Assembly: GCF_005938225.1 (NCBI RefSeq)
Contig: NZ_VCPC01000004.1
Coordinates: 310,001 to 374,000 of the forward strand
Direction: 5' to 3'
DNA: 64,000 bases
DNA from: Arenibacterium halophilum
GTDB lineage: Bacteria > Pseudomonadota > Alphaproteobacteria > Rhodobacterales > Rhodobacteraceae
The position numbers were made by a program, and so were the translations under genes. The notes beneath the pieces were generated by a model. It searched no databases. It saw only the letters and a list, made by a program, of their open reading frames with translations, and was not told where the DNA came from. Shown here piece by piece: positions 1-64,000 of this stretch (the first letter of the stretch is position 1; every line of letters begins with the position of its first letter).

Positions 1-175
1 CACCATCGCCCGAAACTTCCCAGCCCTCGTCTGCGCGCTCCCGCAGAATCTGGAACATCATCTCACCCTTGCGCATCGTCGAGGCGTTCTCGATCTCAAG
101 CTCTTCGGCCATTGCCAAAAGGTCTTTCGGGCTTTGTGCCTTCAGATCGGACAAGTTCAGTTTTTCGATGGTCAT
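1..175 (-). CDS. rho: Transcription termination factor Rho, N-terminal fragment
   Basis: The reverse strand encodes 58 residues beginning MTIEKLNLSDLKAQSPKDL before the window ends. This matches the N-terminal helix-turn-helix-like Rho_N domain of the RNA-dependent hexameric helicase that terminates transcription. Residues such as the LAMAEELEIE stretch and the following MRKGEMMFQIL helix are typical of this domain. The RNA-binding cold-shock-like domain and the ATPase core lie outside the window. hemJ lies upstream of it in the same direction, 132 bp away, as in many alphaproteobacteria. The identification rests on the N-terminal domain only but is supported by the neighbourhood. Confidence 0.85.
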   Translation of the reverse strand, partial: MTIEKLNLSDLKAQSPKDLLAMAEELEIENASTMRKGEMMFQILRERADEGWEVSGDG

Positions 176-307
176 AGGGAAACACCCACGTAACGGGCCA
201 TGCGGCGCTGGCAATATGGTCTGCGGAAGAAACGCCACCCGGACGGGCACGCTGAAATCGCTATGTAGTGATTTGCCGGGTCCAAGTCAAACCCCTGCCG
301 ACAACAC

Positions 308-754
308 CTAGAACCGTATGACCACCGAAAACACGATCACGACCATCAGAAGCGTCGGCAGCTCGTTCATCATGCGGTAGCGACGAGCAGAAACCGTGTT
401 GGTTCCATTCATCAGGTCTTTGCGACGCCGGCCAAGCCAGTGATGAAACCATGTCATGCCAAGAACGCCGGCGGCTTTGGTCCAGGGCCAGATGCTGCTC
501 CAATTCACCAGCCCGGGCGTGAACACGAGAAAGAGGCCGAACACCCAGGTTGCAATCATCGCAGGATTCATGATCGCCCTCAGCAGGCGACGTTCCATCA
601 CCTCGAAGATCGAAGGCAACTGATCCTTGTCGGCCTGTTCAACGTGATAGACGAACAGCCGTGGCAAATAGAACAGCCCTGCCATCCAGGCGATGACCGA
701 GATGATGTGAAGTGCCTTCGTCCAGGGATAGAGCGAGATGAGGAAATCGGTCAT
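308..754 (-). CDS. hemJ: Protoporphyrinogen oxidase HemJ
   Basis: A 148-residue membrane protein with four predicted transmembrane segments (about residues 15-35, 60-80, 87-105 and 130-147). The family oxidises protoporphyrinogen IX to protoporphyrin IX in the penultimate step of haem synthesis, in the inner membrane, in bacteria that lack HemG and HemY-type oxidases. The conserved histidine sits at residue 16 in the first helix (ALHIISVIAWMAG), followed by the LPRLFVYH segment and the GxxxW-type motif near residue 97. The length is normal for the family. It is transcribed towards rho, away from the candidate origin, and its start lies at the edge of the AT-rich gap. Confidence 0.92.
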   Translation of the reverse strand: MTDFLISLYPWTKALHIISVIAWMAGLFYLPRLFVYHVEQADKDQLPSIFEVMERRLLRAIMNPAMIATWVFGLFLVFTPGLVNWSSIWPWTKAAGVLGMTWFHHWLGRRRKDLMNGTNTVSARRYRMMNELPTLLMVVIVFSVVIRF

Positions 755-769
755 GTCGGGCCTCGTGGT

Positions 770-1159
770 TCAGCCCGGCGTATCAAATAATATATAAAGA
801 AAGAAAGAAGGATTATGGTTTTGTAGAGATCCCCGGATCCGGTGGATAACTGGGTTGTCCCGCGATTTATACATGATTTGCTGACGTGAACAAAAACGTG
901 TTGTCAGCACAAGTATTTACACTTTTCTTTTAAATAACAAAAGGTTGTGGGTTTGATAAAGGGTAGCATCTTGTGGATAAATCGGGAAAAACCTATCGCC
1001 AATCCCCTATCCACATGCCTCAGGTTTTCCCAATCCACCGAAGTAAAAACCGGGAGGGCGAGTGGGTGAACGCACGAACCCCGGGATTGGTTGCACAGAA
1101 AGCCAAATTCTCCGAAAAACTTACCCAAGTCTTAACGACAAATCCCGAGGTTCATCCAC
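770..1159. other. Candidate chromosomal replication origin (oriC)
   Basis: No gene fits in this gap of about 400 bp. It holds one perfect DnaA box on the reverse strand at 972-980 (reads TTATCCACA) and three one-mismatch boxes: 841-849 (reverse, TTATCCACC), 1007-1015 (CTATCCACA) and 1152-1160 (TCATCCACA, running into the maf start codon). AT-rich tracts at about 781-830 and 915-945 could serve as unwinding elements. The chromosomal origin of several alphaproteobacteria (Caulobacter, rhizobia) lies in this haem-gene/maf neighbourhood and not next to dnaA. The region also contains divergent promoters for hemJ and maf. The assignment is an inference from boxes plus context. Confidence 0.72.
1121..1136 (+). 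promoter_or_regulatory. CtrA-like box in the candidate origin
   Basis: The sequence TTAC-N7-TTAAC differs from the CtrA consensus TTAA-N7-TTAAC by one base and lies 24 bp before the maf start codon, inside the candidate origin. One-mismatch matches of this kind are expected a few times by chance in a window of this size, so this is only a candidate. Confidence 0.3.
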
Positions 1160-1759
1160 ATGGCTGCCCACATCGTCCTTGCCTCAGGTTCCGAAACGCG
1201 CGCCTCAATGCTGCGTAACGCGGGGCTCGTCTTTGATATAGAACGTCCGCGCGTGGATGAAGAGGCCGCCAAGGCCGGGCTTTTGGCCGAACAGGCGCGC
1301 CCGCGGGACATTGCCGATGCCCTGGCCGAAATGAAGGCACGTAAGGTTTCGGCCCGCCACCCCGGCGCAATGGTAATCGGATCCGATCAGGTGCTGGATT
1401 TTCAGGGGCAGCTTTTATCGAAACCAGACGGCCCGGATCACGCGATCGAGCAGCTGTCCGCACTGCGGGGCCAACGCCACAGCCTCTATTCTGCCGCAGT
1501 GATCGTGCAGGACGGCGCGCCGATCTGGCGTCATGTCGGGCAGGTCCGGCTGCAGATGCGGGATGTCAGTGACGCCTATCTGTCGGCCTATGTCGCGCGC
1601 AACTGGGAGGATATTCGCCACAGCGTCGGGGCCTATCAACTGGAACGCGAAGGGATCCGCCTGTTTACGGCCATTGACGGCGATTACTTTACAGTTTTGG
1701 GTATGCCCCTGTTGCAGGTACTGAATTTTCTGGCGTTGCGGGGGGATATCGAGACATGA
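1160..1759 (+). CDS. maf: Maf-like nucleotide pyrophosphatase
   Basis: A 199-residue protein of the Maf/YhdE/YceF family, which hydrolyses non-canonical or modified nucleoside triphosphates to monophosphates and so keeps them out of nucleic acids. The N-terminal ASGSETRASMLR motif (S-x-S-x-x-R), the VIGSDQVL segment carrying the catalytic aspartate near residue 75, the LLSKP motif and the SVGAYQLEREG segment are all present. The ATG at 1160 follows a DnaA-like box directly. It opens an operon with aroE, with which it shares an ATGA start/stop overlap. It cannot be assigned to dTTP/UTP or m7GTP specificity from the sequence alone. Confidence 0.9.
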   Translation: MAAHIVLASGSETRASMLRNAGLVFDIERPRVDEEAAKAGLLAEQARPRDIADALAEMKARKVSARHPGAMVIGSDQVLDFQGQLLSKPDGPDHAIEQLSALRGQRHSLYSAAVIVQDGAPIWRHVGQVRLQMRDVSDAYLSAYVARNWEDIRHSVGAYQLEREGIRLFTAIDGDYFTVLGMPLLQVLNFLALRGDIET

Positions 1760-2589
1760 CGGAAAAACGGATACCCCTGGCCGGCTTGATCGGGTCGCCG
1801 GTTGCCCATTCCCGTTCGCCGCAGTTGCATCAGCATTGGCTGCGCAATTTCGGTATCAAGGGCTTTTACGTGCCGATGGATGTGGCTCACGGCGACCTGG
1901 AGCAGGTCATTCGCACCCTTCCCCGCATGGGGTTCGTCGGCGTCAACGTCACGATCCCGCATAAAGAGGCGGTAATGGCGATTGCCGATCTGATCACCGA
2001 CCGGGCCACGTTGATTGGCGCGGCGAATACGCTGATCTTCCGCAAGGATGGCAAGATTCACGCGGATAATACCGACGGGTACGGGTTTATCGAGAATCTG
2101 CGCAGCGGTGCCCCGAACTGGACGGCAAAATCCGGGCCCGCCGTGGTGCTGGGCGCCGGTGGGGCCGCGCGGGCGGTTGTCGCGTCGCTGTCGGATGCGG
2201 GTGTGCCGGATATTATCCTGTCGAACCGCACGCGGGTCCGCGCGGAAAAGCTGAAACAGGATTTTGGCCAGCGGGTGCGTGTTGTCGATTGGGTGCAGGC
2301 CGGCAATGTGATCGACGAGGCCGCGTTGATCGTGAACACCACCTCGCTTGGCATGGTTGGCAAACCCGAGTTGCGCGTACCGCTGGATGGGCTGACTCCC
2401 GACAAGGTGGTGACCGACCTGGTCTATACGCCTTTGAAAACCCCGCTTCTGCAAACGGCAGAGGCTGCAGGCTGCACCGTGGTTGACGGGTTGGGAATGC
2501 TGATTCATCAGGCGGTTCCGGCCTTCGAACGCTGGTTCGGCCACCGCCCCGAGGTTGACGACAGCACGCGCAAGGCGATCCTGGGATGA
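1756..2589 (+). CDS. aroE: Shikimate dehydrogenase
   Basis: A 277-residue NADP-dependent enzyme that reduces 3-dehydroshikimate to shikimate in aromatic amino acid synthesis. The N-terminal substrate domain shows GSPVAHSRSPQLHQ, the catalytic lysine in VTIPHKEAV and the aspartate in DNTDGYGF; the Rossmann motif GAGGAARAV follows near residue 132, with the NRT segment typical of NADP preference. Length is standard. It overlaps maf upstream and coaE downstream by four bases each, so translation of the three is probably coupled. Confidence 0.95.
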   Translation: MTEKRIPLAGLIGSPVAHSRSPQLHQHWLRNFGIKGFYVPMDVAHGDLEQVIRTLPRMGFVGVNVTIPHKEAVMAIADLITDRATLIGAANTLIFRKDGKIHADNTDGYGFIENLRSGAPNWTAKSGPAVVLGAGGAARAVVASLSDAGVPDIILSNRTRVRAEKLKQDFGQRVRVVDWVQAGNVIDEAALIVNTTSLGMVGKPELRVPLDGLTPDKVVTDLVYTPLKTPLLQTAEAAGCTVVDGLGMLIHQAVPAFERWFGHRPEVDDSTRKAILG

Positions 2590-3179
2590 CGTTCAAACTG
2601 GGCCTGACCGGATCCATCGGCATGGGCAAAAGCACCACCGCGCAGATGTTCCGGGACGAAGGGTGCGAGGTGTGGGATGCCGATGCCGCCGTGCATCGCG
2701 TTTATGCCGCCGGCGGCAGCGCGGTGGGCCCCATGCGCGCGGCCTTTCCGCAGGCGATTGTCGATGGCGCAGTCGATCGCGGCGCTTTGAAAACGATCAT
2801 CGCCGCCGACCCGACCGCGCTGAAAACCATCGAAACCATTGTGCACCCACTGCTGAAACAGGACCGCGCGGATTTTCTTGCCAATGCGACGGCGGACATA
2901 TTGGTCTACGATATTCCGCTGTTGTTCGAGACCGGCGGAAATGCGGGGATGGACGCCGTGGCCTGCGTTTCCGTCGATGCACAGACGCAGGAAGCCCGCG
3001 TTCTGGCGCGGGGCACCATGACGGCCGAGCAATTTCAGATGATCCGTGAAAAACAGATGCCCGATGCCGAAAAACGCGCCCGCGCGGACTATGTCATCGT
3101 GACCGATACGCTTGAACATGCGCGCGCGCAGGTGCAAAACATCGTCTCAACCATCCGGGCGGGGCTGCGCAATGCGTGA
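2586..3179 (+). CDS. coaE: Dephospho-CoA kinase
   Basis: A 197-residue P-loop kinase that phosphorylates dephospho-CoA at the 3' hydroxyl, the last step of coenzyme A synthesis. The Walker A motif GSIGMGKS lies at residues 9-16, followed by the conserved [10 protein letters not shown] segment, the HPLLKQ motif and the [10 protein letters not shown] segment. Size is normal. It overlaps aroE by four bases (ATGA) and its last eight bases overlap the start of dnaQ. Confidence 0.95.
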
Positions 3180-3858
3180 AATCGTACTTGATACGGAAAC
3201 GACGGGATTCGACCCTGAACAAGGCGATCGGATCGTGGAAATCGGCGGAGTCGAGCTGCTGAACCACGTCGCCACGGGGCGCACCTATCATCAGTACATC
3301 AACCCCGAACGCGACATGCCGCAAGAGGCGTTCGAGGTGCACGGGCTGTCCATCGACTTTCTGAAGGACAAGCCGGTGTTCGCGAAGATCGGGCAGGAAT
3401 TCCTTGATTTCGTGGGCGACGCCAAGCTGGTGATCCACAATGCCGCGTTTGACATGAAATTCCTGAACGCCGAGCTGAAGTGGATGGGCCTACCGCAACT
3501 GCCGTGGGAACAGGCGTTGGACACGCTGGCGATTGCGCGCAAACGCTTCCCGGGGTCGCCCGCCTCGCTGGATGCGCTGTGCCGCCGGTTCGGAATCGAC
3601 AATTCGTCGCGCACGTTGCACGGCGCGTTGCTCGACTCGGAAATTCTCGCCGATGTGTATCTGGAGCTGATTGGTGGGCGGCAGCCCGATTTTGCGCTGT
3701 CGCAGGACACCACGGACACGCAAAGCGCTGCGACAGAGACATGGCGCCCGCAACCACGCCCTGCCCCGCTGCCGTCGCGGATTTCACAGGCTGAGAAGGC
3801 CGCGCATGACGCTTTCGTGGAGAAACTGGGGGCCGAAGCCCTGTGGCGGCGCGCCTGA
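3172..3858 (+). CDS. dnaQ: DNA polymerase III epsilon subunit (3'-5' exonuclease)
   Basis: A 228-residue DEDDh exonuclease, the proofreading subunit of the replicative polymerase. Exo I is DTETTG with D7 and E9, Exo II is [10 protein letters not shown], and Exo III is [14 protein letters not shown], which supplies the catalytic histidine and aspartate. The start at 3172 gives [11 protein letters not shown], the usual N-terminus; an upstream in-frame ATG at 3112 would add 20 residues that overlap coaE and look unnatural. The C-terminal tail (after residue 170) should contact the alpha subunit. It ends the maf operon and faces secB across a 27-bp gap. Confidence 0.95.
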
Positions 3859-3885
3859 CCGGATGACCGGGCGCGCCTGCGTGGC

Positions 3886-4386
3886 TTAGGCCGTGCCGGT
3901 CGCGCCGGTCTGGGCTGCCTGACGGCGCGCGATTTCGGCGCGATAAATTTGCACGAAATCAATGTTTTCCAGGTTCAGCGGCGGATAACCACCGTCGCGG
4001 GTCACGTCGCTGACGATCCGGCGCAGGAACGGGAACAGCATCCGCGGGCATTCGATCAGCAGGAAGGGGTGCATCTGTTCTTCGGGCACGCCCTGAATGC
4101 GGAACACGCCGACATATTCGATTTCCATCAGAAACAGCTTGTCGCCACTTTCCTTGGCCTTGGATTCGATGTTCAGCTTGATCATCACTTCGAACTGGTG
4201 GTCGGCTTCGCGCTTTTTCGCGTCAAGGTTCACCTGAACCGAAATGTCTGGGTTCACCTCTCCGGTGCCGCCGCGCTGCGCCATCACGTTTTCGAATGAA
4301 AGATCGCGAACGAATTGGCCCAGAATGTTCATCTGAACCTGTGGCTGTTGTTGGCCCTCTGCGGGTGTTGCGCCGTTTTCCGACAT
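3886..4386 (-). CDS. secB: Protein-export chaperone SecB
   Basis: A 166-residue tetrameric cytosolic chaperone that holds preproteins unfolded and passes them to SecA. The conserved core runs from QMNILGQFVRDLSFEN through VQVNLDAKKREADHQFEV and VEYVGVFRIQGVPEEQMHPFL. The start at 4386 is chosen because a GAGGAG ribosome-binding site sits seven bases before it; an upstream TTG would add only five residues. The N-terminal Gln-rich tail is typical of alphaproteobacterial SecB. It lies downstream of fxsA on the same strand, in the conserved order seen near the origin in this class. Confidence 0.95.
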   Translation of the reverse strand: MSENGATPAEGQQQPQVQMNILGQFVRDLSFENVMAQRGGTGEVNPDISVQVNLDAKKREADHQFEVMIKLNIESKAKESGDKLFLMEIEYVGVFRIQGVPEEQMHPFLLIECPRMLFPFLRRIVSDVTRDGGYPPLNLENIDFVQIYRAEIARRQAAQTGATGTA

Positions 4387-4444
4387 GTAAAAGCTCCTCA
4401 AGCAAACCTGTTGGGCGGCTGATTACCAGCTTGTCCCGCGCTTC

Positions 4445-4963
4445 TCAATGGCGGTTTGACGGCTGGTCCGGGTCCGATGTCCACCCCGAAGGCCCGCGGT
4501 TCACGCGCGGCTCGGGGCTGACGTCCTCGTATTCGCCATCAATCACTTGACCGCCCTGCGGCCCGCGCCGGTGCTGCGGCCCCGGTTGCGGACCCGGGCC
4601 CATGCTGAACCGCTGTACCTTGACCCGTTTTGCAAGGAACCGGAACGCAGCGTGGCGCACCGTTGGGATCAACAGCGCAAAGCCGACAGCGTCGGTGAAA
4701 AACCCCGGCGTCAGCAACAGAACACCAGCGACCAAAATCATCGCCCCATGAGCCAACGGCTCGGTCGGGTCGCGCAACTCGTTGAAACTTTGCCCCAGTT
4801 GCGCAATCGCCATGCGGCCCTGGGTTTTCACCAGCCATGTGCCCGCAATTGCCGTCAGGATCACGATGGCCAAGGTGGGAACCAGCCCGATGGCGCCGCC
4901 AACCTGAATGAACAGCGCGATTTCGACGATCGGAACCATCAGAAAGGCCAGAAACAGATACAT
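4445..4963 (-). CDS. fxsA: FxsA family membrane protein
   Basis: A 172-residue cytoplasmic membrane protein with an N-terminal hydrophobic segment (about residues 2-20), the family signature around residues 20-45 (VGGAIGLVPTLAIVILTAIAGTW), and further hydrophobic stretches at about 72-100. The C-terminal 50 residues are hydrophilic and rich in Gly, Pro and Gln. E. coli FxsA relieves phage T7 exclusion by plasmid F; the ordinary role is not known. It is divergent from the Tim44-like gene and precedes secB by 58 bp. Confidence 0.88.
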   Translation of the reverse strand: MYLFLAFLMVPIVEIALFIQVGGAIGLVPTLAIVILTAIAGTWLVKTQGRMAIAQLGQSFNELRDPTEPLAHGAMILVAGVLLLTPGFFTDAVGFALLIPTVRHAAFRFLAKRVKVQRFSMGPGPQPGPQHRRGPQGGQVIDGEYEDVSPEPRVNRGPSGWTSDPDQPSNRH

Positions 4964-5078
4964 GCGGCAAAACCTCTTGTTCGGTGTGCAGTGGTGGACT
5001 CGGTCCCATCGGTCACCTACATAAGTCTTCGACGCCGCGCTTACAAAGCCGATGCCAGAAAACGAGGTTACGACCCCA

Positions 5079-5735
5079 ATGAATTCACCCCTGATTCAGC
5101 TTATTGTTCTGGCTGGAATCGCCATTTTCCTGATCCTGCGGCTGAAAAGCGTGCTTGGAACTCGGGAAGGTTTCGAAAAACCACCCCTGCCGACGCCGCA
5201 GTCGAAATCCGGACGCCGCGATTTCGAAGTGATCGAAGGCGGTCCCGACCTGGACATCGACGACAATGTCGAGCCCGATAGCGACGATGCGCGCGAACTG
5301 GCCGCGATGAAGCGGATCGAACCTGCCTTTTCCGTGACGGAATTCATTCAGGGCGCGCGCGGTGCCTATGAAATGATTGTGATGAGCTTTGAGCGCGGGG
5401 ATATCGTCGACATCCGCCCGTTCCTGGCCGATGACGTATACGATGCGTTTTCCGACGTGGTTGCCCATCGCGAAGAACAGGGCCTGAAGATCGAGGCGGA
5501 ATTCATCGGTGTGCGCGAAACCCGCGTTCAGGACGTTCGGTTCGACAAAGATACGAACCGCGCGGAAATCACGATGCGCTTCGTAGGCGAACTGACCTCG
5601 GTTGTGCGGGACCGTGGCGGCGACATCATCGAAGGCAGCGCCACCACCGCCAAGCGCCAGAAAGACAGCTGGACCTTCGCGCGGACCATGGGGTCCGACG
5701 ATCCCAACTGGATCCTTGTCGCCACGGACGCATGA
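5079..5735 (+). CDS. Tim44/TimA-like domain membrane protein
   Basis: A 218-residue protein with an N-terminal transmembrane helix (NSPLIQLIVLAGIAIFLIL) and a C-terminal Tim44-like domain at about residues 80-218. In mitochondria this fold anchors the import motor to the inner membrane; the bacterial relatives are membrane-attached proteins of uncertain job that lie next to mltA and fxsA in alphaproteobacteria. The start at 5079 fits the family N-terminus and has a weak GAGG site 11 bases upstream; the ATG at 5052 is the alternative and adds nine residues. It overlaps mltA by four bases. Confidence 0.85.
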   Translation: MNSPLIQLIVLAGIAIFLILRLKSVLGTREGFEKPPLPTPQSKSGRRDFEVIEGGPDLDIDDNVEPDSDDARELAAMKRIEPAFSVTEFIQGARGAYEMIVMSFERGDIVDIRPFLADDVYDAFSDVVAHREEQGLKIEAEFIGVRETRVQDVRFDKDTNRAEITMRFVGELTSVVRDRGGDIIEGSATTAKRQKDSWTFARTMGSDDPNWILVATDA

Positions 5736-6772
5736 TTGGCGCGCTGCGTGCCCTTGCGCTGGCCGGTTCGGTCCTGATGGCCGGCGACGGGCGGGCCGAG
5801 GTCACGCACGACATTCTTGAGTTTTCCGATCTCGACGGCTGGGCGGATGACGATCATGACGCGGCCCTGGCCGCGTTTCGCAACACCTGCGCGGATTTCA
5901 ACGATCCTGACTGGCTGTCACTTTGCGCCGTCGCGGATACCATCGCACCGGGCAAGGCACGTGGCTTTTTCGAGCTGTTCTTCCGCCCTGTGCTGGTGGG
6001 AAATGGCGAACCGGCGCTGTTCACCGGATATTTCGAGCCCGAGCTGGATGGATCGCTGTCCCGCACCGACCGCTTCAGATATCCGCTGTACAAAATGCCG
6101 CCCGAGGCGCGCGATAATAACCCCTGGTTGACCCGCGAAGAGATTCTGACCAGCGAGGTGATGCAAGGGCGCGGTCTGGAAATTGCTTGGGTTGATGACC
6201 CGGTCGAGCTGTTTTTCCTGCAAATCCAAGGCTCTGGCCGGATCCGCCTGACCAATGGCAAAATGCTGCGCGTTGGGTACGGCGGGGCCAACGGACATCC
6301 CTACCGCTCGATTGGCGTTGAACTGGTGCGGCGAGGGATTTATGGCGCGCATCAGGTCAGCGCGCAGGTGATCAAGAACTGGGTGCGCCGCAATCCCGAG
6401 GCTGGCGAAGCTTTGCTGTATCACAACCCGTCTTATGTGTTTTTCCGCCGAATCCGCAGCATCCCGGCGCAGGATGGCCCGCTTGGCGCGATGAACCGGT
6501 CGGTCACGGCGATGCGCTCGGTCGCGGTGGACCCTGACTTCACCCCGCTGGGCGTGCCGGTCTGGGTGGAAAAAGACGGTGCCGATCCGCTGCGCCGCTT
6601 GATGGTGGCACAGGATACGGGGTCGGCGATCAAGGGCGCGCAGCGGGCTGATATCTTCTTTGGCACGGGTGATGCAGCCGGTCAGGCCGCGGGCAAGCTG
6701 CGCGATCCCGGGCGCATGGTGATGCTGATGCCGATTCAGCGCGCCTATGCGATGGTGCCGGACGGACTCTGA
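5732..6772 (+). CDS. mltA: Membrane-bound lytic murein transglycosylase A (MltA)
   Basis: A 346-residue enzyme with a cleavable signal peptide (first 22 residues ending GRAEV), an MltA domain and a C-terminal 3D domain. It cuts the MurNAc-GlcNAc bond of peptidoglycan with formation of 1,6-anhydromuramic acid. The motifs FTGYFEPELDGS and LQIQGSGRIRL mark the first domain; AQDTGSAIKGAQRADIF with the catalytic aspartate, followed by FGTGDAAGQAAG, marks the 3D domain. The lipobox cysteine of E. coli MltA is not evident. It overlaps the Tim44-like gene (ATGA) and smr (TGATG). Confidence 0.93.
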   Translation: MIGALRALALAGSVLMAGDGRAEVTHDILEFSDLDGWADDDHDAALAAFRNTCADFNDPDWLSLCAVADTIAPGKARGFFELFFRPVLVGNGEPALFTGYFEPELDGSLSRTDRFRYPLYKMPPEARDNNPWLTREEILTSEVMQGRGLEIAWVDDPVELFFLQIQGSGRIRLTNGKMLRVGYGGANGHPYRSIGVELVRRGIYGAHQVSAQVIKNWVRRNPEAGEALLYHNPSYVFFRRIRSIPAQDGPLGAMNRSVTAMRSVAVDPDFTPLGVPVWVEKDGADPLRRLMVAQDTGSAIKGAQRADIFFGTGDAAGQAAGKLRDPGRMVMLMPIQRAYAMVPDGL

Positions 6773-7311
6773 TGAAACGCCGCCGCCCTACCCCGGACGA
6801 GCTGGACCTGTGGAACCGTGTTGCGGCCAGCGCCCAGCGGATGCACCCCGGGCCTGTTCCCACGCCACCAAAGCCGCCCGCAAACCCCACGCCGGAGCGT
6901 AAGGCGAGGCCGCGCGTGGCCCCGCCCGCACCCGTGCGCACCACGATGCCCGCGCCGCGCGGCCCGGTGATGGATGCAAAATCCCATGCCCGCATGACGC
7001 GCGGCAAGATGAAGCCCGAGGCCCGGATCGACCTCCACGGCATGACGCTGGATCAGGCCCACCCGGCCTTGGTACGGTTCATCCTGTCGTCGCACGACAG
7101 AGGCAAACGACTGGTCCTTGTGATCACCGGCAAAGGCAAACAGAGCGAGGATTCGGGCCCTATTCCCCGTGTTCGGGGCATTCTGCGGCGCCAGGTGCCG
7201 CATTGGCTGGCCACACCACCACTTGCGCAGGCGGTGCTGGATTACACGCCCGCGCATATCCGCCACGGAGGCGAAGGCGCCTTTTACGTCTACCTCAGGC
7301 GCCTTCGTTAA
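6772..7311 (+). CDS. Smr domain protein
   Basis: A 179-residue protein with a Pro/Arg-rich low-complexity N-terminus (residues 20-60) and a C-terminal Smr domain at about 82-179. The domain signatures RIDLHGMTLDQA, VLVITGKGKQ and HGGEGAFYVYLRR are present. Smr domains of this small stand-alone type nick or cleave nucleic acids; in the MutS2 family they act in recombination or ribosome rescue. The cellular role of this one is not known. It is the last gene of the Tim44-mltA-smr operon and meets hslU tail to tail with six bases between. Confidence 0.9.
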   Translation: MKRRRPTPDELDLWNRVAASAQRMHPGPVPTPPKPPANPTPERKARPRVAPPAPVRTTMPAPRGPVMDAKSHARMTRGKMKPEARIDLHGMTLDQAHPALVRFILSSHDRGKRLVLVITGKGKQSEDSGPIPRVRGILRRQVPHWLATPPLAQAVLDYTPAHIRHGGEGAFYVYLRRLR

Positions 7312-7317
7312 ACGGGT

Positions 7318-8625
7318 CTACAGCACATAGCGGCTGACATCGGTCGATCGGGCCAGCTCGCCGACATTGGTTTCCACGAAATCAGCATCAACAGTGATTG
7401 CTTCGCCGCCTTTGTCGGGCGCGGTGAAGGACAGTTCTTCGAACACACGCTCCATCACCGTATAAAGCCGCCGCGCTCCGATATTCTCGACCGACTGGTT
7501 CACCTCGGCCGCGATCTTGGCCAGCGCGGCGATGCCGTCGTCGGTGAAGGTGACGGTCACATCCTCAGTGCCCATCAAGGCGGTATACTGGCGCGTCAAT
7601 GCGTTGTCGGTTTCGGTCAGGATGCGGACGAAATCCGCCTCGGTCAGCGCGCGCAGCTCGACCCGGATCGGCAGCCGACCCTGAAGTTCGGGCAGCAGGT
7701 CCGACGGTTTGGCGATGTGGAACGCGCCCGAGGCGATGAACAGAATGTGGTCCGTCTTGACCGGGCCATGCTTGGTCGACACGGTCGTGCCCTCGATCAG
7801 CGGCAAGAGATCGCGCTGCACGCCTTCGCGGCTGACATCGCCGCCGCGCGCATCGGATCGGGCGCAAACCTTGTCGATTTCATCCAGGAACACGATGCCG
7901 TTCTGTTCCACCGCTTCAAGCGCGGTCCGGGTGACGGTTTCGTCGTCCAGCAGCTTGTCAGCCTCTTCCCCGATCAGGATCTCATAGCTGTCAGCCACCG
8001 TCAGCTTGCGCCGTTGTGTGCGCCCGCCCATGGCCTTTCCGAACAGGTCGCCAAGGTTCATCATGCCCATATTGGCACCGGGCTGGCCCGGAATGTCGAA
8101 CATCGACATCGGGTTCGAGGTGTCGGCCAAATCCAGCTCGATCACCGTATCGTCCAGCTCGCCATTCTTCAGCTTCCTGCGGAACATCTCGCGCGTGGCT
8201 TCGCGCGCGTCTTCCCCCGCAATGGCGGAAATAACGCGTTCTTCGGCGGCACTGTGGGCGCGAGCCTTCACATCCTCGCGCATGTACTCGCGCGTCAGGG
8301 CAATGGCACTGTCGACCAGATCGCGGACGATCTGTTCGACGTCGCGGCCAACATAGCCAACCTCGGTGAACTTCGTCGCTTCGACCTTGATAAACGGCGC
8401 TCGCGCCAGCTTTGCCAAGCGACGGCTGATTTCCGTTTTGCCAACGCCGGTCGGCCCGATCATCAGAATGTTCTTCGGGTACACCTCGTCGCGCAGATCG
8501 TCGGACAGTTGCTTGCGCCGCCAACGGTTGCGCAGCGCCACGGCGACGGCGCGTTTGGCATCCTTCTGGCCAATGATGTAGCGGTCCAACTCGCTGACGA
8601 TTTCGCGGGGGGTCAGATCGGTCAT
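7318..8625 (-). CDS. hslU: ATP-dependent protease ATPase subunit HslU
   Basis: A 435-residue AAA+ unfoldase that feeds substrates into the HslV peptidase. Walker A is GPTGVGKT at residues 57-64, Walker B is in [10 protein letters not shown], the pore loop is GYVGRD near residue 89, and the C-terminal tail ends in a hydrophobic leucine (VSRYVL) as needed to dock into HslV. The I-domain insertion at about 110-230 is present. It follows hslV by 73 bp, a gap filled by two strong palindromes. Confidence 0.97.
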
Positions 8626-8654
8626 GTTCTGTCTTTCGTACCGGTGGCGTGGCC

Positions 8655-8700
8655 CAAGACTTTCTTTGAAAGTCTTGTCGAAAATTTCCAGGAAATTTTC
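8655..8700 (-). repeat. Two tandem perfect palindromes between hslV and hslU
   Basis: Two adjacent inverted repeats fill the hslV-hslU gap. The first has 10-bp arms at 8655-8664 and 8668-8677 (CAAGACTTTC) around a 3-base loop. The second has 10-bp arms at 8680-8689 and 8691-8700 (GAAAATTTCC) around a single base and covers the last bases of hslV. In the transcript both would form hairpins. They may protect or attenuate the hslVU mRNA, or be a dispersed intergenic repeat. Confidence 0.75.
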
Positions 8701-9256
8701 ACTTGCGGATCGTTTCCACCGTCAGGTTTCCATTTGTGTAGACACAGATATCCGCGGCAATCGCCATCGCGTCGCGGGCGACCTGTTCTGCGGAACGGTC
8801 GCTGTCCATCATGCCGCGCGCGGCAGCCAAGGCATAATTTCCGCCCGATCCGATCGCCGTCACATCGTGCTCGGGCTCCAACACGTCGCCCGCGCCGGTG
8901 ATCACGAAGATATCCGCACCATCCGACACGATCAGCATCGCCTCCAGCTTTTGCAGGTACTTGTCTGTCCGCCAGTCCTTGGCCAGTTCCACACTGGCGC
9001 GGGCCAGCTGTCCGGGGGTAGATTCCAGCTTGGCCTCCAGCCTCTCCAGCAGCGCAAAGGCATCGGCAGTCGATCCAGCAAAACCAGCGACAATATCGTA
9101 TCCGCCAGGCGACAGGCGGCGCACCTTCCGGGCGGTGCCTTTGATCACGGTTTGGCCAAGAGACACCTGGCCATCGCCCGCGATCACTACTTCGCCGCCT
9201 TTCTTGACGCCAATGATCGTTGTTCCGTGCCAGCCGGGAAAGTCGGTGCTGCTCAT
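8699..9256 (-). CDS. hslV: ATP-dependent protease peptidase subunit HslV
   Basis: A 185-residue N-terminal threonine peptidase that forms the two-ring dodecamer of the HslUV protease. After removal of an 11-residue propeptide ([11 protein letters not shown]), Thr12 becomes the catalytic N-terminus, giving the usual TTIIGVKK start. The [15 protein letters not shown] and [12 protein letters not shown] segments match the family and the length is normal. It is the first gene of hslVU. Confidence 0.97.
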
Positions 9257-9327
9257 GGGTCCTCCGGGTTGCTGGCCGCCTATATGGCGGCTTGAGTCAG
9301 GGCAGACAAGGCCACCGCACCAATGAA

Positions 9328-9351
9328 AAAGGCGCCCGCGGGGGCGCCTTT
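9328..9351 (-). terminator. Intrinsic terminator after trxA
   Basis: A 10-bp GC-rich stem (AAAGGCGCCC paired with GGGCGCCTTT) with a four-base loop lies 25 bp downstream of the trxA stop codon and continues into five T residues on the reverse strand. It separates trxA from hslV. Confidence 0.85.
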
Positions 9352-9375
9352 GGGATCATGTCGCAGATCGAGCGA

Positions 9376-9696
9376 TCAGATCGATTCGTTGATCCAGCTT
9401 TGCAGAGCGGCCTTGGGCGCCGCGCCGGCGCGGTTCGACACCACCTGCCCGTCCTTGAAGATGAACAGCGCGGGAATGCCACGTACGCCCATTGCGGCGG
9501 CAGCGTTCGGATTGCTGTCAACGTCAACCTTGGCGACCTTGATCTTGCCTTCGTATTCGGCGGCAAGCTCTTCCAAGGCGGGGCCGATCTGTTTGCAAGG
9601 GCCGCACCATTCGGCCCAGAAATCCACCACGACGGGGATATCGGAATTCTTGACTTCGGCGTCGAAGGTTGCATCGGTTACGGCAACGGTGGCCAT
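9376..9696 (-). CDS. trxA: Thioredoxin
   Basis: A 106-residue cytosolic disulfide reductase with the canonical active site WCGPC (C31 and C34) inside [18 protein letters not shown]. The conserved Asp and the cis-proline segment (GIPALFIF) are present. Length is standard. It lies 56 bp after addA on the same strand, and has its own terminator, so it ends the tsaE-addA transcription unit or forms its own. Confidence 0.97.
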
Positions 9697-9752
9697 GGGG
9701 TTTCTCCTACAGGGGTAAGGCTTGGGGTTTTGGCGGCGTCAGGCACCGGAAT

Positions 9753-12700
9753 CTAGGCAGGCCCATCCGGAAGGTCAAGATGTGGGGTGCGGCTCCCGGC
9801 GCTCATCACAATATCCTGAGGGAGTGACATGAATGTGGCGGTCCGCGTCCACAGGATCGCGGTGTCGATCTGGTGGTCAGGAAAGATTTGTTTCAACGCA
9901 TGGGCATAGGCGAACATCTGTCGCAGCAGTCCTTCGGGTGTGGCCTCGGGCGTTGGGGGCACCGTCGCATTCGTCTTGAAATCCACTGCCAGAACCGTGG
10001 TTGGTGTCACGATCAGACGGTCGATCACCCCGTGCACGCGGCGCGCGCCGATCTGCGCGGTCACCGGCACCTCGGCCAGGGTGTCGGGGCCGAACAGATG
10101 CGCAAGCTCGGGTGCGTCGATCACGGCGCTTGCCTCGGCCAGCAAGGCGGCGCGGGTTGCACTATCGGTGCCGGGCAGCAGGCGTTCGGTGACATTTTCG
10201 CGCGTACTGGGGTCCGATCCTGCAAGAACTTCGATCAGGCGGTGGATGCGCGTGCCGCGCAACTTGGCGGCGTCTTCTTCCTCTCCCATGTCACCGGGCA
10301 GGGCCTTGGCGCCACCCAAATCCGACGGGCTGAGCGTTTCCAGCGGCGGTACAGGTATCGGCGCGGGCAGGTTGAAGACATCCGGCAGATCAACCGTTTT
10401 CTTTTCAACCTCTTCGGGCACCTGCACTGGCAAGTCGTCCCATCCGTCACCCTGAACCGAGAGCCCGATACCCCCGGGCAGGTCGCGATCTACGGCACCA
10501 GAGTCGCGCATCGCTGCTTCGACCTGCTGATACCAGCTGTCGCCCTCTTTATCCAAATCGCCGGCCGCCGCCACGATCAGCCACTTTTCTGCCCGTGTCA
10601 GAGCCACATAGAGCAGCCGTTGGCGTTCGTTCATGTCCTTGTCGCGGATCGCCTGCGCGGCCTCGGTCAGCGCGGGGGGCATCTGGGCCGCTGCGGGGCG
10701 CCACATTGGAACGCCGTCCAGCGCAAGGATGTCGCCACGGTTCTGGTAGGCGCGTTTCGCGGTGTCGGGCAGGATCACGATGGGCGATTCCAGCCCTTTT
10801 GCGCCATGCACCGTCATCACCCGTATCATATCGCCCGCGCTGCCCAATTCGCGTTTGATCTCAAGGGCATCGGCCTCCATCCACGTCAGGAAACCGGTCA
10901 GGCTGGGCACATCGGTGCGCTCGTAGGCCAGCGCCTGCGACAGCAGCGCGTTGATGCCGTCTTCCGCCTCAACCCCAAGCCGCGCAAGCAGGCGGTTGCG
11001 GCCGTGATGGCGGGTCAACACCCGTTCGATCAGGTCGTAAGGGCGCAGGAAATCGCTTTGGGCCATCAGGTCGGTCAGCGTGGCGACCGTTTCGGAATGC
11101 CGCGCGCCCTGATCGCGCAGGGTTTGCCACAGATACGTGCGTCCGCGATCATGGGCGAGGCTGAACAACTCCTGCTCGGTCCAGCCGAACAGCGGCGATT
11201 TCAGGGCAATTGCCAGCGACAGGTCGTCCTCGGGCGTGGCCAGGAACCGCAGCAACGCGGCCAAGTCCTTTACCGCCAGTTCGGCGCCCACCTTCAGACG
11301 GTCGGCCCCGGCAATCGGCAGGTTCGCAGCCTTGCAGGCGCGTATGATCTCGGCAAACAAATCGGATCGACGTTGCACCAGCACAAGGAAATCGCCAGCC
11401 CGCACCGGGCGGCGGATCAACCCGCCCTGCCCCTGCGCCGGAATGGTTTCGCCCGCGTCGATCAAGCGGCGGATTTCTCCGGCGATCCGCTCGGCCAGTT
11501 CCACCGTATGTCGGCGCGGGCTTGGCCGGTCGACCGGATCAGTCCAGTGCCGGTCATCATCTTCCGAGGTTTTGTCGACCACGGGCCACAGATCGATCCG
11601 GCCGGGCAGATCGCGCTGGAACGCGCGGTGCTGGCTGTCCTTGTGGAAGCCGGCGGCGGCCTTGCCGTCGAACACCAGATCGACCAGCCGAAGGATCGAC
11701 TGCGCCGAGCGAAAGGAAAATTCCAGCGTAAGATCTTCGAGGTTCCCGCCGCTTGCGCGCAGACGGTCGCCAAATTCGGCCTGCATCCTGTCGAACGCTT
11801 GCGGGTCGGCGCCCTGAAAGGAATAGATCGACTGTTTCTTGTCCCCAACCACGAAAATCGTGCGCTCAACCCCTTCGCGCGCCCCCGCGCCGCTGGTGAA
11901 TTCCTGCGCCAGCTTTTCGATCACGTCCCATTGTTCGGGGCTGGTGTCTTGCGCTTCATCCACCAGGATATGGTCGATCCCCCCATCCAGCCGGTACAGC
12001 ACCCAGGCTGCCACGGCGGGGTTGTTCAGCAATTGCCGCGCTTTCTGAATCTGGTCATCGAAATCCAGCCAGCCGCGCAGCTGCTTGCGGCGTTCATATT
12101 CGGGAAGGAATCGCGTGGCAAAACGGTGCAGCGCGGCCGATTTCCGCGCAGCCAATAGCCCAAGCCGGGCCGGCCGCGCAGATTCGACCCGCGTCATCAG
12201 GTCATTGAGGCGAGGCAGGATCGCGGCGCAGGCCTCTTGCGTCTTTTTCGTCGGGAAAGACCCTAATTTGGCTGTAAACGGCTCTCTCGCACTGGCGCCT
12301 GTCAGCATGATCTGTTCCAGAACGGCCAGTGTTTCGGCTTCGGGCGCGGGCTTGTCGATGACTGCGGCCAGCGCCTCCCCCGCTTTGACGTCGGTTTTCG
12401 AGCCGGCCATCAGCGCGGCGTGCAGATCACGCAGCAGTTCGGCTTCGCCCCCAAGAAACACCTGCGCCAGCAGCGCGGCGTCGTCGAAACCGGACGGCAA
12501 GCCGAAAGCGCCCAGCAACCCGTCAAATGTCATCGGCGGGGTCAGCGCGGCGCGGTATTGCAGGACCGAGGCCAGCACATCGTCCAGCCCTGCGCCCGAG
12601 GCATGGCGGGCGAGCCCTTCGATCAGTGGCGCATCTTCGCCTTCGGCCATCTGTTCGACAATCTCGGCGCAGAGCAGCCGCGCGGCTCGGGTTTCCATCT

Positions 12701-13139
12701 CGGAAAACTGGGGGCTGACCCCGGCCTCGAGCGGAAAACGCCGCAACAGAGACGCACAAAAGCTGTGGATCGTCTGAATTTTCAGCCCGCCCGGTGCCTC
12801 GATCGCGCGGGCGAACAGGGTGCGGGCATGGCGCATCCTTTCAGGCGTGATCGCACCTTCGACGCCCAGCAGGTCAAGCTGGCCGTGCAGCGCGCCATCT
12901 TCCAGCATGGCCCATTCGCCCAGCCGCCGGAACAGGCGGTTCTGCATCTCGCTGGCTGCCGCCTTGGTGTAGGTCAGGCACAGGATGTTCTGCGGATCGA
13001 CCCCGGCCAACAGAAGCCGCGCCACCCGGTCGGTCAGCACGCGGGTTTTTCCCGACCCCGCGTTGGCGGACAGCCATGTCGAGGCATCGGGCCGCGCCGC
13101 CTGCACCTGGCGTTCGGTGGCGTCGTCGCGCGTGCTCAT
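9753..13139 (-). CDS. addA: Double-strand break repair helicase AddA
   Basis: An 1128-residue UvrD-like helicase/nuclease. With AddB it forms the alphaproteobacterial counterpart of RecBCD, which resects double-strand breaks for RecA. Walker A is ANAGSGKT at about residues 25-32, the DEAQDTSPEQW motif II lies near residue 390, and motif VI (LLYVALTRAEKWL) near 850. The C-terminal RecB-type nuclease domain shows the AVDFKTN motif. The start at 13139 (MSTRDDATERQ) overlaps the addB stop as ATGA; an upstream frame would add 13 unlikely residues. Confidence 0.95.
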   Translation of the reverse strand: MSTRDDATERQVQAARPDASTWLSANAGSGKTRVLTDRVARLLLAGVDPQNILCLTYTKAAASEMQNRLFRRLGEWAMLEDGALHGQLDLLGVEGAITPERMRHARTLFARAIEAPGGLKIQTIHSFCASLLRRFPLEAGVSPQFSEMETRAARLLCAEIVEQMAEGEDAPLIEGLARHASGAGLDDVLASVLQYRAALTPPMTFDGLLGAFGLPSGFDDAALLAQVFLGGEAELLRDLHAALMAGSKTDVKAGEALAAVIDKPAPEAETLAVLEQIMLTGASAREPFTAKLGSFPTKKTQEACAAILPRLNDLMTRVESARPARLGLLAARKSAALHRFATRFLPEYERRKQLRGWLDFDDQIQKARQLLNNPAVAAWVLYRLDGGIDHILVDEAQDTSPEQWDVIEKLAQEFTSGAGAREGVERTIFVVGDKKQSIYSFQGADPQAFDRMQAEFGDRLRASGGNLEDLTLEFSFRSAQSILRLVDLVFDGKAAAGFHKDSQHRAFQRDLPGRIDLWPVVDKTSEDDDRHWTDPVDRPSPRRHTVELAERIAGEIRRLIDAGETIPAQGQGGLIRRPVRAGDFLVLVQRRSDLFAEIIRACKAANLPIAGADRLKVGAELAVKDLAALLRFLATPEDDLSLAIALKSPLFGWTEQELFSLAHDRGRTYLWQTLRDQGARHSETVATLTDLMAQSDFLRPYDLIERVLTRHHGRNRLLARLGVEAEDGINALLSQALAYERTDVPSLTGFLTWMEADALEIKRELGSAGDMIRVMTVHGAKGLESPIVILPDTAKRAYQNRGDILALDGVPMWRPAAAQMPPALTEAAQAIRDKDMNERQRLLYVALTRAEKWLIVAAAGDLDKEGDSWYQQVEAAMRDSGAVDRDLPGGIGLSVQGDGWDDLPVQVPEEVEKKTVDLPDVFNLPAPIPVPPLETLSPSDLGGAKALPGDMGEEEDAAKLRGTRIHRLIEVLAGSDPSTRENVTERLLPGTDSATRAALLAEASAVIDAPELAHLFGPDTLAEVPVTAQIGARRVHGVIDRLIVTPTTVLAVDFKTNATVPPTPEATPEGLLRQMFAYAHALKQIFPDHQIDTAILWTRTATFMSLPQDIVMSAGSRTPHLDLPDGPA

Positions 13140-16069
13140 GTCAGATCCTCCGGTACGGCAGGGTCCGACAGATCCCATTCGCCATAACGGGCCAGATGGT
13201 CGTAATCGCCAATGTCTTGAATGCTTTGCAGCATCAGCCGCGCGGTGAACCCCTGTTCGGCGGTCAGATACGCACCGATCAGACCGCGCAATTCATCCAG
13301 AACGGTGGCGGCGGGTGTGTCTTCCAGCGGGGCATCGACTTCGTGATATTGGCCACCCAGCCCGAGAAAGGTTGCGCGGGCAACCCGGGCGTGGCCCAAA
13401 GCGGCAAAACCGCCTTGTTCAGCCATGGCGGCTTCGATCAGCAATTGTTTGTCGAACAGGGCCTGTTGCTTCACCGTAGGTGCGCGCCCGGTCTTGTAGT
13501 CAAAGATGTGCAGTTGCCCGACCTCATCAATGTCGATCCGGTCGGCCTTGCCGTTGATCGTGAAATCCAGCGGGGTCAGCGCCAGTTCGCCCTTGGGTTC
13601 GAATTGGGCGGGCCGGGCGCGGCGCTGACGGACCTGTTCGGCGCGCAGGAAATCATCGGCCACCTGCGCCAATCGGGCCAGCCACAACTGCCGCGCCACC
13701 GGCCAGGGCACATGGGTGTCCAGCACCTCGCGGCAGGTGTTCAGAAATGTCTCGCGCGTGAGGATTTCGGGCTGCAAAACCGAGGCCCTGATGAAATCTT
13801 CCAATGCCTCGTGAATGACGATGCCACGCAACAGGGCGTCAGGTTCGCGGATCAGCGGATCCAGCGGTTTCAGCCCCAGAACGTGCTTTGCGTAAATCGC
13901 AAACGGATCGCGGATCAGCCGCTTGATTTCCGTCACCGAAAGTTTCCGGGGTCGGGCATTCACCGGCGGGCGCGGGGCAGGGCGCGGGGCGGGGGCCACC
14001 GGGGTCACGGCCTCGGATGCGTCGGCCAGCGCCAGCCAGTGATCGCCGCGTGCCTGCATGGCGGCCAGCGCATCGCGACCGGCGCCGGGTATTCCGCCCA
14101 GCAGGTTTTTCAGCCGATTCAGCCAGCGCGAAGGCACGGTTTCGGCATCGTCCGACCGTTTCGGGCGTGTCAGCCAGACCTGCGGCGCGGCAATCGCCTG
14201 CTGAAAATCATGCGCCGACAGGCCGATCTGGCGTTCGGGCAGCAGCAACCCGGCGGCATGGCGCATCCGCCGGTTCAACCACGGGTCGGGCGAGGGCGAT
14301 TCCGGCCATGTGCCTTCGTTCAGCCCGCCAAGGATCAGCAGCCCCGCGCCCTGCACCCGCGCCTCGAGCGTGCCCCAGATCAGGATGTTCGGATGCGGTG
14401 CGTCGCGGTCGCGCACCTCTTCTCCGCGCAGCAGAGCCTCCAGCAGATCATGGAATTCGCTTGCCGTCATGTCACCGCCGTGGGCGGCCTGTTCGGCGAG
14501 GGTTTCCACCACCTGAAGCGCGGATTGACCGGCGTTGCGCTCCCACAGGGTGCCGCTGCCGTCGGGCGCGGTGCCACGCGCGATGGCCTCGGCGGCGTGG
14601 CGCAGCCAATCGACCCATTCGGCCAGCGGGCGGGTGCCCGAAGCAGGCTGCGCGCAGATATGATCGCAAACCCAGTCAATCCAGCTGGGCGGTATCTTGA
14701 CCTTGTCGTCGGCGATCCAACCCGACAGCGACGCACGGTCGGGGAAGGGCGGGCCGTGTCGGCGCAGGCGCAATTCCGTGTCGCGGGTATAGAGGTTGTG
14801 GGGCCCGCGATCGGCGCCGGTGTGAGTCAGCGGGTGTTTCAGCAGCGTCACCAGCCGTTCCGCCGTCAATCGTTCGGTGGCCAGTTGCGCGACATGGCGC
14901 AGGAACCGCCCCGGTGGCGACAGGTGCAGCGGCAGGCCGGCGCTGTCGTCGGGTACGATGCCCCATCGGTCCAGCGCAGCGGCCACCCGGCGCGTGAGCA
15001 TCCGATCGGGCGTGATCAACGCGGCGGTTTCGCCATCCTCGGCCGCCTGCCGCAGACGCAGCGCGATACAGATCGCCTCGGCCCTTGGGTCGGCGGCTTC
15101 GACCAGCGTCATGTCCTGCGTGGCGGCATCCAGATCGGTTAGCGCGGGGCCTTCCGCCAGCCAGGCGTCGGTGAACGGTGCGGGCCGCAGGGCGAGCGAG
15201 ACCAGCCGGTTGCGCGGTTCGGACGCGGGCGGCGAGTTCGTCCAGCGCCGCACGTCGCCCGGTTGCAGGTCAAGCCCCTGAAGGATCGGGGAAAACCGAA
15301 ACTGCGGGTGGTCTTCGGACACTCGCGCATCGGACATATCAGCCCAAATGCCACCCGGTTGATCGAAATCGAACCCGGGCAGCACGATCGCGCCCTGCGG
15401 CAACCGCGCGACCGCGTCGATCAGCATGTGCGTTGTCCCACGCGACCCGGTGGACCCGGCTAAAATCACGGGATGTTCAGGCGGTGTGGTCGCCCACTGC
15501 TCGATCAGCGTTTGGACTGCCCGGCGTTGCCGTGCCTGTGGGTCAAGCTGGCCGGATTGTTCATCCAGATATGTTTCTACAATGCCGATAAAGCTTTGCG
15601 CGCGGGCCCAGTGGCCTGACATATCGGTCACGTCCAGCGTGCGGATCGTCTCGGCAGACACACCTTCGCCCTGCATTTCGTCCAGCAGGCCGGCAAGGCT
15701 GTCGGCCAGGTCATACACCGAGTGGCGCGCGGCCAGGTCAGGTTGTGCCTTGATCAGCTGGGCGACCAGCTGTGCAAGTTCCAGCCGCCGCCGCAAAGGC
15801 GGAGCTGAAGGGGGCAGGGCGCCCGGTAGCCAGGTTTCCACCACATCCGTCACGAGCGAGATACGTGGCAGCAGGCGCGCCGGGCCAGTGTCGAACAGAT
15901 CGCGCAATCGGCGCGCCATGCGTCGGGTGTTTACGACGAGGTCCACCTGCGCCATCGCCAGTGGAGACTGCCCGGCCATGCGATCGGTCAGGCCGCGGAT
16001 CAGCTCGGCCGGGAAATCGACTCCAGGCGGCAGGGCAAACAGGCGGGGGGTGTCGGTGGGTTCAAACAT
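13136..16069 (-). CDS. addB: Double-strand break repair protein AddB
   Basis: A 977-residue partner of AddA. It has a degenerate helicase N-terminus without a clear Walker A, as expected for alphaproteobacterial AddB, and a C-terminal PD-(D/E)XK nuclease domain with the motif HIFDYKTGRAP near residue 850. The VILAGSTGSRGTT and LLILGGLNEGTWPE segments are family markers. It overlaps murU by eight bases at its start and addA by four at its end, so all are probably one operon. Confidence 0.94.
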   Translation of the reverse strand: MFEPTDTPRLFALPPGVDFPAELIRGLTDRMAGQSPLAMAQVDLVVNTRRMARRLRDLFDTGPARLLPRISLVTDVVETWLPGALPPSAPPLRRRLELAQLVAQLIKAQPDLAARHSVYDLADSLAGLLDEMQGEGVSAETIRTLDVTDMSGHWARAQSFIGIVETYLDEQSGQLDPQARQRRAVQTLIEQWATTPPEHPVILAGSTGSRGTTHMLIDAVARLPQGAIVLPGFDFDQPGGIWADMSDARVSEDHPQFRFSPILQGLDLQPGDVRRWTNSPPASEPRNRLVSLALRPAPFTDAWLAEGPALTDLDAATQDMTLVEAADPRAEAICIALRLRQAAEDGETAALITPDRMLTRRVAAALDRWGIVPDDSAGLPLHLSPPGRFLRHVAQLATERLTAERLVTLLKHPLTHTGADRGPHNLYTRDTELRLRRHGPPFPDRASLSGWIADDKVKIPPSWIDWVCDHICAQPASGTRPLAEWVDWLRHAAEAIARGTAPDGSGTLWERNAGQSALQVVETLAEQAAHGGDMTASEFHDLLEALLRGEEVRDRDAPHPNILIWGTLEARVQGAGLLILGGLNEGTWPESPSPDPWLNRRMRHAAGLLLPERQIGLSAHDFQQAIAAPQVWLTRPKRSDDAETVPSRWLNRLKNLLGGIPGAGRDALAAMQARGDHWLALADASEAVTPVAPAPRPAPRPPVNARPRKLSVTEIKRLIRDPFAIYAKHVLGLKPLDPLIREPDALLRGIVIHEALEDFIRASVLQPEILTRETFLNTCREVLDTHVPWPVARQLWLARLAQVADDFLRAEQVRQRRARPAQFEPKGELALTPLDFTINGKADRIDIDEVGQLHIFDYKTGRAPTVKQQALFDKQLLIEAAMAEQGGFAALGHARVARATFLGLGGQYHEVDAPLEDTPAATVLDELRGLIGAYLTAEQGFTARLMLQSIQDIGDYDHLARYGEWDLSDPAVPEDLT

Positions 16070-16754
16070 GCGGCTCTGTTATCAGGGTTTCGGCCAATGC
16101 GATTCCATCAGGGTGCCCGACGTCGCACCATCTTCCGGGGTAGCGTAGCCCGAACAGCCGCCCGTCGCGGGCGATGTCATCCCAGATGACGTTCAGCGAA
16201 AACACGCGGTCGGGGCGCGCCGCCACCCGGGCCGGGTTCAGGATTTGCACGCCTCCGTAAACGAAATCGCCACCACGGGAAATTCGACCCTCTATATCCA
16301 ACCTGAAATCTCCTGCGGACTTGCGGCCAAGGCAACCCGACAGCGGCACGCAGATCAACAGCGCTTCCATACGTGCCGGATCCCACGCATCGGCCAGCAG
16401 GGCCAGCGGGTTCGGACCCTGCCAGATCGCGTCGGAATTCGTGGTGAACAGCGGCCGGTTCCCCAGCAGCGGAAGCGCCTGTTTCAGCCCGCCACCAGTA
16501 TCAAGAATATCGGGCGTCTCGGCCGAAACCGTCACGCCGAGGGGCGTAAGATGTGTCTCTAACTGGTCAGAAAGGTAATGCGTGTTTGCCACCACGCGCG
16601 GCACGCCGTGGTCGCGGATCAGATCGAGCGTGTGATCGATCAGCGCGCGCCCAGCCACTGGAATCAGCGGCTTGGGCTGCGTGCGGGTCAGCTCGCCCAT
16701 GCGGGTGCCGAACCCTGCGGCAAAGATCATCGCCGATTGGGGCGCGTCGCTCAT
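16062..16754 (-). CDS. murU: MurNAc-1-phosphate uridylyltransferase-type nucleotidyltransferase
   Basis: A 230-residue sugar-phosphate nucleotidyltransferase with the N-terminal signature AAGFGTRMGELT followed by TQPKPLIPVAG, and the metal-binding aspartate in TTNSDAIW. In the AmgK/MurU shunt, which bypasses MurA and fosfomycin sensitivity, such an enzyme turns MurNAc alpha-1-phosphate into UDP-MurNAc. The assignment over other nucleotidyltransferases rests on the directly adjacent AmgK-type kinase, with which it overlaps by four bases. Confidence 0.82.
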   Translation of the reverse strand: MSDAPQSAMIFAAGFGTRMGELTRTQPKPLIPVAGRALIDHTLDLIRDHGVPRVVANTHYLSDQLETHLTPLGVTVSAETPDILDTGGGLKQALPLLGNRPLFTTNSDAIWQGPNPLALLADAWDPARMEALLICVPLSGCLGRKSAGDFRLDIEGRISRGGDFVYGGVQILNPARVAARPDRVFSLNVIWDDIARDGRLFGLRYPGRWCDVGHPDGIALAETLITEPHV

Positions 16755-17758
16755 GCCGCGCGCAACCCGGTCAACGCGTCCGGGGTCGGGGTGGGCAGGG
16801 CGTCGCGCAGCAGATCGGCCACCGGGGCCAGCACGGGATGTTCCAGATCGGCCATCAACAGATCCCAGACCTTGGGGATCATGTCGACATACTGCGGCTT
16901 GCCATAGTCGTGCCCCAGCCGCCCGAACACACCCAGAATGCGTAGGTTGCGCTGGGCGCCAAGCACCGCATAGGCAGTTCGGAACGCGTGATCGTCGCAG
17001 CCGGTTTGTTCTATGTAATGCGTGATGTTCCGGGTCTCGACGGCCGGAGAGACATCACGGCGCACGTCCTGCAACAGCGACACGAGGTCATAGGCCGGGT
17101 GGCCCAGCATCGCATCCTGGAAATCCAGCAGACCCACGCGCGCAACGCCATCCCGGTCGGGCAACCACAGCAGGTTATCGGCGTGATAGTCGCGCTGAAT
17201 CAGAACAGGGGGGGCGCCTGTCGTCGTTTGCTGCAGAATGTCCTGGAACCGGTCGGCGAACCGGCTGCGCGCCTTGGTCGCCGGATCGCCCGTCACAAGG
17301 GCGGCGTATTTGTCGAAGGCGAGGCAGGCCAGGTCCGTCATCAGCGGAGGATCGTAGGTTTCCAGCGTGGGGGCGGGCACCTGGTGCAGTGCCACCAGAA
17401 CATCGGTGGCGGTTTCATAGAGCAATGGTTCGTTGTCTGGACGGGCGCGCAATACGCGCGAAAACAGGTCGTCACCCAGATCTTCGAGGATAAGAAGCCC
17501 ATTTTCGGCATCCTGAGCGATGATCTGCGGCGCGCTTAGCCCAGCGGCGCAAAGATGTTTGGCAATCCGCACGAAGGGGCGCACATCTTCGCCTTTCTCT
17601 GGCGGGGCATCCATCAGAATGGCGGTTTTGCCCGTTTCAGGGTCTGTCAGACGGTCATAGCGCCGGTTCGAGGCATCGCCCGCCAGCACCGCGCGGATGG
17701 CCCCGGCCCAAGGCGAGCCCGCAATGAAATCCGCAATCAGGGCGTTCCGGTCAGCCAT
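16751..17758 (-). CDS. amgK: N-acetylmuramate/N-acetylglucosamine kinase AmgK-type phosphotransferase
   Basis: A 335-residue aminoglycoside-phosphotransferase-fold kinase. The catalytic loop is RDYHADNLLWL and the magnesium-binding segment is GLLDFQDAMLG. AmgK phosphorylates MurNAc and GlcNAc at C1 in peptidoglycan recycling, supplying the murU product. The start at 17758 (MADRNALIADF) overlaps the end of tsaE by eight bases; the longer frame upstream would lie within tsaE. The order tsaE-amgK-murU-addB-addA is recurrent in alphaproteobacteria. Confidence 0.83.
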   Translation of the reverse strand: MADRNALIADFIAGSPWAGAIRAVLAGDASNRRYDRLTDPETGKTAILMDAPPEKGEDVRPFVRIAKHLCAAGLSAPQIIAQDAENGLLILEDLGDDLFSRVLRARPDNEPLLYETATDVLVALHQVPAPTLETYDPPLMTDLACLAFDKYAALVTGDPATKARSRFADRFQDILQQTTTGAPPVLIQRDYHADNLLWLPDRDGVARVGLLDFQDAMLGHPAYDLVSLLQDVRRDVSPAVETRNITHYIEQTGCDDHAFRTAYAVLGAQRNLRILGVFGRLGHDYGKPQYVDMIPKVWDLLMADLEHPVLAPVADLLRDALPTPTPDALTGLRAA

Positions 17759-18230
17759 GGGCGACTCCGTCAAGTTTGGCGGCCCATTTCGGTGCGGACC
17801 ACGTAAATTCAAGGGTGCGGTGATTTTCATCCTCGGGCGACGCGCTTAGCGTCAGAGCCAAAGCATCTGGCGGCGCGGTACCGCCCAGCCTGTCTGGCCA
17901 TTCGACAAGGCAGATGGCCTGCTCGAACGCATCGAACAGGCCAAGTTCTTCAATCTCATCGGTGCCCGTCAGCCGATACAGATCGGCGTGCCAGATTTGA
18001 TCCTTGGTCGTGTCGTACATCTGAACCAGGGTGAAGGTCGGCGAGGGCACATCTTCGGGTTCGGACAGGCGCGATTGGATCAGGCTGCGGCAGAAATGGG
18101 ATTTTCCTGCGCCAACCGGGCCGGTCAGCAGGATGGTGTCGCCCGACTCTAGTCGCGCGCCAATGCGGCGGGCGAATTCCGCCGTTTCTTCGGCGCTGTG
18201 CGAGAGGCAGGTAAACGGGCTGGCAGTCAT
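17751..18230 (-). CDS. tsaE: tRNA threonylcarbamoyladenosine synthesis ATPase TsaE
   Basis: A 159-residue P-loop ATPase with Walker A GPVGAGKS at about residues 37-44, the SPTFTLVQMY segment, and the HADLYRL motif with the conserved W in LVEWPDRLG. It works with TsaB and TsaD (also in this window, at 28356) to make t6A at position 37 of ANN-decoding tRNAs. It begins the operon with amgK, murU, addB and addA. Confidence 0.93.
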   Translation of the reverse strand: MTASPFTCLSHSAEETAEFARRIGARLESGDTILLTGPVGAGKSHFCRSLIQSRLSEPEDVPSPTFTLVQMYDTTKDQIWHADLYRLTGTDEIEELGLFDAFEQAICLVEWPDRLGGTAPPDALALTLSASPEDENHRTLEFTWSAPKWAAKLDGVAHG

Positions 18231-18271
18231 AGCGCCACAATGGCGTTGGCGCGCGCCGCCCGCAAGCCGGA

Positions 18272-19819
18272 TCAGGGTTTGGAGGAGACCTTACGCCCGG
18301 AGATTACCGACAGGCTGGACGGTGGGCGGGCGTGTTCAAACACGATCATCGTGGCGCCGGAGTGGATTGGCAGCACCCGACAGCTGATGGCGCCATTGTC
18401 GCGCAAAAGAACCTCGGACGTCCATTCGCCGCGGTCGTCGCGCTGAGCGACGAAATCGCGAATTTCGCCCCAGACCGGGGTCGCCTTGCACTTGTCCTGC
18501 CAGTTGCGCGTGGCATCGACGATGGAAACCTGCGCAAAGCTTTTGTCGGGATCAACGGACCACAATTTGCAGTAGGCTGCGTTTGACATGGTCAGGCTGC
18601 CGTCCGAGGAAAAGACGGCAATGGCCTGATCAAGATTGTCGAGCACAGTCTGGCCCATTTCCAGATCGGTTCGAAACCGCCGCGTCAGCGAGATTTCGGC
18701 GGTGATGTCTTCGAACAGGAAGGCGATCGCGCCATCGGGATGCGGGCGGCCGTTGACCGAATAAACCGATCCCGATGCCAGCGTCCATGTTTCCTGATAG
18801 CGCCCATCCGAAGCCGCAGCGACCAGATCGGCCATCTGATGTCGCCAACTGTTGTAGTTCTTGGGCTCGGGCATGATGCGCTGATCGCGCAGGCGGTCAA
18901 AGAAGGTAAGCAAATTCGGGCGCCCGCTCAGGAAATCGGCAGGCAGCGACGTGAGGTCGATCAGCGCGGGATTGAACAGCGCAAGCTGGCGATTGCGGTC
19001 GAAGATCGCCAACCCGATTGACAGTTGTGCGAATGTCTTGGCGAGTGTCTGGACAAAATTGCGCTGGGCAGACTCTGCCTCGACCACGGCGGCCACGTCG
19101 ATCGCATAGCACAGAGGCCCATCGGGCCGCGGCACCAGAGAGACATCATACCAGTTCTTAATGCCGGAATTCTCGGTCACGACAGGCAGGCGGCGGGTGC
19201 GTTCGCGGTTCAGGTCGGCGTTCAGCACGGGAAACACCGGATCGCCCGGGTCCTCCAGTTTGGGAACACGTTTGCGCAATGCGTCATACGATGCGTTCGA
19301 CCATGTCACGCGCCCTTCGGACGATAGCCGCCAGATCGGAGTTGGGGCGTGATCGATTGCTTCCTTGTAATTCTCGTAGCTTTCGCCCAGAGGCGCCAGC
19401 CGGTTGGACTGATACCCCCCGTTTTCAAGCGTGATACGGACGTGCTGGCCCAGAGATTCGATCGTGAGTGTTGCGTAATCCGCGGGCGACGGCGGGCGCA
19501 GAACCAGCTTGCCCGCGTCCTTAATCATGGCAGGGTTGGAGGGGAACCCGGGAAACCGGGTCCCAAGCAGATCTGTCAGATCGTTCCAGTCGGTTGGGAT
19601 ATTATCGCGATCAATCCCGCTGTCTGGGCCGCACACCCAATCCGAAATAAGGCTGCCATCATAGATCCACGCGGCTTCGTCGGAACCTAGCTGAGAGCGG
19701 ATGCGCCCGTCTCGGCGAGACGCCAGCATCCCTGGCGCGAGAAACGCCACGGCGCCAATTGCGCTTGCGATACAGATGGGCACAAGCATTGCCCATTCTG
19801 TCCAGTCGAGGTCAAGCAT
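18272..19819 (-). CDS. PAS-domain protein without a kinase domain
   Basis: A 515-residue protein with one N-terminal membrane helix (about residues 8-30, ending FLAPGML) and at least two PAS-like domains: one around HAPTPIWRLSSEGRVTWSN and one around LDNLDQAIAVFSSDGSLTMSN. A conserved segment FDRNRQLALFNPALIDLT lies between them. No histidine-kinase, HATPase, GGDEF or EAL domain follows, so it would have to signal through a partner. The start at 19819 has GGA eight bases upstream; the ATG at 19852 is the alternative. It sits between regB and tsaE, and a perfect CtrA-type box lies about 50 bp upstream of the start. Confidence 0.75.
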   Translation of the reverse strand: MLDLDWTEWAMLVPICIASAIGAVAFLAPGMLASRRDGRIRSQLGSDEAAWIYDGSLISDWVCGPDSGIDRDNIPTDWNDLTDLLGTRFPGFPSNPAMIKDAGKLVLRPPSPADYATLTIESLGQHVRITLENGGYQSNRLAPLGESYENYKEAIDHAPTPIWRLSSEGRVTWSNASYDALRKRVPKLEDPGDPVFPVLNADLNRERTRRLPVVTENSGIKNWYDVSLVPRPDGPLCYAIDVAAVVEAESAQRNFVQTLAKTFAQLSIGLAIFDRNRQLALFNPALIDLTSLPADFLSGRPNLLTFFDRLRDQRIMPEPKNYNSWRHQMADLVAAASDGRYQETWTLASGSVYSVNGRPHPDGAIAFLFEDITAEISLTRRFRTDLEMGQTVLDNLDQAIAVFSSDGSLTMSNAAYCKLWSVDPDKSFAQVSIVDATRNWQDKCKATPVWGEIRDFVAQRDDRGEWTSEVLLRDNGAISCRVLPIHSGATMIVFEHARPPSSLSVISGRKVSSKP

Positions 19820-19867
19820 GTCGGAAATCCGCCGAATATCTGCTGGTGGCATGTTTGCCGTAATACA

Positions 19868-19882
19868 TTAACAGACTGTTAA
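19868..19882 (-). promoter_or_regulatory. Perfect CtrA-type box upstream of the PAS-domain gene
   Basis: TTAA-CAGACTG-TTAA is an exact match to the CtrA consensus TTAA-N7-TTAA and is itself nearly palindromic. It lies in the 159-bp gap between regB and the PAS-domain gene, in the promoter region of the latter. By base composition well under one such exact match is expected in the whole window. Confidence 0.6.
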
Positions 19883-19978
19883 GATTACCGCGTCCAGACT
19901 GTTTCTTTGCAGTCTCGCAAACTTGCGCCGGTACCGCAGGTGCAAGACAAACCGGAATTTGTCTAAGCGAACAGAACG

Positions 19979-21382
19979 TTAAATGGTTATTGGCTGATTT
20001 TGGCCCAAAGCCGCTCCATCGCCGGAAATATGCGCTGCGATCCGCAGGCGCGGCCAGACAACGTGCACCAACGCGCCGCTGCGCGTGGGATTCGCAGAAT
20101 CGCCGCTGGGTCGGTCGGGTCCATTCGCGAACTTCAGTTCGGCCCCCGTGCGCTCCAGCAGAGTCTTGGCGATGAACAGTCCCAACCCCATGCCTTCGTA
20201 TTCGGGGCGCGCGCGGCGTTCGACCCGCCGGCGCCGTACGAAGGGGTCTCCGATGCGTCCGATCATCGCGGGGGCATAGCCCTGACCGTCGTCCTGAATG
20301 CGCACAATCACCTGATCTTCGGACCATTGCGTTTCAATCCAGACGGTTGAATGCGCGAAATCCACCGCGTTCTGTACCAGGTTGCGCAGGCCGTGGATGA
20401 TTTCGGGTTTGCGCAAGATCATGGGTTGGCTGGTGGCATCCTCGGTCAGCGACTCCGTCAGGATTCGTTTCCCCCGGTCCATATGCGGTTCGGCCGCTTC
20501 GGCCACCACGGCGCTCAGCGGTGCCTGCCGCAGATGCAGATCATCTTTTCCGGCCCGGCCCATCCCACGCAGTATATCGCGGCAGCGGTCGGCCTGTTCG
20601 CGGATCAGCCGGGCATCTTCCACCAGATCGGGGCGATCTTCCAACTCTTCGATCAGCTCGGAACTGGCCAGTTTGATCGTGGCCAGCGGCGTGCCCAGTT
20701 CATGCGCGGCGGCGGCGACAACCCCGCCCAGATCGGTCAGCTTCTGTTCGCGTGACAGGGCCATCTGGGTTGCGGCCACGGCATCGGCCATCGAATGGAT
20801 CTCCTGGCTCACTCGGCGGGAATAGGCCCCGATGAACAGCGTCGCGATGGTGATCGCAGCCCAGTTGCCGAAGATAAAAATGTCGGGCACCCGCAGCACA
20901 AACCCTTCGCCCGTACGCAGCGGAATGTGGAACGTTGCCAGCAGCGTCACCAGCATGATCGCCCCGCCGCCGATGATCAGCGTGGACCGCAACCCAAGAA
21001 CGCTGGCCGAAATCGTCACCGGCGCCAGCAGCAGGATTGCGAACGGGTTGTGCAGCCCGCCCGTCAGATACAGGAGGAACGACAGCTGCAGCAGGTCAAA
21101 CAGCACCATCAGGAAATTTTCGGATTCCGTGAGGCGCTTGTTCTCGGGGAACACGAAGATCGCGATCAGGTTGCCGATGACCGAAACGCCAATCGCCAGG
21201 TAGCACAGCCCGAATTCCAGCTGCAGATTGTACATGCGCTGGGCAAAGGTGATCGCGGCCAACTGGCCCAAGATTGCGACCCATCGTAGCAGGATAAGCG
21301 TGCGCAGCCTTATCCAGTTGCTGCGCCCGCGTCCGTGCAGAAGGATGGTGTTGGTTTCCGACATGGGGGTGGCTATCTGCAT
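19979..21382 (-). CDS. regB: Redox-sensing sensor histidine kinase RegB/PrrB
   Basis: A 467-residue membrane kinase with six predicted transmembrane segments (residues 28-190). The ubiquinone-binding motif GGLHNPF is at 108-114, the phosphorylated histidine is H227 in AAHELGTPLATIKL, and the redox-active cysteine is C267 in EQADRCRDIL. The N, G1 (DDGQGYAP) and G2 (GMGLGLFI) boxes of the HATPase follow. RegB phosphorylates RegA when electron-transport turnover is low, switching on respiratory, photosynthetic, nitrogen and carbon-fixation genes. Translation could also begin at the internal ATG at 21364. Confidence 0.95.
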   Translation of the reverse strand: MQIATPMSETNTILLHGRGRSNWIRLRTLILLRWVAILGQLAAITFAQRMYNLQLEFGLCYLAIGVSVIGNLIAIFVFPENKRLTESENFLMVLFDLLQLSFLLYLTGGLHNPFAILLLAPVTISASVLGLRSTLIIGGGAIMLVTLLATFHIPLRTGEGFVLRVPDIFIFGNWAAITIATLFIGAYSRRVSQEIHSMADAVAATQMALSREQKLTDLGGVVAAAAHELGTPLATIKLASSELIEELEDRPDLVEDARLIREQADRCRDILRGMGRAGKDDLHLRQAPLSAVVAEAAEPHMDRGKRILTESLTEDATSQPMILRKPEIIHGLRNLVQNAVDFAHSTVWIETQWSEDQVIVRIQDDGQGYAPAMIGRIGDPFVRRRRVERRARPEYEGMGLGLFIAKTLLERTGAELKFANGPDRPSGDSANPTRSGALVHVVWPRLRIAAHISGDGAALGQNQPITI

Positions 21383-21451
21383 TGCACCGGTTGGTAAACT
21401 TGATAGGTCCGGCAGCGATGTCGATCAACCATGCAATAAAAGGTGCAAGGC

Positions 21452-22090
21452 ATGCTGAGGATATATGCGATCATGGCTGGGGCGGTTCTGGTGGCTGCTG
21501 TCGGGGGTGTTTGGCTGGCCACGATGTACCTGCGCCCCGAAGCAATGGGCCAGTGTGGCGCCAGTCAGGTCGCAGGCGGATCGGCACAGATCGGCGGCCC
21601 GTTCGAGCTGGTGAACAGTGCGGGCGAAACGGTGACCGAGGCAGATGTTCTGGCCAAGCCATCGCTTGTCTATTTCGGTTATACCTTCTGCCCAGATGTC
21701 TGCCCCGTCGACACGTCGCGCAATGCCGAAGCTGTCGATATTCTGACCGAGCGCGGATACGACGTGACGCCGGTGTTCATCTCGGTCGATCCCAAGCGCG
21801 ACACGCCCGAGGTTGTGGGCGATTTCGCGGCCAACCTGCATGAGAACATGATCGGGCTGACTGGGTCGGAAGAGCAGGTCAAGGCGGCGAGCAAGGCTTA
21901 CAAGACCTATTACCGCGTGCATGACGACGAAGACGACGAATACTACCTCGTCGATCATTCGACTTTTACCTACCTGATGCTTCCGGGCAGCGGCTTTGCC
22001 GATTTCTATCGTCGTGACCAGACACCCGAGCAGATCGCAAACTCGGTTTCCTGCTTTATCGACAATGCGCCCGAGGCGAAGGGCATTTGA
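21452..22090 (+). CDS. senC: SCO1/SenC/PrrC family copper chaperone
   Basis: A 212-residue membrane-anchored thioredoxin-fold protein with an N-terminal helix (about residues 5-25). The copper ligands are the YTFCPDVCP motif and the histidine in VDHSTFTY. SenC/PrrC delivers copper to cytochrome c oxidase and affects RegB signalling in Rhodobacter. The ATG at 21452 is preferred because AAAAGG lies eight bases before it; a GTG nine bases upstream is the alternative. It is divergent from regB and heads the unit with regA. Confidence 0.93.
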   Translation: MLRIYAIMAGAVLVAAVGGVWLATMYLRPEAMGQCGASQVAGGSAQIGGPFELVNSAGETVTEADVLAKPSLVYFGYTFCPDVCPVDTSRNAEAVDILTERGYDVTPVFISVDPKRDTPEVVGDFAANLHENMIGLTGSEEQVKAASKAYKTYYRVHDDEDDEYYLVDHSTFTYLMLPGSGFADFYRRDQTPEQIANSVSCFIDNAPEAKGI

Positions 22091-22149
22091 CCTTTCTCGT
22101 GGCTATGGTCATAGTTTTTTAACCATTCCAAACTCGCCGGAGAGCGCTG

Positions 22150-22698
22150 ATGCCGGACAAGCCAGACATTGGGCCAGACAAATCGCTGCTTCTGGTAGAT
22201 GACGATGAACCGTTTCTGAAACGGCTGGCCAAGGCCATGGAAAAACGCGGTTTCGAGATTGAAACCGCCGGATCCGTGGCGGCGGGTCGGGCCATCGCAA
22301 CAGCGCGGCCACCTGCCTATGCGGTCGTCGACCTGCGGCTGGAAGATGGCAACGGTTTGGACGTGGTCGAGGTGCTGCGCGAAAAACGGCCTGACAGCCG
22401 GATCGTCGTGCTGACCGGTTATGGTGCGATTGCCACCGCTGTGGCGGCCGTCAAGATCGGGGCGACGGACTACTTGTCGAAACCCGCGGATGCGACCGAC
22501 ATCACCCATGCTCTTCTGGCGACGGGTGACGAAATGCCGCCCCCGCCGGAAAACCCGATGAGCGCGGACCGTGTGCGCTGGGAACATATCCAGCGGGTGT
22601 ACGAGCTGTGCGACCGCAATGTCAGCGAAACTGCGCGGCGGCTGAACATGCACCGCCGCACGTTGCAGCGTATCCTGGCGAAACGCTCGCCCCGTTAG
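22150..22698 (+). CDS. regA: Redox response regulator RegA/PrrA
   Basis: A 182-residue response regulator. The receiver domain has the acidic pocket LLVDDDEPF, the phospho-acceptor D61 in VVDLRLEDGNGL, T in VVLTGYG and K in YLSKPA. A short polyproline linker (PPPPEN) leads to a Fis-type helix-turn-helix (NVSETARRLNMHRRTLQRIL), the hallmark of this family. It acts as the transcription factor of the RegBA redox regulon. A 59-bp gap separates it from senC. Its stop overlaps that of the HD-domain gene by four bases, tail to tail. Confidence 0.96.
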   Translation: MPDKPDIGPDKSLLLVDDDEPFLKRLAKAMEKRGFEIETAGSVAAGRAIATARPPAYAVVDLRLEDGNGLDVVEVLREKRPDSRIVVLTGYGAIATAVAAVKIGATDYLSKPADATDITHALLATGDEMPPPPENPMSADRVRWEHIQRVYELCDRNVSETARRLNMHRRTLQRILAKRSPR

Positions 22699-23291
22699 CG
22701 CAGGGCGGCCAGCAATTCGGCATGGCGCGCCACGAAATCGGCGCGCACCTGCACCGGCGGGCGCAGCAGGATCGACAGCCCGTCGATCAGCGCCGGATCG
22801 GGGCGGCCAAAGAACTTGTTCGCCTCGGCCTCGGAAAACCCGGCGATCTGAGTTGCCTCCATCCAGGCACTCAACCGATCGGCGCGCTTGATCTGCTGTT
22901 TGACGGTTTTCGGGATCGCGGCGGGCAGGCCGAAGCGGATGTGGATCGCCGCGGTCAACCGGTCGTCCAGCGTGCCATAGCCCGGGCCAACGGCGGCCTT
23001 GACCGGCGAAATCATGTCTCCGATCACGTATTCGGGTGCATCGTGCAGCAGCGCGGCCAGCTGCCATTTCACCGGTGCTTTCGGCACTATCCTGCGGAAC
23101 AGAGTCTCGACCAGAAGCGAATGTTCAGCGACGGAATAGGCGAAATCGCCCCGCGTCTGCCCGTTCCAGCGCGCCACGAAGGCAAGGCCGTGGGCGATGT
23201 CCTCCACCTCTATATCCATCGGTGTCGGGTCCAGCAGATCAAGCCGGCGGCCCGATAGCATGCGTTGCCAGGCGCGGGGAGGGTGCGACAT
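22695..23291 (-). CDS. YfbR-like HD-domain phosphohydrolase
   Basis: A 198-residue HD-superfamily protein. The metal-binding H...HD...D set is seen as YSVAEHSLLVE, LLHDAPEYVIGDMISPVK and KRADRLSAW. The pattern resembles 5'-deoxynucleotidase YfbR, which dephosphorylates deoxyribonucleoside 5'-monophosphates. The start at 23291 (MSHPPRAWQRML) has AAGGA six bases upstream and replaces a longer frame with an unrelated N-terminus. Substrate is not fixed by sequence. Confidence 0.82.
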   Translation of the reverse strand: MSHPPRAWQRMLSGRRLDLLDPTPMDIEVEDIAHGLAFVARWNGQTRGDFAYSVAEHSLLVETLFRRIVPKAPVKWQLAALLHDAPEYVIGDMISPVKAAVGPGYGTLDDRLTAAIHIRFGLPAAIPKTVKQQIKRADRLSAWMEATQIAGFSEAEANKFFGRPDPALIDGLSILLRPPVQVRADFVARHAELLAALR

Positions 23292-23572
23292 GGAGTGTCC
23301 TTCTGTGGGCGGGTGGCCTTGGTGATGCCGAAGTTCAACAGCCGCGTCCAGCCGGTAACCGCATCGCAAGGTGTCGCGCTTATGCCACAAATTCCCCCCA
23401 ATCGCGGGTCATTTGGAAAGGGCTGCCAGCGCGATCGTCAAACCATCGCAAAATTCGGTTCGGGTTGGCGGCTATTGGCCCCGACACGTGCGGGGATGCG
23501 CGACAGGACCTATGCGGGGCGTGTCTTCACGGAACGAACGACCAAAAACCGAACGACGAAGAGGCAGAACTG

Positions 23573-23878
23573 ATGACTAGGTTTTTCGCCCTGTTGGGCG
23601 CCACGATGATGATGGCAACATCTGCCCTGGCGGATGCCTGCGCCGACAGGGCGACGGTGGTTGCCAGCCTTGAATCCGATTTTTCCGAACAGCTGGCAAT
23701 GGGCGGCCTGCAGAACACCGAACCGTTTGAAACCGTGTTCGAGATCTGGGCCTCGGAAGAAACCGGCACCTTTACCGTGCTGCTGACAAACCCCGACGGC
23801 ACCAGTTGCATCGTTGCGGCGGGCACCGAATTCTTCAGCCGTCAAATCGGCTCTGCTCCGGCCTCTTCCAAAAGCTGA
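23573..23878 (+). CDS. Small secreted protein of unknown function
   Basis: A 101-residue protein with a signal peptide of about 20 residues (MTRFFALLGATMMMATSALA, then DACADR), so probably periplasmic. The mature part has two cysteines (in ADACADR and TSCIVAAG) that could form a disulfide. It does not match a family that I recognise with confidence. AAGAGG lies eight bases before the ATG. It lies between the divergent HD gene and ahcY and could share regulation with ahcY, but a 111-bp gap separates them. Confidence 0.65.
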   Translation: MTRFFALLGATMMMATSALADACADRATVVASLESDFSEQLAMGGLQNTEPFETVFEIWASEETGTFTVLLTNPDGTSCIVAAGTEFFSRQIGSAPASSKS

Positions 23879-23989
23879 CGGGGTAGTCTTTGATCTTGCA
23901 TTGCGCCCGTTCACCAAGCGGGGGCCTGTGCATTGCGCCATCTCCTGCAGGGTGCTAGACGCGCGTCAACCCAATTTGGAGAGACGCGC

Positions 23990-25378
23990 GTGACACAGGA
24001 CTATATCGTCAAGGACATCGCCCTGGCCGATTACGGCCGCAAGGAACTGGACATCGCCGAAACCGAAATGCCGGGGCTGATGGCTCTGCGCGAGGAATAC
24101 GGCGAAAGCAAACCGCTGAGCGGCGCGCGCATTGTCGGATCGCTGCACATGACGATTCAGACGGCGGTTCTGATCGAAACGCTGGTGGCGCTGGGCGCCG
24201 ATGTGCGCTGGGCCTCTTGCAACATCTTTTCGACCCAGGATCACGCCGCCGCCGCGATTGCCGCAGGGGGCACACCGGTGTTCGCGATCAAGGGCCAGAC
24301 GCTGACGGAACACTGGGATTACCTCGACAAGTCGTTCCTGTTCGCCGACGGCCCGAACATGATCCTGGACGATGGCGGTGATGCCACGCTGTATGTTCTG
24401 CTGGGCGCGCGCGCCGAAGCGGGCGAAGACATCATTCCCGTCCCCACCTCGGAAGAGGAAGAGGTGATCAAGGCGCAGATCAAGAAGCGCATGGAAGCCA
24501 GCCCGGGCTGGTTCACCAAGGTGCGCGACCAGATCAAGGGCGTGTCCGAGGAAACCACAACCGGCGTGAACCGCCTGTACCAACTGGTCCGCGACGGCCA
24601 GCTGCCCTTCCCCGCGATCAACGTCAACGACAGCGTCACCAAGTCGAAGTTCGACAACAAATACGGCTGCAAGGAATCGCTGGTTGATGGCATCCGCCGC
24701 GCCACCGACACGATGATGGCCGGCAAGGTCGCCGTTGTGATGGGTTATGGCGATGTGGGCAAAGGTTCGGCCGCGTCGCTGCGCGGCGCCGGTGCCCGCG
24801 TCAAAGTGACCGAGGTCGACCCGATCTGCGCGCTTCAGGCCGCGATGGACGGGTTCGAGGTTGTGCGCCTGGAAGATGTGGTCGACACCGCCGACATCTT
24901 CATCACCACCACCGGCAACAAGGACGTGATCCGCATCGAGCATATGCGCGAGATGAAGAACATGGCCATCGTCGGCAACATCGGCCACTTCGACAACGAA
25001 ATTCAGGTTGCCGCGCTGAAGAACCACAAGTGGACGAACATCAAGGAACAGGTGGACATGATCGAATTGCCCAGCGGCAACAAGATCATCCTCCTCAGCG
25101 AAGGTCGTTTGCTGAACCTTGGCAACGCCACCGGGCACCCCAGCTTTGTGATGTCGGCGTCGTTTACCAATCAGGTGCTGGCCCAGATCGAACTGTGGAC
25201 CAAAGGCGACGAGTATAAAAACCAGGTCTACATCCTGCCCAAGCACCTGGATGAAAAAGTCGCACGCCTGCATCTGGACCGCATCGGCGTGAAACTGACC
25301 GAACTGAACCCGGAACAGGCTGCCTATATCGGCGTGAAACCCGAAGGCCCGTTCAAGCCGGAACATTACCGGTATTGA
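23990..25378 (+). CDS. ahcY: S-adenosyl-L-homocysteine hydrolase
   Basis: A 462-residue NAD-dependent enzyme that splits S-adenosylhomocysteine into adenosine and homocysteine, clearing the product of methyl transfer. The NAD site is [16 protein letters not shown], the ISTQDHAAA-type motif appears as [12 protein letters not shown], and the C-terminus ends KPEHYRY as in all family members. The GTG at 23990 is chosen because GGAGAG stands six bases before it and the product then starts [16 protein letters not shown], like its relatives; an upstream ATG at 23933 would add 19 unrelated residues. An intrinsic terminator follows. Confidence 0.96.
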
Positions 25379-25417
25379 GCCATGGCGGGCGCGTGATGCC
25401 CACCCCACAGCATTTTG

Positions 25418-25449
25418 CCGCCGCTTCGGGAGACCGGGGTGGCGGTTTT
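25418..25449 (+). terminator. Intrinsic terminator after ahcY
   Basis: A stem of about nine pairs, including G-U pairs (CCGCCGCTT with GGGGTGGCGG), runs from 25418 to 25445 and is followed by TTTT. It lies 40 bp after the ahcY stop codon. Confidence 0.75.
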
Positions 25450-25526
25450 CGTTTGCGGCGCGCCGGCGATTGATTTTCGTGGTGCGCAAGGGCAAGGTCC
25501 GCACTGCAAGTCTTGAACAGGATCGC

Positions 25527-26027
25527 ATGTCCATGACCAACGTCCTTCGGAATATCATCAAAGTGACGCTTGCCACCGCCCTATGCGTGATGCTGGGGGC
25601 CGGCGCGGGCGCGGCGAAGCCCAAGGTGAGCGTGAAGAATAAGACTTACGAGGTCGATGCCACCAGTGTGCAGGGGCTGAAACAGCAGATGAAGCAGCGG
25701 GGACCGAACGGCTATTGGGCCTATACGGACTGGTATGTGCGCTGGAGCGGGAGCTGCGCGTTGTCGGTCGAGATCACCTACACGATGCCGAAACATAAGA
25801 ACGAAGGCAAGATGGACGCCGCCACGCGCAAAAGCTGGAAGGCGATGGTCAGCGCGCTGAAGGCGCACGAGGAAAAGCACGGCGCGCACGGTGTGCAGGC
25901 GGCGCGCGAGATCGAGCAGACCAGGTGCGCCAACGGCGACGCCGTCATCAAGAAATGGAACAAGCAGGACGAGGTGCTTGATAAGCGCACCCGCCACGGC
26001 GCGACCGAAGGAGTGGTTCTGAACTGA
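25527..26027 (+). CDS. DUF922-type periplasmic protein with an HExxH motif
   Basis: A 166-residue protein with a signal peptide (about residues 1-29, ending GAGAGAA). The mature part resembles the DUF922 family of putative zinc-dependent secreted proteins; HEEKH at residues 114-118 is an HExxH zinc-protease signature followed by GAHG. The WAYTDWYVRWSG segment and Cys residues in SGSCALS and QTRCANG are also visible. Function is unknown; proteolysis is only an inference. The start at 25527 has AGGA upstream; the ATG at 25533 is possible. Confidence 0.68.
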   Translation: MSMTNVLRNIIKVTLATALCVMLGAGAGAAKPKVSVKNKTYEVDATSVQGLKQQMKQRGPNGYWAYTDWYVRWSGSCALSVEITYTMPKHKNEGKMDAATRKSWKAMVSALKAHEEKHGAHGVQAAREIEQTRCANGDAVIKKWNKQDEVLDKRTRHGATEGVVLN

Positions 26028-26172
26028 CCCGTGCGCGAGACGCTTTGCCGTTCATGAGGAATGCCGCAAAATTTTCCCTTTGTTGCAGAGATTTCAGCCG
26101 TTAGGCTCTGATCAGCGCCGAACGGGGCCTTTGTAAACAGGCGGACACGCCACACAGGTGGGAGAATACGAC

Positions 26173-26514
26173 ATGGGTAAGCGCGACGATCTGATTGCGA
26201 AATACGCGGAAGACCTGACATCGAAATGCGGCATGACGCCGGATATGGACCTTCTGACCAAGGTCACCATCGGCTGCGGCCCGTCGATCTATGACGACGA
26301 CGCTTCGACCGTTGCCTCGTCGCAGCCGGGCGAATTGGAAACCGTCAAGAATAACTTCCTGATCAAGAAACTGGGACTGTCCGACAGCCCCGAGTTGGAC
26401 AGCGGGATCGAGAAAGTCATTGAAACCTACGGCAAATCCGAGCGGAACAAATATCGCGCCGTGGTCTATTACATGCTGACCAAGCACTTTGGCAAAGAGG
26501 CCGTTTACGGCTAA
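26173..26514 (+). CDS. DUF2853 family protein
   Basis: A 113-residue soluble acidic protein that matches the DUF2853 family, known from structures but not from function. It has the family start MGKRDDLIAKYAEDL and the end VVYYMLTKHFGKE. GGGAGA lies eight bases before the ATG at 26173. It is a single-gene unit with a 145-bp upstream region and hairpins downstream, consistent with independent expression. Confidence 0.78.
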   Translation: MGKRDDLIAKYAEDLTSKCGMTPDMDLLTKVTIGCGPSIYDDDASTVASSQPGELETVKNNFLIKKLGLSDSPELDSGIEKVIETYGKSERNKYRAVVYYMLTKHFGKEAVYG

Positions 26515-26707
26515 GGCGCCTGATCGGTTGCATGTGACTCAATTGGTAAGGGCAATTCCTTTGCCCTGACCGACCTTGGCATGTATCACCGTGATCGAAG
26601 GCCAGGAGGGCCGGACCGAATTTCAGTTTCACGTGTGGTGCAATGGGAGCACGTGGGTGAGAGAGGGTGCCGGCAGTCCCGTGCCGGCCCCTCGACTCTC
26701 GATTATG
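26515..26707. other. Structured noncoding gap
   Basis: No gene is seen here. There are two hairpins: a 7-bp stem at 26549-26555/26561-26567 (AGGGCAA, loop TTCCT, TTGCCCT) and a long one at 26659-26700. The first is preceded by a tRNA D-loop-like ACTCAATTGGTA, but no complete cloverleaf can be drawn. The stretch may hold the 3' end of the DUF2853 mRNA or a small RNA. Confidence 0.4.
26659..26700. terminator. Bidirectional terminator-like hairpin
   Basis: The arms GAGAG-AGGG-T-GCCGGC (26659-26674) and GCCGGC-CCCT-CGA-CTCTC (26683-26700) form about 15 pairs with two small bulges around an 8-base loop. It lies between the convergent DUF2853 and EVE genes. No T-tract follows on either strand, so termination may be weak or the structure may serve another role. 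Confidence 0.5.
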
Positions 26708-27127
26708 TCACGGCTGCGTTTGGCCCATCTCGCAGATCGCCGCCCATTCGTCGGGCAGCACCGGCTGGACCGACAGGCGTGAATTCTTCACCAGAACCAT
26801 CTCGCCAAGCCGCGGATCGGCCTTGATCTGATCCAGCGTCACGGGCTGCGTGAATTGCCTTACCGCGCGAATATCTACGCATTCCCAACGCGGATCATCG
26901 GCCTTGCTGTCGGGGTGCACCTCGGCACAGACCTCGACAATGCCGACCACCGCCTTTTCGCTTTGCGAGTGATAGAAGAACCCCAGATCGCCCAGCTTCA
27001 TTTCGCGCATGAAATTGCGGGCCTGATAGTTGCGCACGCCGTCCCATTCCTCGCCCTCGGCGCCTTTCTCGGCCTGGTTCTGCCAGCTCCACGTCGAAGG
27101 TTCGGACTTGAACAGCCAGTAGGTCAT
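26708..27127 (-). CDS. EVE domain protein
   Basis: A 139-residue protein formed by an EVE domain, a PUA-like fold that in eukaryotic and bacterial relatives binds modified bases in DNA or RNA. It begins MTYWLFKSEPSTWSW and continues with EWDGVRNYQARNFMREMKLGD and FFYHSQSEKAVVGI, all family signatures. The start at 27127 overlaps the stop of the YciI-like gene (ATGA) with AAGG seven bases upstream. Its ligand here is unknown. Confidence 0.88.
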   Translation of the reverse strand: MTYWLFKSEPSTWSWQNQAEKGAEGEEWDGVRNYQARNFMREMKLGDLGFFYHSQSEKAVVGIVEVCAEVHPDSKADDPRWECVDIRAVRQFTQPVTLDQIKADPRLGEMVLVKNSRLSVQPVLPDEWAAICEMGQTQP

Positions 27128-27396
27128 CCGATCACCTTCTTCCATGCGCTCAGCTCGACACTGTCAAACAGGCCGGCCTTTGCATATGGATCGCCATCGG
27201 CCCAAGCCTGCGCGGCGTCCATATCGGCGACATCCAGAACGACAAGGCTGCCGCACATCTCGCCCGCATCATCCAGCAGTGGCCCGGCCATATGCACAAC
27301 GCCGGTCGACTCGACATAGGCCAGATGTGCGGCGCGATTGTCCTTGCGCAGCTGCAGCGCGCCTGTTTTATCCTTCGCGATCAAAGCAATAAGCAT
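27124..27396 (-). CDS. YciI-like protein
   Basis: A 90-residue member of the YciI/YCII family, a small dimeric alpha/beta-barrel often with a conserved His-Asp pair (here HLAYVES and DPYAKAGLF). Members are thought to be small enzymes, and some relatives are dehydrochlorinase-like, but the role of this one is unknown. The perfect AAGGAGG ribosome-binding site lies inside the last codons of gpsA, whose stop codon abuts this start. It is followed by the EVE gene with a four-base overlap. Confidence 0.85.
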   Translation of the reverse strand: MLIALIAKDKTGALQLRKDNRAAHLAYVESTGVVHMAGPLLDDAGEMCGSLVVLDVADMDAAQAWADGDPYAKAGLFDSVELSAWKKVIG

Positions 27397-28359
27397 TCAT
27401 TCCTCCTTCAGGGACCGGTTAAGTAGATAGGTGATGGCCTCGGCGATCGAAACGCCGCGCGCCGACACCTCGGCCACCATTTTGCAAATCGGCAGGTCAA
27501 GTCCAAGCGTCTCAGTCAGCCGGGTGACCGCGAGCGCGGTTTTGGCACCCTCAACCGTAATCGTGTCGTCAAAGGGTTCCTGTCGCCCCAAAGCCAGACC
27601 AAATCGATAGTTGCGCGACAGGTCTGACGTGCAGGTCAGTGACAGATCGCCGAGGCCCGACAACCCGGCCAGCGTTTCGGGTCGCGCGCCAAGATGGGTG
27701 GCCAGGCGCACCATTTCGGCAAAGCCGCGGGTCATCAGCGCGGCGCGGGCGCTGTCGCCCATGCCCTCGCCGATGCAGGCGCCGCACGCGATGGCGATCA
27801 CGTTCTTCAGCGCGCCGCCCAATTCGGCCCCGGTCATATCGGTCGAGCGGTAAAGGCGGAGCGTTGCGGTTGACAGTTGATCCTGCAATTCGGCCCCGGC
27901 CTTGGGATCGGCGCAGGCCAGCGTCAGCGCGGTCGGCAAGCCGCGTGCAATGTCATGGGCAAAGCTGGGCCCGGTCAGGATAGCCGGGATCGCCTCTGGC
28001 TTGGCCCTGGCAATCACGCCGGTCGGCCCGGTCAGCGTGGAAAGGTCGATCCCCTTGCAGCAGGCGACAAGGTGCTGGCCGGACAGGGGGGCGTCGATCT
28101 GGCTCAGCACCGATTGCAGCGATTGCATCGGCGTGGCTAGAAGCAGGGTTTGTGCCGTCGACACCTCCGCCAGATCGGGGCTGGCGGTTATCCTGTCGGG
28201 CAGTGTCACGCCGGGGAGGCGCGGGGCTTCGCGCTTTTCGTTGATCGCCGCAACCGTGTCCGCATCACGGGCCCATATCGTCACGTCCAGCCCTTTGCGC
28301 GCCAGCGTGACAGCCAGCGCGGTGCCAAAAGCGCCCGCACCAAGGATGCCGACGCTCAT
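27397..28359 (-). CDS. gpsA: Glycerol-3-phosphate dehydrogenase [NAD(P)+]
   Basis: A 320-residue enzyme that reduces dihydroxyacetone phosphate to sn-glycerol 3-phosphate for phospholipid synthesis. The NAD(P) motif [10 protein letters not shown] is at residues 6-15, the catalytic lysine lies in [13 protein letters not shown], and the family motifs VACCKGID and [13 protein letters not shown] are present. The start at 28359 overlaps the tsaD stop by four bases; the longer upstream frame lies inside tsaD and is rejected. Confidence 0.95.
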
Positions 28360-29453
28360 GCTTTCGCGCCTTTTTTGCCGCTGCCCAGCATGGCGGGGCT
28401 GGACCGGTCCAGCGGCCAGCGGGGTCGTGGCGTCAGCGTCATATCGTCGATATGGCCCGAACGAAACAACTCGCCCCCGGCATAGGCAATCATCGCGGCA
28501 TTGTCGGTGCACAGCGCCAATGGCGGGGCGCAGAACTGCGCGCCTGCATCCGATGATACCGTCTCTAACACGGCGCGAATGGCGTTATTTGCGGCAACAC
28601 CTCCGGCGACGGCCAAGGCGGGTTGGGTGGGGTTCAGAACCATGTATTCGGCCAAGGCGCGACGTGTTTTTTCCGCCAGTACATCGCAAACCGACGATTG
28701 GAATGCCGCGCAAAGGTCGGCCACGTCCTGACGGAACAGCCCGCCCTGATCGGCTATCAGCGTATTGCGCGCCCGCAACAGCGCGGTTTTCAACCCCGAG
28801 AATGACATGTCGCAGCCGGACCGGTCCAACAGGGGCCGAGGCAGGCGGAAACTTTTGGGATCACCATCCAGCGCCGCGCGTTCCACGGCAGGCCCGCCGG
28901 GTTGCGGCAGGCCAAGCAAGCGGGCCGCCTTGTCAAATGCCTCGCCCGGCGCGTCGTCGATGGTGCCGCCCAACCGGGCAAAGCTGTCAGGCCCGCGCGC
29001 GATCAGGAATTGGCAGTGCCCACCCGAAACCAGCAGCATGAGATATGGATAGGTCAGCCCATCGGTCAACCGAGGGGTCAGCGCATGCCCGGCCAGATGG
29101 TTTACACCAATCAGTGGCAGGCCCGTGGCTGCCGCCAGACCCTTGGCGCACATCACCCCGGCCATCACGCCGCCAATCAACCCGGGTCCGGCAGTCACGG
29201 CAATCGCATCTATTCCAGCAAGCGACGTGCCCGCCTCGGTCAGTGCGGCGCGGACTGCCAGATCAAGTTTCGAGGTATGCGCCCGCGCAGCGATTTCGGG
29301 CACCACGCCTCCGAAATCGCGATGCAGCTCGGCTTGGCCGTACACCACGTTCGAAAGGATACTGCCGCCCGTGTCGCCCGACAGCCTGACAACCGCTGCG
29401 CCGGTATCGTCGCAACTGCTTTCCAGCCCGAGAACTGTCAAATCCCGTGTCAT
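28356..29453 (-). CDS. tsaD: tRNA N6-adenosine threonylcarbamoyltransferase TsaD
   Basis: A 365-residue ASKHA-fold enzyme that transfers the threonylcarbamoyl group to A37 of ANN-decoding tRNAs. The metal ligands are H119 and H123 in NHLAGH. The [10 protein letters not shown] start, [12 protein letters not shown] and the SGGHCQFL nucleotide loop are family signatures. It works with TsaB and TsaE (the latter at 17751). It opens the operon tsaD-gpsA-yciI-EVE and is divergent from hemD over 72 bp. Confidence 0.96.
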
Positions 29454-29525
29454 CGTGCGGCCCGTTGCAAGATCTTCGGGCCATCGCTACCATCCGGAAC
29501 CCTGACCCACAATCCCGAGGTTTGC

Positions 29526-30266
29526 ATGTCTGCCGAGCGGCCCATCTTGTTGATGACACGACCGCTGCAGGCTGGCCGCAGCTTTGTCGACACGCTGCCA
29601 GATGACATTCGGTCCTGTATAGAGCCTGTTTTTGCCCCCCTGATCCAGATTGAGCCGACCTGTACCATAGTAGATCAGGGAGCGGCGCAGGGGCTTATCC
29701 TGACATCCTCAAATGCAGTTCAGATCGCCCGCGTCCTTCAGTTTGCAACCGATCTGCCCTGCTACTGTGTGGGCATGCGCACCACGCAGGCAGCGCGCAA
29801 CGCGGGGTGGGCCGCGCAAACCGGAGGCGATACGGCGGATGCGCTGGTTGCGAACCTGATCGCGCGGCGCCCGCCTGCACCCCTGTTGCATCTGTGCGGA
29901 CGGCATCGGCGGGGACACATCGCAGAACGTCTGACCCAAGCTGGCTTGCCCACCTCGGAGTGCGCGATTTACGATCAGCGTCTTCTAGGCGCCCCGCCTG
30001 AGGTACAGGCGCGGTTGAACGCGGGCCAAACCGTGATTGCGCCCGTGTTTTCGCCGCGCACGGCGCGACAATTTGTCGAAGAATTTGCGACACGGGGGCA
30101 TATTCATGCGATTGCGCTGTCCGATGCGGTGGCTGATCCCTTGCTTTCCTGCGGTTTTGCCTCAGTTTCAACAGCGTGTCGGCCAGATGCGCGCGCGATG
30201 GCAGAGGAACTGCGCCGTGTATTGGCCGAAACTGCGCGGCTTGAGGCCAAGGGAAGCGCACAGTAG
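29526..30266 (+). CDS. hemD: Uroporphyrinogen-III synthase
   Basis: A 246-residue two-domain enzyme that closes and inverts hydroxymethylbilane to uroporphyrinogen III. Sequence conservation in this family is low; the support is the N-terminal LLMTRPLQAG, the LILTSSNAVQ segment, the YCVGMRTTQAARNAG region and the linked mitofilin and hemY genes. GAGG lies five bases before the ATG at 29526. It is divergent from tsaD. Confidence 0.85.
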   Translation: MSAERPILLMTRPLQAGRSFVDTLPDDIRSCIEPVFAPLIQIEPTCTIVDQGAAQGLILTSSNAVQIARVLQFATDLPCYCVGMRTTQAARNAGWAAQTGGDTADALVANLIARRPPAPLLHLCGRHRRGHIAERLTQAGLPTSECAIYDQRLLGAPPEVQARLNAGQTVIAPVFSPRTARQFVEEFATRGHIHAIALSDAVADPLLSCGFASVSTACRPDARAMAEELRRVLAETARLEAKGSAQ

Positions 30267-30312
30267 TGTTTTTATTGCGAAAGCCGGATCGGATTCGAAA
30301 GGGAAGTTACAG

Positions 30313-31611
30313 GTGGTCGACGACAGGAAAAGCGGACCGACGGATGCGGATGGCGACGCCAAGCCGCAGGATGACACGCCCAAGGAGGCAACGGTCCAGC
30401 CGGATGTAAAACCGACCGACCCGGCGGAAGAGGGGGCCTCCGCTACATCCGCCGACACCGAAGCAGATACGGCAGAGGATGCAAGCGAACCCTTGCTGGC
30501 CGAACACACCGATCCCTCAGATGCGTCGCCTGCGGGGGATTCAGATATTGCGGCAGACCCAGCCGATCACACGTCAGAGCCGCCCGATCTGACAACGCCA
30601 CCCGAGCCCGTGGCGCAACCCGCCCCCGAACCCAGAAAGGGCGGCACCTTTGGCGCGGCGCTTCTGGGCGGGGCTATTGCTGCGCTGATCGGCTTTGCCG
30701 TGGCTGAAAGCGACGTGCTGAACCCGCTGTTGCCGCCGTCCTGGCAGGAAACCGATGCCAGCGCCGAGCTTGAGGCCCTGTCCGCCGAGTTGGCACAGCA
30801 AAAGGCCGCGCAGGAAGACATTTCTGCCGCGCTGGGCGCAATGGACCTGCCAGCCCTGTCCGCCCGCATCGACGATCTGGCTGCGGCGTTGGACCCGCTG
30901 GGCGGGCAAATCGCCCAGATTGCCAGCGAAACCGGTGATTTCGCGGCCCGTCTGGATGCACTGGAAAAGCGCCCGATCAGTGAAGGCGCGCCGCAATCCG
31001 CGGTGGATGCCTATGAACGGGAACTGGCCCGCCTGAGCGATGCGGTCGCCGAACAGCGCGCCACGGTCGAGTCGATGATCGAAGAAGCCAGGCAATTGGA
31101 TGCCAATGCCGCCGAAGCATCGCGTGCGGCGACGCTACAAACGGTCGTTGCCCGCCTTGAAACGGCAGTGGGCAGCGGTGAGCCTTATGCCGATCTGCTT
31201 GACGATTTGACCCAGACGGGCGCCGAGGTGCCGCAGGCGCTGGCCGATCACGCAGCCGAGGGTGTCGCCTCGCTTCCCGCATTGCGCGAAAGTTTCCCGC
31301 CCGCCGCACGCGAGGCTTTGGCCGCCACCCGCAGCGGCGGCAACGGCGAAGGCATCGGCGCCTTCCTGCAGCGCCAGCTTGGCGCGCGCTCGGTCTCGCC
31401 TCGTTCTGGCGATGACCCGGACGCCATCCTGTCGCGTGCCGAAAGCGCCGTTGTGCAGGGCCGTATCGAACTGGCATTGACCGAGCTTGCTGCCATGCCC
31501 GAGACTGGCCGCGCCCCGCTGGAGGGCTGGATTGCCCGTGCGCAGACCCGTGTCGATGCGCTGAACGCGGTCGAGTCGCTGGCCACCAACACCCCCGTGA
31601 ATTCCAACTGA
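30313..31611 (+). CDS. Mitofilin/Mic60-like inner-membrane protein
   Basis: A protein of about 432 residues with an acidic, Pro/Ala-rich cytoplasmic N-terminus (residues 1-110), one transmembrane helix (about 112-131), and a periplasmic coiled coil (about 145-300) followed by a C-terminal mitofilin-type domain. Alphaproteobacterial Mic60 shapes intracytoplasmic membranes and is the ancestor of mitochondrial cristae-junction protein. The GTG at 30313 is inferred as start because AGGGAAG lies six bases before it; an ATG further upstream would lie within hemD in another frame. It sits in the known hemD-mitofilin-hemY order. Confidence 0.82.
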   Translation: MVDDRKSGPTDADGDAKPQDDTPKEATVQPDVKPTDPAEEGASATSADTEADTAEDASEPLLAEHTDPSDASPAGDSDIAADPADHTSEPPDLTTPPEPVAQPAPEPRKGGTFGAALLGGAIAALIGFAVAESDVLNPLLPPSWQETDASAELEALSAELAQQKAAQEDISAALGAMDLPALSARIDDLAAALDPLGGQIAQIASETGDFAARLDALEKRPISEGAPQSAVDAYERELARLSDAVAEQRATVESMIEEARQLDANAAEASRAATLQTVVARLETAVGSGEPYADLLDDLTQTGAEVPQALADHAAEGVASLPALRESFPPAAREALAATRSGGNGEGIGAFLQRQLGARSVSPRSGDDPDAILSRAESAVVQGRIELALTELAAMPETGRAPLEGWIARAQTRVDALNAVESLATNTPVNSN

Positions 31612-31621
31612 AGGACGCGCA

Positions 31622-33160
31622 ATGCTTTGGTCACTGATCAAGATCCTGGTTTTTGTCGCCATCGTCGCCGCGCTGGCCATTGGGGCGTCGATCCTGCTCG
31701 AAACCTCGGGTGGCGTGCAGGTCACCGTGGCGGGCACCGAATATACGCTGGGCCCACTGCAATCGGTGATCGCGATTGTCGTGCTGGTCGTCGCGGTTTG
31801 GGTGCTGCTGAAAATCCTGTCGCTTTGCGTGGCGATCCTGCGTTTCATCAGCGGCGATGAAACCGCGATTTCGCGCTATTTCAGCCGTGGACGCGAGCGG
31901 AAGGGGTATCAGGCGCTGGCCGATGGTCTGATGGCGCTGGCCTCGGGCGAGGGCCGCGTGGCGATGAACAAGGCTGCGCGCGCCGAACGGTATCTGCACA
32001 AGCCAGAGCTGACCAACCTGTTGACGGCCCAGGCCGCTGAGATGGCAGGCGACCGGCACAAGGCGACGGAATCCTACAAGCGACTGATCGAAGACGATAA
32101 AACCCGGTTTGTCGGGGTGCGCGGGATCATGAAACAAAAGCTGGCCGAGGGGGATACCGAAACCGCCCGCAAGCTGGCCGAGAAGGCATTTGCCCTGAAA
32201 CCCCGACACGCGGAAACGCAAGACGTTCTGCTGCGACTTCAGGCGCAGGCGCATGACTGGGCCGGCGCGCGCAGCACGCTGAGTGCCAAGCTGAAATCGG
32301 GCACTCTGCCGCGCGATGTCTATACCCGGCGAGAGGCGGTTCTGGCCTTGTCGGAAGCGCATGAGGTGCTTGACGAGAATTCCAGCATCGACGCCCGCGA
32401 ACAGGCTATCGAGGCCAACCGCCTGTCGCCTGATCTGGTGCCCGCCGCCGCCATGGCCGCCCGCGCCTATGTGTCAAAGGGCAAACCCAAGAACGCAACG
32501 CGGCTTTTGCGCAAGGCGTGGGATGCCCAGCCGCACCCTGATCTGGCCGCCGCTTTTGCCGAGATAGAGCCGAATGAATCGCCGCAGGAGCGGATCCGCC
32601 GCTTCACCGTGCTGACCAAAACGCATCCCGACCACCCGGAAACTCGCCTGCTTTTGGCCGAACTGTACGTCGTCGCCGAGGATTTCCCCGAAGCGCGTCG
32701 CGCGCTCGGCGATCTGGCCGAACCGGGAAAGGGCGACGCGCGCGCGCTGACGCTGATGGCCGCGATCGAACGCGGCGAAGGCGCCAGCGATGGCATCGTC
32801 CGGGCGTGGCTGGCCCGTGCCCTGGAAGCGCCGCGTGGTCCGCAGTGGGTTTGCGAAAATTGCCACACGATCCATTCAGCGTGGATGCCGGTGTGCAGCA
32901 ATTGCGAGGCACTGGACACGCTGGCGTGGAAAACGCCGCCCCGGTCCGAGGTACAGGGCGCGGTCGCGGCGCATGTGCTGCCGCTGCTGGTCGGCCAGCC
33001 CGATCCGGCGCCCGAACCCGAACCCATGCCCGACTCCAAGTCGGACGATATCCCCGAGGCCGAACTTGTGGATACCATCCCGCGCCCGGAAGACCCGCTG
33101 GAAACGCAGGTCTCCACCGGCGCAGAAGCGGACCAAAAGGACGACAAGAAAGCCTCTTAA
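31622..33160 (+). CDS. hemY: HemY-like TPR membrane protein with C-terminal zinc ribbon
   Basis: A 512-residue protein with two transmembrane helices (about 4-26 and 45-66), a HemY_N region and TPR-like helical repeats (about 95-400). A cysteine pair-pair C411-x2-C414-x10-C425-x2-C428 forms a rubredoxin-type zinc ribbon, after which the tail is acidic and disordered. HemY proteins are tied to haem synthesis by position only; no enzyme activity is known. It starts ten bases after the mitofilin stop. Confidence 0.88.
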   Translation: MLWSLIKILVFVAIVAALAIGASILLETSGGVQVTVAGTEYTLGPLQSVIAIVVLVVAVWVLLKILSLCVAILRFISGDETAISRYFSRGRERKGYQALADGLMALASGEGRVAMNKAARAERYLHKPELTNLLTAQAAEMAGDRHKATESYKRLIEDDKTRFVGVRGIMKQKLAEGDTETARKLAEKAFALKPRHAETQDVLLRLQAQAHDWAGARSTLSAKLKSGTLPRDVYTRREAVLALSEAHEVLDENSSIDAREQAIEANRLSPDLVPAAAMAARAYVSKGKPKNATRLLRKAWDAQPHPDLAAAFAEIEPNESPQERIRRFTVLTKTHPDHPETRLLLAELYVVAEDFPEARRALGDLAEPGKGDARALTLMAAIERGEGASDGIVRAWLARALEAPRGPQWVCENCHTIHSAWMPVCSNCEALDTLAWKTPPRSEVQGAVAAHVLPLLVGQPDPAPEPEPMPDSKSDDIPEAELVDTIPRPEDPLETQVSTGAEADQKDDKKAS

Positions 33161-33233
33161 CTGGCGGGTGCGGGCGGGGTTGTAACCGCGCGCACCCTGT
33201 GCATCCTTGCGGCCAAAGCAAAAGGATGCGGGA

Positions 33234-33998
33234 ATGGGGTCAACAAGCGAAAACGGGTTATCCCTGCGCCAGCGCATCTGCGCGCATGAGCGCGTTATAG
33301 GCACATTCATCAAAACGCCGACGTCGCATGTGGCCGAGATTGTCGGGCTTGCGGGTCTGGATTTCGCCGTGGCCGACATGGAGCACGGCCCGATTGGACT
33401 GTCTGATCTGGATGGGCTTTGTCTTGGCGCGCGGTCGGTCGGTTTGCCGCTGTTGTTCCGTTCGGCCGGGGGCGAAGCACCGGCGATCTGGCCCGGGCTC
33501 GACCTGGGCTGCACCGGGGTTATGGCGCCGCATGTGGCAACGGCCGATCAGGCCGATGCATTGGTGCGCGCCGTGAAATACCACCGGGGCGCCCGTGGGT
33601 TTTCGCCCTCGGGTCGAGCCGGGTTCTACGGCACCGAAGGCGCGGGGCCCTACCGCACCCGCGCCGATGCGGAAACCGTGATCATGGCGCAGATCGAAGA
33701 CCGCGAAGCCCTGGGCAATCTGGATGCCATCGCGGGCACGCCGGACGTTGATGTTCTGTTCGTCGGGCCAGCCGATCTGTCGTTGTCGTTGGGGTGTGCA
33801 ATGACCGCGCCCGAGCTTGACGATGCGATATTGGCGACGATCAAGGCCGCGCGCGCCGCCGGAATTGCCGCCGGGCTGTTCCTTGGGAATGCGGACCAGC
33901 TTGAAAAATGGACGCACGCCGGGGCAACAGTGTTCGTTATCGGGTCGGATCAATCGCTGCTGCTGGCCGGAGCACGCGCGCTGGCCGCGCTGTCATAG
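33234..33998 (+). CDS. HpcH/HpaI aldolase family protein
   Basis: A 254-residue class II pyruvate-type aldolase of the HpcH/HpaI group. The metal-binding residues fall in MAQIEDREALGN and DVLFVGPADLS; the substrate loop ADMEHGP replaces the usual DxEHG/DLEHA. Relatives split 4-hydroxy-2-oxo-acids into pyruvate and an aldehyde or semialdehyde. AAAGGA lies seven bases before the ATG at 33234. It lies just before the catabolic island but is separated from it by a 192-bp control region, so membership is uncertain. Confidence 0.85.
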   Translation: MGSTSENGLSLRQRICAHERVIGTFIKTPTSHVAEIVGLAGLDFAVADMEHGPIGLSDLDGLCLGARSVGLPLLFRSAGGEAPAIWPGLDLGCTGVMAPHVATADQADALVRAVKYHRGARGFSPSGRAGFYGTEGAGPYRTRADAETVIMAQIEDREALGNLDAIAGTPDVDVLFVGPADLSLSLGCAMTAPELDDAILATIKAARAAGIAAGLFLGNADQLEKWTHAGATVFVIGSDQSLLLAGARALAALS

Positions 33999-34061
33999 CG
34001 TCGGATACGCCCTCTCAAATCGCAAAATTCACGGGTCACCGGACACTCTTCAAGGTCTGAG

Positions 34062-34152
34062 TGATCCTATGATCCTATTGTTTTCAGGCGGTTACCCTAT
34101 CGGGGTGATAGTATTATTTTCACGGTATCAATTTTAATTGACATACTATCAA
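34062..34152 (+). promoter_or_regulatory. Control region of the catabolic operon with TetR operator A
   Basis: The 192-bp gap before the hydrolase gene is AT-rich. Operator A is TTGACATACTATCAA at 34138-34152, fitting the palindrome TTGAYA-N3-TRTCAA found again at 42689. Further half-sites GTGATA (34105-34110) and TATCAA (34126-34131) lie upstream, and a 9-bp inverted repeat (34106-34114 with 34143-34151) spans them. A tandem GATCCTAT duplication is at 34063-34078. The operator TTGACA also resembles a -35 box, so a bound repressor would block RNA polymerase. Confidence 0.7.
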
Positions 34153-34190
34153 ATAAAGTGTCACTTGGTCGCCACGCAACGGAGGGGATC

Positions 34191-35426
34191 ATGGCGGCAA
34201 AAGATTTCAGACCACTTGCAGGGCTGCGCGGCGCGCAATGGGATCCGGATCGCTTGCCATCGGACATGCGGGCCTCGGTTCACACGTTGACCACGACCGA
34301 TGGCGCCAACGTGACCGGCTACCTGTATCGGTGCGGCGGAGAAACGGCGGTTGCCGTTCTGATGCATCCGCGCGAAATCCTTGCGACCCATTACCTAGTT
34401 CCCGAATTACTGGAGGCAGGCATAGCTGTCTGGGTTCAAGGGTCGCGCGCTGCCGGAAACGATCTGCGACTGGAACATGAACTGGCCCTGCTGGACGTTG
34501 ACGCTGGCACCAGTTTTCTGGCCGGGCGCGGCTATGAGAAACAGGTTCTGGTTGGCAATTCCGGCGGTGGTGGGCTGTTTGCCTATTACGCGGAACAGGC
34601 CTCCCTGGCGCCCGAGGCGCGCCAGGTCCGCACGCCGGCTGGTCGCCCGGTCAAGCTGTCCGAAGCCCCGATGATCGCGCCGGACGCGATGATCTTCGTC
34701 GCGCCGCACCCGGGGCAGGGTGTGTTGCTGATGAACTCCCTCGATCCTTCCGTGACTGACGAAACAGACCCTGTATCGCTTGATCCGAGTCTGTTTCCAT
34801 TCTCCAAGGCGAATGGATTCACCTCCGATGGTGCCTCTTACACACCCGAATTCGTTGCGCGTTATCGCGCGGCCCAGCATGCGCGGGTAGAACGGATCGA
34901 CGCGACCGCGCTGGCACTGGTGCGGGCGCGGCAGGATGCCCGAAAGGCCGGGGCGGAGGATACCGGGGCACGCCTGACCGCTGGATGGCAGGCCATCTTT
35001 ACCGTGCCCCGCACGGATGCCGATCTGCGCAATTGGGACCTGTCGCTTGATCCGACAGACCGCACGCTGGGGTCGCTTTGGGGGCGTGATCCGTTCAAGA
35101 CCAATATGAATGGCGTCGGGTTTGGCAAGGTCTGTACGCCGGAAAGCTGGCTGTCGACATGGTCGGGCCTCCGCTCGAAAGCCAATGTGCTGCGCTGCGC
35201 GCCGGCGATCCGGCAACCGACGCTGGTGATCCGCTATACAGCCGATGCCTGCGTGTTCCCCGAAGACTTGAACGAGATTTTCGAAGCGCTGGGTGCGTCC
35301 GACAAAGAGCTTCACGCCGTTCGCGGCACCCACCATGGCCAACCGCTTGGCCCCGGCGAAGACAGCGGGCAAGCCGTTGCCGGAGCGATCATCCGCGACT
35401 GGCTTGGCCAGCGGCTGGCCGCCTGA
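34191..35426 (+). CDS. Alpha/beta-hydrolase of the catabolic island
   Basis: A 411-residue alpha/beta-hydrolase. The nucleophile elbow is GNSGGGG with S124; D near residue 362 (RYTADACVFPED) and H in GTHHGQPL complete a likely triad. A long insert (about residues 140-300) separates core strands. Possible jobs are hydrolysis of a CoA thioester, an amide or an N-formyl group (NicD-like) in the pathway encoded downstream; the sequence does not decide. GGAGG lies five bases before the ATG. It is the first gene of seven in one direction. Confidence 0.75.
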   Translation: MAAKDFRPLAGLRGAQWDPDRLPSDMRASVHTLTTTDGANVTGYLYRCGGETAVAVLMHPREILATHYLVPELLEAGIAVWVQGSRAAGNDLRLEHELALLDVDAGTSFLAGRGYEKQVLVGNSGGGGLFAYYAEQASLAPEARQVRTPAGRPVKLSEAPMIAPDAMIFVAPHPGQGVLLMNSLDPSVTDETDPVSLDPSLFPFSKANGFTSDGASYTPEFVARYRAAQHARVERIDATALALVRARQDARKAGAEDTGARLTAGWQAIFTVPRTDADLRNWDLSLDPTDRTLGSLWGRDPFKTNMNGVGFGKVCTPESWLSTWSGLRSKANVLRCAPAIRQPTLVIRYTADACVFPEDLNEIFEALGASDKELHAVRGTHHGQPLGPGEDSGQAVAGAIIRDWLGQRLAA

Positions 35427-35447
35427 ACGATGACGAGGGAGGATAAA

Positions 35448-37124
35448 ATGACATTTTCACCGCAACATCCCATTCCAGGTGTCGTCTATCCCGATCCGGC
35501 CGATCTGAAGCGCTGGCACGACATGGGTGCGATGCCTGCCGAGACTTTGGCGGATGGATTTCGCGCCGCTGCCGCGGCACATGCCGATCGCCCGGCGATC
35601 GTCTGGCTTGATGGTACGCTAACCTATCGCGAATTGGACGAGGCGACCGACAAGATCGCTGCCGGTCTGCTCGATCTGGGCCTGAAACCATTGGACCGGG
35701 CCATCTTTCAGCTGACCAATACACCGGAAACGTTGATGGCTTACCTTGCCTGCTGGAAGGCCGGGATCATCCCTGTATGCACGCTGGCGGCCCATCGTGA
35801 ATCCGAAATCGGATATCTGGCGGAATTTGGTGGTGCGCGGGCGCATTTCATCGAAAGTGACGCGCCCAAGTTCGATTTTCACGCCTTCGCTCGGAAGATG
35901 CAGGCAGAGGTTCCGGGGTTGGATACCATCATCTCGACCAGGGGCAGCGCGCGCGAGGGCGCTGTCGACATGGCGCTGCTGATGCAGGGCGATCTGGAGG
36001 CGGCCCGTCAACGGTTGGCCGAGGTGACGCAGGACCCGTGGCAAGTGGCGGCATTCCAACTGTCGGGCGGCACCACCGGAGTGCCCAAAATCATTCCGCG
36101 TATGCATGGCGAATACCTCTACAACATGCGCGCCGTGATGGCGTTCAAAGGCTGGACGGCACAGGACCGCGTGTTCATTCCGATGCCCTTTGCACACAAC
36201 CTGAACATGGGGTGCGGCTGGGGCCCATTCCTGATGTCCGGTGGATCCGTGGTGGCTACGCCCAACACAGATCAGGACGCAATGCGCGACACCCACAATG
36301 CCCTGTCACCGACGATCATGGGGGCGGCCAAGCCGATCATCATGCGGATGCAGGCCGAGATGGATCAATCGCGGATCGGGCCGGGCGCGCTGCGCGAAAT
36401 CTTTTCGACCGACGCTGCGGAAACCGTCACGCGCGGCATGGGCGTGGATGGGCACCACATCTTTGGCATGACCGAAGGTACGATCATGTTCACCCGCCCG
36501 GGCGATCCCGAACAGGTGCGGTTCGGCACATGCGGCCGCCCGGTTTCCGAACACGACCGGGTTCGCATTTTGCATCCGGGCACCGAACAAGATGTCGCTC
36601 TGGGTGAGATCGGCGAACTGGCAGTGGCCGGGCCCTATACCATCCGCGGCTATTACAATGCACCCGAGCGCAACGCCGAAACTTTCACCAGTGACGGCTT
36701 TTACCGCTCGGGAGATCTCATGCGCTGCCACATGATCGACGGGCAGTCGTTTTATTCGTTCGAGGGCCGGATCAAGGATGTGGTCGACCGGGCCGGCGAA
36801 AAGGTGAACTGCGAAGAGGTCGAGCGCGCTGTGATGGCTCATCCTGCGATGGGCGATGTGGCTGTGGTGGGGATGCCGTCGCCAACTCATGGCGAAAAGA
36901 TTTGCCTGTTCGTCGTACCCCGCAGCGGAACCGCCCTGCCCGATGTGGCCGAGTTGGGCGCCTTTCTGAAAGCCGCCGGTCTGGCAATTTTCAAATGGCC
37001 AGAACGGATCGAGCCGATCGACGCCTTGCCACTGACCAAGGTCGGCAAGCTCGACAAAGCCGCCTTGCGGACCCGCATCGCCAAGACCTTGGCCTTGGAA
37101 ACCCGTCAGGGGGAACTGACATGA
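35448..37124 (+). CDS. Aryl acid-AMP/CoA ligase of the EntE/DhbE/SdgA type
   Basis: A 558-residue ANL-family adenylating enzyme. The phosphate loop LSGGTTGVPK (205-214), the FGMTEGTIMFTRPG segment, the GDLMRCHMID hinge region and the catalytic lysine in TKVGKLDK are visible. The spacing and wording match 2,3-dihydroxybenzoate and salicylate AMP ligases (EntE, DhbE, SdgA), so the substrate is probably an ortho-hydroxylated or heteroaromatic carboxylic acid. GGGAGG lies five bases before the ATG at 35448. It overlaps the flavoprotein by four bases (ATGA). Confidence 0.85.
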   Translation: MTFSPQHPIPGVVYPDPADLKRWHDMGAMPAETLADGFRAAAAAHADRPAIVWLDGTLTYRELDEATDKIAAGLLDLGLKPLDRAIFQLTNTPETLMAYLACWKAGIIPVCTLAAHRESEIGYLAEFGGARAHFIESDAPKFDFHAFARKMQAEVPGLDTIISTRGSAREGAVDMALLMQGDLEAARQRLAEVTQDPWQVAAFQLSGGTTGVPKIIPRMHGEYLYNMRAVMAFKGWTAQDRVFIPMPFAHNLNMGCGWGPFLMSGGSVVATPNTDQDAMRDTHNALSPTIMGAAKPIIMRMQAEMDQSRIGPGALREIFSTDAAETVTRGMGVDGHHIFGMTEGTIMFTRPGDPEQVRFGTCGRPVSEHDRVRILHPGTEQDVALGEIGELAVAGPYTIRGYYNAPERNAETFTSDGFYRSGDLMRCHMIDGQSFYSFEGRIKDVVDRAGEKVNCEEVERAVMAHPAMGDVAVVGMPSPTHGEKICLFVVPRSGTALPDVAELGAFLKAAGLAIFKWPERIEPIDALPLTKVGKLDKAALRTRIAKTLALETRQGELT

Positions 37125-38284
37125 AAATCAACATCATAGGTGGCGGGCCGTCAGGGCTCTACTTTGCCTATCTTGCTCGAAAATGGCTGAACGCCCCGGA
37201 TATCACCGTGTACGAACGCAACGCACCCGATGCCACATTCGGGTTTGGTGTGGTGCTGGCCGGGGCCGGGCTGGCGCGTCTTCAGGCCGCCGATGCCGAA
37301 AGCTATCACCGGATCACCGGCATTTCGAAGACACTTGGCAATCAGGACATCATCCTGAACGGGTCCACTGCACGGATCGAGGGCGCCGCCTATGGTGGCG
37401 CGGTCGAACGGCTTCACCTGCTGGCGGTGCTGCAAGACCTATGCAAAGAGATAGGTGTCACCCTTTACCACAACCACGACGTCACCGACCCGTCCAGACT
37501 GGATGACGCCGATCTGGTGATTGGCGCGGATGGCGCCAATTCGTCTCTGCGTCGGCAGTTTGAGACTGAATTCGGCACTGGCGGCGGGCAGTTGTCGAAC
37601 GCCTTCGCATGGTATGGCGCGAAGCTGACCCATGATCGCCCGACGTTGAGCTTTCGAAACGCCGGGGGCGGAGCCTTCTGTGCGCATTATTACCCCTACA
37701 CCGACCAGATGTGCACCTTTGTGATGGAATGCGACAAGGCGGCATGGGACGGCTGCGGGTTCGCATCCATGACGGATGACCAGCGGCAAGCGTTTGTAGA
37801 GAACCTGTACCGCGACGATCTGCACGGCCAGCCGCTGATTTCCAACAAATCCGAATGGCGCAATTTCGAACCGATCTGGAACGACCGCTGGACAGCCGGA
37901 CATCGCGTTCTGATCGGAGACGCCGTCAGGCGCGCGCATTTCTCCATCGGGTCGGGCACCCGGATCGCGATGGAGGATTCCATCGCCCTGGCCCGCGCCC
38001 TGAAAGACGCGCCGGATACCGCCAGCGCCTTGGACAGCTATGTCAAAGCGCGGAAACCTGCCGCTGATGTGCTGATTGGCGCGGCGAAAGAGAGCTATAC
38101 TTGGTATGAATCCATGGGCGCGCATATGGCGCAGGCCCGGTCTGCCCATGATTTCGCCTTCGATTATCTGACCCGCACCAGCCGTGTCGATGCCAGCCGT
38201 GTCGCGCAAGACCATCCGCGTTTCATGGCGGCCCTGCGTGCTGACGGTGGCGTCGAACCCCAGACACAGGAAACCGCCGGATGA
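37121..38284 (+). CDS. FAD-dependent monooxygenase, salicylyl-CoA 5-hydroxylase-like
   Basis: A 387-residue single-component flavoprotein hydroxylase. The dinucleotide-binding motif GGGPSG is at residues 7-12, followed by ERNAPDATFGFGVVLA, which is characteristic of the group containing salicylyl-CoA 5-hydroxylase and the N-terminal half of anthraniloyl-CoA monooxygenase. The DG motif is at 137-138 and the FAD-pyrophosphate motif GD at 266-267, leading into HFSIGSGTRIAMEDSIALA. This points to hydroxylation of an aryl-CoA made by the upstream ligase. It overlaps the isomerase gene by four bases. Confidence 0.85.
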   Translation: MKINIIGGGPSGLYFAYLARKWLNAPDITVYERNAPDATFGFGVVLAGAGLARLQAADAESYHRITGISKTLGNQDIILNGSTARIEGAAYGGAVERLHLLAVLQDLCKEIGVTLYHNHDVTDPSRLDDADLVIGADGANSSLRRQFETEFGTGGGQLSNAFAWYGAKLTHDRPTLSFRNAGGGAFCAHYYPYTDQMCTFVMECDKAAWDGCGFASMTDDQRQAFVENLYRDDLHGQPLISNKSEWRNFEPIWNDRWTAGHRVLIGDAVRRAHFSIGSGTRIAMEDSIALARALKDAPDTASALDSYVKARKPAADVLIGAAKESYTWYESMGAHMAQARSAHDFAFDYLTRTSRVDASRVAQDHPRFMAALRADGGVEPQTQETAG

Positions 38285-39042
38285 GACCCTATCGCGTGGG
38301 CCAGATCGTACCGTCATCGAACATTACGATGGAAACCGAAATTCCCGCCATGCTGCGCGCCCGAGAGGCGATCCGGCCCGAGCGGTTCACCTTTCACTCC
38401 AGCCGGATGCGGATGAAAAAGGTTACCCCCGAAGAATTGGCCGCGATGGACCGGGATTCGCTGCGCTGTGCGCGCGAACTGGCCGATGCCGAGGTTGATG
38501 TGATGGGTTATGCCTGTCTTGTCGCCATCATGAGCCAGGGCTTCGGCTATCACTGCGTGTCGCGAGATAACCTGCACACCGCCATCGCCGAAGAGGGCAA
38601 GGACATTCCCGTCGTGTCCTCTGCCGGGGCGCTTGTGGATGGGTTGCGTGCAATGGGCGCCCGCAAGGTCAGCCTGCTGATGCCTTACATGAAGCCGCTG
38701 GCAAACCGCGTTACCGACTACATCGCGAACGAAGGCTTCGACGTGCACGACAGTCTCGCGCTGGAAATCGAGGACAACCTGGCTGTGGCCGCACGCGACC
38801 CGATGGCGCTAACGCAGGATGTGGCCCGGCTGGATACCAAAGGCGTCGACGCCGTGGTTCTGTCCTGCTGTGTCCAGATGCCATCCTTGCCCGCGCTTTC
38901 CGTGGTGGAACGCCAGTTGGGTGTGCCTGTCACATCGGCGGCGGCCTGCACCGTCCGTTCGATGCTGGGCGAAATGGGGCTGGAGCAAGTGGTGCCCGAT
39001 GCCGGCGCCGCCTTGGCGCCAATGGCCGCTGCCGCCGAATAA
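38281..39042 (+). CDS. Maleate cis-trans isomerase
   Basis: A 253-residue Asp/Glu racemase-superfamily enzyme with near word-for-word family signatures: VGQIVPSSNITMETEIPAML, SRMRMKKVTPEEL and GYACLVAIMSQG. The two catalytic cysteines appear as C79 and C197; this spacing of 118 is the same as for Cys76 and Cys194 of the Nocardia farcinica enzyme. It converts maleate into fumarate, which enters the TCA cycle, so maleate is very likely an end product of this pathway, as in nicotinate degradation (NicE). It shares an ATGA overlap with the monooxygenase. Confidence 0.92.
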   Translation: MRPYRVGQIVPSSNITMETEIPAMLRAREAIRPERFTFHSSRMRMKKVTPEELAAMDRDSLRCARELADAEVDVMGYACLVAIMSQGFGYHCVSRDNLHTAIAEEGKDIPVVSSAGALVDGLRAMGARKVSLLMPYMKPLANRVTDYIANEGFDVHDSLALEIEDNLAVAARDPMALTQDVARLDTKGVDAVVLSCCVQMPSLPALSVVERQLGVPVTSAAACTVRSMLGEMGLEQVVPDAGAALAPMAAAAE

Positions 39043-39089
39043 CATCTGAAAATCGCGCCAAAACCGGCGCAATCCTTGGGAGGACATCA

Positions 39090-40061
39090 ATGAAACACCT
39101 GACACGGGCGATGGCCTGCGCGCTTGCGCTGATGCCAGCAACCACTGCATTGGCGGAAACGACAGTGCGCATGTTGAAAACCTGGGACAGCCGTTACCCC
39201 GGCTCGGTCGTGATCTGCGACCGATTTGCCGAATTGCTGACCGAAGCCTCGGGTGGCGAGATCAAGGTTCAGACTTCTGGACCAGAAACCATTCCACCGT
39301 TGCAGCAGCTTGAGCCGACGCAGAACGGGCTGTTCCAGATTTTGTGCACCTATCCCGGTTTTCACACCGGATCGGCGACGATTTTGACTGGGTTAGAGTC
39401 GATTCGCCCGGATGCACAGGCGTTTCGTGACAGTGGCGCGATTGATGTCGTGCGCGAAACCTATGACGCGCTTGGCTTGCACACGGTGTCGGTTCCGCTG
39501 GCGCATGGCTATGCGATCTATCTGAACCGCGATCTGTCAGATGCGGGCGATCTGTCGGGGATGCAAATCCGCGCGCTGCCGCCGCAACATCCCTACATTA
39601 CGGCCATCGGAGGCACACCGGTGGTGCTGCCGCCTCCAGAGATGTTCAGCGCGCTTGAACGTGGCGTGGTGGACGGCGCAGCCTTTCCCCTGGCCGGGGC
39701 AACTGGCTATGGCTTCACAGAGGTGACGAGCCACTATTTCGGGACGAATATCACCTCGCCCCACGTGATCCTGGCCAATAAGGCGTTCTGGGACGGGCTG
39801 CCGCAAGAGGTGCGCGATGTGTTCGAAACACAGGCCAGCATCCTTGAGGATGAGACACCTGACACCTATCGCACGTTGAATAATCAGGAACACGCGCGCA
39901 TGGCCGAAGCAGGGATGAAACGCCTGACCTTGTCAGACTCTGTCGCTGCGAAACTTGACGATGCAGTGGTCAAGGGCGCTTGGGCCTTTGCCGAAACCCG
40001 CGATGGCGAAACAGCAGTGCGCTTGCGGGCGGCTGTCGAGGCGGCAGGGTTGCTGGAATGA
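39090..40061 (+). CDS. dctP: TRAP transporter substrate-binding protein DctP
   Basis: A 323-residue periplasmic binding protein with a 22-residue signal peptide (ending TALAE). The DctP-family signature GMQIRALPP (with the carboxylate-binding arginine), GGTPVVLPPPEMFSALERGVVDGAAFP follows near residues 155-190. TRAP binding proteins usually bind organic acids, which fits uptake of the aromatic acid that the upstream enzymes would process. GGGAGG lies six bases before the ATG. It overlaps dctQ by four bases. Confidence 0.93.
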   Translation: MKHLTRAMACALALMPATTALAETTVRMLKTWDSRYPGSVVICDRFAELLTEASGGEIKVQTSGPETIPPLQQLEPTQNGLFQILCTYPGFHTGSATILTGLESIRPDAQAFRDSGAIDVVRETYDALGLHTVSVPLAHGYAIYLNRDLSDAGDLSGMQIRALPPQHPYITAIGGTPVVLPPPEMFSALERGVVDGAAFPLAGATGYGFTEVTSHYFGTNITSPHVILANKAFWDGLPQEVRDVFETQASILEDETPDTYRTLNNQEHARMAEAGMKRLTLSDSVAAKLDDAVVKGAWAFAETRDGETAVRLRAAVEAAGLLE

Positions 40062-40627
40062 CCGAAACCGCCGCCGCGCCCGGGCAGGGCGCGGCAACCA
40101 GCCGTAAAGGTTCACCCCTGCCCCGGGCGTTTGCCCGCATCCATGATGGACTGACCGAGGCCGGCCTTTGGGCCGCCATCGCGGCTTTGGCCGGGCTTGC
40201 CACACTGTCCTTCATCGGCACGCTTGCCCGATACTTCTTTGGAACGCCCATTGGATGGGGCCCCGACTGGGCCAGCTACCTTCTGGCGGGATGCATCTTT
40301 GCGGCGGCCCCGGCGGTCACGGCGCGGGGCCAGCACGTCGCGATGAATCTGCTGGAGTCGGTTCTGAACTTCCCGATGGGACGACTGCTACTCAGTTTCG
40401 CCGCGTTGATCCTGACGCTTGCCATTCTGACCACGACGGCATGGATCGTCTGGGGCGCTCTACGTGCTGCATATGTTGCGGGCACCGCTACGGCTGCGGG
40501 CTATCCGATCCCGCGTTGGTGGCTGCTGGCCGTCGTCTTCTATGGATTTGCCTCTTCCGCGGTGCATGTGCTGCGCAGCCTCATCGGGCTGGTAGCGACT
40601 GTGCGCAGCGACCAGAATAGGGTCTGA
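40058..40627 (+). CDS. dctQ: TRAP transporter small permease DctQ
   Basis: A 189-residue membrane protein with four predicted transmembrane segments (about residues 38-60, 72-92, 108-130 and 150-172). It is the small membrane subunit that couples with DctM in tripartite ATP-independent periplasmic transporters. The ATG at 40058 overlaps the dctP stop codon (ATGA); a longer frame upstream lies within dctP. It ends two bases before dctM. Confidence 0.9.
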   Translation: MTETAAAPGQGAATSRKGSPLPRAFARIHDGLTEAGLWAAIAALAGLATLSFIGTLARYFFGTPIGWGPDWASYLLAGCIFAAAPAVTARGQHVAMNLLESVLNFPMGRLLLSFAALILTLAILTTTAWIVWGALRAAYVAGTATAAGYPIPRWWLLAVVFYGFASSAVHVLRSLIGLVATVRSDQNRV

Positions 40628-40629
40628 CA

Positions 40630-41919
40630 ATGCCACTTTATGCCGGTGTCGCCGTTTTGTTCGGGCTGTTCTTTCTGGGCGTGCCCGTCTTTGCCGCCTT
40701 CTTTGGGTTCAACATCTTCGCGGCGTTGATGCTGATGGGGCCGCAGATGCTATCCATCTTTCCGGCCTCGATCCTTGATACCTCTACCACCTCGGAACTG
40801 GTGACTGTGCCGCTGTTCATCCTGCTTGGTGAGCTTCTGTTCCGGTCGGGCAGCATCACCATCTTGTTCAACGCCGTCGACGATATCGTTGGTCGGGTCC
40901 GGGGGCGGCAATATGTGATCGTGGTGCTGATTTCGGTCCTGCTGGGTGCGCTGTCGGGCTCGGCTGTTGCTGTGGCCGCAATGCTGGGCCGAACAGTGAT
41001 GGCCGAGGGTATGGCGCGGGGTGGAGACAAACACCTTCTGGCTGGGCTGGTTCTGGGTGGCGCCTGTCTTGCGCCCGTGATCCCGCCCAGCTTCCTTGTG
41101 GTGCTGATCGGGATGCTGTCGGGCACGTCGATTTCGGCCCTTCTGGCCGCCGGTGTATTGCCGGGCCTTGTCGCCGGGGCGTTGTTTTTCCTGTATGTTC
41201 AGGCTGTGCTGTGGCGTGATCCGTCGCGCGACACGCAGCGCGATACCGGCCGCCCCAAAGGCTCTGCCTTGCGGGCGGTGCTGTCGCTGCTGCCGTTCTC
41301 CATCGTGATCTTCGCCGTTCTGGGGTTGATCCTGCTTGGCATAGCGACGCCGAACGAATCCGCCGCCTGTGGTGTGTTCGGGGCGCTGGCCGTGGCTGCC
41401 ATTTACCGCAAGCTGTCGTTGAGCATGATAATCGACTCTCTGCGCGGCACTGTCTTGCTGTCGTCGATGATTTTGCTGATCATGGCGGCCAGCAAGATCC
41501 TGACCCAGCTGATGGCTTTTTCCGGTCTGACCAGTCAGCTTGTAAGTGCACTGGCCGGGCTGACCTTGCCGCCAGTTGCGGTTTTGATCCTGCTGATGCT
41601 GATTCCGTTCGTGCTGTGCATGTTTCTGGACCAGATTGCGCTGATGTTGATCCTCATCCCGATCTATACGCCGCTGGTGGGCACCTTCGGTTTTGACCCG
41701 ATGATGTTCTGGACACTGTTCCTGCTGAACCTGACCCTGGGCGCGATTACCCCGCCGTTTGGCTACGCGCTGTTCGCGCTGGGCGCGGCAAGCCCGGCCG
41801 AACTGACGTTGCGGGATACCTATCTTGCGGCGTTGCCGTTCATCGGGCTGATTATCGTGACGCTGGTTCTGGTCTGGGCGTGTCCGCCGCTGACCGCCTG
41901 GCTGCCGTCACTGCTCTGA
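40630..41919 (+). CDS. dctM: TRAP transporter large permease DctM
   Basis: A 429-residue membrane protein with about 12 hydrophobic segments. It carries the family signatures FFLGVPVFAAFFGFN, LGGACLAPVIPPS and NLTLGAITPPFGYALF. It is the sodium-driven transport subunit of the TRAP system. It is the last of seven co-directional genes; its final 12 bases overlap those of the opposing tetR gene. Confidence 0.94.
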   Translation: MPLYAGVAVLFGLFFLGVPVFAAFFGFNIFAALMLMGPQMLSIFPASILDTSTTSELVTVPLFILLGELLFRSGSITILFNAVDDIVGRVRGRQYVIVVLISVLLGALSGSAVAVAAMLGRTVMAEGMARGGDKHLLAGLVLGGACLAPVIPPSFLVVLIGMLSGTSISALLAAGVLPGLVAGALFFLYVQAVLWRDPSRDTQRDTGRPKGSALRAVLSLLPFSIVIFAVLGLILLGIATPNESAACGVFGALAVAAIYRKLSLSMIIDSLRGTVLLSSMILLIMAASKILTQLMAFSGLTSQLVSALAGLTLPPVAVLILLMLIPFVLCMFLDQIALMLILIPIYTPLVGTFGFDPMMFWTLFLLNLTLGAITPPFGYALFALGAASPAELTLRDTYLAALPFIGLIIVTLVLVWACPPLTAWLPSLL

Positions 41920-42642
41920 CGCGCGGATGGCGGCGAACCGGTCAAGGATCGCCGTCAATCCCAGCTCGAAGGCGTCTTCGGCGCGGACCCGGGCAAACGC
42001 CAACAAACCATACTCTAACCCGGGCATTTCGCCTTTGTCATAGGCGGTCGCCCGGGCTGTAAGAAAGGCTTCGTGCGCGGCCGGTTCCAGTTGCGAATTA
42101 TCGGAATTCGCGGCTGACAGGCAGTGCAGCGCCAGAACATGATAACACAGCGCCGCAGTCTGCGGCGAAAAGCCGGTATCGCGCAGCAGGCAAAAGATGT
42201 GGTCAAGGAACCGGGCGCCATAGTCGGTTTCCCCCTCGCGCACCCTTTGAAAGATACGGAACTTGGCGTGGCGCTGGATGTGCTGCGCCGCGCCCATATG
42301 TGCCCGCTGACGGTTCATCAGGGTTCGCGCGAACCGGGCCAGTGTCTCGCGCCAATCGTCAATGACTGGTTGGATGGAAAATTCGGCCAACAGTTCCTTG
42401 TAGAACCGGTTCAAGATAGCCGAGGTCAGATCGTCCTTTGTGCCGATATGATAATGCAGGGCGCCGGGCTTTACGCCCAGATCCTTTGCCAGCTGCATGA
42501 AAGAGATATCGTCCAGCGACTGGGTGCGCCCCTGTTCATAGGCGAGGTCAACAATCATCTGGCGGTTCACCAACCCGTCGCCAGATTTTCCGCTTGCCGG
42601 AGGTCGCCCGCGACCCCGTTTTTTTCCATCTGAATCAGCCAT
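41908..42642 (-). CDS. TetR-family transcriptional regulator of the catabolic island
   Basis: A 244-residue regulator with a basic, disordered N-terminus (KKRGRGRPPASGKSG) and a TetR helix-turn-helix (ISFMQLAKDLGVKPGALHYHIGTKDDL) at about residues 47-73, followed by an all-helical ligand domain. It reads against the transporter genes and divergently from the VOC gene. Palindrome B lies 47 bp upstream of its start, so it probably represses itself, the VOC pair and, through operator A, the seven-gene operon. A second inverted repeat, TTGCCA/TGGCAA (42652-42657, 42673-42678), sits in its leader. Confidence 0.88.
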   Translation of the reverse strand: MADSDGKKRGRGRPPASGKSGDGLVNRQMIVDLAYEQGRTQSLDDISFMQLAKDLGVKPGALHYHIGTKDDLTSAILNRFYKELLAEFSIQPVIDDWRETLARFARTLMNRQRAHMGAAQHIQRHAKFRIFQRVREGETDYGARFLDHIFCLLRDTGFSPQTAALCYHVLALHCLSAANSDNSQLEPAAHEAFLTARATAYDKGEMPGLEYGLLAFARVRAEDAFELGLTAILDRFAAIRASEQ

Positions 42643-42688
42643 GTAGTTTTATTGCCATAGTCTTAATTTCCTTGGCAACCGAATATAA

Positions 42689-42703
42689 TTGATATAGTGT
42701 CAA
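42689..42703. promoter_or_regulatory. TetR operator B
   Basis: TTGATATAGTGTCAA fits the palindrome TTGAYA-N3-TRTCAA and is followed by AATAAA, exactly as at operator A (34138-34152). It lies in the 100-bp divergent gap between the tetR gene and the VOC gene, 40 bp before the VOC start codon. Confidence 0.7.
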
Positions 42704-42742
42704 ATAAATCGGAACTGCGAGTCGTAATGGGAGGACAACCAG

Positions 42743-43447
42743 ATGACAGACACGCTTGGCACCCGAGACGATGCCTCGTCTGCTGCCAGTTTCAACGATG
42801 CGATGGGGGTGGGCAGGGGTGATCTGACCGGTGTGCGCCACGCCTCTGAAGATGGGGTCAAACTGTCCCTGAACGGAGTCGATCACACCGCGCGCCCAAC
42901 CTGGAAGCTGAACGAAACGGTCGAATTTTATCGCGATATTCTGGGATTGCCGCTGGTGCATGCGATCAGCGCGCGGGGATGGGGCCCGCCGGGGCACCAT
43001 GATTTCCTGCACTTCTTTTTCGAGGCGGGGAACGGTGCCACGATAGCCTTCTTCTACTACATCGGCAGCGAGCGTCCCGAACGGTATGTGCCCGAAGAGC
43101 ACCATTTCTATTTCGCGACCCATACCGCCTGGGCCGTCGAGACAGAGGCGGAACTGATCGAGTGGAAAGAGACACTGGAGCGTCGGGGTATCAAGGTATC
43201 GCCCTATACCAAACACGAAATCCTTGAATCGATCTATTTCACCGACCCGAATGGCTATCCAGTGGAAGTGACGCGCCGCTTGCGCGAAACCGAACAGATC
43301 GACGAGGTTGACGCCGCTTTGACGATGCAGGCGGCGATGGAGGTGGAAACCGAAAGCCGCGCCAGCGGGCGGTTGATGCCTGACATTGATACCGTCTGGC
43401 GGCGCAAGGCGCGGCTTGTGTCCGACTATAAGGCAGGCCCGCAATGA
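42743..43447 (+). CDS. VOC-family metalloenzyme (glyoxalase/extradiol dioxygenase fold)
   Basis: A 234-residue protein with two vicinal-oxygen-chelate repeats (about residues 42-110 and 115-185), preceded by an unusual 40-residue N-terminus and followed by a 50-residue helical tail. Candidate metal ligands are H48 (GVDHTAR), H121 or H127 (HHFYFATHTAW) and E175 (YPVEVTR), giving a 2-His-1-Glu site. The family includes extradiol ring-cleavage dioxygenases and glyoxalases. Within this regulon it is the best candidate for the ring-opening step. GGGAGG lies eight bases before the ATG. Confidence 0.75.
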   Translation: MTDTLGTRDDASSAASFNDAMGVGRGDLTGVRHASEDGVKLSLNGVDHTARPTWKLNETVEFYRDILGLPLVHAISARGWGPPGHHDFLHFFFEAGNGATIAFFYYIGSERPERYVPEEHHFYFATHTAWAVETEAELIEWKETLERRGIKVSPYTKHEILESIYFTDPNGYPVEVTRRLRETEQIDEVDAALTMQAAMEVETESRASGRLMPDIDTVWRRKARLVSDYKAGPQ

Positions 43448-43704
43448 TCGAGGTTCATGTCATCGACGTGCCCGAGTTTCGCCCCATGGTCGAGACCCAG
43501 CGCAACAATCCGGATGTAACGATAACAGGCCCTGACAAAGGCTATTGGACACTTTCGGCACCAGTCCAGATCGTGTTTTCGCGCAAGGAAATGAAGATGA
43601 AGCCCGCCGTCTGGTATGGCATTTTCACCGGCGGTTTGAACGGCGAAATCGCAGAATGGGGTCGTGATGAGGTGCGCGTGGTCGGGACAAACCGGCCGCT
43701 GTAG
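43444..43704 (+). CDS. Orphan 86-residue protein coupled to the VOC gene
   Basis: A small soluble protein with no family I recognise; it starts MIEVHVIDVPEFRPMVE and has a central strand-rich part (VQIVFSRKEMKMKPAVWYGIFTGG). It overlaps the VOC gene by four bases (ATGA), so the two are translated together. This points to a subunit or an accessory factor of the VOC enzyme. Its codon use resembles that of the neighbours, which supports it as real. Confidence 0.6.
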   Translation: MIEVHVIDVPEFRPMVETQRNNPDVTITGPDKGYWTLSAPVQIVFSRKEMKMKPAVWYGIFTGGLNGEIAEWGRDEVRVVGTNRPL

Positions 43705-43831
43705 AGTCTGGCCCAAGCCTCATTAGCCAACATAGATGCGAAACCGGGCCCAACTCTGGCACGGCTTCTTGAACGACGTCAGAATACAGGTGTCCACGTC
43801 CGGTTGGAATCGCCGACAGACATAATGCATT

Positions 43832-44896
43832 TTACCTGGCGCGGATCAGCATCCCGAACAGATCGCGCGGATCATCCGGGTCGGCCAGCAGGTCGAGCCT
43901 GTCGAAATGCGGGTGGGTTTCCAGCATGTCCCGCACAAACCGCAGGGCGCTGAAATCCTCGATCGCAAAGCCGACGGAATCGAACAGGGTGATCTGTTTG
44001 CCGTCGCGGCGCCCCTTGGCTGTGCCGGCCATGACCGACCAGAGTTCGGTTACCGGATGATCCTTGGGCAGTTGCTGCAACTCACCTTCGATTCGGGTTT
44101 GCGGCGGGTATTCGACGAAAATGTCGGACCGCAGAAGGATGTCGCGGTGTAGTTCGGTCTTGCCGGGACAATCGCCGCCGATGGCGTTCAGATGCACCCC
44201 CGAGCCCACCATGTTGTCGGTCAGGATGGTGGCATATTGCTTGTCGGCGGTGCAGGTGGTGATGATCTGCGCGCCCTCGACGGCGGCCTCTGCCGAAAGA
44301 CAGTGCACCACGTCGAACCCCTGCGCCGTCAGGTTGCGCACGGCCTTTGCTGTTGCGTTAGGGTCGATATCGTACAGTCGCAGCCGATTGACGCCGTTGA
44401 TCGCCCGAAATGCCAGCGCCTGAAATTCGCATTGCGCCCCATTGCCGATCATCGCCATCACATCCGCATCGCGCGGGGCGAGAAACTGGGCTGCGAGGGC
44501 CGAGGTTGCGGCCGTGCGCAAAGCGGTCAGCAGGGTCATTTCGCTTAGCAGGACGGGATAGCCGTTAGCGACCGAGGACAGTACGCCAAAGGCCGTCACG
44601 GTTTGATATCCTTCGCGCATGTTCTTCGGGTGGCCGTTCACATATTTGAATCCATAGTGGCGGGCATCCGCGGCGGGCATCAGTTCGATCACGCCGTCGC
44701 GCGAATGGCTGGCGACGCGCGGGGTTTTGTCAAACTCGGGCCAACGCAGAAAATCGGCATGAATATAGGCGGCCAATTCGCGCAAGAACGGCTCTACTCC
44801 GATGGCATTGACCAGCCGCATCATGTTGTCGACCGATACGAATGGCACAAATGCCAGATCGGACGGGGCAGGGCGGGTTGCGGCAGCGGGGGGCAT
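43832..44896 (-). CDS. Ornithine cyclodeaminase
   Basis: A 354-residue NAD-dependent enzyme of the ornithine cyclodeaminase/mu-crystallin family, which turns L-ornithine into L-proline and ammonia. K84 in FKYVNGHP, the NAD loop MIGNGAQCEFQ near residue 150, the INAIGGD-type segment (LNAIGGDCPGK) and DSVGFAIEDFSAL near the C-terminus match true ornithine cyclodeaminases (about 350 residues) well. It is divergent from an Lrp-type regulator, the common arrangement for its control. Confidence 0.88.
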   Translation of the reverse strand: MPPAAATRPAPSDLAFVPFVSVDNMMRLVNAIGVEPFLRELAAYIHADFLRWPEFDKTPRVASHSRDGVIELMPAADARHYGFKYVNGHPKNMREGYQTVTAFGVLSSVANGYPVLLSEMTLLTALRTAATSALAAQFLAPRDADVMAMIGNGAQCEFQALAFRAINGVNRLRLYDIDPNATAKAVRNLTAQGFDVVHCLSAEAAVEGAQIITTCTADKQYATILTDNMVGSGVHLNAIGGDCPGKTELHRDILLRSDIFVEYPPQTRIEGELQQLPKDHPVTELWSVMAGTAKGRRDGKQITLFDSVGFAIEDFSALRFVRDMLETHPHFDRLDLLADPDDPRDLFGMLIRAR

Positions 44897-44991
44897 CAGA
44901 AGACTCCGGATAGTACCCGATGCCTGCGCAATCGGGGCGTTTGGTCAAATGTGGCAAGCCCGGTGCGCGAATTCGAGTGGCAAATTGATCG

Positions 44992-45038
44992 AGAATGGTG
45001 AAAGATTTACCAGAATGTTCAACAAAAACGGCAGAATG
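44992..45038. promoter_or_regulatory. Three phased AGAATG repeats (candidate Lrp sites)
   Basis: AGAATG occurs at 44992-44997, 45012-45017 and 45033-45038, spaced 20 and 21 bp, i.e. about two helical turns. The last copy ends eight bases before the lrp start codon. A dyad, TGGT-N9-ACCA, spans 44996-45012. The array sits in the 150-bp gap between the divergent ornithine cyclodeaminase and Lrp genes, a natural place for autoregulatory binding. Confidence 0.5.
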
Positions 45039-45046
45039 ACCAACCC

Positions 45047-45475
45047 ATGGCGCCCCTGTCGGAAACTGATCGTCGGCTGATTGCCGCGCTGCGCACCAAT
45101 GCCCGGATGCCGATGACCCAACTGGCGCAGGCCGCCGGCGTGTCGCGCACCACGGCGCGGGCGCGTCTGGATGCGCTGGTGGCCGAGGGGCGCATTCGCC
45201 GGTTCACGGTGGAAACCGATGTGGATGCAGAGGGCGCCGTGCGGGCCATCGCGGTGGTGGAATTGCAAGGCGCCCTGTCGCGCAGTGTGATCCGCACGCT
45301 GACCCGCATTCCCGGTGTTTCCACGATTCACGCCACCAATGGGGCATGGGATCTGGTGGTGGAAATCCGCACGGATTCGCTCGTCGGGTTTGACCGCGTG
45401 TTGCGAGACATCCGCGATGCGCCGGGTGTGCTGAACAGCCAGTCGAGCCTGTTGCTGGCGCCGGTCGCGGGCTAG
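45047..45475 (+). CDS. Lrp/AsnC-family transcriptional regulator
   Basis: A 142-residue regulator with an N-terminal winged helix-turn-helix (LRTNARMPMTQLAQAAGVSR, about residues 14-40) and a C-terminal RAM ligand domain (about 60-140). It lies divergently from ornithine cyclodeaminase and is likely its activator, with ornithine or another amino acid as ligand. The ligand is not readable from sequence. Confidence 0.9.
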   Translation: MAPLSETDRRLIAALRTNARMPMTQLAQAAGVSRTTARARLDALVAEGRIRRFTVETDVDAEGAVRAIAVVELQGALSRSVIRTLTRIPGVSTIHATNGAWDLVVEIRTDSLVGFDRVLRDIRDAPGVLNSQSSLLLAPVAG

Positions 45476-45532
45476 CCGGGCTTCCATCCGGCGCCGATCC
45501 CGCTAAGGTCGCCGCCAAAGGGGAGGCCAGCG

Positions 45533-47188
45533 ATGACCAAGAACATCCTGTTCATCATGTTCGATCAGCTGCGGTGGGATTACCTGTCGTGCTATGGGCA
45601 TCCGCATCTGCACACACCCAACATCGACCGGTTGGCGTCGATGGGCGTGCGGTTCGACCGGGCCTACATCCAGTCGCCAATCTGCGGATCCTCGCGCATG
45701 TCGACCTATACGGGCCGCTACGTTCACAGCCACGGGGCGAGCTATAACGGCATCCCCCTGAAGGTGGGCGAGATGACGATGGGCGATCACCTGCGCGCGC
45801 TGGGCATGGGCTGTCATCTGGTGGGCAAGACGCATATGCGCGCCGACGCCGAGGGGATGGCGCGGCTGGGTCTGGCGGCCGACAGCCTGATCGGCGCGCG
45901 GGTGGCGGAATGCGGGTTCGATGTGTACGAACGCGACGACGGGATGCGCCCCGAGGGCCCCGATGGATTTTATGACGATTTTGGCGCGTTGAAATACAAC
46001 GATTATCTGCGCGAACAGGGCTATGAGGGCGACAACCCCTGGCACGATCACGCCAATTCGGGCGTCGACGACGAGGGCAACGTGCTGTCGGGCTGGTTCC
46101 TGAAAAATGCCGTGCAGCAGGCAAATATTGCCGAACATGACAGCGAAACGCCCTATCTGACCCGCCGGGGGATGGAGTTCATCGAACAGGCGGATGGACC
46201 ATGGTGCTGTCATCTGAGTTATATCAAGCCGCATTGGCCCTATATCGTGCCCGCGCCTTACCATGACATGTTCGGGCCTGAGCACATCACGCCGGTGGTC
46301 CGGTCGCAGGCCGAATTCGAAAATGCGCACCCGGTGCTGAAGGGGTTCATGACCAACCCCATCGGGAAGGCGTTCTCCCGCGCCGAGGTGCGCGATGCGG
46401 TGATTCCCGCCTACATGGGGCTGATCAAGCAGGTCGATGACCAGATGGGCGTGTTGTTCGACTGGCTGGAGACGACCGGGCGGATGAAGGACACGGTGAT
46501 CGTGCTGACCTCGGACCACGGCGATTTTCTGGGCGATCACTGGATGGGGGAAAAGACGTTCTTTCAGGATGCCTCGACCCGAGTGCCGCTGATCATTTAT
46601 GATCCCTCGCCCGAGGCGGACGCCACGCGCGGGACGGTGTGCGAGGACTTGGTCGAAAGCATTGATCTGGCGCCGACCTTCGTTGACATCGCCGGTGGCG
46701 ATGCGGGTGCGCTGGGCCATATTCTGGAAGGGCGGTCGTTGATGCCGATCCTGCATGGCACGCAGAAGGGGCCGCTGCGTGAATTTGCGATCTGCGAATA
46801 CGACTATTCCGCAATGCCACTGGCCGAAACGCTGGGTGTGTCCACGCAGGACGCGGTGCTTTTCATGGTGGCGACAAAACGGTGGAAGATGATCCATGCA
46901 GAGGGAGGGTTTCCGCCAATCCTGTTTGATCTGCTGAATGACCCAGACGAGCTTGTCGATCTGGGGGAAAGCGAGGATCACGCAGACGTTCGCGCCGATA
47001 TGTACGCCAAGCTGAATGAATGGGCGCGACGCCCGTCGCAGCGCACGACCCGCTCGGATGCACAACTGGTCGAGATGCGGACCAAAAGCCGGGGGCGCGG
47101 CATCGTGCTGGGTGTGTATGACGAAACCGAAGTACCGCTGGAGCTGACAGTGAAATACCGTGGCCGAACAGCAAAGGACCATCGTTGA
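45533..47188 (+). CDS. Sulfatase-superfamily hydrolase, phosphonate-monoesterase-like
   Basis: A 551-residue alkaline-phosphatase-superfamily enzyme. The metal ligands appear as MFDQLRWD (D11) and SDHGDFLGDH (near residue 325), and the formylglycine site is C51-G-S-S-R55 followed by TYTGRY. The overall wording (QSPICGSSRMSTYTGRY, HGDFLGDHWMGEKTFFQD) suggests phosphonate monoester hydrolases/arylsulfatases of the PMH group. The third position of the C-x-P/A-x-R motif is Ser here. No signal peptide is seen, so it is cytosolic. GGGGAGG precedes the ATG. No anaerobic-type maturase is seen nearby. Confidence 0.8.
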   Translation: MTKNILFIMFDQLRWDYLSCYGHPHLHTPNIDRLASMGVRFDRAYIQSPICGSSRMSTYTGRYVHSHGASYNGIPLKVGEMTMGDHLRALGMGCHLVGKTHMRADAEGMARLGLAADSLIGARVAECGFDVYERDDGMRPEGPDGFYDDFGALKYNDYLREQGYEGDNPWHDHANSGVDDEGNVLSGWFLKNAVQQANIAEHDSETPYLTRRGMEFIEQADGPWCCHLSYIKPHWPYIVPAPYHDMFGPEHITPVVRSQAEFENAHPVLKGFMTNPIGKAFSRAEVRDAVIPAYMGLIKQVDDQMGVLFDWLETTGRMKDTVIVLTSDHGDFLGDHWMGEKTFFQDASTRVPLIIYDPSPEADATRGTVCEDLVESIDLAPTFVDIAGGDAGALGHILEGRSLMPILHGTQKGPLREFAICEYDYSAMPLAETLGVSTQDAVLFMVATKRWKMIHAEGGFPPILFDLLNDPDELVDLGESEDHADVRADMYAKLNEWARRPSQRTTRSDAQLVEMRTKSRGRGIVLGVYDETEVPLELTVKYRGRTAKDHR

Positions 47189-47209
47189 CCTCAACGGAAC
47201 CGGCCCCGT

Positions 47210-47225
47210 TTAAGGCCATGTTAAC
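47210..47225 (+). promoter_or_regulatory. Perfect CtrA-type box upstream of motB
   Basis: TTAA-GGCCATG-TTAAC matches the full nine-base CtrA consensus and lies 49 bp before the motB start codon, at the head of the flagellar operon. CtrA controls flagellar genes in Rhodobacteraceae, so this is very likely functional. Confidence 0.75.
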
Positions 47226-47273
47226 GCCTCTCCGCTACCCCTGCCCGCGGGTGAGTAAAAAGGTAGTGGGATT

Positions 47274-48116
47274 ATGGCGCAACCGAACGTGGCGCCAGTC
47301 ATTATCAAGCGGAAAAAGGGCGGTGGTGGCGATGGTCATCACGGGGGCGCGTGGAAAGTCGCATATGCGGATTTCGTCACGGCCATGATGGCCTTCTTCC
47401 TCTTGATGTGGCTGTTGAACGCAACAACTGACAAGCAACGCAAAGGGCTGGCGGATTACTTTTCGCCGTCAATTCCGATGCATTCCGTTTCAAGCGGCAG
47501 CGATGGGCCCTTTGGCGGGGACAGCGTGTTTTCGCAGGATAGCCTGCTGAGCGATGGCACCGGGGCGACCGACGCGCATGCCACCGAAAGCCGCCAGTCC
47601 GCTGGCGCCACCGGGGTCGACTCTCAGGCCCAGCAAGAGGCCGAGAACGAGGTGTTCAAGGACATCGAAGAAGCGCTGAACGGCAAGGGCGGCGAAAGCC
47701 TGGTGACCGACGAGGCGCTGAAGCACATCGTGACCCGTGTGACCGACGAGGGCCTGATCATCGAGTTGTTCGATATCGACGGCACGCCCTTGTTCAAAGA
47801 GGGCACCGATCAGCCAAGCGATCTCTTGCGCGATCTGCTGCGGATGATTGCGCGGGTGTCGGCCAATATCAACAACGGTGTCGCGGTAGGTGGACATGTG
47901 CGTGCCAACGCGATCGTGCAGTCGAAAAATCCGGTTTGGGAACTGTCGAGTGCACGCGCGGCACGTGCTCATGGCCTACTGGAGGCCGGCGGGCTTCGAC
48001 CCGAGCGGGTGCGTCGCGTGACGGGATATGCCGACAGAAAACCGGCGGTTTCCAATACGATGGCGCCGCGAAACAACCGGATCGAAGTGACTCTGCTGAG
48101 AAAAGGCAAAGAGTAA
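47274..48116 (+). CDS. motB: Flagellar motor stator protein MotB
   Basis: A 280-residue stator subunit. After a basic, Gly/His-rich N-terminus, a single transmembrane helix (about 30-50, ADFVTAMMAFFLLMWLL) carries the proton-binding aspartate D33, and the C-terminal OmpA-like domain (about 150-275) anchors to peptidoglycan. With MotA, absent from this window, it powers rotation. It is the first gene of motB-flgE-flgK-flgL-flgI. Confidence 0.95.
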   Translation: MAQPNVAPVIIKRKKGGGGDGHHGGAWKVAYADFVTAMMAFFLLMWLLNATTDKQRKGLADYFSPSIPMHSVSSGSDGPFGGDSVFSQDSLLSDGTGATDAHATESRQSAGATGVDSQAQQEAENEVFKDIEEALNGKGGESLVTDEALKHIVTRVTDEGLIIELFDIDGTPLFKEGTDQPSDLLRDLLRMIARVSANINNGVAVGGHVRANAIVQSKNPVWELSSARAARAHGLLEAGGLRPERVRRVTGYADRKPAVSNTMAPRNNRIEVTLLRKGKE

Positions 48117-48135
48117 GTGAGGCGGATTTTACCTG

Positions 48136-48150
48136 TTAGCGTGGTGTTAA
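48136..48150 (+). promoter_or_regulatory. Near-consensus CtrA box upstream of flgE
   Basis: TTAG-CGTGGTG-TTAA differs from TTAA-N7-TTAA by one base and lies in the 88-bp gap between motB and flgE, 54 bp before the flgE start. It may give flgE-flgI a second, CtrA-dependent promoter. Confidence 0.45.
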
Positions 48151-48204
48151 GTCATAGGGCGTAGCTGTGACGGAAGTTGATCGGAAGCAGCAGAAAGGCT
48201 CCTC

Positions 48205-49506
48205 ATGACAATTTCCTCATCGCTGAACGCGGGCGTCTCGGGGCTTACGGCCAATGCCAGCCGCCTGGCGACGATTTCGGACAACATCGCGAACTCCTCC
48301 ACCTATGGATACAAACGCGTCAATACGGATTTCCAGTCGATGGTGAACGCCCGCCTTGGTGGCAATTACTCTGCAGGCGGGGTGCGCGCGACAACGCAGC
48401 GACTGGTGGATGAGCGCGGGCCGCTGGTGTCCACCTCGAACCCGACCGATCTGGCCGTGCGCGGACGCGGGATGATCCCTGTGGCACAGCATGTTGACGT
48501 GCTGGATGGCAACGGGTCGTCCAAGATGTTGCTGACCACAACGGGGTCGTTCCGGGCTGATGCCGATGGCTATCTGAAAACCGAATCCGGTCTCGTCCTA
48601 CTGGGCTGGCCCGCGCTGCCGGATGGTACGGTGCCCACCTTCCCCAGCGATACATCGGATTCGCTTGCCCCGGTGCAGATCAACGTAAACGAATTCGTGG
48701 GCGAACCGACTGACGCGATGCTGATCTCGGCCAACTTGCCTGCCACAGCGACCGAATCGACCAGCGTCGGAAAGATCGAAGAACTGTCGATCGAATACTA
48801 CGACAACCTTGGCAAATCCGAGAGCATTCGCATCACGTTCGAGCCGACGGTGCCAGCCACGGGCAATTCGAACACCTGGACAATGGTTCTGGAGGATTCG
48901 GCCAGCGGCTATACGACCATTGGTGAATACACGTTGACCTTCGATGACACGCGCGGCAACGGGGGTGCGCTGGCGTCGGTCACGCAAGTGTCCGGCGGCG
49001 CCTATGATCCGGTGGCTGGCACCGTTCTTGTTAACGTCGCCGGCGGTCCGATCGAGGTCGACATCGGTATCGTCGGCGAGTCCAATGGCCTGACCCAGTT
49101 GTCAGACAAATTTGCCCCGGTCGAAATCAACAAAAACGGCAGCCCGGTAGGCAACATCACCAGTATCGAAGTTGATGCCAGCGGGTTTGTCATCGCCCTG
49201 TTCGATTCCGGCATCACGCGCACGGTCTACAAGATTCCGCTTGTCGATCTTCCCAACCCCAATGGCATGGTCTCGCTCGACAGGCAGACCTATCAGCCGT
49301 CAACCGAAAGCGGTACCTTCTTTCTGTGGAACGCGGGTGAAGGCCCCACCGGCGACATCGTGTCTTACGCCCGCGAGGAATCGGCGACCGATGTCGCGAG
49401 CGAGCTGACCAGCATGATCCAGACGCAGCGCGCCTATTCGTCGAACGCCAAGGTGATCCAGACGGTCGACGAAATGCTGCAGGAAACCACCAACATCAAA
49501 CGCTGA
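48205..49506 (+). CDS. flgE: Flagellar hook protein FlgE
   Basis: A 433-residue hook subunit. The N-terminal heptad (SSLNAGVSGLTANASRLATISDNIANSSTYGYKR) and C-terminal helix (SELTSMIQTQRAYSSNAKVIQTVDEMLQ) form the conserved rod-like D0/D1 core, and the variable middle forms the outer domains. It is exported by the flagellar type III system, so no signal peptide is present. It is followed by flgK after 51 bp. Confidence 0.94.
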   Translation: MTISSSLNAGVSGLTANASRLATISDNIANSSTYGYKRVNTDFQSMVNARLGGNYSAGGVRATTQRLVDERGPLVSTSNPTDLAVRGRGMIPVAQHVDVLDGNGSSKMLLTTTGSFRADADGYLKTESGLVLLGWPALPDGTVPTFPSDTSDSLAPVQINVNEFVGEPTDAMLISANLPATATESTSVGKIEELSIEYYDNLGKSESIRITFEPTVPATGNSNTWTMVLEDSASGYTTIGEYTLTFDDTRGNGGALASVTQVSGGAYDPVAGTVLVNVAGGPIEVDIGIVGESNGLTQLSDKFAPVEINKNGSPVGNITSIEVDASGFVIALFDSGITRTVYKIPLVDLPNPNGMVSLDRQTYQPSTESGTFFLWNAGEGPTGDIVSYAREESATDVASELTSMIQTQRAYSSNAKVIQTVDEMLQETTNIKR

Positions 49507-49557
49507 AACTGATGGCCCCGGTTCGGGGCCTTCGCCACCAGAGCAGGAGCCAGAACA

Positions 49558-51009
49558 ATGACACTGGGGACCGCATTAACAACCGCACTCAGCGGGCTGA
49601 ACGTCGCCGGGCGCGCATCTGGGGTCGTGTCCGACAACATCGCGAACGTGATGACACCGGGCTACGCCCGCCGTTCACTTGAATTGTCGACCCGTGGCGA
49701 CATCGCCCCTGGCGCCCGGGTGGTCGGCACGACGCGCCATGTCGATCCGGCCCTTCTGGCCAGTCGCCGGTCGGCCGATGCAACGCTTGGGAAATCAACG
49801 GTTCTTGCCGATTTCTATTCCCGTCTGACCAATGCGATCGGCACGGATACGGCTGGCGATTCCATTGCCGGACGGCTGGCCCGGTTCGAAAACAGCCTGA
49901 TCTCGGCTGCCAGCCGCCCCGATTCCGACGTACGGTTGCGCACCGTCGTGCAAGAAGCCAACGCGCTTGCCAATGGACTAAATCTGGCGTCCGACACCAT
50001 CCAGAACATGCGTGCCGAAGCGGATGCCAAGATTGCAGCCAGCGTCGTAACCCTGAACAACGCGCTGAGCGATATCGAAACCTTGAACGGTCGGATCGTC
50101 AGTCTTGGCTCCAGCGGCTCGGGCGCCGAGGCGCTCATGGATCAGCGTCAGAACCTGATCGATCGGGTGAACGAGATTGTGCCCGTGCGCGTCGTGCAAC
50201 GCGATCGCGGTCGGGTTGCTCTCTATTCAGACGGTGGTGTCATCTTGATGGATGGCCCTGCGGCAAAGGTCGAATTCTCACAAACCCACACGATAACGCC
50301 CGATATGACGTTACAAAGCGGTGCTTTGTCCGCGCTTGTCGTCAACGGACGGGTTGTGCAGACCGGGTCCGACTACAAAAGTCTGGCCGGGGGCACTCTC
50401 GCCGCGAATTTTCAGGTACGCGATGAATTGGCTGTGGCAGCGCAGGTCGAGCTGGATGCGCAGGCCCGTGATCTTGTCGAGCGGTTTGAAGATCCGACCG
50501 TTGATCCGACCCTTCTGGCCGGTGACCCTGGTCTGTTCACCGACAATAACGCTGCCTTCGTTACCACCTACGAGGTTGGTCTGGCCGGGCGTCTGAAGGT
50601 GAACCAGCTTGTCGATCCCGCCCAAGGGGGAGATGCCTGGAAAATCCGCGACGGTCTAGGCGCGGCCATTCCTGGGAGCCCGGGTGATGCAACCCTCATC
50701 AAGGCACTTGGCGAGGCACTGACGTCAAAACGTGTGCCCGCGTCGGGGGGATTTGGCTCAGGCGCACTCGCCGCAGCCGATATCGCGGCCACCGTGATCT
50801 CTCAAGTGGCGCAAGGTAGCTACCGGGCGGACCGCGATCTTGGGTTTTCCTCCGCCTCGCAGGCGGAACTCAAGAAGCTCGAACTGGAAAACGGGGTCGA
50901 TACCGATGCTGAACTGGCCAATCTGATCGTCATCGAACAGGCCTATGCGGCCAACGCGCGGATGATACAGGTTATCGACGAAATGATGGAAAGTCTGCTG
51001 AGGATCTGA
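49558..51009 (+). CDS. flgK: Flagellar hook-associated protein 1 FlgK
   Basis: A 483-residue hook-filament junction protein. The N-terminal segment TALTTALSGLNVAGRASGVVSDNIANVMTPGYARRS and the C-terminal LANLIVIEQAYAANARMIQVIDEMMESLL are family signatures; the middle is variable. It is somewhat shorter than enterobacterial FlgK (about 550 residues), as is common in alphaproteobacteria. It is separated from flgL by two bases. Confidence 0.94.
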   Translation: MTLGTALTTALSGLNVAGRASGVVSDNIANVMTPGYARRSLELSTRGDIAPGARVVGTTRHVDPALLASRRSADATLGKSTVLADFYSRLTNAIGTDTAGDSIAGRLARFENSLISAASRPDSDVRLRTVVQEANALANGLNLASDTIQNMRAEADAKIAASVVTLNNALSDIETLNGRIVSLGSSGSGAEALMDQRQNLIDRVNEIVPVRVVQRDRGRVALYSDGGVILMDGPAAKVEFSQTHTITPDMTLQSGALSALVVNGRVVQTGSDYKSLAGGTLAANFQVRDELAVAAQVELDAQARDLVERFEDPTVDPTLLAGDPGLFTDNNAAFVTTYEVGLAGRLKVNQLVDPAQGGDAWKIRDGLGAAIPGSPGDATLIKALGEALTSKRVPASGGFGSGALAAADIAATVISQVAQGSYRADRDLGFSSASQAELKKLELENGVDTDAELANLIVIEQAYAANARMIQVIDEMMESLLRI

Positions 51010-51011
51010 TT

Positions 51012-52019
51012 ATGAGCGCGATTTCGATAGGAGATTTGGCAAGCAGCTTTCTGATGCGCAGTCGCGCGACCCAGCTGAAACGCCAGATCGATTCCCTGTC
51101 ACAAGAGTTGGCCACCGGCCAGACCAGCAAAGTGACACAAAGATTGGGCGGTGATTATTCCTACCTCACCGACATCGATCAGAATTTGTCCCGCCTCGAA
51201 GGATTTGCGGTTGCGACGACAGAGGCAGGCCTTTTTCTCGATGCTGCGCAGGCCCGCGTCGAACGCATGGCCACGATCGGGAAAGAGCTTGCAACCGATC
51301 TGCTTTCGACCGTGCCAACCCACCTCGATGCGGTGCGCGAGGCCAATTCGGCACGTGCTGCGATCAACCTGGATCAGGTTATTACCGAACTCAACGGGTC
51401 CGTGGCTGGTCGCAGCATATTCGGCGGTACCGCCACGGGTGCCGCACCATTGGCATCGGCGGACGATCTTCTTTCGGGCCTGCGCGGAACAATTGCTGGC
51501 TTAGGCAGCGCTGCGGCCATCCAGGCGGCGGCCCAGGCATGGTTCGACAGCCCTGGCGGCTTCCGCGCGACCGTGTATTCCGGGTCGGACGATCCGCTGG
51601 CGCCGATGGCCGTCACATCGGACGAGCAGGTTTCAATGACCTATATGGCAGACGATCCGAAATTCAGAAACTTGCTCCGCGATCTTGCCCTGACAGCTCT
51701 GGCCACCGACCCGATGTTAAATCTCTCTGGCGATATCCAGAACGAGATCATGGGCAACAGTGCAGAGGGGTTGATGTCGGGCCAGGATGCGCTTGCTTCG
51801 GTTGGTGCTGATATTGGCTATTCACAGTCGCGGATCGAACAGGTTTCGGTTCGGAACAACGCGACGCGCACCGCATTGGCAATGTCTCGAAATACACTGC
51901 TCGAAGCCGATCCCGTAGACGTTGTACCGCAGCTTGAAGAAGCCCAGTTTCAATTGGAAAGTCTTTTCCTGGTCGCGTCGCGCACCTCGCAATTGAGCTT
52001 GTCGAGCTTCCTGAGATGA
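51012..52019 (+). CDS. flgL: Flagellar hook-associated protein 3 FlgL
   Basis: A 335-residue junction protein next to the flagellin filament. Similarity is clearest at the N-terminus (residues 1-60, flagellin-like coiled helices around LKRQIDSLSQELATGQ) and C-terminus (helix around EADPVDVVPQLEEAQFQLESLF); the position after flgK supports the name. It overlaps flgI by four bases (ATGA). Confidence 0.88.
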   Translation: MSAISIGDLASSFLMRSRATQLKRQIDSLSQELATGQTSKVTQRLGGDYSYLTDIDQNLSRLEGFAVATTEAGLFLDAAQARVERMATIGKELATDLLSTVPTHLDAVREANSARAAINLDQVITELNGSVAGRSIFGGTATGAAPLASADDLLSGLRGTIAGLGSAAAIQAAAQAWFDSPGGFRATVYSGSDDPLAPMAVTSDEQVSMTYMADDPKFRNLLRDLALTALATDPMLNLSGDIQNEIMGNSAEGLMSGQDALASVGADIGYSQSRIEQVSVRNNATRTALAMSRNTLLEADPVDVVPQLEEAQFQLESLFLVASRTSQLSLSSFLR

Positions 52020-53116
52020 TTTGGCTTCGCGTATTTCTTGTACTGGTGATGTTTGCCACCTCGGCTCGGGCGGGGGTGGTGCGTCTAAAGGACCTTGTCG
52101 AATTCGACGGTGTGCGTGGCAACGATTTGGTCGGCTACGGGCTGGTCGTCGGTCTCAACGGCACCGGAGACGGCCTGCGCAACGCGCCTTTCACCGAAGA
52201 GATCATGACGAGTATCCTGGAGCGCCTGGGTGTCAACGTGACCGGCGAACAATTCCGGCCAAAAAATGTTGCGGCGGTGATAGTTACCGCCACTCTGCCC
52301 CCGTTTGCCCGGGTCGGATCGCAGATCGATGTGACAGTTTCGGCGATTGGCGATTCTGGTAGCCTTTTGGGTGGAACATTGATCATGACCCCTCTGAACG
52401 CTGCGGACGGGCAGATATATGCCGTGGCTCAGGGGGCTATACTGGCCGGCGGAGCGGCGGCCGAAGGTGACGCCGCCACCGTTGTTCAGGGCGTTCCTAC
52501 CTCTGGAATGATCCCGTCAGGCGCTCGGGTAGAGCGCGAAATCGAATTCGATCTCGGCTCGTTGGATACGATCCGATTGGCGTTGAGAGAGCCTGACTTC
52601 ACCACTGCGGGTCGCATTGAGAGAGTGATAAATCAGGAATTCAGACGATCCGTTGCAATCATGCGCGATTCCGGAACCGTTGAATTCGACGTCTCCTCAA
52701 GCCGAAGTCCTTCGACTGCGCACGCCATCGGTCGGATTGAAAACCTGTTGGTGGAACCGCAGCGCAAAGCGCGCGTTGTCGTCGATCAGCGCTCGGGAAC
52801 GATTGTCATGGGTGACGACGTGCGCTTGTCGCGTGTCGCTGTTTCCCAAGGAAATTTGACGTTGCGCATCGAAGAAGCTCCTCTGGTCGTCCAGCCCAAC
52901 CCCTTCACCGATGGCCAGGCGGTTGTGGTCCCACGGACCGGAGCGGCGATTGAGGAAGACCCTGGTATTTCGCTCGCCGAAGTGCCCGAGGGCACGACTC
53001 TTTCCGAGGTTGTTGCAGGGCTGAACGCTCTGGGAGTTTCTCCGCGAGACCTTATAGATATTTTGAAAAGCCTGAAAGCTGCTGGCGCGCTTCATGCCGA
53101 TTTTGTGGTCAGATGA
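52016..53116 (+). CDS. flgI: Flagellar P-ring protein FlgI
   Basis: A 366-residue periplasmic protein with a signal peptide of about 19 residues (ending SARAG). It builds the P ring around the rod in the peptidoglycan layer. The segments VRLKDLVEFDGVRGNDLVGYGLVVGLNGTGD, FRPKNVAAVIVTATLPPFARVGSQIDV and GVSPRDLIDILKSLKAAGALHA are unmistakable. The C-terminus is intact. Its third-position GC is lower than that of the upstream flagellar genes. The next recognisable DNA is decayed mobile material. Confidence 0.96.
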   Translation: MIWLRVFLVLVMFATSARAGVVRLKDLVEFDGVRGNDLVGYGLVVGLNGTGDGLRNAPFTEEIMTSILERLGVNVTGEQFRPKNVAAVIVTATLPPFARVGSQIDVTVSAIGDSGSLLGGTLIMTPLNAADGQIYAVAQGAILAGGAAAEGDAATVVQGVPTSGMIPSGARVEREIEFDLGSLDTIRLALREPDFTTAGRIERVINQEFRRSVAIMRDSGTVEFDVSSSRSPSTAHAIGRIENLLVEPQRKARVVVDQRSGTIVMGDDVRLSRVAVSQGNLTLRIEEAPLVVQPNPFTDGQAVVVPRTGAAIEEDPGISLAEVPEGTTLSEVVAGLNALGVSPRDLIDILKSLKAAGALHADFVVR

Positions 53117-53340
53117 CGCCGGCGTCCGTTATGTCGTTTACCAGCAAAGCCGTGTCGGGATGCACTGTATCCGTCGGACGTGCCAAGGGTCGCAAGCATT
53201 TGGTGAAAAGTCCGCTCACTGGTGAGACGAGTTTCTGCTTTGGCTCACGTCCGTGTGCCATAATTGGTTCGGGCCAGTTCGGGGAATCGAACGCTGTGTT
53301 CATCGCCGTGCGGGCCAAGGTCAGGACCCATAGCGATTAG
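53113..53340 (+). CDS. Hypothetical 75-residue frame after flgI
   Basis: A short frame that overlaps the flgI stop codon as ATGA and runs for 75 codons; it begins MTPASVMSFTSKAVSG. I do not recognise it. It has no hydrophobic segment and its base composition is intermediate. It may be a real small gene, the truncated remains of the next flagellar gene, or chance. The start/stop overlap is the only positive sign. Confidence 0.25.
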   Translation: MTPASVMSFTSKAVSGCTVSVGRAKGRKHLVKSPLTGETSFCFGSRPCAIIGSGQFGESNAVFIAVRAKVRTHSD

Positions 53341-53825
53341 AAGAAGGTTGGCGCCATTGCGATGCAGACAGAAAGACGCTGGTGCATCTGTCGTGTCGGG
53401 CCGGGACAGTTAGCCAGTTTTTGAAGCCGCCAAACAAAATCTCGATCCGGATACGCCATTCAAACCAGCGCTTGTTGAAATCCATGTTTTTGCGGCGCTC
53501 TTAGCGGTTAACAATGCAATCGCGTATCCCCTGGGCAGTCAACGGTTCCCGGCCCGATCAGGGTGATCACCAAGGCCCAATACGAGCCAATCGACATCCA
53601 GCGTCGTGCTCAGCAACGGTCGAGTCGATCTCGTCGATGACCCGACCGGCAGTGACGAGCAGGCTTAGTGGACGGTCGTTTCTGTCGAACATGGCATGCA
53701 GCTTGGCATTCAAGCTACGCTTGATCTGCCCTATATGGTGTCTAAACACCGCTCTTGAAGGCCACGCTGGTCGCAGCGCGGCGTGCCTTCAGGTACGTTG
53801 TTCGGGTCATCACGGTGTTTTCTAC
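53341..53825 (-). pseudogene. IS5-family transposase remnant
   Basis: The reverse strand encodes fragments of an IS5-type DDE transposase in several frames: TYLKARRAATSVAFK near 53780, GQIKRSLNAKLHAMFD and RPLSLLVTAGRV at 53650-53730, and the C-terminal RIEILFGGFKNWLTVPARHDRC near 53400-53455. A stop codon, frameshifts and a short internal deletion interrupt them. The catalytic set cannot be assembled, so it is inactive. Exact ends and terminal repeats were not found. Confidence 0.75.
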
Positions 53826-53916
53826 GCAGTGCTCGGCAGCCGGCCAGTGATCATTCTGTAGAAGTGGCCTGCTGCTGGTGTCGTGGACACCGCGTTAAGT
53901 TTGAAGAGCTTAGCCT

Positions 53917-54100
53917 TCGGACGCCACCGGAGATAGGTGGCCCAATTTTGAATGTTGCCGTCTCGGGTCATGAAAACATTCCATGTAGGCAAAAAGGTCT
54001 GCTTGGGCGGCGTCGCGTGTGCGATGGACCTTTCGCGCGGTCTGTTCGGTCTTGAGGGAAAAGAGATTCTCTTCATGGCAGAATTGTCCTAGACGTTTCC
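53917..54100 (-). pseudogene. IS3-family transposase OrfB, C-terminal remnant
   Basis: On the reverse strand, residues SLKTEQTARKVHRTRDAAQ, followed by DLFAYMECFHDPRRQHS and LGHLSPV, match the end of IS3-family OrfB (catalytic glutamate region to the stop). Just upstream the matching frame changes (DNSAMKRISF appears in another frame), so it is frameshifted and truncated. It is flanked by the IS5 and IS21 remnants. Confidence 0.78.
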
Positions 54101-54199
54101 AGCTATGCTCATCCATTGCCCGACAGGCGCATGCGCAGCATGCTGCCGAAAGGGGTTCAGGTGGTCTCGAGGTCGAGCAACAGGCGCTAAAAACAATCC

Positions 54200-54665
54200 T
54201 GTATTGCGAGCCCTCGTCCCGATAATGACTCAGCTCTTTCATCAATGGCGGCGCAAAAGCCAGCCATGGGGCGACGGAAAAGCAGGCCACGTTTATGCGC
54301 GTACCGGAAACCAGCGGGAGGGCGTAGCCCGAGCGGTGGTTTCCGGTACGCGCTGCGGTTCTTTACTGGGCCTGTCCGGCATTTCGGGGCCGGCTTTGCG
54401 CGAGCCTGAAGCTCTCTCCATACATATCGAGGATGTTGCCGTGGAGGGTCAGACGATCCAACAGAGCGCCGGTTATTCGCTCGGTTCCGACGGGTGAACT
54501 CGCTCGCGACATCGGTCCGAGCGCACGGGCGAATGTCCACTCGTCGAACGGCAGGTTGCTGGTGATGAGCGTAGCGCCCCGTTCGTAGCGCTGCGAGATT
54601 ATCTCGAAGAGCTGCTCGGCGCCGGTCTTTGACAGAGGCAAGAAGCCCAGCTCACCCTTTGCCAG
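54200..54665 (-). pseudogene. IS21-family remnant with the C-terminus of IstB
   Basis: The reverse strand encodes the C-terminal part of the IS21 helper ATPase: ELGFLPLSKTGAEQLFEIIS, then QRYERGATLITSNLPFDEW and ITGALLDRLTLHGNILDMYG, ending near 54363. A small insertion lies in the middle. Walker A is missing because the N-terminal half is gone. Downstream, a 17-bp perfect inverted repeat (54297-54313 and 54337-54353) and GGCCTGC/GGCTGGC repeats followed by TTTTG resemble the multiple terminal repeats of IS21 right ends. Confidence 0.75.
54297..54353. repeat. 17-bp inverted repeat in the IS21 remnant
   Basis: GCGCGTACCGGAAACCA at 54297-54313 is exactly reversed and complemented at 54337-54353, with a nested GGGC-GTA-GCCC hairpin in the 23-bp spacer. 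It lies directly beyond the istB stop and probably belongs to the right end of the element. Confidence 0.75.
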
Positions 54666-54669
54666 GCAG

Positions 54670-54950
54670 GCGCATGCAGAGCATGTCGCCGAGAGGGATG
54701 ATGCGCAGTTTGATGGAGGCAAGCTGCTTTTGGAGCCTAGAAGACCAGAGTATTTGTTCGACCTGCTCGTAATACCTTGAGTAAATGTGCAAAGCTCCCG
54801 CTTCGATCTTTCCAAGCACCTTTACGAACTCGGTCTTCGCAAGCGCACCTTGAAGCGCCTCAGGTACCCCTTGGCGGTACTTGTAAGTGCCATTGCATTT
54901 TATTCGGAGATGTTTAGTCGCGAAGCTTCTAGTCACAGTTTGTGGACGTG
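54670..54950 (-). pseudogene. Tyrosine integrase N-terminal fragment
   Basis: The reverse strand encodes TKHLRIKCNGTYKYRQGVPE, then LQGALAKTEFVKVLGKIEAG and HIYSRYYEQVEQIL, the N-terminal arm- and core-binding part of phage-type tyrosine recombinases. The catalytic R-H-R-Y domain is missing; the reading frame runs into the IstB fragment, showing that an IS21 element or a deletion cut it. It lies 70 bp from tRNA-Leu, the typical integrase position beside an attachment site. Confidence 0.7.
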
Positions 54951-55021
54951 ATTGTGGACCTCGCTGGGCCCACAATCAGCCAAAACCAAGGCAATTCAAT
55001 GACTTAAATCGCCACGACTGG

Positions 55022-55105
55022 TGCCCAGGAGAGGACTCGAACCTCCACGTCCTTGCGAACACTAGCACCTGAAGCTAGCGCGTCTACCAATTCCGCCACC
55101 TGGGC
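55022..55105 (-). tRNA. tRNA-Leu (anticodon CAG)
   Basis: A complete class II cloverleaf on the reverse strand: acceptor GCCCAGG pairing CCTGGGC, D-loop with GGAATTGGTAGAC, anticodon stem CTAGC/GCTAG with loop TTCAGGT (anticodon CAG), a long variable arm (TGTTCGCAAGGACG), and T-arm GGAGGTTCGAGTCCTC. The 3' CCA is encoded (55019-55021). The intact tRNA next to an integrase fragment suggests a used attachment site. Confidence 0.97.
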
Positions 55106-55168
55106 AGGTGTCGTGGAGCGGCGTGTAAGGCTATGCGCCGGGGGTGTCAAACGGATTTTTGGAGGATT

Positions 55169-55291
55169 ATGAAACTATTTTTAAGTCTCGCCGAAATCCG
55201 CAGGTTCGAACGGATCGGGCTGCCCTTACCACACAGGCAGCGCGGCGATTTGCGCCTTGTTTGGCGCGCGGGCGGGCGATACACGGGATAG
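55169..55291 (+). CDS. Possible 40-residue small frame
   Basis: An ATG three bases after GGAGG opens a 40-codon frame (starting [16 protein letters not shown]) in the 200-bp gap before the NDUFA9-like gene. No family is recognised and the spacing of the ribosome-binding site is short. It may be chance or a leader peptide. Confidence 0.2.
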
Positions 55292-55314
55292 GCGGAAACG
55301 AAGTGGAGCTACCG

Positions 55315-56298
55315 ATGTCTAAACTCGTCACGATCTACGGTGGGTCGGGGTTTGTCGGGCGCTATGTCGCGCGGCGCATGGCCAAACTGGGCTGGCGCGT
55401 GCGCGTCGCAGTGCGTCGCCCGAACGAGGCGATCTTTGTGCGGCCCTACGGTGTGGTCGGCCAGGTCGAGCCGGTGCTGTGCAACATCCGCGATGACGAC
55501 TCGGTCCGCCGGGCGATGGCCGGGGCAGACGCGGTGGTGAACTGCGTCGGTATCCTGGTCCCCTCGGGCAAGAACAGTTTCGATGCGGTGCAGGCAGATG
55601 GTGCGGCCCGTGTCGCCCGCATTTCCGCCGTGGAAGGCGTGGCGCATCTGGTGCAGTTGTCGGCGATCGGTGCAGATGCGGATTCTGACAGCGATTACGC
55701 CCGCACCAAGGGCGAAGGCGAAGCCGCCGTTCTGGCGGCGCGTCCCGATGCCGTGATCCTGCGCCCCTCGATCATTTTTGGCCCCGAGGACGAATTCTTT
55801 AACCGTTTTGCTGGCATGACGCGGCTTGGGCCGTTCCTGCCTTTGGTCGGGGCCGATACGAAATTCCAGCCCGTCTATGTGGATGACGTGGCGCAGGCCG
55901 CCGTGATGGGGGCAACGGGCGAGGCGCCCGCTGGGATTTACGAATTGGGCGGGCCCGAGGTTTCGACCTTCCGCGAGCTGATGCAGCAGATGCTGGGCGT
56001 GATTCACCGCCGCCGTATCCTGCTGCCGCTGCCGTTCTTCGTGGCGCGGCTGATGGCGGGTGCGTTCGATCTGGGCTCGGCCCTGTCGTTCGGTCTGATC
56101 GGAAACGGGGTGCTGACCCGCGATCAGGTGAAGAACCTTGCCAACGATAATGTCGTGTCGGACGGGTCCAAGGGCTTTGCCGATCTGGGAATCGCGCCCA
56201 CGGCGGCCGAGTCGGTTCTGCCGGATTACCTGTGGCGGTTCCGCCCCTCGGGCCAATACGACGCGATCAAGGACTCGGCGCGCAACCTGCGGGCCTGA
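55315..56298 (+). CDS. NDUFA9-like NAD(P)-dependent epimerase/dehydratase
   Basis: A 327-residue atypical short-chain dehydrogenase with N-terminal Rossmann motif [15 protein letters not shown] (about 8-20) and the [28 protein letters not shown] and [16 protein letters not shown] segments found in the NDUFA9 accessory subunit of complex I and its bacterial homologues. The YxxxK pair is degenerate (Y-A-R-T-K). In alphaproteobacteria it may assist complex I assembly or quinone/lipid metabolism. GGAG lies six bases before the ATG at 55315. Confidence 0.86.
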
Positions 56299-56313
56299 CC
56301 TGCCGGGAACAGA

Positions 56314-56339
56314 CTGGGCTATGTGTAGGCATAGCCCAG
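56314..56339. terminator. Bidirectional hairpin between convergent genes
   Basis: Ten-base perfect arms (CTGGGCTATG and CATAGCCCAG) with a six-base loop lie between the NDUFA9-like gene and uppP and include the last codons of uppP. It can end both transcripts, although no strong T-tract follows. Confidence 0.65.
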
Positions 56340-57122
56340 CAGCACCACCCCAAGGATCACACGATAGATCACGTAGGGTGTAAAGCTGACGCTGCGCAGC
56401 AGCCGCATCATCAACGCCAGCGCAGCCAGCGCCGCCGCAAAGGACATCCCGGCGGCAATCGCGGCATCGCGCAGCACCGCCAAGTCTGTCACACGATAGG
56501 CATCGGTGCCCAGCAGCACCGCCGAGGCAAGGATCGTCGGGATCGACATCAGCATCGACAGCCGCGCGGCATCTTCTCGGGTATAGCCCATCGTCAGCGC
56601 TCCGGTGATTGTGATGCCCGACCGTGAAGTGCCGGGGATCAGCGCAACCGCCTGCCACAGGCCAAGCTTGACCGCACCCATCGGTGTCCAGTCTTCGGCG
56701 TGCTTGTCCTGCGTCGCGCGGCGATCGGCCCAGTACAGCAGCAGGCCGAACAGCAACATGGCCCAGCCGATCACCGCGACCGAGCGCATCATATTGTCCA
56801 ATCCCGTCAGGTGCAGCACCGCGCCCGCCAGAATCACCGGGATGGTGGCGACAATCAGGTTCAGCGCGAGCCGCGCGCCCGGCGTATCTGTCCGGCCCTG
56901 AACCAGCGGGACCAACCCGGCCAGCCCGGTCCGCACATCGCGCCAGAAATAGAGGACAACCGCGCCCAATGTGCCCACGTGCACGGCCACGTCGATCATC
57001 TGCCCCTGGTCGGTCAGCCCAGTCAGCCCGGGAAGCAGGATCAGGTGCCCCGAGGAGGACACAGGCAGAAATTCAGTGATTCCCTGAATCAATGCGATGA
57101 GAATCAGTTGGAACAGCGGCAT
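56319..57122 (-). CDS. uppP: Undecaprenyl-diphosphatase UppP (BacA)
   Basis: A 267-residue inner-membrane phosphatase with about eight hydrophobic segments. It hydrolyses undecaprenyl diphosphate so that the lipid carrier can be reused for peptidoglycan. The N-terminal signature QGITEFLPVSSSGHLIL and the phosphatase motif PGTSRSGITITGAL are complete. It is divergent from gltD over 229 bp. Confidence 0.96.
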   Translation of the reverse strand: MPLFQLILIALIQGITEFLPVSSSGHLILLPGLTGLTDQGQMIDVAVHVGTLGAVVLYFWRDVRTGLAGLVPLVQGRTDTPGARLALNLIVATIPVILAGAVLHLTGLDNMMRSVAVIGWAMLLFGLLLYWADRRATQDKHAEDWTPMGAVKLGLWQAVALIPGTSRSGITITGALTMGYTREDAARLSMLMSIPTILASAVLLGTDAYRVTDLAVLRDAAIAAGMSFAAALAALALMMRLLRSVSFTPYVIYRVILGVVLLGYAYT

Positions 57123-57173
57123 GGTTGGGTGACCTGCGATGGCAAAGTAGCGTCGCGCTCTTGTACAAGCGCC

Positions 57174-57202
57174 TTGATATGAAAGAGAAGGCGCAATATA
57201 AG
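57174..57202 (+). promoter_or_regulatory. Sigma70-type promoter for gltD
   Basis: TTGATA (57174-57179) and TATAAG (57197-57202) are separated by 17 bp, a near-consensus -35/-10 pair. It lies 150 bp before the gltD start, leaving a leader that contains the inverted repeats GTCCG-TAA-CGGAC and GTCAG-N5-CTGAC. Confidence 0.55.
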
Positions 57203-57351
57203 TCCGTAACGGACCTAAAAATCAGTCGAAAACTGGACGTAAGCGGCGCATCGACACAAATAATCTCATTATAGGTCAGGAATGCTGACTTTTAATATGA
57301 TTTAACCTGCCGTAGACAGTGCCCAACCGGAATTTCGCTGGAGATCGACCC

Positions 57352-58791
57352 GTGGCAAAGCAGCCTATGCTCAAGTTTGTCGGAATAGAGCGCGACATGC
57401 CCGAAAAACGCGAGGCAGAAGAGCGTCGCGCAGACTTTCGCGAGATCTATGCTGAATATGCAGACGCAAAGGCCAAGGAGCAGGCAAGTCGGTGCAGCCA
57501 GTGCGGCGTGCCCTATTGCCAAAGCCATTGCCCGTTGCAGAACAACATCCCCGACTGGCTGCGCCTGACCGCCGAGGGCCGCCTGCAAGAGGCTTATGCC
57601 GTCAGCCAGGCCACCAACACCTTCCCCGAAATCTGTGGCCGTATCTGCCCGCAGGACCGTCTGTGCGAAGGCAACTGCGTGATCGAACAGTCGGGCCACG
57701 GCACCGTGACCATCGGATCGGTCGAAAAATACATCACCGATACCGCCTGGGAAGAAGGTTGGGTCACCCCGGCGAACCCCTCGGTCGAGCGGGCCGAAAG
57801 CGTGGGCATCATCGGCGCGGGCCCCGGCGGCCTGGCAGCGGCGGATGTGCTGCGCCGTGCGGGTGTGCAGGTGACGGTGTATGACCGTTACGACCGTGGC
57901 GGCGGGTTGCTGACCTATGGCATCCCCGGGTTCAAGCTGGAAAAAGACGTGGTGATGCGCCGGGTCGAGCAGTTGGAAAAGGGCGGCGTGACGTTCAAGC
58001 TCAACTGCGCCGTGGGCGAAGACATTTCATTCGCAGAGATCCGCGAAGCGCATGATGCCGTCATCATCGCGACGGGCGTGTACAAATCGCGCGATCTGGA
58101 AATGCCGGGCAGCGGCGCGACAGGCATCGAGCGCGCGATTGATTTCCTGACCGCCAGCAACCGCAAGAGCTTTGGCGACACGGTAGACGATTTCGAAAGC
58201 GGCCGGATGAACGCGGCGGGCAAGCGCGTCGTGGTGATCGGAGGGGGCGACACGGCGATGGACTGCGTGCGCACCTCGATCCGGCAGGGCGCGGAAAGCG
58301 TGAAGTGCCTGTATCGCCGTGACCGCGCCAACATGCCGGGGAGCCAGCGCGAGGTCGCCAATGCCGAGGAAGAAGGGGTGGTGTTCGAATGGCTGAGCGC
58401 GCCCAAGGGCTTCACCAGCAAGGGCGAGAACGTGGCCGGCGTGATGGTCCAGAAGATGCGCCTTGGCGCGCCGGATGCCAGCGGTCGTCAGGCGCCGGAA
58501 CTGATCGAAGGGTCCGACTACGTGGAAGACGCCGATCTGGTCATCAAGGCGCTGGGGTTTGAACCCGAGGATCTGCCCGCGCTGTGGGACCAGCCCGAGC
58601 TGACGGTGACCCGCTGGGGCACGATCCGGGCCGAGTTCACCACCGGCCAAACGGATTTACCCGGTGTTTACGCGGTGGGCGACATTGTCCGGGGCGCTTC
58701 GCTGGTGGTCTGGGCGATCCGCGACGGGCGCGACTGCGCCGACGCGATCCTGACCAGCTTTGACGCGGCGCCCCAGATGGCGGCGGAATAA
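57352..58791 (+). CDS. gltD: Glutamate synthase small subunit
   Basis: A 479-residue flavoprotein that passes electrons from NADPH to the large subunit. N-terminal iron-sulfur cysteines lie in CSQCGVPYCQSHCPLQN and CGRICPQDRLCEGNC; the FAD motif IIGAGPGGLAAADVL is near residue 137 and the NADPH motif VVIGGGDTAMDC near 290. GTG at 57352 is chosen: GGAG lies eight bases before it and the protein then starts MAKQPMLKF like homologues. Another GTG at 57319 would add 11 residues. Confidence 0.94.
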   Translation: MAKQPMLKFVGIERDMPEKREAEERRADFREIYAEYADAKAKEQASRCSQCGVPYCQSHCPLQNNIPDWLRLTAEGRLQEAYAVSQATNTFPEICGRICPQDRLCEGNCVIEQSGHGTVTIGSVEKYITDTAWEEGWVTPANPSVERAESVGIIGAGPGGLAAADVLRRAGVQVTVYDRYDRGGGLLTYGIPGFKLEKDVVMRRVEQLEKGGVTFKLNCAVGEDISFAEIREAHDAVIIATGVYKSRDLEMPGSGATGIERAIDFLTASNRKSFGDTVDDFESGRMNAAGKRVVVIGGGDTAMDCVRTSIRQGAESVKCLYRRDRANMPGSQREVANAEEEGVVFEWLSAPKGFTSKGENVAGVMVQKMRLGAPDASGRQAPELIEGSDYVEDADLVIKALGFEPEDLPALWDQPELTVTRWGTIRAEFTTGQTDLPGVYAVGDIVRGASLVVWAIRDGRDCADAILTSFDAAPQMAAE

Positions 58792-58801
58792 CAGGGCAAC
58801 C

Positions 58802-58817
58802 GGGGCCGCAAGGCCCC
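58802..58817 (+). terminator. Short hairpin between gltD and the GFA gene
   Basis: GGGGCC-GCAA-GGCCCC is a perfect 6-bp stem with a GNRA tetraloop, 10 bases after the gltD stop. No T-tract follows, so it probably attenuates or protects the mRNA more than it ends it. Confidence 0.45.
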
Positions 58818-58871
58818 TGCGGTACGACGATCCAGCGGGGGCAAACCCCTTCGCCAGACAGGAGAGACCCG

Positions 58872-59309
58872 ATGAGCGAGCGAACAGGCGGTTGCATGTG
58901 TGGCGCGGTGCGGTTCACCGCAACCGACGTGCCCGCGACGTTTGGCGCCTGCCATTGCGAGATGTGCCGCCGCTGGGCGGGCTCTGCCTTTCTGGGCGTG
59001 TCGGTTCCGGTGTCCTCGGTCACCTGGCAGGGCGAGCCGCACATCCGCACGCTGCAAAGCTCGGACTGGGCAGAGCGCGCGTGGTGCCAGCGCTGCGGCA
59101 CCGGGTTGTATTACCATGTGACCGATGGCCCGCATGCGGCAAACTATGAAATCCCGATCGGCATTCTGGACGATGCCTCTGGTCTGGACTTCACGAGCGA
59201 AATTTTTATCGACCACAAACCGGCAGCCTACACATTCGCCGGTGACAGGACGCGGCTGACCCGCGCCGAAACGCTGGCGCGCTTCGGCATCTCGGAAGAA
59301 GGGGAATGA
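58872..59309 (+). CDS. GFA/CENP-V family zinc protein
   Basis: A 145-residue protein of the GFA (glutathione-dependent formaldehyde-activating) fold. The two zinc sites are visible: C8, C10 (GCMCGAVRF), C27, C29, C32 (GACHCEMCRRW) and C72, C75 (WCQRCGTGL). Members may bind S-hydroxymethyl-glutathione or thiols, but most have no proven reaction. It sits between gltD and gltB, and its stop codon overlaps the gltB start region, so it is co-expressed with glutamate synthase. Confidence 0.88.
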   Translation: MSERTGGCMCGAVRFTATDVPATFGACHCEMCRRWAGSAFLGVSVPVSSVTWQGEPHIRTLQSSDWAERAWCQRCGTGLYYHVTDGPHAANYEIPIGILDDASGLDFTSEIFIDHKPAAYTFAGDRTRLTRAETLARFGISEEGE

Positions 59310-59311
59310 AG

Positions 59312-62300
59312 ATGACAACCTATGATGACGCATGGGCACGCGCCGAAGAGGCGAAGCGCAAGTGGATGGCCGAGAACAGCCTGTACACCGAAGAGACCGA
59401 GCATTCGTCCTGCGGTGTGGGCCTTGTCGTGTCGGTCGATGGCAAGAAAAGCCGCAAGGTTGTCGAATCCGGGATCAAGGCGCTGAAAGCGATCTGGCAT
59501 CGCGGCGCGGTGGACGCCGATGGCATGACGGGTGACGGCGCGGGCATCCACGTCGAAATTCCGGTGCCCTTCTTCTATGACCAGATCGAGCGCACGGGCC
59601 ACAAGCCCCGCAAGACCGAGCTGATCGCCGTGGGGCAGGTGTTCCTGCCGCGCACGGATTTCGGCGCGCAGGAAACCTGCCGGACCATCGTGGAAACCGA
59701 AGTTCTGCGCATGGGCTATTATATCTATGGCTGGCGCCATGTGCCGGTGGATACGTCGTGCCTTGGCGAAAAGGCCAACGCGACGCGCCCCGAGATTGAA
59801 CAGATCCTGATTTCCAACGCCAAGGGCGTGGACGAGGAAACCTTCGAGCGCGAACTGTACGTGATCCGCCGCCGGATCGAGAAGGCCGCCGCCAGCGCCG
59901 GGATCAACGAGCTGTATCTGGCGTCGCTGTCGTGCCGCAGCATCATCTACAAGGGCATGATGCTGGCCGAGCAGGTCGCCGTCTTCTATCCCGATCTGAT
60001 GGACGAGCGGTTCGAATCCGCGTTTGCGATCTATCACCAACGCTATTCCACCAACACCTTCCCGCAGTGGTGGCTGGCCCAGCCGTTCCGCATGTTGGCC
60101 CATAACGGCGAAATCAACACGCTGAAGGGCAACACCAACTGGATGAAAAGCCACGAGATCCGCATGGCAAGCGGCACCTTTGGCGACATGGCTGATGACA
60201 TCAAGCCGATCATCGCGGGTGGATCGTCCGACTCGGCCGCGCTGGATGCGGTGTTCGAGGTGCTGGTGCGTGCCGGGCGCAACGCGCCGATGGCGAAAAC
60301 CATGCTGGTGCCGGAATCCTGGTCCAAGCAGGCGGTCGAGCTGCCGCAGGCGTGGCGCGACATGTATTCCTACTGCAACTCGGTGATGGAACCGTGGGAC
60401 GGCCCCGCCGCCCTGGCGATGACCGATGGCCGCTGGGTCTGCGCCGGGCTTGACCGGAATGGTCTGCGCCCGATGCGCTATGTCGTCACCGGCGACGGGC
60501 TGCTGATTGCGGGCTCCGAAGCGGGGATGGTCCCGGTGGACGAGGCGCGGATCGTCGAAAAGGGCGCGCTTGGCCCCGGGCAGATGATCGCCGTCGACAT
60601 GAAAAACGGCCAGCTGTTCCACGACACCGAAATCAAGGATCAACTGGCCGCAAGCCAGCCGTTCGGCGATTGGGTCGGCAAGATCAACGATGCCGACGAG
60701 GTTCTGGCGGGTGTGCAGGAAAAGGCCCTGTTCACTGGCAACGATCTGCGCAAGCGTCAGATCGCGGCAGGCTATTCGCTGGAAGAGCTGGAGCAGATCC
60801 TGTCGCCCATGGCCGAAGACGGCAAAGAGGCGCTGGCCAGCATGGGCGACGACACGCCCAGTGCGGTGTTGTCGAAACAGTATCGCCCGCTGAGCCATTT
60901 CTTCCGCCAGAACTTCAGCCAGGTGACAAACCCGCCGATCGACTCCTTGCGCGAATTCCGCGTGATGAGCCTCAAGACGCGGTTCGGCAACCTCAAGAAC
61001 GTGCTGGACGAAGACAGCAGCCAGACCGAAATCGTGGTGCTGGAAAGCCCCTTCGTGGCGAATGCGCAGTTCGACAAGGTGATCGAACAGTTCAACGCTC
61101 CGATGATCGAGATTGACTGTACCTTTGCCCCCGGCGAGCGTGCCTTGCACGCCGCGCTGGCGCGCATCCGATCCGAGGCGGAAGACGCCGTGCGCTCGGG
61201 CGCGGGGCATATCGTGCTGACCGATCAGCACTCCGGCCCCGGCAAGGTCGCGATGCCGATGATCTTGGCAACCAGCGCGATCCACAGCCACCTGATCCGC
61301 AACGGGCTGCGCACCTTCTGTTCGCTGGTCGTGCGTTCGGCCGAATGTATCGACCCGCATTATTTCGCGGTGCTGATCGGCTGCGGTGCGACGGTGGTCA
61401 ACGCCTACCTGGCCGAGGATTCCATTGCCGACCGCATCGAACGCGGCCTGCTGGACGGCCCGCTGACCGAAGCGGTGTCGCGCTATCGCGATGCGGTCGA
61501 TCAGGGTCTGCTGAAGATCATGGCCAAGATGGGCATTTCGGTGGTGTCGTCCTATCGTGGCGGCCTGAACTTCGAGGCCGTGGGCCTGAGCCGCGCGATG
61601 TGCGCCGAGTATTTCCCCGGCATGACCAGCCGCATCAGCGGAATCGGTGTATCGGGCATCCAGCGCAAGGCGGAAGAGGTGCACGCCCGCGCATGGGCCA
61701 ATGACGCCGCTGTGCTGCCGATCGGCGGCTTCTACAAGGCGCGCGCCAGCGGCGAGACCCACGCCTGGGAAGCGACCAGCATGCACATGCTGCAGATGGC
61801 CTGCAACAAGGCGTCTTTCGAGCTTTGGAAGCAGTATTCGAAGAAGATGCAAAGCAACCCGCCAACGCATCTGCGCGACCTGCTGGACATCAAGCCGCTG
61901 GGCAAGCCCGTGCCGATCGAAGAGGTGGAATCGATCACCTCGATCCGCAAGCGGTTCGTGACGCCGGGCATGTCGCTGGGCGCGCTGTCGCCCGAGGCGC
62001 ATAAAACGCTGAACGTCGCCATGAACCGCATCGGAGCCAAGTCCGACAGCGGCGAGGGCGGCGAGGATCCGGCGCATTTCGTGCCCGAGCCCAACGGCGA
62101 CAACCCGAGTGCGAAGATCAAGCAGGTTGCCTCGGGCCGCTTTGGCGTGACGGCGGAATACCTGAACCAGTGCGAAGAGCTTGAGATCAAGGTCGCACAG
62201 GGCGCGAAGCCGGGCGAAGGTGGTCAGCTTCCGGGCATGAAGGTCACCGACCTGATTGCGCGGCTGCGCCATTCGACCAAGGGCGTGACGCTGATTTCGC

Positions 62301-63844
62301 CGCCGCCGCACCACGATATCTACAGTATCGAGGATCTGGCCCAGCTGATCTATGACCTGAAACAGATCAACCCGCGCTGCAAGGTGACGGTGAAACTGGT
62401 CGCGTCCTCGGGCGTGGGCACGATTGCCGCCGGGGTCGCCAAGGCCAAGGCCGACATCATCCTGATCTCGGGTCACAACGGTGGCACGGGCGCGTCGCCT
62501 GCGACCTCGATCAAATACGCCGGTCTGCCGTGGGAAATGGGCCTGACCGAGGCGCATCAGGTGCTGGCGATGAACAAGCTGCGCGATCGCGTGACGTTGC
62601 GCACCGATGGCGGTTTGCGCACGGGCCGGGACATCGTGATGGCGGCGATGATGGGGGCCGAAGAGTTCGGCATCGGCACCGCCGCGCTGATCGCGATGGG
62701 CTGTATCATGGTGCGCCAGTGCCAGTCGAACACCTGCCCCGTGGGCGTCTGTACGCAAGACGAAGCGCTGCGTGGCAAGTTCACCGGCAACGCCGACAAG
62801 GTCGTGAACCTGATCACCTTCTACGCGCAGGAAGTGCGCGAGCTGCTGGCCGCCATCGGCGCCCGGACGCTGGACGAGGTGATCGGCCGCGCCGATCTGC
62901 TGGCGCAGGTCAGCCGTGGTTCGGCGCATCTGGATGATCTTGACCTGAACCCGCTGCTGATCACCGTCGATGGCGCGTCCAAGATCAAGTACAATCGCGA
63001 CAAGCCCCGCAACGAGGTGCCCGACACCCTGGACGCCGAAATCGTCCGCGACGCCGCGCGTTTCCTGAAGGACGGCGAAAAGATGCAGCTGTCCTATGCG
63101 GTGCAGAACACGCACCGCACCGTCGGCACCCGCACGTCGAGCCATATTGTGCGCAACTTCGGCATGCGCAACGCCTTCCAGGCCGATCACCTGACGGTGA
63201 AGCTGCAGGGTTCGGCAGGGCAGTCGCTGGGTGCCTTCGCGGCCCCGGGGCTGAAGCTGGAAGTGTCGGGCGATGCCAACGATTACGTCGGCAAGGGCCT
63301 GTCGGGCGGTACCATCGTGGTGCGTCCGCCGATGGCAAGCCCGCTGGTCGCCTCGGACAACACCATCATCGGCAACACCGTGCTGTATGGGGCCACCGAT
63401 GGGTACCTGTTCGCGGCCGGTCGCGCCGGAGAGCGCTTCGCGGTGCGCAACTCGGGCGCGAAGGTGGTGATCGAGGGCTGCGGCAGCAACGGGTGCGAAT
63501 ATATGACCGGCGGTGTTGCCGTCATCCTGGGCGAGATCGGTGCCAACTTTGGCGCGGGCATGACCGGCGGGATGGCGTATCTGTACGATCCCGAGGGCAA
63601 GGCGCGCACCCTGATGAACATGGAAACGCTGGTCACCTGCCCGGTGACAGTGCCCCATTGGGAACTGCAGCTGGAAGACCTGATCGAGCGGCATCTGAAG
63701 GAAACCGGCAGCCGTCGCGCGGCCGATATTCTTCAGCACTGGGATCTGGAAAAGCAGAACTTCCTTCAGGTTTGCCCGAAGGAAATGCTGATCCACTTGG
63801 CCGCACCGCTGAGCCTTGAACAAGGCGCGATCCCCGCGGAGTAG
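59312..63844 (+). CDS. gltB: Glutamate synthase large subunit
   Basis: A 1510-residue enzyme that makes two glutamates from glutamine and 2-oxoglutarate. A 33-residue propeptide precedes the catalytic Cys34 (HSSCGVGLVV) of the Ntn amidotransferase domain. The central domain, the FMN-binding synthase domain (GAKPGEGGQLPG, SGHNGGTGASP) and the 3Fe-4S cysteines (MVRQCQSNTCPVGVC) follow, then the C-terminal beta-helix (GLSGGTIVV). ATG at 59312 is preferred, as AAGGGG lies seven bases before it; the ATG at 59306 would lie on top of that site. Confidence 0.97.
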   Translation: MTTYDDAWARAEEAKRKWMAENSLYTEETEHSSCGVGLVVSVDGKKSRKVVESGIKALKAIWHRGAVDADGMTGDGAGIHVEIPVPFFYDQIERTGHKPRKTELIAVGQVFLPRTDFGAQETCRTIVETEVLRMGYYIYGWRHVPVDTSCLGEKANATRPEIEQILISNAKGVDEETFERELYVIRRRIEKAAASAGINELYLASLSCRSIIYKGMMLAEQVAVFYPDLMDERFESAFAIYHQRYSTNTFPQWWLAQPFRMLAHNGEINTLKGNTNWMKSHEIRMASGTFGDMADDIKPIIAGGSSDSAALDAVFEVLVRAGRNAPMAKTMLVPESWSKQAVELPQAWRDMYSYCNSVMEPWDGPAALAMTDGRWVCAGLDRNGLRPMRYVVTGDGLLIAGSEAGMVPVDEARIVEKGALGPGQMIAVDMKNGQLFHDTEIKDQLAASQPFGDWVGKINDADEVLAGVQEKALFTGNDLRKRQIAAGYSLEELEQILSPMAEDGKEALASMGDDTPSAVLSKQYRPLSHFFRQNFSQVTNPPIDSLREFRVMSLKTRFGNLKNVLDEDSSQTEIVVLESPFVANAQFDKVIEQFNAPMIEIDCTFAPGERALHAALARIRSEAEDAVRSGAGHIVLTDQHSGPGKVAMPMILATSAIHSHLIRNGLRTFCSLVVRSAECIDPHYFAVLIGCGATVVNAYLAEDSIADRIERGLLDGPLTEAVSRYRDAVDQGLLKIMAKMGISVVSSYRGGLNFEAVGLSRAMCAEYFPGMTSRISGIGVSGIQRKAEEVHARAWANDAAVLPIGGFYKARASGETHAWEATSMHMLQMACNKASFELWKQYSKKMQSNPPTHLRDLLDIKPLGKPVPIEEVESITSIRKRFVTPGMSLGALSPEAHKTLNVAMNRIGAKSDSGEGGEDPAHFVPEPNGDNPSAKIKQVASGRFGVTAEYLNQCEELEIKVAQGAKPGEGGQLPGMKVTDLIARLRHSTKGVTLISPPPHHDIYSIEDLAQLIYDLKQINPRCKVTVKLVASSGVGTIAAGVAKAKADIILISGHNGGTGASPATSIKYAGLPWEMGLTEAHQVLAMNKLRDRVTLRTDGGLRTGRDIVMAAMMGAEEFGIGTAALIAMGCIMVRQCQSNTCPVGVCTQDEALRGKFTGNADKVVNLITFYAQEVRELLAAIGARTLDEVIGRADLLAQVSRGSAHLDDLDLNPLLITVDGASKIKYNRDKPRNEVPDTLDAEIVRDAARFLKDGEKMQLSYAVQNTHRTVGTRTSSHIVRNFGMRNAFQADHLTVKLQGSAGQSLGAFAAPGLKLEVSGDANDYVGKGLSGGTIVVRPPMASPLVASDNTIIGNTVLYGATDGYLFAAGRAGERFAVRNSGAKVVIEGCGSNGCEYMTGGVAVILGEIGANFGAGMTGGMAYLYDPEGKARTLMNMETLVTCPVTVPHWELQLEDLIERHLKETGSRRAADILQHWDLEKQNFLQVCPKEMLIHLAAPLSLEQGAIPAE

Positions 63845-63860
63845 CGCAGGAAAATCGGCT

Positions 63861-63889
63861 GGCCCCGATGCGATCTTCGCACCGGGGCC
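63861..63889 (+). terminator. Intrinsic terminator after gltB
   Basis: A 12-bp stem (GGCCCCG-A-TGCGA with TCGCA-C-CGGGGCC, one A/C mismatch) closes on a three-base loop 17 bases after the gltB stop; ATTTT follows a few bases later. It ends the gltD-GFA-gltB unit. Confidence 0.75.
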
Positions 63890-63942
63890 GAATGACCGAT
63901 TTTGCAAGTGGCACCGTTGCGCACCTGCGATAGGATGCACCC

Positions 63943-64000
63943 ATGGCAAGACCGGCAGGCAAGCGCAGCAGCAGTAAACGGAAAAGCTCGGGCGATACGA
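63943..64000 (+). CDS. Start of an unidentified gene (partial)
   Basis: An ATG preceded by AGGA (seven bases upstream) opens a frame that runs out of the window after 19 codons; it begins MARPAGKRSSSKRKSSG. The strongly basic, Ser/Lys-rich N-terminus could be the cytoplasmic tail of a membrane protein such as a transglycosylase, but too little is visible to name it. Confidence 0.5.
   Translation, partial: MARPAGKRSSSKRKSSGDT

Follow-up and report, generated by a model that had tools for sequence, protein, structure and literature searches.

A probable chromosomal replication origin between hemJ and maf in Arenibacterium halophilum

The 405-bp intergenic gap between hemJ and maf (positions 755-1159 of the window, no strand assigned) is very probably, judging from sequence, the chromosomal replication origin (oriC) of Arenibacterium halophilum. 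Computation establishes at this locus a cluster of DnaA boxes, a trough in GC skew, parS sites, conservation among relatives and synteny. The window is the whole 64-kb stretch of DNA that was analysed, corresponding to bases 310001-374000 of contig C10 (480,990 bp) in a genome of 4.63 Mb on 15 contigs. An origin between hemJ and maf had been proposed in the initial annotation, and the proposal is well supported by the skew, the parS sites, the conserved boxes and the position of dnaA 81 kb away; the details added here are an IHF-like site (935-947), an AT-rich tract (781-814), a strongly conserved element (807-829) and, in relatives, the fusion of a DnaA box to the maf start codon.

On its left the gap is bounded by hemJ (308-754, minus strand), which encodes the protoporphyrinogen oxidase HemJ and scores above the cut-off of NCBIfam TIGR00701, and on its right by maf (1160-1759, plus strand), which encodes a Maf-like nucleotide pyrophosphatase and matches NCBIfam NF002690 (E 6.7e-59) and TIGR00172 (E 4.4e-31), neither match reaching its curated cut-off. 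The genes hemJ, aroE, coaE, dnaQ and secB were found above curated cut-offs in HMM searches, and the order rho-hemJ-gap-maf-aroE-coaE-dnaQ is the conserved cluster that marks an alphaproteobacterial (Cori-type) origin. The boundary genes of the Cori type, hemE and COG1806, do not flank the hemJ-maf gap: hemE lies on a separate contig (C9:341865-342872), and a COG1806 gene (PF03618) could not be found in the A. halophilum genome. Since hemE has another location and the kinase gene is absent, hemJ and maf have become direct neighbours. The initial annotation had argued from several alphaproteobacteria whose origins lie near haem genes and maf and not near dnaA; the argument from haem genes holds for hemJ and not for hemE, and dnaA is on C10 at a distance of 81 kb. 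According to PMC3794950, maf is among the indicator genes listed for Ori-Finder; a literature search for oriC together with hemJ found no paper. The DnaA family is matched weakly a second time, at C9:59665-60000 (23.9 bits against a cut-off of 23), perhaps by an Hda-like regulator.

Four DnaA boxes are present, one perfect and three with a single mismatch, exactly as first described, and the last of them does run into the maf start codon. Box 1, TTATCCACC (841-849, minus strand), is R1-like and adjoins the AT tract, and in relatives it mostly reads TAATCCACA or TAATCCACG; box 2, TTATCCACA (972-980, minus strand), matches the consensus exactly; box 3, CTATCCACA (1007-1015, plus strand), has one mismatch; and box 4, TCATCCACA (1152-1160, plus strand), also with one mismatch, ends on the A of the maf ATG. 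A degenerate box position, TTATACATG (867-875, plus strand), has two mismatches in the window. Repeats inside the gap are short only, with box pairs among them.

Where 17.6 matches to TTATNCACA at up to one mismatch would be expected in the whole window, there are 12, and four of the 12 fall inside 320 bp; since the total is below expectation, the four gap boxes do not come from a general excess. Across the genome, TTATCCACA is matched 305 times at up to one mismatch and its reversed control 467 times, so that the DnaA box appears to be rather avoided genome-wide. The genome-wide rate of 0.026 boxes per 391 bp gives a Poisson probability of about 2e-8 for at least four boxes, or about 2e-4 over all windows, and none of 2000 dinucleotide shuffles of the gap reached four (mean 0.11). 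Within the 1.71 Mb scanned, comprising all of C10 (481 kb) and samples of the other contigs, there was no second 391-bp stretch with at least three boxes. The shuffles, the Poisson rate and the 1.71-Mb scan rule out a chance cluster; DnaA boxes are clustered in the gap beyond chance, as they are in a bacterial oriC.

Conservation was assessed in relatives drawn as the best 80 of 360 Maf loci in a genome scan, the majority of which have titles that name Ruegeria, Sulfitobacter, Shimia, Tateyamaria and their kin; two loci (L073 and L094) with no readable hemJ were left out of the gap counts, which refer to the other 78. The maf start of the relatives was taken from the tblastn match, and offsets are shifted where that match begins at residue 5. 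Maf was also searched for in 193 genomes belonging to the class; the matches, in 181 of them, served for places only. The gap measures 351-444 bp in the 78 relatives and contains at least one DnaA box in every one, mostly at fixed offsets; at least two boxes occur in 72 of the 78, against none in eight control stretches (77-80 loci each), which consist largely of coding sequence and have a lower AT content than the gap. At the aligned positions, a box with no more than one mismatch to TTATCCACA stands at 841 in 42 of 78 relatives, at 867 in 20 and at 1152 in 74, the last of these being the best, whereas none of 300 column shuffles gave more than 12; the position of box 2 (972) is a box in 54 of the 76 relatives without an alignment gap there. 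Box 3 is not conserved, being present in fewer than 8 of the 78 relatives. By plain DNA similarity the gap is found in just seven of 295 family genomes, its own included, which shows how quickly it changes away from its conserved blocks.

Among the aligned box positions, the one at the maf start is occupied most often: of the 74 relatives with a box at 1152-1160 (at most one mismatch), 72 have it fused to the ATG, and its sequence variation is mostly confined to the first three positions, as in other DnaA boxes. In two Ascidiaceihabitans loci (L087 and L090) the box is perfect although maf has its nearest in-frame ATG a short way downstream, and four loci (L100, L111, L112 and L118) retain maf with no box, at up to one mismatch, at its start. 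Box 4 thus seems to be kept for its own sake, consistent with an origin, and origin function alone can explain its conservation, since it is intact off the ATG in L087 and L090. A dual role, compatible with oriC, in which the same box would let DnaA repress or time the transcription or translation of maf, is possible but on balance doubtful: the box sits on the maf ATG and a simple scan found no sigma-70-like promoter, nor any terminator, but the four loci just named keep maf without it. Far less probable is that the boxes mainly form a DnaA regulatory or titration site for maf and hemJ and no origin at all. The overlap of box and start codon in 72 of 78 relatives would fit such a site, which nevertheless leaves the skew trough, the parS sites, the IHF-like site, the AT tract and the conserved layout unexplained, and the box is intact in L087 and L090 even though the maf ATG is downstream.

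GC skew had been put forward with the first proposal as an observation that could contradict it, through a minimum far from the gap. Within the limits of a 15-contig draft, in which skew was read contig by contig and not as a full circle, the cumulative trough of C10 lies at about 310-323 kb and the hemJ-maf gap at 310.8 kb, so that the proposal stands. The cumulative minimum (-4583) falls at 323,298, about 12 kb to the right of the gap, and the value is already -4539 at 311,000; between these points the trough is flat. On C10, negative skew prevails between 170 and 310 kb and positive skew between 325 and 384 kb, and a single-step fit places the change at 311 kb for the whole contig, at 323 kb for 110-380 kb and at 340 kb for 0-380 kb. 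Near 140 and 445 kb the sign also changes from minus to plus, on a smaller scale; the second of these changes closes a stretch of negative skew in the right arm (about 384-445 kb), which is possibly an inversion or an island. The other large contigs, as sampled, are mostly of one sign, with smaller switches: skew is negative in 18 of 20 samples of C1 and positive in 15 of 20 samples of C8 and 12 of 14 of C9, and C8 and C9 show local dips. At the end of C8, from about 1210 to 1370 kb, the sampled skew of this mostly positive contig turns negative (-0.144 at 1280 kb), possibly as the terminus side, an inversion or another replicon.

Because the contig order of the genome is unknown, two relatives with megabase contigs, which are not known to be closed, were checked in addition. 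In Ruegeria pomeroyi SZCCDBG043 (40 samples of 20 kb) the best skew splits are at 292 kb and 2.24 Mb; the minus-to-plus switch occurs between the samples at 195 and 292 kb, and the locus is at 199 kb, in a sample of mixed skew (-0.067 left of maf and -0.004 right of it). In Sedimentitalea nanhaiensis (20 samples, denser near the locus) the switch from minus to plus comes between 2.48 and 2.59 Mb and the locus is at 2.50 Mb, the other arm being noisy. The gap is located, then, at a GC-skew minimum in a draft assembly, and two relatives have their switch at or near the locus.

Chromosome segregation sites point to the same place. Two exact copies of the parS palindrome TGTTTCACGTGAAACA are present in the genome, one at C10:305,666, 5.1 kb ahead of the gap, and the other at C10:307,567, 3.2 kb ahead of it; both lie within the few kilobases expected of an oriC, and no further parS is found anywhere in the genome at up to two mismatches. 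The reversed control also yields two sites at up to two mismatches, and it is therefore the exactness and the place of the real sites that are telling. Each of the eight relatives searched whole has just two parS sites (at most one mismatch), beside the locus, with none for the control, and 78 of 80 relative loci have a parS 3.5-3.8 kb before the Maf match. Among the genes at parS, a profile search found rho, mnmE, mnmG, rsmG and parB above curated cut-off, and a parA-like gene nearby with matches below cut-offs.

These data bear on two other placements of the origin. Many bacteria have theirs beside dnaA, which would make the gap a secondary DnaA-binding locus, and dnaA is indeed on the same contig, 81 kb from the gap; yet there is no box with up to one mismatch at C10:225-235 kb, the skew remains largely negative across dnaA and onwards to 310 kb, and parS is at the hemJ-maf gap and not at dnaA. 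Boxes, skew and parS together rule out an origin at dnaA, to which we give practically no credence. Equally negligible is the chance that the origin moved to C9 with hemE, its usual alphaproteobacterial neighbour. Published alphaproteobacterial origins do adjoin hemE, as described in PMC1914354; on C9, however, skew is positive in the samples either side of hemE, the only perfect box (perfect boxes being those considered) is 110 kb from it, and no parS is present, and on these three grounds the hemE location is ruled out.

Between boxes 1 and 2 lies a putative IHF site, TAACAAAAGGTTG (935-947, plus strand), with one mismatch to WATCAANNNNTTR. In this column 48 of 79 rows match at up to one mismatch, eight of them exactly, and the next best positions in the alignment reach 11 rows (overlapping 935-947) and 9; an IHF site is a feature of Cori-type origins, and the predicted one here would supply it. 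Another conserved block (1025-1036, plus strand) reads TTATCCTTRTCC in the relatives' consensus and TTTTCCCAATCC in the window, with columns 1025, 1026 and 1028 conserved in 78 of 79 rows and 1030 in all 79; it may be a weak DnaA site or belong to the maf promoter. CtrA sites are a mark of the Caulobacter origin. A scan for the exact consensus TTAA-N7-TTAA found none in the window and 10 in the 79 sequences, and CtrA control through exact consensus sites is not supported for the window. GANTC is not enriched either, with none in the window and 117 in the 79 sequences against about 126 expected from a rough composition estimate, and the search for structured RNA gave one Rfam match, of 15 bits against a cut-off of 45.

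AT-rich tracts, also listed in the initial annotation, are real. The tract at 781-814 (no strand) is 82% AT and A-rich in relatives, and it is a candidate duplex unwinding element adjoining a box, as expected in an oriC; few 50-bp steps in the 64-kb window are as unstable as the one from 781, which is on par with a step near 34108. The latter belongs to a very AT-rich, unstable stretch at 34052-34171, equal in instability to the AT tract of the gap.

Between this tract and box 1 is the strongest conserved block outside the boxes (807-829, plus strand), with single columns conserved in up to 79 of 79 rows. The consensus of the relatives is AAAGGATGATG-N-TTTTGTA-GGG, from which the copy in the window has diverged. 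Of the 295 family genomes, 29 contain an 18-mer core of the element, allowing one mismatch, and 5 contain its reversed control; the genome of A. halophilum is not among the 29 because its own copy has diverged. Of the seven among the 29 that could be placed, six have it at the hemJ-maf locus (G005, G070, G106, G219, G265 and G209), and in G293 the core is on a different contig from maf, perhaps as a chance match.

The element stands where DnaA-trios would be sought, for which PMC8287927 gives the rule of at least three.A. trios within 16 nt of a box, and PMC6669920 the consensus 3'-GAT-5'. Anchored on box 1 with a spacer of up to 16, the window has a run of one, short of the three required, and 22 of 79 sequences comply, below the rate in shuffles (52%). 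With a spacer of up to 30, trio-like runs appear in 78 of 79 sequences, the mean run being 5.5 against 3.3 in shuffles, and 74% of the shuffles reach three as well, a comparison confounded by the A-rich tract; the window itself has a run of four at spacer 24, two of the four on consensus. Canonical DnaA-trios beside box 1 are rejected on the published spacer rule, and we therefore call the GATGATG repeat of the element trio-like, off consensus, and do not call it trios. As a speculative suggestion, which we think more likely wrong than right by some way, the conserved stretch at 807-829 of the window (consensus AAAGGATGATGNTTTTGTAGGG in relatives) may be an opening element specific to the lineage of roseobacter-type origins, its repeat off consensus and its spacer longer than in DnaA-trios, and may serve as a variant DnaA single-strand landing site or as the site of a novel initiation factor, in a lineage mostly without consensus CtrA sites.

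If the hemJ-maf gap is the origin, initiation might proceed as follows. DnaA-ATP would occupy boxes 841 (minus), 972 (minus) and 1152 (plus), together with further weak sites, and IHF bound at 935-947 would bend the DNA between boxes 1 and 2. From box 1 a DnaA complex or filament would grow leftwards across the conserved 807-829 element and open the AT tract (781-814), presumably the unwinding site, where the helicase would be loaded and from which two forks would depart to give the locus its origin activity. The new origins would then be passed to ParB for segregation through the parS sites 3-5 kb off, beside mnmE-mnmG-rsmG-parA-parB. The probable origin of the A. halophilum genome is in this way narrowed to 405 bp with a checkable anatomy common to roseobacters, a marine group whose origins, in the papers cited below, are predicted ones; the 807-829 element and the box fused to the maf ATG are concrete, mutable targets.

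Origins of 101 Rhodobacteraceae strains were predicted with Ori-Finder in PMC6699656 from DnaA boxes, nearness to parAB, skew and a local GC minimum, and in PMC6209633 the predicted origin of Paracoccus yeei is intergenic and AT-rich, close to parAB and distant from dnaA. The gap in A. halophilum resembles these in its DnaA boxes and its nearness to parAB, and the origin of P. yeei also in its distance from dnaA; unlike here, the text of PMC6699656, tables apart, does not use the words maf or hemE and names neither hemJ nor maf as a neighbour.

This alphaproteobacterial gene cluster has been proposed in PMC4741004 as a guide to origins, and those of Caulobacter and Rickettsia prowazekii lie between hemE and COG1806, as given in PMC1914354. 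Cori of Caulobacter crescentus, in the hemE/COG1806 gap, is like the A. halophilum gap in being intergenic and in having an AT-rich tract, several DnaA boxes, one IHF site and conserved neighbours, going by the descriptions in PMC1914354 and PMC4285127, and its reported box types TGATCCACA and TAATCCACA are present in the relatives of A. halophilum too. It differs in that hemE of A. halophilum is elsewhere, a COG1806 gene was not found in that genome and the window has no exact CtrA site.

In Sinorhizobium meliloti we take the origin to be the gap between hemE and the kinase/pyrophosphorylase gene. The record CP090106 has the order mnmG-mnmE-rho-hemJ-hemE, then the gap, in which the record is cut, and then kinase/pyrophosphorylase-maf-aroE-coaE-dnaQ. 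The order mnmG-mnmE-rho-hemJ ... maf-aroE-coaE-dnaQ is shared with A. halophilum, and the S. meliloti gap has three boxes (at most one mismatch), but it is flanked by hemE and the kinase/pyrophosphorylase gene and its box layout is different. The record itself (CP090106.1; loci L246 and L247), 3.72 Mb long and labelled plasmid pSymB, carries rho, hemJ, hemE, maf and dnaQ and looks like the S. meliloti chromosome wrongly labelled pSymB; HemJ matches in the plasmid collection number 22 records.

In oriC of Escherichia coli an AT-rich tract is followed by an R1-like box, an IHF site and further boxes. The hemJ-maf gap has the same order of AT tract, R1-like box, IHF-like site and more boxes, IHF in E. 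coli oriC being described in PMC4285127; unlike E. coli oriC it adjoins maf and hemJ, and the likeness noted is one of layout. The predicted origin is of the kind expected for roseobacter-like bacteria: it belongs to the known alphaproteobacterial type, in which the origin lies within a rho-hemJ-(hemE)-oriC-(kinase)-maf-aroE cluster, with its neighbourhood slightly rearranged.
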